A stretch of DNA of 21,604 bases from a virus, in the IMG/VR virus record IMGVR_UViG_3300030382_002122, positions 1-21,604 of that record, one strand, 5' to 3'. Below the pieces are notes generated by a model. It was not told where the DNA came from. It did no database searches and saw nothing but the letters and a program-made list of their open reading frames with translations. Positions 1-21,604 of the stretch are shown here, piece after piece (within the stretch, counting starts at the first letter, position 1; each line of letters begins with the position of its first letter). The translations under genes and the position numbers were made by a program.

Positions 1-1114
1 TATTAGGTGCTACATATAAAGTCATATCAGGCTCGTTATAAACTGCTGCAGGAATTTCATCTACTATACTACCTAACTCAGCTATAACATTACTTGCTGT
101 TACTGTTGTTCCTGCCTCATCAATTACATCACTATCGGCTGTCATTTTCACAACCAGACCCTCAAACTGACCTGCTGTTGCTTCAACGCCATGCCATAGA
201 GAAGTTTCTACACTTGCATTAACTATACCTGCCATCTGCTCTACAAAGAAAGCCTGAAAGCTAGGAGGTAATACGTCAAATGCTGAATAACCCATAGAAA
301 TAGCATCAAAATCCGATTGAAAATCAGTCTTACAAAGTTCAAGATTTACCTGAAGTTCTTTAGGTGTAAGAATACTCTCAGTTAAAGTAACTGTACCTGT
401 TGGTGAAAAGTCACAAGTTGCATCTGCTAAAATACTCGCAGTAGAAATTTTCTTAACAACTTCTTTTAGTTTGATGTTAGGCTTAACTGTGATAGCATTT
501 GCTCCCAAAGTAACACCTGATAGAGTAGCTGCCCCAATGTACTGCCCTGCAAATTCCCCTGCATAGGTAGTAGTGATTGATTCAGTAGTTGCCAATTTTA
601 CATTGTTGTAAAATGGTGTTTGCTGCATACGATGTGTAATACGTTCCTTGACACTCATGTTTGACAGGTCAAGGTTACTAGGCATTTCTTTTGCCAAAAC
701 AATCTTACCCTCTGGGGAAGTCTTAACACCTCTTGATGCAGGTTTAGAAAGTTTAGTTTCTTTCTTTACGTTGTCAGCTTTTAGCTGTTCGTTCTTGGTT
801 TTTAGTTCCTCATTTTCGGCTTTCATTTTTTCGATAGCATCCAAATCTTCCTGGCTTAACTCTTCCTCTGCTGCTGCAATGCTGTCAATAACACCCTCAG
901 CCGTAACGGATAGAATCATACCATCAGCTAAAGCATATTCACCTACTGCTAGGGGTACACGTTCCTCCCCATCGAGCATCCAAACTGCTTCGCCTGATTC
1001 AAATGCTTCTGCAAAAATTACAGTACCATCCTCTAAAGTCATTTCGGCTAACTCTATATCGTCACCCAAAACAACTTTACGAATCTTCTCTAAAATTGAT
1101 TTCTCTTTACTCAT
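1..1114 (-). CDS. Major capsid protein with N-terminal scaffold-like region (3' end beyond the left edge)
   Basis: Reading the minus strand from the ATG at 1114 gives 371 codons without a stop before the window ends, so the C-terminus is missing. Residues 1-80 are acidic and beta-rich, with Gly-Asp and Asp-Gly turns (EDGTVIF, DGMILSV). This resembles the N-terminal region fused to capsid or scaffold proteins in Bacteroidota phages. Residues about 85-120 form a charged helical, probably coiled-coil stretch (EKMKAENEELKTKNEQLKAD). From about residue 150 the protein looks like an HK97-type capsid domain rich in Thr, Ala and Gly. A scaffold or delta-like role for the N-terminus, removed by the neighbouring protease (1542-2135), is inferred. 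There is no Shine-Dalgarno; the start is preceded by A/T-rich sequence. A terminator lies upstream, so the gene probably has its own promoter. The capsid call rests on composition, layout and protease neighbour; a fused scaffold/capsid is the best fit. Confidence 0.75.
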   Translation of the reverse strand, partial: MSKEKSILEKIRKVVLGDDIELAEMTLEDGTVIFAEAFESGEAVWMLDGEERVPLAVGEYALADGMILSVTAEGVIDSIAAAEEELSQEDLDAIEKMKAENEELKTKNEQLKADNVKKETKLSKPASRGVKTSPEGKIVLAKEMPSNLDLSNMSVKERITHRMQQTPFYNNVKLATTESITTTYAGEFAGQYIGAATLSGVTLGANAITVKPNIKLKEVVKKISTASILADATCDFSPTGTVTLTESILTPKELQVNLELCKTDFQSDFDAISMGYSAFDVLPPSFQAFFVEQMAGIVNASVETSLWHGVEATAGQFEGLVVKMTADSDVIDEAGTTVTASNVIAELGSIVDEIPAAVYNEPDMTLYVAPN

Positions 1115-1299
1115 TTGTATAAAAATTTAATTAAATAAATATAACAATATAACATCTTTAGAGTTGTTTTGTCGTAAATTGGTAAATCGAATCTAATAGC
1201 CTTTTTGTTAAGTCTAAGCGTACTTAACCTTTTTTAATAGTATTATACCTATAATAAAAGATAATAGGAAACTCAATGATAATAGGGGTTACAGGGCAT
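1115..1299 (-). promoter_or_regulatory. Repeat-rich leader and regulatory region upstream of the capsid gene
   Basis: This gap separates a terminator from the capsid start and holds no gene. It contains two copies of GATAATAGG (plus strand 1260-1268 and 1278-1286, 18 bp apart), a near-perfect palindrome TATTATACCTATAATA (1241-1256), and an inverted repeat GTTAAGT/ACTTAAC (1207-1213 and 1222-1228, 8-nt loop). On the minus strand the palindrome supplies TATAAT, a possible -10 box, which would give a leader of roughly 120 nt containing the 7-bp hairpin. A GTTATATT motif at 1145-1153 resembles the repeat found in front of two other structural genes. No good TAnnTTTG box is present. Function is inferred. 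Confidence 0.45.
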
Positions 1300-1334
1300 A
1301 AAAAAAAGGGGATGTAAACCACAACACCCCCTTT
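1300..1334 (-). terminator. Intrinsic terminator upstream of the capsid gene
   Basis: A stem of AAAGGGG with CCCCTTT (7 bp) continues through one mismatch into TGT/ACA (3 bp), closed by an 8-nt loop (stem arms 1305-1315 and 1324-1334). On the minus strand it runs straight into eight T residues (1307 to 1300), the standard intrinsic terminator layout. It would end transcripts coming from the tail, protease and 55-aa genes. The other strand has only three T after the stem, so it is not a plus-strand terminator. Confidence 0.85.
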
Positions 1335-1377
1335 AAAAAACACTATGAAAACAATTATTTGGTTTGTAGTTCTGGCA

Positions 1378-1545
1378 TTAGCTAACTGATTGTGTACTGC
1401 CTCCTGTTAGACTTCCTATCCCCTGATAAGTGTAGTAAGGTTGTTCACCATCTATTTCCACTAAAGTAGAATAGGTAGACTTACTCCAATTTAATACTGC
1501 TTTTTTACCTGTTCTTGGTGGATCAAAAAATTCTTTATTTTTCAT
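1378..1545 (-). CDS. Small 55-aa protein between prohead protease and capsid gene
   Basis: A 55-codon ORF that I do not recognise. It begins MKNKEFFDPPRTGKK and ends GSLTGGSTQSVS, followed by TAA. Its ATG overlaps the stop codon of the protease gene in an ATGA arrangement, the same coupling used by many genes here, and it fills an otherwise empty gap before the terminator at 1300-1334. The protein is polar, with aromatic residues near the middle (QPYYTYQG), and has no membrane segment. Its place between protease and capsid suggests a head-related structural or accessory role, but this is inference from position only. Confidence 0.6.
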   Translation of the reverse strand: MKNKEFFDPPRTGKKAVLNWSKSTYSTLVEIDGEQPYYTYQGIGSLTGGSTQSVS

Positions 1546-2135
1546 ATCATGTTTAGTAATCGTTTGACTTCATTTAGTTTGGTCTTGTATTCATCAATAG
1601 GTTCTTTGCTTAGTTTTTCCCTTAGTTCAGGCATGAAAAACCCCTCTATTGAGAACCCTTTTACTTCACCTGTCTTAACTAAGTTAGTCCAGATATCATT
1701 GTTATCAACTTTCATAGATACCATCCATGTTCCTAACGGTACATCAAAACCATAAATTTTTGACTTATCCACTTCTGCATCTTCAACAATCCAACTCTCT
1801 ACGGTTGTCAGTCCATCTATTGACCCCTCATGTTCTAAGGTTGCAGACTGTTGACGGTTACGAATAAAATATAACTCTGATGCTCTACGGATAGTTTCTT
1901 TTGAAAAGATAATGTAAAATTCATCTTCCCCAACTTTACGGTAAATAGGTTTGTTAGGTACTAATGCAGCACCCATTAAAACCTGCCTATCTTCATCTGC
2001 TAATTTTATATGTTTTTGTTTCTCTTTACTCAATGCCACAAAGTCTATGTCTATTGCAGGTGAGTTAACAAGTGAAATAGCATTTATCCCACTTTGAGGG
2101 TTTTCCTCATCTAATATTACTTCGAATACTTCCAT
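1542..2135 (-). CDS. XkdF-like prohead serine protease
   Basis: This 197-aa protein matches the plan of the phage protease family typified by XkdF (S78-related). It has an N-terminal INAISLVNSPAID segment, a central block IIFSKETIRRASELYF, a His-containing LEHEGSIDGLTTVESWIVED segment (His102) and the conserved C-terminal block GTWMVSMKVDNNDIWTNL followed by VKGFSIEGFF (Ser162). His102 and Ser162 are the likely catalytic pair. Such enzymes cleave scaffold and capsid N-termini during prohead maturation, which fits the downstream capsid gene with its scaffold-like N-terminus. The start ATG sits two bases after a 14-bp motif that is repeated before the gene at 9855. The 55-aa gene starts within its stop codon. 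Confidence 0.8.
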   Translation of the reverse strand: MEVFEVILDEENPQSGINAISLVNSPAIDIDFVALSKEKQKHIKLADEDRQVLMGAALVPNKPIYRKVGEDEFYIIFSKETIRRASELYFIRNRQQSATLEHEGSIDGLTTVESWIVEDAEVDKSKIYGFDVPLGTWMVSMKVDNNDIWTNLVKTGEVKGFSIEGFFMPELREKLSKEPIDEYKTKLNEVKRLLNMI

Positions 2136-2137
2136 AA

Positions 2138-2151
2138 TAATATAACGCTTT
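2138..2151 (-). repeat. 14-bp motif directly before the protease start codon, copy 1
   Basis: On the minus strand this reads AAAGCGTTATATTA, then two bases, then the ATG at 2135. The same 14 bases with the same two-base spacing precede the gene starting at 9855. Both starts follow a real intergenic gap rather than an overlap with the previous gene. It lies too close to the ATG to be a promoter -10 box for a normal mRNA, so a translation-initiation, RNA-processing or protein-binding role is more likely (inference). Confidence 0.6.
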
Positions 2152-2168
2152 AAGTTAACTTTTGTTTT

Positions 2169-3995
2169 TTATACTGTTGCATTTGCTTTTATGTTTCTCT
2201 CTAATGCTGAACCTGATTCTACTTGCTCACTTACTACGAATGCCTGTGTAGGTGGTATGTCATTATCTTGGTTTAATGCGTTTGATATTCCTTGCTCTCC
2301 ACCTGTTGCAGGTGCTATACTTGAAAAACTTGGTGCTGCTGTTGATGGTTGTAATTTAGGAGCAGAACCCCCTCCACCTGATGAGCCTCCCCCATCAAAC
2401 TTTTGTTTTTTAATATTTGATACCTGAACCAATCCAAAGGCTAGAGAAGCTGCTGCTGTTATAGCACCTAATACAATACCAAATGGTGTACCTATTGACA
2501 ACCCTGCCAACATTCCTGCAATAGCTGCGGCAAATGAATCCATTAACGCCCCTGCAATTCTTAGTTTTTTCTGCTTTTCAAATCCTTGTTTACTACTAGT
2601 GTCAATCATGGCTGCAATCTGGTTTACTAACTGTGCCCCTGCTTTTAGTGAAGATGACATAACAGCCATAACTCCCTTAGTGGATAGTTTGCCTGTTTCT
2701 TCAATCTCTTTCATAGCATCCATCATGCCCTGAGAAAATGTAGATAACCATTGTTGCCCTGCGTTATCCATTGCTGCAAATAGGTTTGCCCATAGCATTG
2801 CCTCCCTTTCAACTGCTGCCTTTAGTCTTTCCTCTTTTTCTTTTCTTGCTTTCTCCTTTACTGCTTTTTTGTCCTTTTCTATTTGCTCATTCTTTGCTTT
2901 TTCTAGTGCTATCTCTGCATCTGATGCTGCTTTCTTTTCTGCTGCATCCTGGTTTCTAAGTCCCTGTGCCTGTGCAAAAGTTTCCTTTTGTACGTTTGCT
3001 TTCTCTTTCTCTAACCTTATTAAATCAGCTTGTAGTTGTGCCTCTTCATCTAAGTCCTCTTTTGTTGATCCTGATAGTTTGTTGCGTTCCTGTACTTGTC
3101 TTAACCGTTCTTTTGCTATCTCTACCTCACCCTTAAATATTTCCTCATTTTTTCTTCCTGCCTCTTCTAATAAATCAATCCTTTCTTGTAAAGTATACTT
3201 TTCAGAATCCAATGACTTTAGTTTTGCATCTGCTACTTCACCCTCTAGTTTTGCCCTGTTTATTAATTGCTTTCTTATCTTTTTATCTAGGTCTGCCTGT
3301 GCATCGCTTAACTCATTTGATACTGCTATTTCTTTTTTTGTTTCCTCTATGAATCCTGTTACTGCCTCAGTTGCTTTGCCTATTGTATTCTCAACACCTG
3401 TCATAGCATCAACATATTTACTCCCTGCCTGTTTTGCTGATTCCATTGCTCCTGAAAAGTCCCCCTCAAATACTTGTTTGATTGCTTTGCCTAAAAATCC
3501 AAACATATCCATAACGGAATTTATCCGTACAACTACATTCTCTTTTAATGCTTTCCAGAAGTCTTTTAAAGCCTGTTGTGGGTCTTCAAATGCTGATATA
3601 ATAACATTACCTATCTCTGCAAGTATATCAATAACATTGCCAACAATAACACCTAAGGCATTCATTAACTTGTTAAACTTATTCTGCCCTGCCTCTGATG
3701 AAGTAAAGGCTGCCTTTATAGACCCTATAATTATAAGTAGCAAACCTAATCCTGTTGCTGCTACTGCTACTTTTAGAACACCTAAACTTTTAACTGATGA
3801 CATTATGGCTGTCTTAAACCCTGCAAACTTACTTACTGCTCCACCTACTGCACCATCTGCTGCTGCACCCATCTCAGAAAATCCCTCATTAACATCTTCC
3901 TGTTGTTCTTGGGTTTCCTCTAAACTTTCATTTAGTTTATCTACATCCTTTTGCCCTTTTACCTTGGTGTCTATTTCTACTTTGTATTTTTTCAT
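2169..3995 (-). CDS. Tail tape measure protein
   Basis: This 608-aa protein has the classic tape measure profile. A charged helical N-terminus (about 1-45, LNESLEETQEQQEDVNEG) is followed by a Gly/Ala-rich stretch and a strongly hydrophobic segment at about 72-95. A long Lys/Glu/Ala-rich coiled-coil region covers about 220-400, a second hydrophobic Gly/Ala block lies at about 482-525, and a Gly/Ser linker (GGGSSGGGGS) leads into a low-complexity C-terminal tail. Such proteins set tail length and may be ejected with the DNA. At the commonly used scaling of about 0.15 nm per residue the tail would be near 90 nm (inference). It lies just downstream of the frameshifted chaperone and the 46-aa gene, which overlaps its ATG. 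It is shorter than many tape measures. Confidence 0.85.
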   Translation of the reverse strand: MKKYKVEIDTKVKGQKDVDKLNESLEETQEQQEDVNEGFSEMGAAADGAVGGAVSKFAGFKTAIMSSVKSLGVLKVAVAATGLGLLLIIIGSIKAAFTSSEAGQNKFNKLMNALGVIVGNVIDILAEIGNVIISAFEDPQQALKDFWKALKENVVVRINSVMDMFGFLGKAIKQVFEGDFSGAMESAKQAGSKYVDAMTGVENTIGKATEAVTGFIEETKKEIAVSNELSDAQADLDKKIRKQLINRAKLEGEVADAKLKSLDSEKYTLQERIDLLEEAGRKNEEIFKGEVEIAKERLRQVQERNKLSGSTKEDLDEEAQLQADLIRLEKEKANVQKETFAQAQGLRNQDAAEKKAASDAEIALEKAKNEQIEKDKKAVKEKARKEKEERLKAAVEREAMLWANLFAAMDNAGQQWLSTFSQGMMDAMKEIEETGKLSTKGVMAVMSSSLKAGAQLVNQIAAMIDTSSKQGFEKQKKLRIAGALMDSFAAAIAGMLAGLSIGTPFGIVLGAITAAASLAFGLVQVSNIKKQKFDGGGSSGGGGSAPKLQPSTAAPSFSSIAPATGGEQGISNALNQDNDIPPTQAFVVSEQVESGSALERNIKANATV

Positions 3996-4132
3996 TTAAG
4001 CATCCTTTTAGCCTGTTTAACGAACTTTCTCCATGTACAGATATACTCATACTGCCCTTTAGCTATTTCCACCTCAGGCGATACTTTGTAAAAATTATCT
4101 GTTTGTAAAAGTCGTATAATGTTTGTTATCAT
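3992..4132 (-). CDS. Small 46-aa basic protein between tail chaperone and tape measure
   Basis: A 46-codon ORF beginning MITNIIRLLQTDNFYK and ending KQAKRMLK. Its ATG overlaps the stop of the frameshifted chaperone extension (ATGA), and its own TGA overlaps the tape measure ATG, so it is tied into a continuous coupled chain. It is helical and basic at the C-terminus, with one Trp and one Cys. I do not recognise the family. The double overlap and the absence of any leftover spacing are the main evidence that it is coding. A tail-assembly role is inferred from position. Confidence 0.65.
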   Translation of the reverse strand: MITNIIRLLQTDNFYKVSPEVEIAKGQYEYICTWRKFVKQAKRMLK

Positions 4133-4826
4133 TTTTTCATGTTTTGTAGTCTAACCAAATCTGATTTATATGCCAACCATGTCAAAACCCTGTTAATGTT
4201 CATTCGTGTTATTTTGTTTGTCTTTAATATATCCCCATCTGTTAGGATATAGATTGAACTGAACCAACCCCACTTTTTTGAATGTCCTGCCTCTGTGCTT
4301 GTGCCACTTCCTGTGGAGTCAAAGAGTTCAGGGTATCTGTCACTAATTGACTTCCTAACGTCAAAAAAAAACCGATTGCACCAAGAGCAACCCCTAAAGG
4401 CATTTGGGATAAATCCCCTGACCCTTTATACTTTTCTATCTTATAACGCCCTCCTGATTGTTTCTTTGTGATTGGTCTGAATAAGATACTCATCAACTTG
4501 TGGTAGTTTTCCTTTTCCATGTACTCATCCAAATCAACTAACTCACCAAAAGTAATATTATCAAAGTTAGGTATAAAACCATACTCAACACTATCCATTT
4601 TAAACCTGTTTATAAATTTAGGCTGTTGCTCTAGTAATCCCCTTACTGTATTTGTTAATAAATCTACATCATAGTTTTTTACATTATTAACACTCTTCAA
4701 TCCATAGACAATACTCAAAACCCTCTGAACGTAAAACTGTGGTTCTGCCTTTTCATCAATAGCAACTATCTTCTGCCATTGTTCTAAAGTAAGGTCATTT
4801 AGATTTTCAGGTAAGTTTACTGTCAT
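4129..4826 (-). CDS. Tail assembly chaperone, -1 frameshift fusion product (GT-like)
   Basis: Ribosomes that slip back one base on the T9 run at 4363-4371 leave the 194-aa frame and read a frame that is open for 78 further codons, ending at the TGA at 4129-4131. The predicted fusion is about 232 aa: 154 residues of the shared N-terminus plus an extension. The extension contains FDVRKSISDRYPELFD and then an aromatic block, KKWGWFSSIYILTDGD, followed by RVLTWLAYKSDL. That WGW-type block looks like a genuine domain rather than random reading, and it resembles C-terminal extensions I know from other Bacteroidota phages. Paired short and frameshifted proteins just before the tape measure are the hallmark of the lambda G/GT type of chaperone. 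The extension fills the gap between the chaperone stop and the 46-aa gene. Confidence 0.8.
4242..4826 (-). CDS. Tail assembly chaperone, short form (G-like)
   Basis: The unshifted product is 194 aa. It begins MTVNLPENLNDLTLEQWQK, is helical and acidic through about residue 140, and ends with a Gln/Ser-rich tail after the slippery site (codons GGT TTT TTT TTG, residues 152-155). Short-form chaperones coat the tape measure during tail assembly; the tape measure gene lies about 250 bp downstream. The start overlaps the end of the 931-aa tail gene by four bases (ATGA). I do not see a known enzymatic motif. The assignment depends on position, size and the frameshift layout rather than on sequence identity alone. 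Confidence 0.75.
   Translation of the reverse strand: MTVNLPENLNDLTLEQWQKIVAIDEKAEPQFYVQRVLSIVYGLKSVNNVKNYDVDLLTNTVRGLLEQQPKFINRFKMDSVEYGFIPNFDNITFGELVDLDEYMEKENYHKLMSILFRPITKKQSGGRYKIEKYKGSGDLSQMPLGVALGAIGFFLTLGSQLVTDTLNSLTPQEVAQAQRQDIQKSGVGSVQSIS
4363..4371 (-). other. Programmed -1 frameshift slippery site (T9)
   Basis: On the minus strand nine consecutive T residues are read in frame as GGT TTT TTT TTG, which gives canonical heptamers T TTT TTT and T TTT TTG. The -1 frame is then open to 4129. I could not evaluate a downstream stimulatory structure by eye. Confidence 0.8.
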
Positions 4827-7618
4827 ATTCTTATAAGATTTGTAGAACCTGAGTTAATTGTATATGCCTGTGAAATATTACCGTAACAGTATAGTTCTAT
4901 ATAATCACCTATGCTTAGTGGGATAGTGCAACCCATTATCAATTCCCATACTGCTGACTGGTTGGCTGCTACAATAGGATTTATAAAGTAATTTGTTCCA
5001 TTGATTGCTAATATAAATTTAACCTGTTGTGCTAATGTAGCCAAAGAAAAATTAACAGTTGTTGAAAATTGGTATATACCCGCTTCATAGACGGTGATAC
5101 GCCCCGCTGTGGCGGCAGTAGGTGTACCGTTAAACCATAGTTTTATTTGGGTGTTTACTGTATCATAGATAGTAAGTACGTTTGTTATTGTTGTGTTTAT
5201 TGTGAATGCCCCACTTGTAGCATCTGCCTGTCCCTCTGCCTTTGGTAATAATCTAAAATTCTTGTCTGCCTGTGTTACTAATGCCTGTCTTTTTATTGAC
5301 ACCCTGTAACTCTTCCATAGATACAACTGCCCCTCATTTATATTAGTTCTGTTGTTTAGCTGTGTATTGTAGGTAGTAAGTTCATTGTTGGTAGGTGTAG
5401 CATCAAAAGTAATATCACCATCACTTGTTATGTCTGTCGGTTTTGTGTATGTAATATTAGCACTATAAGTAATCAGTTTTAATTTAGAAACATTTGTTAA
5501 CAGGTTTCTTTTAAGTGTATCTACTACATATCTGATCCCCTGTATTTCAATAGTGTCATCTAAGGTAAAAACGTTTAATTCGCTCAATGGTATAATTGCA
5601 TCTACTGTTAGAATCTTAGCACTTGCAGAATACAGATTCTTAAGATAGTTATTAAAGAATGTTTTAGCATTTGTGTTTAGTGACACATCGCCACTTGCGG
5701 GGTTTTCCTCTGAGTAATTTAGCGAATAAGAATCTTGTTCACATGGATAGGCTGCGTGTGAAGTACAGTAAGGCAAATATGTTTCCTCTACGAATCCTGG
5801 TGTACCACCTGCTCCCGCTGAGTTTTGTATATAGTATGAGTCCCTAATACCTTTTTTCCCGTTATACATAAATATTAGAAAGTCTGAATTAATAGGTTTG
5901 CCCTCATTGTCAAACTGTGAATGTATTAACAAATCTGTTGTTCCCTCTGGTTGTCCGTACCCATCTAGTTTGTTTATAAACGATGGTGGAAAGGTGGAGA
6001 ATATAGAAGTGTTATCCAAATCTTTGCCTGTAAAATCTGCATCACTTACATAATTTAACTGTGCATAGTTTCTTAGTGCCTCCCTGAAAAAAGCTATGTT
6101 TACCTTATCCTCTGTTTCTGCAAATCTCAATATCAAATCTTTGTCAATCTGTGGCTTATCATAAACCCTTTTACCTATTGATACATATTTAGTCCAATCC
6201 CTTACTGTGCCACCTGTATAAAATTCATCTTTGTCAATTAGTTTAACTGACTGTACCGTTAAACCCCCGCCCATTTCTGTTAACTCTATAATCTGAATTA
6301 AGTTAAATGTAGCTAGAAAACCCTTTATAAATTCCCATGCAGTCATCTCAGGCATGTTGTCGGCTGTTACTATATCCTGGTCATAGAATGTATTTGGTGA
6401 TTCTACCAATATCATTTGGTATTTAAGAAATCCCTGTGTGGAATTATTAGACTTTCCTTGAAATTGTACCTCATCATCTGCTGAGAGTTCCCCCTCAAAG
6501 AAAGCTATTGATGGTACTTTACACCAAGTGCCTACACTCTCATCCCCGAATTGTGTTGCACCGTTCTTCAACGCTCTCCAGTCTAGGTAATTGTTATTTG
6601 AATTACAAACTCTTCCATCCTCATACATTACAGCTAATTTGAATTTATGCCATCCATCACTATTAGCTGTGAATTTATTAGTGCCATCCCAAAAACTCCC
6701 ATTATCTTGCACAACAGTATCCATCGTAATAGTTGTATAGGATGTAGCCATATATTGATATACCTTAGTGTCTTCATATTTAACTACACAAACATCTAAG
6801 TCCTGTGATACTGTTTCATTCTTTGCCGCCCCTGCTTCTTTACTAGGAATAACGAATACATTATCTAAATAGGATGCCATGGTAGTTCCCCACGTTACAG
6901 AAACATCTATGCTATCATAGATATTCTCTACCATATCCTCTAGTTTTAAAGCAGTCTTTAGTTCATCTAATCTGATTCCTGGTTCTATGGGATTTTCTGA
7001 ATCCCCATCCCCCTCTGCATAATAAGGTTCATTGTTAGCTATGTTATTAGGATGGTTTTGCCCTGTTGAAATAGTAGGCTGATACAGGTAATCCCTTACA
7101 TGGCTCATAACAGGTAGCAATACTTTGCCGTCATTCAAATCACCATCCCAACTAGACTTCATATTTTCATAGGTCAAATCATAATCAAAGTCAGACCAGT
7201 CAATTTGATTTAGCTGTTTGCTTAGTAAATTCTTTATACTAAACTCCTGTCCGTAAAATACTACTTTGTAATCTTTAGGTTTGCCACCCTCCCATGAATA
7301 GCCTTTTACTTCCAACCCTCCTAATATTTCCAACATATCACCTAAAACCAATTTAGCATCTACTGCCCTGTGTGGATTTATTGAACTTGATATGTCAATC
7401 TGTGAATAGTTTTGTAGTATGGTATTGTTTGTATCTGAGGCAGGGATAGTGAATTGCAAGGTATGGGGTGCAAGACTTCCTGAAATAGCCTCAAAGTCGT
7501 TTATTTGAGTTGTCAGCACTACTACCTCATCTTTGTTCATGTCTGCTAACTGTAAAGATGAATGTGTAAATGTACTGCTATCTACTGCAGGTTGTATGCC
7601 TATGTATAGTTTTATCAT
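4823..7618 (-). CDS. Large tail/baseplate structural protein with C1q-like C-terminal domain
   Basis: At 931 aa this is the largest protein in the window. The N-terminal third (IKLYIGIQPAVDSS, then DISSSINPHRAVDAKLVLGD and YKVVFYGQEFSIKNLL) is beta-rich, like the hub or distal-tail proteins of Bacteroidota siphoviruses. Residues about 285-410 form a beta-sandwich-like module (FTANSDGWHKFKLAVMYED, then LSADDEVQFQGKSN). The last 130 residues (AGIYQFSTTVNFSL, KFILAINGTNYF, then LSIGDYIELYCYG) have the spacing of C1q/TNF-like jelly-roll domains, which are often used for receptor or glycan binding. A tail-tip or host-recognition function is inferred. Its start overlaps the 432-aa gene by four bases and its stop overlaps the chaperone start. 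No enzymatic motif was seen. Confidence 0.65.
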   Translation of the reverse strand: MIKLYIGIQPAVDSSTFTHSSLQLADMNKDEVVVLTTQINDFEAISGSLAPHTLQFTIPASDTNNTILQNYSQIDISSSINPHRAVDAKLVLGDMLEILGGLEVKGYSWEGGKPKDYKVVFYGQEFSIKNLLSKQLNQIDWSDFDYDLTYENMKSSWDGDLNDGKVLLPVMSHVRDYLYQPTISTGQNHPNNIANNEPYYAEGDGDSENPIEPGIRLDELKTALKLEDMVENIYDSIDVSVTWGTTMASYLDNVFVIPSKEAGAAKNETVSQDLDVCVVKYEDTKVYQYMATSYTTITMDTVVQDNGSFWDGTNKFTANSDGWHKFKLAVMYEDGRVCNSNNNYLDWRALKNGATQFGDESVGTWCKVPSIAFFEGELSADDEVQFQGKSNNSTQGFLKYQMILVESPNTFYDQDIVTADNMPEMTAWEFIKGFLATFNLIQIIELTEMGGGLTVQSVKLIDKDEFYTGGTVRDWTKYVSIGKRVYDKPQIDKDLILRFAETEDKVNIAFFREALRNYAQLNYVSDADFTGKDLDNTSIFSTFPPSFINKLDGYGQPEGTTDLLIHSQFDNEGKPINSDFLIFMYNGKKGIRDSYYIQNSAGAGGTPGFVEETYLPYCTSHAAYPCEQDSYSLNYSEENPASGDVSLNTNAKTFFNNYLKNLYSASAKILTVDAIIPLSELNVFTLDDTIEIQGIRYVVDTLKRNLLTNVSKLKLITYSANITYTKPTDITSDGDITFDATPTNNELTTYNTQLNNRTNINEGQLYLWKSYRVSIKRQALVTQADKNFRLLPKAEGQADATSGAFTINTTITNVLTIYDTVNTQIKLWFNGTPTAATAGRITVYEAGIYQFSTTVNFSLATLAQQVKFILAINGTNYFINPIVAANQSAVWELIMGCTIPLSIGDYIELYCYGNISQAYTINSGSTNLIRI

Positions 7619-8913
7619 CCTACTGAGTTAATGTGTTCAAATGCTTCCTCAAATTCTATTGTCCAATTTAACAACTGGTCATTGTTAAAGTTCATTACAG
7701 GAACAGAATTACCCTTTACTACATAGGGCAGTAGATTAGATTGATCCACTACCATAGGTGATAGGTATAGTTGTTTTATAACCTCTGCAAACTCTTCATG
7801 TATGAACCCTGTATTTAGCTTTCTTATTACCCTGCCCTCGATGTTATTCTTACGATACTTAGCATCATAAATATTATACGTAGCTGTTGCCTGTGCTATT
7901 GTTAACGTATCCTTTTGGAATGCAGAACTTTTAGTTGTTAGGGTGTCATCATCCCTGCCCCACATAGGCACATAATCCCAGACTCCATACTTGTTTATAA
8001 ATTGTATTTGAGTATAACCCCACTTTCTTTTACAGTCTAATTCGAATGTGTATTTTTGTGTAACTTCTAACCCCTTATCATCGAACCCCTGTACGTACCA
8101 ATATCTTGTAGGGGATAATGCGTACGTATTAAACTTATCAGAGCCTACATCTAAGGTAAGCACAAACTTTTCTGAACTATCTGAGTTGGTTACGATAACC
8201 GAAAGGTCAAAGGTCTTTGTATTGCTGTTGTCATCCCACACCTTTACATCCTGAACTTTAGAAGTAGTCTTTTTGTAGTATAGGGACATAGTATATCTTT
8301 GATAAGCAGGTATAATAATACTTCTAGGTGCATCTGTCATAAACTCCCCTCCCGTTAATGGGTCTAGTGCAGTAGGTACACACCCAATACTTTCTATTGT
8401 TCCTGAATCATCTACCACTCTCTGAGCGTAGGCAGTAGGGAAACTCTGCCCTGTATTCTCATCGTTATTATAATTCACACCCTTTGGAAAACTAGTATAT
8501 CCGTTCACGAATTGTATTGTATTTGAAGATACTGATGCCTGTGCCCTTATGGTAACACTTTCATCTATCTCTGAATCATTATTGCTTTCTGTGTAGGTAT
8601 ATCCAAAATCTATCTTTACGTTATAAATTTGGTCATCACTAAATTGGTCGGGTATAGTGGGGTTCATAGCTGTAAAATACTCTTGCAGCAGTTGATGAAT
8701 ATTAAAGTAAGCTGAGTCAGTAGCATTAGGATAACGCTTTAACGTAAACGTAGCTGTCGCAGGTGGTGATGCTATTGCCCCCTCCCATACAAATACCTCT
8801 GCCATATAACGGTAGTCTGTTTCGCCTGTGTTAGTGTCATCATACACCTGATATATAACAGGTGAACGGCTGTAAATTAATGCTGTTGGTTGTTCGTTTA
8901 TTGTATATGCCAT
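7615..8913 (-). CDS. Beta-rich tail structural protein
   Basis: A 432-aa, Tyr/Thr/Asn-rich protein beginning MAYTINEQPTALIYSRSPVIY. Its composition and alternating hydrophobic pattern suggest a mostly beta structure, and I see no signal peptide, membrane segment or catalytic motif. The N-terminus, with YMAEVFVWEG and TLKRYPNATDSAYFNIHQLL, resembles tail proteins of other Bacteroidota phages, where the product sits next to a long hub-like protein as it does here. A distal tail or baseplate role is the best guess; a major tail protein is possible but it is longer than usual for one. It starts immediately at the end of the gp10-like gene and overlaps the 931-aa gene by four bases. Confidence 0.55.
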   Translation of the reverse strand: MAYTINEQPTALIYSRSPVIYQVYDDTNTGETDYRYMAEVFVWEGAIASPPATATFTLKRYPNATDSAYFNIHQLLQEYFTAMNPTIPDQFSDDQIYNVKIDFGYTYTESNNDSEIDESVTIRAQASVSSNTIQFVNGYTSFPKGVNYNNDENTGQSFPTAYAQRVVDDSGTIESIGCVPTALDPLTGGEFMTDAPRSIIIPAYQRYTMSLYYKKTTSKVQDVKVWDDNSNTKTFDLSVIVTNSDSSEKFVLTLDVGSDKFNTYALSPTRYWYVQGFDDKGLEVTQKYTFELDCKRKWGYTQIQFINKYGVWDYVPMWGRDDDTLTTKSSAFQKDTLTIAQATATYNIYDAKYRKNNIEGRVIRKLNTGFIHEEFAEVIKQLYLSPMVVDQSNLLPYVVKGNSVPVMNFNNDQLLNWTIEFEEAFEHINSVG

Positions 8914-9428
8914 TATCTATTAAAATATGTTTCTATATCTGTTATCATTGCATCAGGTATTTTCTTATCTAGTTTTTTAAACTCTGCATCGAATGGATCA
9001 GTAAAGAAATTAGTAGCTTTTATGCCGTGCCTGAATATTGCCCTGTTTAATAAGAATGCAAGAGAGTTCATATTTCTTGGTGTCATCTCCATAAACCTGC
9101 CCCTCTCATCTCTTGGTTTTATCTTCTTGGTCTTTATCCAATTTCGGATAGCTGTAACGGGTGCGTACTTGCCAGGCTTTCTCCCTGAATCTACATACAG
9201 TCCATACTCTGCCATTTGAAATATAAGGTTAGTCTTTTCTGCACTTGCTTTTATAGACCTTGATAAATTACCTGTGTTATCTATCTTGCTAGTCAGCCTC
9301 CTGCCTGACTGTGTTGTTTTAGTGGTTTTCTCAGCTAGGTTTTTCCTTGACTGCCTTACAACATTCTTACCCATTTGGTTCAATGCCAAAAAAGTCTTTG
9401 CGTATAGTACATTAGCAGATAGTGCCAT
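8913..9428 (-). CDS. HK97 gp10-like head-tail/tail completion protein
   Basis: This 171-aa protein has the layout of the HK97 gp10 family. A basic helical N-terminus contains QMGKNVVRQSRKNLAEKT, a TGNLSRSIKAS stretch follows, and a conserved core reads YGLYVDSGRKPGK. A basic segment with KKIKPRDERGRF comes next, then a helical C-terminus (FFTDPFDAEFKK). Family members act in joining or completing the tail after packaging. It overlaps the preceding 147-aa gene by 17 nt. The pair 9412-9855 and 8913-9428 fits the usual neck/tail-completion pair, although here it follows the terminase directly instead of capsid genes. Confidence 0.75.
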   Translation of the reverse strand: MALSANVLYAKTFLALNQMGKNVVRQSRKNLAEKTTKTTQSGRRLTSKIDNTGNLSRSIKASAEKTNLIFQMAEYGLYVDSGRKPGKYAPVTAIRNWIKTKKIKPRDERGRFMEMTPRNMNSLAFLLNRAIFRHGIKATNFFTDPFDAEFKKLDKKIPDAMITDIETYFNR

Positions 9429-9855
9429 CGGTCGGTATTGTTAAAGTTATATCTAATTCCCACCCCGTTAACACGTTCTTAAACCTGTGCATAAAGGCAG
9501 TTAGTGTACTCTCACCCTCTACCTTGTAGTTGCCCGATGCCCCCCTTTCGTAAAACTCCAACACCTGACTTAACCGATTATGTACGTCATTAAGTACATC
9601 CTGTATATTGTCATTGGTAAAAAAGCTGTCGTTCTCATCTTTGTTAAAGTCTACCAAATCCATTCCTGATATTGAAAAGGTGTACTGTGTAACATTGCCC
9701 TGCTTTAATGTGGACATAGGTACTATGTGAGCATAGGGGAAGATGGTCTGCCTTTCAAGGTCAACCTTAAAGTTATCACCTAATGTAACAACTCTAAATC
9801 CTTTGTCTATTAGTACATCGTAAAGGCTCTGTGTAATTTTATAAAAACCGTTCAT
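9412..9855 (-). CDS. Putative tail terminator/completion protein
   Basis: A 147-aa protein beginning MNGFYKITQSLYDVLIDKGF. The pattern is an N-terminal helix, then beta strands (RVVTLGDNFKVDL, YTFSISGMDLVD), then a helix (NIQDVLNDVHNRLSQVLEFYERG) and final strands. This is the usual plan of small tail-terminator or completion proteins, and it stands directly before a gp10-like gene, as in many siphoviruses. The family cannot be fixed by eye, so the role is inferred from size, pattern and context. Its ATG follows the repeated 14-bp motif by two bases. Confidence 0.5.
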   Translation of the reverse strand: MNGFYKITQSLYDVLIDKGFRVVTLGDNFKVDLERQTIFPYAHIVPMSTLKQGNVTQYTFSISGMDLVDFNKDENDSFFTNDNIQDVLNDVHNRLSQVLEFYERGASGNYKVEGESTLTAFMHRFKNVLTGWELDITLTIPTDGTIC

Positions 9856-9857
9856 AC

Positions 9858-9871
9858 TAATATAACGCTTT
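9858..9871 (-). repeat. 14-bp motif directly before the tail-completion start codon, copy 2
   Basis: Minus strand AAAGCGTTATATTA, then GT, then the ATG at 9855. It is identical to the copy at 2138-2151, with the same spacing to the start codon, and lies in the short gap after the large terminase gene. Confidence 0.6.
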
Positions 9872-9878
9872 CACACCG

Positions 9879-11087
9879 TTATTGTACAACGTACTTTCCT
9901 GAAGAACCTAATTTATACATGACTGCATATCTTAAAGCATCTATTAAATGGTTGTAGTCATCAATAGGTATCTCTTGTGTTTTCTTGTCATGCCATGCGT
10001 AGCTGTTTAACTCTTTTACCAAATTGGTACTATCCTCATCAACTATAATCTTGTAGTCCTGTATTATCTTTATTCCTGCCACTACACTACCTGCTCTTTT
10101 TTTAGTTGGCACTATGTTAAATCTTGCTGCCCTTAACTCACTTATTAATCTTGGCTCTGAATTATCAGCTACAATTAGTTCTCTGTTTATATGTTCCCTC
10201 AGGTGGCTGTTTAACTGCCCTGTGCTTAACCCATTTTTGTATAGGTACTCCTTGGCATAGATAACCCTTTTTTTCTTGTCTATGGCAATTTTAATTAACG
10301 CATCAGGATCAACAGAAAAGCCAAAGTCTAACCCAAATACTGAAATTAAAGTATCATCAAATTTACCTATCTGCCAATTATCAAATATGACTCCATCGGG
10401 TTTTTCTATCCATCCCCCTAATATTCTGTGCTTGTATTTCTGTGGGTTGTCTTTTCTTAACTGTGATACTTTCAATAAGAACTTATCAGATAGGTTTTCT
10501 TTGTTATCTCGGTAATCAGTATGCACGTATAGTACATTTCCCTTGATGCCATTGTACCCCTCGTTTATTCCTGCACCCTCAAAGAACCGTTTATATATCC
10601 AATGCATTTTACTAGCAGGGTTGAGTATTAAGATAACCCTGTTCTTGATTCCTTTCTGCCTTACTGATTCATCTATTTTATCAAATATATCCTCATCTAT
10701 TAATTCCTCTGCCTCTTCCACTATCCAGGTGGACAGTCCTACAATTGATTTTAAAGCTGCTGTCTGTATCCCTGCACTTGTTTTAATTCCTCTAAATAGT
10801 ATTCTACTACCTGAATGTTTGTTTTCTATTTCTGTTTTGGTAACATCAAACTTATGTATGTGTTTCTCTAGTTCTATCTTCTCTTGAAACTCAGGTATGA
10901 TAGACAGGTGTGCTGATGTTAATGTGTACCTGGTAATTAAAATGGTATGCCCTGTTTGAAAAGATAGGTTTTCTATAAAGTCCCCTACTGCAAAACTTTT
11001 ACCTGAGCCTCTGCCTCCTGTTACAATAGCATAGTCATACTCTGAAAACCATAAAGGTTTGTATTTCTTATTTACTTTCACACCCAT
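9879..11087 (-). CDS. terL: Terminase large subunit
   Basis: The 402-aa DNA-packaging motor carries both expected domains. The ATPase has a Walker A at 23-31 (TGGRGSGKS) and a Walker B with catalytic Glu at 121-126 (WIVEEA), with a coupling-type motif near 152-158 (ILILNPA). The RNase H-fold nuclease shows Asp254 (GLDFGF), Asp308 (IVADNSEP) and Asp383 (HLIDALRY), the metal-binding residues that cut concatemers. The sequence is typical of the Terminase_3 type. It overlaps the small subunit gene by 10 nt (GTG TGA against ATG GGT). Length is normal for the family and both catalytic sets look intact. Confidence 0.95.
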   Translation of the reverse strand: MGVKVNKKYKPLWFSEYDYAIVTGGRGSGKSFAVGDFIENLSFQTGHTILITRYTLTSAHLSIIPEFQEKIELEKHIHKFDVTKTEIENKHSGSRILFRGIKTSAGIQTAALKSIVGLSTWIVEEAEELIDEDIFDKIDESVRQKGIKNRVILILNPASKMHWIYKRFFEGAGINEGYNGIKGNVLYVHTDYRDNKENLSDKFLLKVSQLRKDNPQKYKHRILGGWIEKPDGVIFDNWQIGKFDDTLISVFGLDFGFSVDPDALIKIAIDKKKRVIYAKEYLYKNGLSTGQLNSHLREHINRELIVADNSEPRLISELRAARFNIVPTKKRAGSVVAGIKIIQDYKIIVDEDSTNLVKELNSYAWHDKKTQEIPIDDYNHLIDALRYAVMYKLGSSGKYVVQ

Positions 11088-11428
11088 TCTTTGGGTTCGA
11101 TTGATATTCCTCCCTGATGCTCTATTTCCTGTTTCTCTATGTAGCCTCTTTTTTTAGCCTGAGTTTTTAAATAGAATATAGTTGCAGTAGTATTGCCCTC
11201 TTTTATCTGTTCATGTAGATTGCTCTCTACTGAATCAATAGCTATTTCTTTTATCCCCTCAACTTTTGTTTTATAATCATCATCATCCTTTAGCCATTCA
11301 TAATGCCTACGGTTTAAAGTTGTCCATGTATCAGGTTGTACTTTCTTACATGCTTGAGCCACTACACCCAATGAATTTATTAGTGCATCAATCATACTCT
11401 TTTTTAGTATGTGCGTTTTGGTACTCAT
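11078..11428 (-). CDS. terS: Terminase small subunit
   Basis: This 116-aa protein has an N-terminal helix-turn-helix-like region (DALINSLGVVAQACKKVQ, then TLNRRHYEWLKDDDDYK). The C-terminal oligomerisation part ends in EGNTTATIFYLKTQAKKRGY, a stretch very characteristic of phage small terminases. It recognises the packaging site and hands DNA to the large subunit. It ends inside the large terminase gene (10-nt overlap), and the NinB-like gene ends five bases before its start. No distinct packaging site could be picked out by eye. Confidence 0.85.
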   Translation of the reverse strand: MSTKTHILKKSMIDALINSLGVVAQACKKVQPDTWTTLNRRHYEWLKDDDDYKTKVEGIKEIAIDSVESNLHEQIKEGNTTATIFYLKTQAKKRGYIEKQEIEHQGGISIEPKEWV

Positions 11429-11433
11429 AATAG

Positions 11434-11868
11434 TTAGTTTAGTTCAATAGTTAATTGTTCATTAGGATCAGGAATAACTATATTTAAGAACTCTGCACCC
11501 CATTGTTGTATTTGTGCAATAAAGTCCATCATTTCTGAAGTTGTCATATCTGATGTATCTTTTATATATTCCCTTAACTCCCCTGTATTTTCATTAGCCT
11601 TTTCATGTATTGCAAACATTCGTTTTAAGTCTGTTTTTACCTCTTCTAGTGTGTACCTATATCCTACGTCTAAAAGTCCCTCACGGCACATAGGAATAAC
11701 CACTCCGTGTAAGTATGCGTTTTGGTCTAGGCTTCTTTTACGTTTCTTTTTCTCAATGGTTACAGTTACATCTTTGTTTAAGAAAAACAGTATGTCTTTA
11801 TCAAATTGATTTCGGTTGTTTATGTATAACCCACTATCTTTTATTTTACCATTGAATACTAAACGCAT
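11434..11868 (-). CDS. NinB-like recombination protein
   Basis: The 144-aa protein carries a basic stretch and the block KKRKRSLDQNAYLHGVVIP at about 42-60. This matches the RSxxQN(A)xLH core of NinB (Orf) proteins, the single-strand-binding recombination mediators of lambda-like phages. The rest includes a helical segment (EEVKTDLKRMFAIHEKA) and an acidic C-terminus (IPDPNEQLTIELN). It follows an exonuclease gene, which fits a recombination or repair module. The start follows an A/G-rich run (AAAAGAGAA) and a 43-bp gap. The assignment is by motif and size; a related but unnamed Bacteroidota family is possible. Confidence 0.6.
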   Translation of the reverse strand: MRLVFNGKIKDSGLYINNRNQFDKDILFFLNKDVTVTIEKKKRKRSLDQNAYLHGVVIPMCREGLLDVGYRYTLEEVKTDLKRMFAIHEKANENTGELREYIKDTSDMTTSEMMDFIAQIQQWGAEFLNIVIPDPNEQLTIELN

Positions 11869-11911
11869 TTCTCTTTTATAATGTACTCCATTTTCATATA
11901 ATAATTACCAT

Positions 11912-12853
11912 TTATTTTTCATTTCTCTTTTTTAAATATTCTAACATGAACATATATGTTTTATTGCTTATCTTGTACTGCTTTTTGCAGTTATCGCATT
12001 TCATTTCCCGTCTTATAACTCCCATCGGTGTCGAGTAGGTTCTGAACATCTTTACTTTTGTACTGGCACATTCAGGGCAATCCCATTTATCCCCTCCCGT
12101 CAGTACAGCGAAATTATTGTTGTGTGTAATAAAAGGCGAAAGTACAAAAAAAGTATCTTCCAATAAAATAACATCCTGCTCACAATACTTAATCATTTTC
12201 TCTAATGCCTTTTCACTTTTGTTTTCCACTACATCAATCCATAAATCAAAACCCTCCTGTTCCATCTTACGCCCTACATTCAAATACTGCCCTATGTAGT
12301 CTAATTTGTTACTAGCAAAATTAAAGTACTGCCTTGCTTTCTTAAGGGTGTCTAGTGTACGGTAATTGGGGAACATCATAACACCATAATTTATGCACCT
12401 GGTTCTGATTTCTTTTATATCAAACCTATCCCCGTTATGTCCTACTAATTCGTGTGCCTGTTCCATTACCTTTATAAACTCTTTGAGCATTTTCTTTTCA
12501 CCCATCCTCCAATCTAATGTGTGTATCTTATCATCATATTGCCACTTGTAGCTGATGCAGATAATTTCTTTATGTTTTATTATTTGGTTAGGGTTTACCC
12601 ATCCCACTTTGCCAATCCTCCACATCCTTACTGTATGGTAGCTTGTTTCTATGTCAAAGAACAGTCTTTTAATAGGCATCTGTTTTGCAATCACCCTTTC
12701 ATCTTCCCTAAATGATCTAATAAAAACCCTAACGGCATCCATTTTTTTATCAAGTCCAAACTTATTAATAACATCCCTTGCTATTTGGGTGCTGTTGGGT
12801 GTCTGTTCACACCTGACCTTTATAAACTCTTTAACTTCTTTTGTATAACTCAT
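11912..12853 (-). CDS. DEDDy 3'-5' exonuclease (DnaQ/RNase H-like) with C-terminal zinc ribbon
   Basis: This 313-aa protein begins with a helix-turn-helix-like region (about 18-50). It then shows the three exonuclease motifs: Exo I FDIET (Asp67, Glu69), Exo II GHNGDRFD (Asp145) and Exo III YCEQD (Tyr223, Asp227), so it is of the DEDDy type. The C-terminal region has two Cys pairs (CPEC 259-262 and CDNC 286-289), a probable zinc ribbon for nucleic acid binding. It probably trims 3' ends in replication, repair or recombination; the NinB-like gene follows. Its ATG overlaps the stop of the 82-aa gene by four bases. No polymerase domain is fused, so it is a stand-alone nuclease. Confidence 0.8.
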   Translation of the reverse strand: MSYTKEVKEFIKVRCEQTPNSTQIARDVINKFGLDKKMDAVRVFIRSFREDERVIAKQMPIKRLFFDIETSYHTVRMWRIGKVGWVNPNQIIKHKEIICISYKWQYDDKIHTLDWRMGEKKMLKEFIKVMEQAHELVGHNGDRFDIKEIRTRCINYGVMMFPNYRTLDTLKKARQYFNFASNKLDYIGQYLNVGRKMEQEGFDLWIDVVENKSEKALEKMIKYCEQDVILLEDTFFVLSPFITHNNNFAVLTGGDKWDCPECASTKVKMFRTYSTPMGVIRREMKCDNCKKQYKISNKTYMFMLEYLKKRNEK

Positions 12854-13098
12854 AACTCTGCCTCTGCTTCAAATTGTGCTTTGTCTAACAACATATCTAA
12901 ATCATCCTTTTCGTTTGCCATGTCTTTTATGATACGCCAAACACCATAGGGTTGCAGTCCATGAAATAGTATTTTAATATCGTAATCTTCCTCTAGTAGC
13001 ATATTACCTAAGTCGTTCTGCTCTACTCTTAATATAACCCAATGGCTACTGAATAAGATTTTAATAGCTGCGTTTAGTCTTATTGCTAATTTTTTCAT
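12850..13098 (-). CDS. Conserved-looking 82-aa protein of unknown function
   Basis: The protein begins MKKLAIRLNAAIKILFSSHWVILRVE and ends with an acidic tail (LDMLLDKAQFEAEAEL). The N-terminus is hydrophobic and basic but lacks a clear cleavage site, so I do not call a signal peptide. The middle (HGLQPYGVWRIIKDM) resembles a compact mixed fold. The stop overlaps the exonuclease ATG by four bases, so the two are probably co-translated. No family recognised. Confidence 0.65.
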   Translation of the reverse strand: MKKLAIRLNAAIKILFSSHWVILRVEQNDLGNMLLEEDYDIKILFHGLQPYGVWRIIKDMANEKDDLDMLLDKAQFEAEAEL

Positions 13099-13237
13099 AA
13101 CATGGTGTTAAAGGTAAACAGTCTTTAATCTGCTCTGCACTCATTGTGGTATTAATTACCCTTGTGCAGGTGTTACCGTTACCGTAGTAAGTAACATATT
13201 TCTTTGAGCGTCTAACTCCACTATCTACTATTATCAT
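13061..13237 (-). CDS. Small 58-aa protein filling the gap before the 82-aa gene
   Basis: A 58-codon ORF that begins MIIVDSGVRRSKKYVTYYG and ends CYEKISNKTKRSY. Its ATG lies inside the end of the 79-aa gene (17-nt overlap) and its end overlaps the start of the 82-aa gene by 38 nt. It is basic, Tyr-rich and contains three Cys (one in GNTC, two near CLPLTPC). It explains a roughly 120-bp stretch that would otherwise be the only empty gap in this part of the operon. The start and reading look natural, but function is unknown, and the 38-nt overlap leaves some doubt. Confidence 0.5.
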   Translation of the reverse strand: MIIVDSGVRRSKKYVTYYGNGNTCTRVINTTMSAEQIKDCLPLTPCYEKISNKTKRSY

Positions 13238-13460
13238 TCTTTTTTATATAGTCCTTATTCAGATTCTTTATAATCAAATCCCATGTATCAAAATCAATAC
13301 AGCAGTTTATGGTAGGTCTGTACTTAGGCTTTCCAAATACAGACAGGTGCAGTTTGTGTGCTATTATTAAATCCTGTTTTAGTATTGTCTGTTTGGTTTC
13401 TAATGCACTCTTAAACCTAGTACGCATTTCTAACCATATTTGTTTTTCAGCTTTTGTCAT
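13221..13460 (-). CDS. 79-aa protein of unknown function
   Basis: Begins MTKAEKQIWLEMRTRFKSAL and is helical and basic in the first half; the second half has NCCIDFDTWDLIIKNLNKDY. No motif or membrane segment is recognised. Its start overlaps the end of the preceding 118-aa gene by four bases and its stop lies within the next small ORF, so it is firmly inside the operon chain. Confidence 0.6.
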   Translation of the reverse strand: MTKAEKQIWLEMRTRFKSALETKQTILKQDLIIAHKLHLSVFGKPKYRPTINCCIDFDTWDLIIKNLNKDYIKKNDNSR

Positions 13461-13813
13461 TGTGTATATTTTTTAATACAATACTTCTTTCCATACTTTC
13501 TCCTGCCAAACTGATGTGCATCTAAATAACCACCTATAATTTCATCAGTAGGTAAATACTCATTTATTTCTGAATCCCATTCACTATAATCGTCTGAATA
13601 TATTAACCATTTTTCTAAGCCGTCATTAACACCAAAACTATATTTTATATTCTCTTTATCTGCTATTTCCATATAATATTCTCGTATCAATGTGCGCAAT
13701 ACTTGTGCATTAGATTTTGCATTAGTCTTTTCCTTTATGTATTTTAATAAAGACTTATCTGTATCTGATAATTCGATTGTTGTTAATTTAATTTTTTCTT
13801 TAATTGCTTTCAT
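13457..13813 (-). CDS. Ribbon-helix-helix-like small regulator
   Basis: This 118-aa protein opens with KIKLTTIELSDTDKSLLKYIKEKT and then NAQVLRTLIREYYMEIA. That is a short strand followed by two helices with the spacing of ribbon-helix-helix DNA-binding domains (about residues 8-50). The rest is acidic and aromatic (YSDDYSEWDSEINEYLPTDE), ending in a basic tail (RRKYGKKYCIKKY). It overlaps the end of the sigma factor gene by 14 nt. A role as a transcription regulator, perhaps tuning the adjacent sigma factor, is inferred from domain type and position; an anti-sigma or unrelated role cannot be excluded. Confidence 0.5.
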   Translation of the reverse strand: MKAIKEKIKLTTIELSDTDKSLLKYIKEKTNAKSNAQVLRTLIREYYMEIADKENIKYSFGVNDGLEKWLIYSDDYSEWDSEINEYLPTDEIIGGYLDAHQFGRRKYGKKYCIKKYTQ

Positions 13814-14372
13814 AAAATATTTCTTTTAAGGTTTCACGTATGTTTTTAACTCCATAGAAAATAGTCGTTACACTTATGTTTGTTTTCCTGCTTAACTCCC
13901 TCATGGATATGTTGTCCTGCATATAAGCTGTGTACAGTTTTTGGCAAAAGGGGTCTAATGTTTTTAAATGTTCTTTTATCTCTGCTTTCTTTACATCATA
14001 TTCAGGGTTGGTGTCATCTGTTAAAAAATCATCTTTTATAGCTGATGGTATGATTCTATTTTTTCCAGAATACAGCACTCCGTCGGATCTTTCCCGTGAA
14101 ATCATCTCGTCATAATCATCAATTATTCTGATATTATTTTTTTTACTCCTGATTTTGTTTAGTGTAATATTCCTTACTGCATTAAATAAATAGACTGTGT
14201 TAATCTTCCCTTTGTAGGTCAGTCGGTTAAGGTTGCCCTCTTTCTTCTCTATCTCTGTCAGCTTGACAAAAAGGTCTTGAACTATATCCTGAGCATCTTC
14301 ATAGTCTACCCCATGATACTTAGCTATTTTTAGTAAATCCTGATACATATTAGTAACATCTTTTACTTTCAT
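13800..14372 (-). CDS. Phage-encoded RNA polymerase sigma factor (sigma-70 family, ECF-like)
   Basis: This 190-aa protein has region 2 at about 24-80 (YEDAQDIVQDLFVKLTEIE, then TVYLFNAVRNITLNKIRSKK), a charged linker, and region 4 at about 137-185 (LDPFCQKLYTAYMQDNISMRELSRKTNISVTTIF…), a helix-turn-helix for the -35 element. Length and the lack of regions 1 and 3 fit an ECF-type factor. It probably redirects host polymerase to phage promoters, most likely the structural genes downstream (inference). A Bacteroidota promoter box ends five bases before its ATG, which predicts a leaderless mRNA. The ribbon-helix-helix gene overlaps its end by 14 nt. Confidence 0.8.
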   Translation of the reverse strand: MKVKDVTNMYQDLLKIAKYHGVDYEDAQDIVQDLFVKLTEIEKKEGNLNRLTYKGKINTVYLFNAVRNITLNKIRSKKNNIRIIDDYDEMISRERSDGVLYSGKNRIIPSAIKDDFLTDDTNPEYDVKKAEIKEHLKTLDPFCQKLYTAYMQDNISMRELSRKTNISVTTIFYGVKNIRETLKEIFYESN

Positions 14373-14377
14373 GTTTG

Positions 14378-14407
14378 CAAATGTAGTTACTTTTTCTCAC
14401 CTGTCAA
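14378..14407 (-). promoter_or_regulatory. Bacteroidota-type promoter for the sigma factor gene
   Basis: On the minus strand TTGACA (14407-14402) is followed, 19 nt after its TTG, by TACATTTG (14385-14378), matching the TTG…TAnnTTTG consensus. The -7 box ends five bases before the sigma factor ATG (14372), so the predicted transcription start falls on or next to the start codon. Confidence 0.65.
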
Positions 14408-14518
14408 CCTACCCCTCTTGACATTCATATATCCTTTTATCTTATCTGACCTTATTTTCTTGTCAGTAAAAAAATGTATTATGTTCTGAATCTCTTGTAT
14501 TGTCAAATTATAAGTCAT
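14387..14518 (-). CDS. Small 43-aa basic protein
   Basis: A 43-codon ORF beginning MTYNLTIQEIQNIIHFF and ending KRGRLTGEKK, lysine-rich, helical in the first half. Its ATG overlaps the end of the HNH gene (TATGACTTATAA region), and it covers most of the gap before the sigma factor gene. Its 3' end overlaps the -33 part of the sigma promoter. A short DNA-binding protein is possible from composition. Coding status rests on the overlap and gap-filling only. Confidence 0.4.
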   Translation of the reverse strand: MTYNLTIQEIQNIIHFFTDKKIRSDKIKGYMNVKRGRLTGEKK

Positions 14519-14783
14519 ACGGGTTTTCTTTTAAAAAGGTTTCGTGTACTGCTTTTAAATGATAACGTGAATTTACTAACTTTTCATCGTGTGCCAACTG
14601 ATGTACTTCATAACTAACTGCCATAAGGTTTTCTATATCATCATTCTTGTTTGCTCCATGTTCTATGTGATGTATATTCTCAGCTTTAACCATTACCCTT
14701 TTCACTATCCATGAATATTCACAATAGATGAAGTCTGCTTTAGTTAAACTGAAGTGATCTAAATATTTTTCTTTATAGTTCAT
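14508..14783 (-). CDS. HNH endonuclease
   Basis: The ORF can be extended to a TTG at 14807, but the ATG at 14783 (MNYKEKYLDHF) follows AGAGAGG closely and is the likelier start, giving 91 aa. The core reads ENIHHIEHGANKNDDIENLMAVSYEVHQLAH, with the His-His, Asn and final His of an HNH nuclease; the first zinc-type Cys pair is missing (only CEYSW). Free-standing HNH proteins in phages act in DNA packaging, mobility or degradation of foreign DNA. Here it is distant from the terminase genes, so homing or another role is equally possible. Confidence 0.7.
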   Translation of the reverse strand: MNYKEKYLDHFSLTKADFIYCEYSWIVKRVMVKAENIHHIEHGANKNDDIENLMAVSYEVHQLAHDEKLVNSRYHLKAVHETFLKENPYDL

Positions 14784-14815
14784 ATCCTCTCTCTTTGTTA
14801 TTATCAATAACTGTT

Positions 14816-14892
14816 GCTAAAAAAACATTAAAACGATTTTTAGCTTTGCGTTAGTAGCAATAAAGACTTGCTTTATTACACCAACGCTTTTT
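14816..14892. repeat. Cluster of inverted repeats inside the 58-aa ORF
   Basis: Three paired arms occur within 77 bp: GCTAAAAA/TTTTTAGC (14816-14823 with 14837-14844), AATAAAG/CTTTATT (14859-14865 with 14871-14877, 5-nt loop), and GCGTT/AACGC (14848-14852 with 14883-14887), which encloses the second. The last is followed on the plus strand by TTTTT (14888-14892), so that strand would make a terminator-like structure although no plus-strand gene is present. Confidence 0.5.
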
Positions 14893-14993
14893 CCATATCT
14901 CATATAAGCATCACAATCATTTAAGTTATGAGCTTCATAATATCCTACTGCGTAATCTGATTCTCTTATTTGCCAATTCTTGTACACTTCCAT
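14817..14993 (-). CDS. Small 58-aa protein downstream of the broken methyltransferase
   Basis: A 58-codon ORF beginning MEVYKNWQIRESDYAVGYYE, with a compact acidic and Tyr-rich N-terminal half (EAHNLNDCDAYMRYGKS) and a basic/hydrophobic end (KLKIVLMFF). Its ATG lies five bases after the stop of the broken C5-methyltransferase, which suggests coupling to that gene before it was damaged. No family recognised. The end of the ORF lies in a region with several inverted repeats, and the stop codon sits within one arm. Confidence 0.5.
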   Translation of the reverse strand: MEVYKNWQIRESDYAVGYYEAHNLNDCDAYMRYGKSVGVIKQVFIATNAKLKIVLMFF

Positions 14994-14997
14994 AATT

Positions 14998-15019
14998 TCT
15001 AAAATAATTCAGTTTGTTT
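14998..15019. repeat. 22-bp direct repeat at the 3' border of the broken methyltransferase
   Basis: Identical to 15632-15653. It covers the last codons (KQTELF) and stop of each methyltransferase copy and a few bases beyond. Confidence 0.85.
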
Positions 15020-15615
15020 TACATTTTGTTTTCTTGTTATTCCCATTGCTGTTTCTAATATTGTTTTCCCTGCTTCATAATCTACTAAATTACGAGCTAT
15101 TTTATTTATTCTTTGACTTCCTTTGTATTGATAAAAATCGTAACTATGAAACTTACATAGTTTTTTAGTTTCATTTAATCCCCTACTTATTTTAGGTTGC
15201 TCTCTATAACTTAATTTGTTAGGTAAATTAAAGTTATTCCAATACAAATGTCTACCTCTTTTTTTTGCAGGTATTAATGGCTCATAGTAAGGCACAACAT
15301 TTTCAATACAATATTTACCTTTAAAAAACATATTTAGGAAAATAATTTCTTGATAAAGCTTCATGTCTGGATATCTTGGTGTCCAACATTCTCGTGTATA
15401 TTGTGTTTGATTTATTTTACTATGAGAAGGACAAGGAGGACTGCTCCAAATAAAATCAAACTCTTTGCAACTATAACTGTATCATTTGGGAATCTTTCCT
15501 GGTAAAGTTTAGCAAGTTCTTCATCCCATTCAACTGCCGTTACTTCTATATCTGTTACCTCATCCCACTTATATCGGTTGCCACCTAAACAAGCATATAA
15601 ATTTAATATCTTCAT
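14999..15615 (-). pseudogene. Broken second copy of the cytosine-C5 methyltransferase
   Basis: Two fragments in different frames align end to end with the intact enzyme at 15633-16277. The first (from ATG at 15615) keeps motif I (MKILNLYACLGGNRYKW) and FPNDTVIV, then runs out of homology into a hydrophobic tail ending at 15412. In the -1 frame, homology resumes with CKEFDFIWSSPPCPSHSK (catalytic Cys motif) and continues through MKLYQEII and the ENV motif to KQTELF. About ten residues corresponding to GDAHEYLLKN are missing at the junction near 15478. The copy is 617 nt against 645, exactly 28 nt shorter, which also accounts for the frame change. The likely cause is a small deletion, perhaps between short TTGC-type repeats. 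Confidence 0.85.
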
Positions 15616-15617
15616 AT
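15596..15617. repeat. 22-bp direct repeat at the start of the broken methyltransferase
   Basis: Plus strand begins TATAAATTTAATATCTTCAT; identical to 16258-16279. It covers the first codons (MKILNLY) and start of each copy. Confidence 0.85.
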
Positions 15618-15631
15618 CTTAAAACTTAGTC

Positions 15632-15653
15632 TCTAAAATAATTCAGTTTGTTT
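15632..15653. repeat. 22-bp direct repeat at the 3' border of the intact methyltransferase
   Basis: Identical to 14998-15019; the copies lie 634 bp apart, 28 bp less than the 662-bp distance between the start-side repeats. Confidence 0.85.
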
Positions 15654-16277
15654 AGTGTTTTGTTCTTTTATAATATTTAAAGCACAGTCTAAAATATAAC
15701 TTCCAAGTTCAGAGTCTACACAATTTAATAATATAGTATCTTTTCTTTGTTTCATTCTATATTTACTTAAGTCAAACCCTCTTTGTTTCTGTAATACGTC
15801 CATAGTGTTACCTCGTATACTTTCCGTCTTCTTTTTATGATTACCAATATTAAAATTAGTCCAAAACAAATGTCTTCCTATTTTTTTTGCAGGGATTAAC
15901 GGAGTATAATAAGGTATTACATTCTCCACAACATACTTTCCTTTAAAGTACTTTTCAAGTAAAATTATCTCTTGATATAAAGTCATATCAACATACTTAA
16001 CATCTAATTTATCTCGTGTTTTTTGTCCTTGTTTTGTACAAGTATACCTCATTCTACTGTGTGTTGGACAAGGTGGTGAACTCCAGATAAAATCATAATT
16101 CATATAGTTTTTTAGCAAGTATTCATGTGCATCACCTATAATAACTTCATCATTAGGGAAATAATCTCTATATACCATAGCAATTTCTTCATTGTACTCT
16201 ACAGCAGTAACCTCATGTTCATCTTTCCATAATTTTCTATTACCACCAATACCAGAGTATAAATTTAATATCTTCAT
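15633..16277 (-). CDS. Short DNA cytosine-C5 methyltransferase
   Basis: This 214-aa enzyme transfers a methyl group from S-adenosylmethionine to cytosine C5. It shows motif I at about 3-17 (ILNLYSGIGGNRKLW), an acidic residue for the cofactor (VEYNEE), motif IV at 66-72 (SSPPCPT, catalytic Cys70) and motif VI at 117-121 (VENVI). GRHLFWTNF at about 134-142 takes the place of motif VIII. It is much shorter than bacterial Dcm-type enzymes and has little room for a target recognition domain, as in other compact phage versions. It probably protects phage DNA from host restriction (inference). The same module is repeated downstream as a broken copy. Confidence 0.8.
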   Translation of the reverse strand: MKILNLYSGIGGNRKLWKDEHEVTAVEYNEEIAMVYRDYFPNDEVIIGDAHEYLLKNYMNYDFIWSSPPCPTHSRMRYTCTKQGQKTRDKLDVKYVDMTLYQEIILLEKYFKGKYVVENVIPYYTPLIPAKKIGRHLFWTNFNIGNHKKKTESIRGNTMDVLQKQRGFDLSKYRMKQRKDTILLNCVDSELGSYILDCALNIIKEQNTKQTELF

Positions 16278-16279
16278 AT
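16258..16279. repeat. 22-bp direct repeat at the start of the intact methyltransferase
   Basis: Identical to 15596-15617. It includes the ATG at 16277 and the first six codons. Confidence 0.85.
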
Positions 16280-16335
16280 TGTTTAGTGTTTTTATGTCAT
16301 TTGATAGTATGATACCATTTTATAAAGAAAGTTCA

Positions 16336-16530
16336 TTAGGAGTAAGATAAAGTGCCTTGTTCGGCATTTCTACTAACATAAGTAGGGTTAACATAGTAAA
16401 CAATCTCTTTTGACTTTCTTTCTTCATATTCTTTTACTGCCTTATAATATGCTTTGTGAATGTCTTTGTTAACAAAATCCCTATTTTTCATATAGCGGAC
16501 AACTAAGTTTTTTATTTCTCTAGTACGCAT
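16336..16530 (-). CDS. 64-aa protein of unknown function
   Basis: Begins MRTREIKNLVVRYMKNRDFV. It is basic and helical (HKAYYKAVKEYEERKSKE) with a short polar tail ending GTLSYS. The start overlaps the end of the 105-aa gene by 11 nt. No motif recognised. A 58-bp gap with no feature separates it from the methyltransferase. Confidence 0.55.
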   Translation of the reverse strand: MRTREIKNLVVRYMKNRDFVNKDIHKAYYKAVKEYEERKSKEIVYYVNPTYVSRNAEQGTLSYS

Positions 16531-16837
16531 AGCCTAAATCTTTTCTAACTGTACTCTGTTCCCGTTGTCTGTCAGCATAAGTAGCACCCCTTAATGCTTT
16601 CTGCTCTTCCTCTATTTTTCGCCTTACCCTCATTATGCTTTCAGGGTGTGATAGCTTTTTATATCTGAGCAGTAAAAGAAATTCTCTTGCTGTCATTGTT
16701 TCACTCTGCCCTATTTCATCCCACCACACCCTTGCTATTAGTTTGTAGTAGCAATCCTGGTATTCTTTGCCTTTTGAACTTTCTAGTAGTTCTTTTACTA
16801 AGTCGTAGTGTTTAAGTATTTTCATCTTATTATCCAA
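16520..16837 (-). CDS. 105-aa protein of unknown function, recurrent in Bacteroidota phages
   Basis: Begins MDNKMKILKHYDLVKELLES. A central YYKLIARVWWDEIG segment is followed by FLLLLRYKKLSHPESIMRVRRKIEEE and then ALRGATYADRQ. The block PESIxRxRRKxxEExxxLRG is one I have seen in small proteins next to replication genes of Bacteroidota phages, but no function is established to my knowledge. It has strong basic helices suited to nucleic-acid or protein contact. It overlaps the 197-aa gene upstream by 16 nt and the 64-aa gene downstream by 11 nt. The ATG at 16837 and the internal ATG five codons in are both possible starts. Confidence 0.6.
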   Translation of the reverse strand: MDNKMKILKHYDLVKELLESSKGKEYQDCYYKLIARVWWDEIGQSETMTAREFLLLLRYKKLSHPESIMRVRRKIEEEQKALRGATYADRQREQSTVRKDLGYAY

Positions 16838-17415
16838 CCTTTCTTTTCTAGTTCTTTTATTCTCTCCTCATTCTTTGCCTTATTCTCAGCATCCTTTTGC
16901 TTTTGTGTTTTCTTTGGTTCTTTAGCCTCTGCTTTTAATCGGGCATACATCTTGGTAAATTTATCCTCTTTTAAATGCTCTGCTTTGTGTTTAGAATTTT
17001 CTTTTATTCTCTGCGTTACTGCAAACTCTTGTTTTTCTATTGAGTATTGTTCTAGTTCGTGAATAATGTTTTGTAGTATAGGTTTACCGTATGGATTGTT
17101 TTTTACTAGCCTGTCTGTTATGCAGGTAATATCTGAAATAGTGTAAGAATAATAGTGCTGAATAATATAATTAACCAGGTAGTCAATATGTGCCTCCTGC
17201 ATATCTGCTTTCAGTATGAATACCATTCTTGCTATCTCTACTGCTAAAATTGATTTACATAGTGGAATGCCTCCATCCGATTCTATGCCCTTAAAAGTAA
17301 TCTCTGTGCTATTCCATACCCCTTTAAGAGTTACTGCTCTACTGCTCTGATTTAGTATTATACTTTTTGATAAGGTTTGCTGCTGCGTTTGCAGTTTGTT
17401 CTTGGTGTGTTTCAT
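16822..17415 (-). CDS. 197-aa protein of unknown function next to the replication gene
   Basis: From the only in-frame ATG (17415) the gene overlaps the end of the DUF4373-type gene by 77 nt, unusually long for this region. The protein has a polar N-terminus that is coding only within the overlap. A core follows (ILAVEIARMVFILKADMQEAHIDYLVNYIIQHYYSYTI…), then LVKNNPYGKPILQNIIHELEQY, and a highly charged Lys/Glu coiled coil from about 135 to the end. It has the look of a helical adaptor or helicase-loader-like protein, and its place after a replication initiator candidate supports that, but I recognise no family motif and no Walker A. Treat the function as unknown. Confidence 0.55.
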   Translation of the reverse strand: MKHTKNKLQTQQQTLSKSIILNQSSRAVTLKGVWNSTEITFKGIESDGGIPLCKSILAVEIARMVFILKADMQEAHIDYLVNYIIQHYYSYTISDITCITDRLVKNNPYGKPILQNIIHELEQYSIEKQEFAVTQRIKENSKHKAEHLKEDKFTKMYARLKAEAKEPKKTQKQKDAENKAKNEERIKELEKKGWIIR

Positions 17416-18088
17416 TGTTGTTAGTTTTTATTGTGTAAAATCCTGTCCATCCTTTATTCATTGATTGCTGCATAATAGATATGGCTGTTTCTTGATTGCC
17501 GTCTGCTAAATTACATAATTCTGTTAATGCAGATTGCTCACCAATAATTTTATAGGGTGGTTTTTTTAGTTCCTCACGGTAGTCTTTCCATAGTTCCCAT
17601 TTATCAGAAAACTTTTTAGTAACAAATGGAATCACCAAAACCCTCTTTTGTTTATTTACTTTACTTTCCTTTACTTTACTCTCCTCTCCTTTACTTGTAT
17701 TGCTTACGCTATGCTCAGGCAATGCATTTGCATATGCTTTTGCATTATTCCATCTTTCATTAGCTGCATCCCTTGCCCTTTTTGATCTTTCTATGTATGG
17801 TTGCAGGTATGTTATTTGTTTTATAGAGAAAAATAAGTCATCTTCAATAGTAAATAGGTCAAATTTAGTAACTACTGCTATTAATTTTTCTTTTGATGTA
17901 TGCCATTCATAAGCCAAATCCTCTATAATATTCAATGGTAGTTTAAACTCTGTCTGTTCCCTGAGTACTTCTAGGAGCATAAAGTACATTCCATAACCCT
18001 CAATATCCATTACCCTGCGAAGTTTTACAAGTTTACTATCATTCCTGGCATTGGAATAATGAGGGAAATAATAAGCATCTTTTTTCAT
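17339..18088 (-). CDS. DUF4373/Lin1244-type replication protein
   Basis: A 249-aa protein whose N-terminus (KDAYYFPHYSNARNDSKL, then MDIEGYGMYFMLLEVLREQ) is the hallmark of the Lin1244/Lin1753-like DUF4373 domain, a winged-helix module found in phage replication initiation proteins. It continues to about residue 110 (YIERSKRARDAANERWNN). A low-complexity linker with repeated SKVKESK follows, then a C-terminal domain (SDKWELWKDYREELKKPPY, then ALTELCNLADGN) like DnaD-type tails. It likely binds the origin and recruits the replication helicase. The start overlaps the MazG-like stop by four bases. The linker is encoded by near-repeated TTTACTTT runs. Confidence 0.75.
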   Translation of the reverse strand: MKKDAYYFPHYSNARNDSKLVKLRRVMDIEGYGMYFMLLEVLREQTEFKLPLNIIEDLAYEWHTSKEKLIAVVTKFDLFTIEDDLFFSIKQITYLQPYIERSKRARDAANERWNNAKAYANALPEHSVSNTSKGEESKVKESKVNKQKRVLVIPFVTKKFSDKWELWKDYREELKKPPYKIIGEQSALTELCNLADGNQETAISIMQQSMNKGWTGFYTIKTNNNETHQEQTANAAANLIKKYNTKSEQ

Positions 18089-18339
18089 TTGTTTAGCATT
18101 TTTTCTATTTTATATACTTCCCATTCTTTTACCTGACTTTCACAATCAAACATCATTTTTAATTGAGCAGTCATTATTTCTACATCTGCAATCTCTTCAA
18201 TTATATTATCTACATCCCCTTGTCTATTCATAAACTTTGCTAATGCCATTTGCAGCTCAGCAAGTTCCTCAATAGCTTTTATAATCTGAGCTTGATTACC
18301 AAATTTATCTTTATATTTTTTGTATGCTTTTCTTAACAT
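18085..18339 (-). CDS. MazG-like nucleotide pyrophosphohydrolase
   Basis: An 84-aa all-helical protein with EELAELQMALAKF (24-36) and EEIADVEIMTAQL (48-60). The Glu/Asp residues of the ExxE…ExxD pattern bind magnesium in MazG-type pyrophosphohydrolases, which hydrolyse NTPs or dNTPs and have been linked to nucleotide pool and ppGpp control during infection. The length fits the single-domain, dimer-forming type. Its start overlaps the methyltransferase stop by seven bases and its stop overlaps the replication gene by four. The substrate cannot be told from sequence. Confidence 0.75.
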   Translation of the reverse strand: MLRKAYKKYKDKFGNQAQIIKAIEELAELQMALAKFMNRQGDVDNIIEEIADVEIMTAQLKMMFDCESQVKEWEVYKIEKMLNK

Positions 18340-19319
18340 TTCTCAAATTTTAGTTCGTGTTGTTCGTTTATAAATCTGATTTTCACTTCCATTAGGTTTT
18401 TAATTGCTTGTTTATAATAACTATCTTTTAATTCTATTCCGATTGATTTACGCCCCAAGCTTACGGGGCTGTATACTTCACTACCAACGCCCATAAATGG
18501 AGTTAAAACAACCTCACCAGGGTTTGAATATAGTTCTACTATTCTATCAATAACATCTAATTGCAACGGGTGTACATGCTTTTCATCGTCCTCATCTTTG
18601 CTCTCTTTGAACTTTAAAACTTCATCAACTCTTATATCATCCCATACCGAGGAGGCGTACCGTTGCCAAATAATATGAGATAGTTTATTTGTTTTGGGGT
18701 CTTTATGGTCTTTGTATTTCTTCTGTAAATATTCTAATGAACCGTATTTATTAACCATTGCTGGAAGTATTGGAGTTTCACCAGCATAATGAGTTAATCC
18801 TACTGGGTGAGTAACTGGAATTTTATTTTCACCTCTTTTTTTGAATATTAAAAGATAATCAGGATTTGCGGTAAAACATTCCGTAGAATCTTCAACTATT
18901 AATTTATGCATTAATGATCGAACCATTGTTCTTAATCTTACTTTTAACGGTTCTTTCCAAATGGTTATTTTATTACGATAATTAAAACCATATTTCTTAT
19001 GAAGTGTTATTATTTCGTGTGGAAAATCCCACATAGAACCGTCTTTATTCATTATATCCGTACAATGAACCGCCGTTATTCTACCATCTTTTGTAACGCG
19101 TGAAATTTCAGCAATTAAATATTCGTATTGTTGTAAAAACTGTTCTTTAGTTTCACAATTTGAAAAGTCATTATCACTAGAACTGTAATTATACAATCCT
19201 GCAAACGGTGGTGAATATACCGATAAATCAACACTTTCCTTTTCTAGTGTTGGAAGTACATACATACAATCACTTTCATAGATTGCATACTGGTCTGTAA
19301 TTTTTTGATCTTTTACCAT
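18333..19319 (-). CDS. Beta-class DNA amino-methyltransferase (N4-cytosine or N6-adenine)
   Basis: In this 328-aa enzyme the catalytic motif IV, SPPF (36-39), comes first and the cofactor motif I, FMGVGSE (275-281), near the end, followed by GRKSIGIE. That order defines the beta class of amino-methyltransferases, which methylate the exocyclic N4 of cytosine or N6 of adenine. The SPP(F/Y/W) form is more common for N4-cytosine enzymes, so that is slightly favoured. The region between about 110 and 250 would hold the target recognition domain. It overlaps the upstream helicase gene by seven bases, a pairing seen in many phages, possibly for self-modification. No restriction endonuclease gene is visible beside it. 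Confidence 0.85.
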   Translation of the reverse strand: MVKDQKITDQYAIYESDCMYVLPTLEKESVDLSVYSPPFAGLYNYSSSDNDFSNCETKEQFLQQYEYLIAEISRVTKDGRITAVHCTDIMNKDGSMWDFPHEIITLHKKYGFNYRNKITIWKEPLKVRLRTMVRSLMHKLIVEDSTECFTANPDYLLIFKKRGENKIPVTHPVGLTHYAGETPILPAMVNKYGSLEYLQKKYKDHKDPKTNKLSHIIWQRYASSVWDDIRVDEVLKFKESKDEDDEKHVHPLQLDVIDRIVELYSNPGEVVLTPFMGVGSEVYSPVSLGRKSIGIELKDSYYKQAIKNLMEVKIRFINEQHELKFEKC

Positions 19320-20671
19320 ATTGGAAGTTTTATGTTTTGATTAAATTCTGATTTCTTTTCTTTATATCCATTTAAGGAAACATTCAACTTATTGAATAAT
19401 TGATTTGATTTTTCAGCTTTTGCTAACAACCCGTCTAATACTCTTTTTTGACCATCAGAATAAACCAAATCAACCTCAACTGGTTCTGTTTGTCCGAATC
19501 TCCAAAACCTGCGAATTGATTGATAATACTGTTCAAAACTAAACGTAGGAAAATACGTAGTATGGTTACAATGTTGCCAATTAAGACCAAAGGCTGTCAT
19601 TTTCGGCTTTGTTATTAGTTTCTTTATTTCACCATTATAAAAAGCTAACAAAATTTCCTCTTTTTTATCCAGGTTCATCGATCCTTTTATCTCGTATGCT
19701 TCTGAATCCATTTGGTTTAACAGTTCGCTTTCTCGGTTATAATTACACCAATAAACAGAAGTTTTATGTTTACTTGCTAATTCAAAAGCACGTTCACATC
19801 TAACATCAATAGTCAGTCTTTGTTCTTCTTTTATTTCTGGCAACCTTTTGGCTATCATTGTGAACATTTGTATTTGTCCGTTAATAATCATATTTTCTTT
19901 ATTCTCAACAGCGTGATAATTTGTAATGAGTTCAGGTAAAACAAATCTAGTATCATCAAATCCTAAGTCGCTAGGTTTACGCATTGAAATACTCCAACTC
20001 GAAACCCACTCAAAGAATGATTCTTTTGCATGTCCTTTTAATATCCATTTAGTACCTATGTTCATTGGAGAAATAGTATCTTCATTATTAGTAAAGAACT
20101 TTGTTAACATATCGGAATAACCCATATATCCTAACGCCTCTGAACTTGTACCTAATTCGATAAAATCGTTTGGTGAGGGGGTAGCTGTAAATAAATATCT
20201 ATACTTTACTTTCTTTAAGAACGTAGTAACTTGGGTTTTGATTGATCCTTTGAAGTTTTTTAATATCGAACTTTCATCTAATAGAACACAATCAAAATCC
20301 AGGTAATTGAATTTATCTAACCGTTCATAATTACAAACTACAATTTTAGTTTTATAATTGCCGTCTTTTGAATATTCAATATCTCCTACTCCAAACTTTT
20401 CAGCCTCACGAATAAATTGAAAAGCAACCGCCAAAGGTGTGATTATCAAAACGGGTTTATTTGTCTTTTGAATATAGTTTTTTGCTATAACTAATTCAAT
20501 AATTGTTTTACCTAATCCAGTATCTAAAAACACCGCTGCCCTACCTTTTTTAATTGCGTATTCTGAAACGTGTTTTTGAAAGTCAAATAAATAATCAGGA
20601 ATGAATGTAGGTTCTATTCCATAGTTATTACTTAATTGTGATTTTTGTATTAGAAATTTTTTATATTCCAT
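19313..20671 (-). CDS. SF2/SNF2-like DNA helicase
   Basis: This 452-aa ATPase has Walker A DTGLGKT (50-56), motif Ia-like LIITPLAVAFQF, motif II LLDESS (130-135, DESS instead of DEAH), motif III TATPSP (163-168) and a motif VI region QSIRRFWRFGQ. The last is the SNF2-type form, giving a double-stranded-DNA translocase or helicase. It is paired with a methyltransferase gene (seven-base overlap), which suggests the two act on phage DNA together, in replication or modification. It is compact, without extra accessory domains. The start is 10 bases after a terminator-like T run, so its expression may depend on readthrough of the upstream structured RNA. Confidence 0.85.
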   Translation of the reverse strand: MEYKKFLIQKSQLSNNYGIEPTFIPDYLFDFQKHVSEYAIKKGRAAVFLDTGLGKTIIELVIAKNYIQKTNKPVLIITPLAVAFQFIREAEKFGVGDIEYSKDGNYKTKIVVCNYERLDKFNYLDFDCVLLDESSILKNFKGSIKTQVTTFLKKVKYRYLFTATPSPNDFIELGTSSEALGYMGYSDMLTKFFTNNEDTISPMNIGTKWILKGHAKESFFEWVSSWSISMRKPSDLGFDDTRFVLPELITNYHAVENKENMIINGQIQMFTMIAKRLPEIKEEQRLTIDVRCERAFELASKHKTSVYWCNYNRESELLNQMDSEAYEIKGSMNLDKKEEILLAFYNGEIKKLITKPKMTAFGLNWQHCNHTTYFPTFSFEQYYQSIRRFWRFGQTEPVEVDLVYSDGQKRVLDGLLAKAEKSNQLFNKLNVSLNGYKEKKSEFNQNIKLPIW

Positions 20672-20681
20672 GTGTTTTTAT

Positions 20682-20729
20682 AAAAAAACCCATACGAGTT
20701 CGGCAATGCAGCACCTCCCCCGTATAGGT
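20682..20729 (-). terminator. Terminator-like hairpin with T7 upstream of the helicase
   Basis: The arms ACCTATACG (20729-20721) and CGTATGGGT (20696-20688) pair over nine positions, one of them G-U, around a 24-nt loop that contains GGAGG. Seven T residues (20688-20682) follow directly on the minus strand. It could end the small RNA or attenuate transcription into the helicase gene. Confidence 0.65.
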
Positions 20730-20764
20730 TCAAAGTTCTTTTATGTCGATTACTGCACTAATCA
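20682..20764 (-). ncRNA. Candidate structured small RNA or attenuator leader upstream of the helicase operon
   Basis: A TACATTTG promoter box ends at 20770, so transcription should begin near 20764. The RNA would then open with a perfect hairpin GATTA-GTGCAG-TAATC (20763-20748), pass through a short A-rich single-stranded linker, and close with the nine-pair hairpin and T7 run at 20729-20682. The first loop (GTGCAG) can pair along its whole length with CTGCAT in the second loop (20711-20706), one position being G-U, so a kissing or pseudoknot contact is possible. No convincing peptide is encoded. Total length is about 83 nt. I do not recognise a known RNA family. It may act in trans, or in cis as an attenuator for the helicase and methyltransferase genes. 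Confidence 0.55.
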
Positions 20765-20769
20765 TATTG

Positions 20770-20777
20770 CAAATGTA
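20770..20777 (-). promoter_or_regulatory. TACATTTG promoter -7 box for the small RNA
   Basis: Matches TAnnTTTG and begins immediately after the stop codon of the 137-aa gene. Its flanks (AAAGTAA before, GCAA overlapping the end) match those of the sigma factor promoter at 14378-14385. I see no TTG at the ideal upstream spacing, so it is weaker than that promoter or depends on another factor. Confidence 0.5.
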
Positions 20778-21191
20778 TTACTTTAATTTTAATAACTCAG
20801 CATCGGGCAATAAACCTTTTCCAATTGCATTGTCTTTTAACTGCTGTGTTGCATCAGTAAACCCATTTGATCTTTTAACTTTCCGTCTTAATGTATTAGC
20901 AACATCAGCCTGGTCTAATTCTGATGCAATCTTCCACCTGTCAATAGGATTGCCTTTTATCTTATTATTTTTTAGGCTTATTGTTATATGTCCCTCTCCT
21001 GCCAATTGACCCAATGCCCTATCTATTGACCTTTTAACTCTATCTTCAAGGTGCTTATGTGTATATACATTATAAGCATCACCAAACGCATATTCAGCAA
21101 TATCAGATACAGTCATATACCCCTCTGTATCACTCTTTAATGCTTTAATGATTAAGTCCTTTACTAATTCTTTTTTTTCAAATCTACTCAT
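20778..21191 (-). CDS. 137-aa winged-helix-like protein of unknown function
   Basis: Begins MSRFEKKELVKDLIIKALKS. The pattern TVSDIAEYAFGD, then LEDRVKRSIDRALGQLAGEGHITISLKNN, reads as helix, helix, recognition helix and wing, so a winged helix-turn-helix of about residues 5-85 is likely. The C-terminal part is polar (RRKVKRSNGFTDATQQLKDN). It may bind DNA and act as an early regulator or replication accessory factor, but I recognise no named family. The start overlaps the end of the preceding gene by eight bases. A TACATTTG promoter box begins one base after its stop codon. Confidence 0.6.
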   Translation of the reverse strand: MSRFEKKELVKDLIIKALKSDTEGYMTVSDIAEYAFGDAYNVYTHKHLEDRVKRSIDRALGQLAGEGHITISLKNNKIKGNPIDRWKIASELDQADVANTLRRKVKRSNGFTDATQQLKDNAIGKGLLPDAELLKLK

Positions 21192-21604
21192 TGTTTAATT
21201 CTTTTAAGGTTTTATTAATTGATTTCTGTAAATCTTCCAATGATAATTTAAGCATCACCCTATTTTCAAATTGGTCATAATTAAAATCTCTTATCTCTGA
21301 TTTATGATTTATAAGTGATACTATCTCATTCTTCATTTCATTTGCCCGTTGTGAAAGTTTATTAAGGTAATCATCAAACTGAATAACCATTTGTCTCTGC
21401 TCATAATTAACTTTCTTCTTTGTAGGTGGTTCTGATTCTTCAATAACAGCACGTTTAACAAACTCATGTGAATAATTATCACCCTCTGCAATACGGTTAG
21501 CCACTCTACGCTGTTGTCCTGTGGTTAGGTCTTTGCCTTTTAATGCTGATGTGAATGCTGTGGCCGCCGTTGCTGTTGGTATTGTTTCAACTGCTTTTTT
21601 ATCA
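21184..21604 (-). CDS. Coiled-coil protein of unknown function (5' end beyond the right edge)
   Basis: A GTG at 21504 could serve as start, but the same frame stays open to the window edge and encodes an Ala/Thr-rich stretch with TATAATAFTSALKGKDLTTG, so the real start lies outside. At least 139 residues are visible. The C-terminal half is charged and helical (QMVIQFDDYLNKLSQRANEM, then LSLEDLQKSINKTLKELNNE), probably coiled coil. The Ala/Thr region followed by KGKDLTTGQQRRVANRI could be a small DNA-binding part. No known family. It overlaps the 137-aa gene by eight bases, so both are co-translated. Confidence 0.6.
   Translation of the reverse strand, partial: DKKAVETIPTATAATAFTSALKGKDLTTGQQRRVANRIAEGDNYSHEFVKRAVIEESEPPTKKKVNYEQRQMVIQFDDYLNKLSQRANEMKNEIVSLINHKSEIRDFNYDQFENRVMLKLSLEDLQKSINKTLKELNNE

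Follow-up and report, generated by a model that had tools for sequence, protein, structure and literature searches.

The window, that is, the whole 21,604-nt stretch of viral DNA analysed here (IMG/VR record IMGVR_UViG_3300030382_002122), contains a 106-bp gap between the ORF at 19313-20671 and the ORF at 20778-21191. The first of these ORFs is a helicase gene (Pfam DEAD/ResIII/Helicase_C; PHROG DNA helicase) and the gap carries, on the minus strand, a promoter-like box, a small hairpin, an A-rich linker and an intrinsic terminator. The gap, the box and the T-tract were read directly, and both hairpins were read directly and folded. These features are the following:

20770-20777, minus strand: -7 promoter box TACATTTG, of the Bacteroidota TAnnTTTG type
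20748-20763, minus strand: hairpin 1, GATTA-GTGCAG-TAATC (5-bp stem and 6-nt loop)
20758-20753, minus strand: loop of hairpin 1, which pairs with the terminator loop
20731-20747, minus strand: A-rich linker of 17 nt, GACATAAAAGAACTTTG
20687-20730, minus strand: terminator hairpin
20730-20719 with 20698-20687, minus strand: outer stem of the terminator, AACCTATACGGG/CTCGTATGGGTT
20718-20716 with 20701-20699, minus strand: symmetric purine internal loop GGA/GAA, between the outer and inner stems
within the terminator hairpin, minus strand: inner stem GGTG/TGCC
20711-20706, minus strand: apical kissing loop CTGCAT of the terminator
20682-20688, minus strand: T7 tract of the intrinsic terminator
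19313-20671, minus strand: helicase gene, the element being placed in its 5' leader

The helicase ATG, at 20671, lies 10 nt past the T-run. An earlier note, made from the window alone, had described on this strand a box, a 5-bp hairpin, a nine-pair hairpin and seven T in a 106-bp gap. The strand is correct and all these parts were found, either exactly where described or a few bases away. The stem has nine pairs by a strict count but 12 if the A-U pairs that close it and an additional G-U pair are counted. The GGAGG that had been viewed as exposed is not a free Shine-Dalgarno sequence; it makes up half of the purine internal loop and of the inner stem.

The predicted transcript folds into hairpin 1 and the terminator hairpin only, with a minimum free energy of -24.9 kcal/mol versus -16.4 +/- 2.8 kcal/mol for shuffled sequences (z -3.0); the terminator folded alone gives a z of -3.1. 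The six-position complementarity noticed at the outset between GTGCAG and CTGCAT is real: the contact GUGCAG/CUGCAU comprises five Watson-Crick pairs and one G-U pair and involves the entire length of both 6-nt loops. The chance of such a full pairing for two random 6-nt loops is about 0.0009. When the search is relaxed to the whole of the terminator loop, the score of the window is equalled by about 8% of unrelated loop pairs, and this contact ranks among the weakest of the family described below.

An exact-core search of IMG/VR returned only two contigs with the element, both near-identical to the window copy. In one of them (L002/L005), the promoter of the near-identical element reads TTTG-N19-TATATTTG. 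The terminator stem of L005 carries CGTGTAGGT where the window has CGTATGGGT, and every pair is kept through U-G/U-A and U-A/U-G changes. Comparison of this contig with positions 20672-20780 of the window indicates that identity extends from the promoter box across the element and the helicase, the upstream gene being unrelated. The element and the helicase therefore seem to be swapped together as one block, whose breakpoint lies at the promoter. The architecture of hairpin 1 is common to the window, L056, L249, L280 and others, and the window linker is similar to that of L249 (ACATAAAACGAACTT). In more distant copies of the same subtype (L249/L280 and L261/L390), the loop contact covaries by eye, the window copy itself having only its two near-identical relatives. 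The MAFFT alignment of this subtype was out of structural register and was excluded from the pair counts.

Relatives of the helicase were gathered from IMG/VR, genome collections and named phages, giving 217 distinct loci. These were searched with a descriptor combining a hairpin, a linker of at most 50 nt, a terminator and a loop-loop complementarity of at least 6 nt. In 33 loci, a match lies no more than 70 nt ahead of the helicase start, versus 0.13 expected from dinucleotide shuffles. Another survey ignored loop pairing and picked any TAnnTT[TA]G box followed by a hairpin and a terminator, with the start of an ORF close by. It yielded 63 candidates on the coding strand versus 3 on the opposite strand, and the loop-loop score reached at least 10 in 48 of these 63 leaders, versus 1.2 expected when loop 1 of one leader is confronted with the terminator loop of another. 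The family, for which the name kissing-loop terminator leader is used here, is defined by a promoter box, a 5' hairpin, an 8-50-nt linker and a terminator at most 70 nt from an ORF start. The window copy fulfils this architecture, being picked up by the smaller kissing-blind scan (its near-identical relative L005 by the larger one). It also fulfils the loop criterion, its two loops being complementary at 6/6 positions with one G-U. Furthermore, a covariance model built on six sequences, from which the kissing pairs were left out, recovers many other elements. Two of its matches that had been missed by the descriptor also kiss by eye, L369 (GCCTTGCA/TGCAAGGC) and L383 (TCGCAC/GTGCGA).

Three alignments, A1, A2 and A3, have 98.7%, 97.6% and 98.2% of their cells paired and contain 16, 13 and 11 double-changed pairs, respectively. 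In A1, the kissing helix accounts for 4 double-changed pairs without any one-sided change; the figures for this helix are 6/8 in A2 and 3/7 in A3. None of 500 shuffles matched the counts of any of these alignments, and pairing falls to 28-43% when the partner is shifted by 1-3 columns. As the structures were taken from members of A1-A3, the percentages of paired cells are biased upward; the double changes are free of this bias. The check named by the earlier note, that both stems and the loop-loop contact should show compensatory changes in related phages, is thus passed in three independent alignments and in the kissing-blind survey. The same note held that related phages devoid of conserved stems would refute its proposal. 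This condition is only partly fulfilled: the element is missing from a majority of the 217 helicase relatives and is unconserved in sequence, but the architecture and the pairing are kept wherever it is present.

The element of the window is a predicted RNA of about 90 bases, and its design recurs ahead of replication genes in many Bacteroidota phages, with letters that differ between copies, pairing being preserved. A nucleotide similarity search against 50,697 phage records returned only short AT-rich chance matches, because the sequence of the element is not conserved. The linker is A-rich, with a median of 18 nt, and AAAAnATT-like motifs occur in 24 of 94 linkers versus 5.1 in shuffles. 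The internal loop of the terminator is purine-rich: GGA/GAA in the window and L235 and, by eye, GGAU/UGAA in either orientation in L199/L249, L241 and L273, or AGUA/GAA, interpreted as a loop E motif, in L056, L253, L261, L390 and L399. The U-tract has a median of 6 T among the first 8 nt past the stem. In the elements that bear the box, TTG is enriched 22-26 nt upstream of it, which matches the expectation for Bacteroidota promoters. No correlation was found between linker length and helix length, and the weak rank correlation between kissing strength and terminator strength (rho 0.23, p 0.05) cannot be interpreted as a trade-off.

The cultivated phages that carry the element include Flavobacterium phages hattifnatt9-1, snusmum9-1 and 11b and Bacteroides phage B40-8. 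The complete genome of hattifnatt9-1 (MN812207) harbours three copies, whereas 11b and B40-8 (NC_011222) have one copy each:

hattifnatt9-1, 9372-9458: copy 1, before the helicase
hattifnatt9-1, 13304-13387: copy 2, before an HNH endonuclease
hattifnatt9-1, 14346-14439: copy 3, before gp044
11b, 33634-33718: single copy, 20-22 nt before the gene
B40-8, 28403-28491: single copy, 20-22 nt before the gene

The genes that follow other copies encode Lin1244-type replication initiation proteins, BT4734-like primases, Prim-Pol/DUF3987, ERF, DUF6291 and HNH proteins. Where a contig holds two copies, the loops of one never cross-pair with those of the other (0/20), which is not significant since only 5.5% is expected between contigs. 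The Bacteroidota chromosomes scanned yielded no convincing member of the family. A scan of 395 Bacteroidota genomes with covariance model R1 gave two matches, neither of which kisses according to the descriptor; one lies upstream of a hisG-like gene and the other between two housekeeping-type genes. No canonical element was found in 205 kb of chromosome.

In the Bacteroidota genome L402, the RNA-model match upstream of a hisG-like gene may simply be the usual attenuator of a his operon, having a similar stem spacing but no kissing.

The terminator of the family ends at a median of 19 nt from the next ATG (n=100), versus 74.5 nt for 163 other intergenic terminators from the same contigs, although such a short distance is partly forced in gapless phage genomes. 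In loci with the element, a TAnnTTTG box is found 85-150 nt upstream of the ATG in 26/39 cases and at 10-60 nt in 0/39. In loci devoid of the element, the box is located 15-57 nt upstream of the helicase ATG in 36/178 cases, versus 15 in a control zone. The terminator being close to the start codon and the box often being near the helicase ATG where the element is absent, the element most likely works as a 5' leader in which transcription is halted ahead of early replication genes. Most simply, it would form part of the helicase transcript, in its 5' leader.

The promoter-like box, the stems, the terminator, the loop-loop covariation, the placement between promoter and start codon and the repeated use are observed. 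In the absence of RNA data, it is only inferred that the region is transcribed, that transcription terminates there and how efficiently, that the kissing contact contributes to termination and that read-through is regulated. With these reservations, a transcription attenuator, borne by the gap in the form of a 5' leader RNA for the helicase operon, is somewhat more probable than not. According to this model, the RNA polymerase would start immediately past TACATTTG and hairpin 1 would fold at the extreme 5' end of the transcript. As the terminator emerges, its apical loop would dock on the loop of hairpin 1, forming an intramolecular kissing complex buttressed by the purine internal loop (GGA/GAA in the window; AGUA/GAA or GGAU/UGAA elsewhere). 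This contact would stabilise the terminator or speed its formation. Docking would lock it, so that most transcripts would stop as RNAs of about 85-90 nt, about 10 nt before the helicase ATG. Expression of the gene would occur when termination is bypassed by an unknown signal, for example if the loop contact is occupied or melted, or if the polymerase is modified by the phage. The same module, with its own loop sequence in each copy, is found ahead of several genes for early replication and recombination in Bacteroidota phages.

Hairpin 1 and the linker are no more complementary to the terminator arm than in shuffled sequences (4.47 versus 4.46), and therefore no built-in switch is visible. A leader-peptide attenuator of the his/trp type was rejected because leader ORFs are not enriched family-wide (9/72 versus 15.3 in shuffles). 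In the window, an ORF of 11 codons (MISAVIDIKEL, 20765-20730, minus strand) covers hairpin 1 and the linker and stops at the terminator; it appears to be accidental and not a feature of the family. In the absence of an antiterminator fold and of a conserved leader peptide, any read-through would therefore have to rely on a trans-acting factor, a competing RNA or a modified form of the polymerase. A more elaborate proposal is that the family is phage-specific, requires its in-cis kissing loop for termination and carries a different 'key' sequence in each copy. Nascent leaders would then be opened through competition for the loops, either by the short RNAs once released or by a phage factor, each early operon thus having a private timer that senses RNA concentration; this remains speculative and rather doubtful.

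The main rival of the attenuator is a free-standing small RNA gene, whose product of about 85-90 nt, compact and nuclease-resistant, would have its targets in trans, such as a host protein or, via its loops, other RNAs, the helicase being transcribed from elsewhere. This is a real possibility, albeit a distinctly less probable one. An RNA structured nearly from its first base and ending in a terminator, whose sequence drifts while its architecture stays and which lacks an alternative antiterminator fold, would suit such a role. However, the terminator is unusually near the start codon relative to other terminators, the promoter box shifts together with the element relative to the ATG, and the loops differ among copies and phages, which argues against a single conserved target in trans. 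The earlier note had left the choice between a free small RNA and an attenuator of the helicase operon. Both readings find support and are not mutually exclusive; the position favours the attenuator or leader without settling the matter.

The element could also be a plain terminator between two transcription units, that the kissing contact would merely improve or insulate, without any regulation. The hairpin and U-tract are indeed strong, but a promoter box directly upstream would be hard to understand unless the short RNA or the read-through matters, and ordinary intergenic terminators of the same contigs are farther from start codons. This explanation is thus improbable. Even less credit can be given to a translation-control leader, in which the folded RNA and the U/A-rich stretch behind it would set ribosome access to the start codon, termination being incidental. 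Translation initiation regions of Bacteroidota are A/U-rich and the T-tract is 10-20 nt from the start codon, which speaks for this hypothesis, but canonical U-tracts come right behind the hairpin (median 6 T in 8) and the start codon is not inside the structure. Lastly, chance hairpins in an AT-rich gap can practically be discarded: the loop contact of the window is modest when taken alone, but the window shares features with L005, L056 and L249, and the shuffle, cross-pairing, strand and covariation controls rule out chance for the family.

The attenuator leader favoured here does not correspond to any RNA family of Rfam 15, in agreement with the first impression that no known family was recognisable. 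Indeed, no match to the element of the window was found up to an E value of 5, 20 loci with elements gave only a tRNA match and a permissive scan of 12 loci gave only sub-threshold chance matches. No description of such a leader was found in the literature searched, although some members could already figure in a 2017 survey of 224 candidate RNAs.

The element belongs among terminator-type leaders. Like terminator-type attenuators (Bacteroid-trp leader, his/trp), it combines a promoter, a short structured leader and an intrinsic terminator right before the start codon. It differs from them by the lack of any detected leader peptide or mutually exclusive antiterminator hairpin, by its conserved intramolecular loop-loop contact and by its association with replication genes instead of biosynthesis genes. 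In lambda pR'-tR' (6S RNA) and HK022 put, a terminator lies close behind a phage promoter and a short RNA is made unless termination is overcome; the put RNA forms hairpins right behind the promoter, as in the element. This likeness is only an analogy, and the element differs by its many copies per phage and its kissing loop. Purine and lysine riboswitch aptamers also display kissing loops, purine-rich internal motifs beside the loops (loop E-like AGUA/GAA) and a terminator output. However, the phage element consists of two hairpins and an A-rich linker, without junction, conserved ligand pocket or Rfam riboswitch match, and the terminator itself bears the kissing loop. Kissing loops of 6-8 nt are likewise linked to transcriptional or replication control in ColE1 RNAI/RNAII and pT181-type antisense attenuation, but here both complementary loops belong to the same molecule, without any evident antisense RNA. 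No described attenuator is known to rely on a terminator whose loop-loop contact is intramolecular and whose loop sequences are freely exchanged.

Phages of Bacteroidota are dominant in many viromes of the gut and of aquatic habitats, and the timing of their early genes is largely unknown. The present data reveal a compact, presumably regulatory RNA, supported by covariation, between the promoter and the start codon of replication genes in several cultivated phages. If the proposed mechanism is true, it would be a natural terminator under tertiary loop-loop control with freely exchangeable loop sequences, and would provide a design rule for synthetic attenuators.

Some additional structures deserve mention. 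Another candidate element of the window (1305-1373, minus strand) was set aside as an ordinary terminator. It is a strong one (AAAGGGGGTGTTGTGGTTTACATCCCCTTT and a T-run), located in a 263-bp gap before ORF 2-1114, about 190 nt from the start of this ORF, and its weak loop complementarity with an upstream hairpin is probably due to chance. The G+C-rich relatives L152, L050, L143, L027 and L028 form a distinct subtype, with a CGCTG-loop-CAGCG hairpin and a CGCCCC...GGGGCG terminator with GGTGAAC, whose loops are again complementary. Locus L247, from Rhodobacteraceae phage LS06-2018-MD05, is A+T-rich and has a TATCTTTG box, and its assigned host may therefore be wrong. It carries two paralogous leaders, at 4547-4658 and 20519-20632, with linkers of about 48 nt; their backbones are alike but their complementary loops differ, TCGAAAC/GTTTCGA and TTGAAAAGC/GCTTTTCAA.
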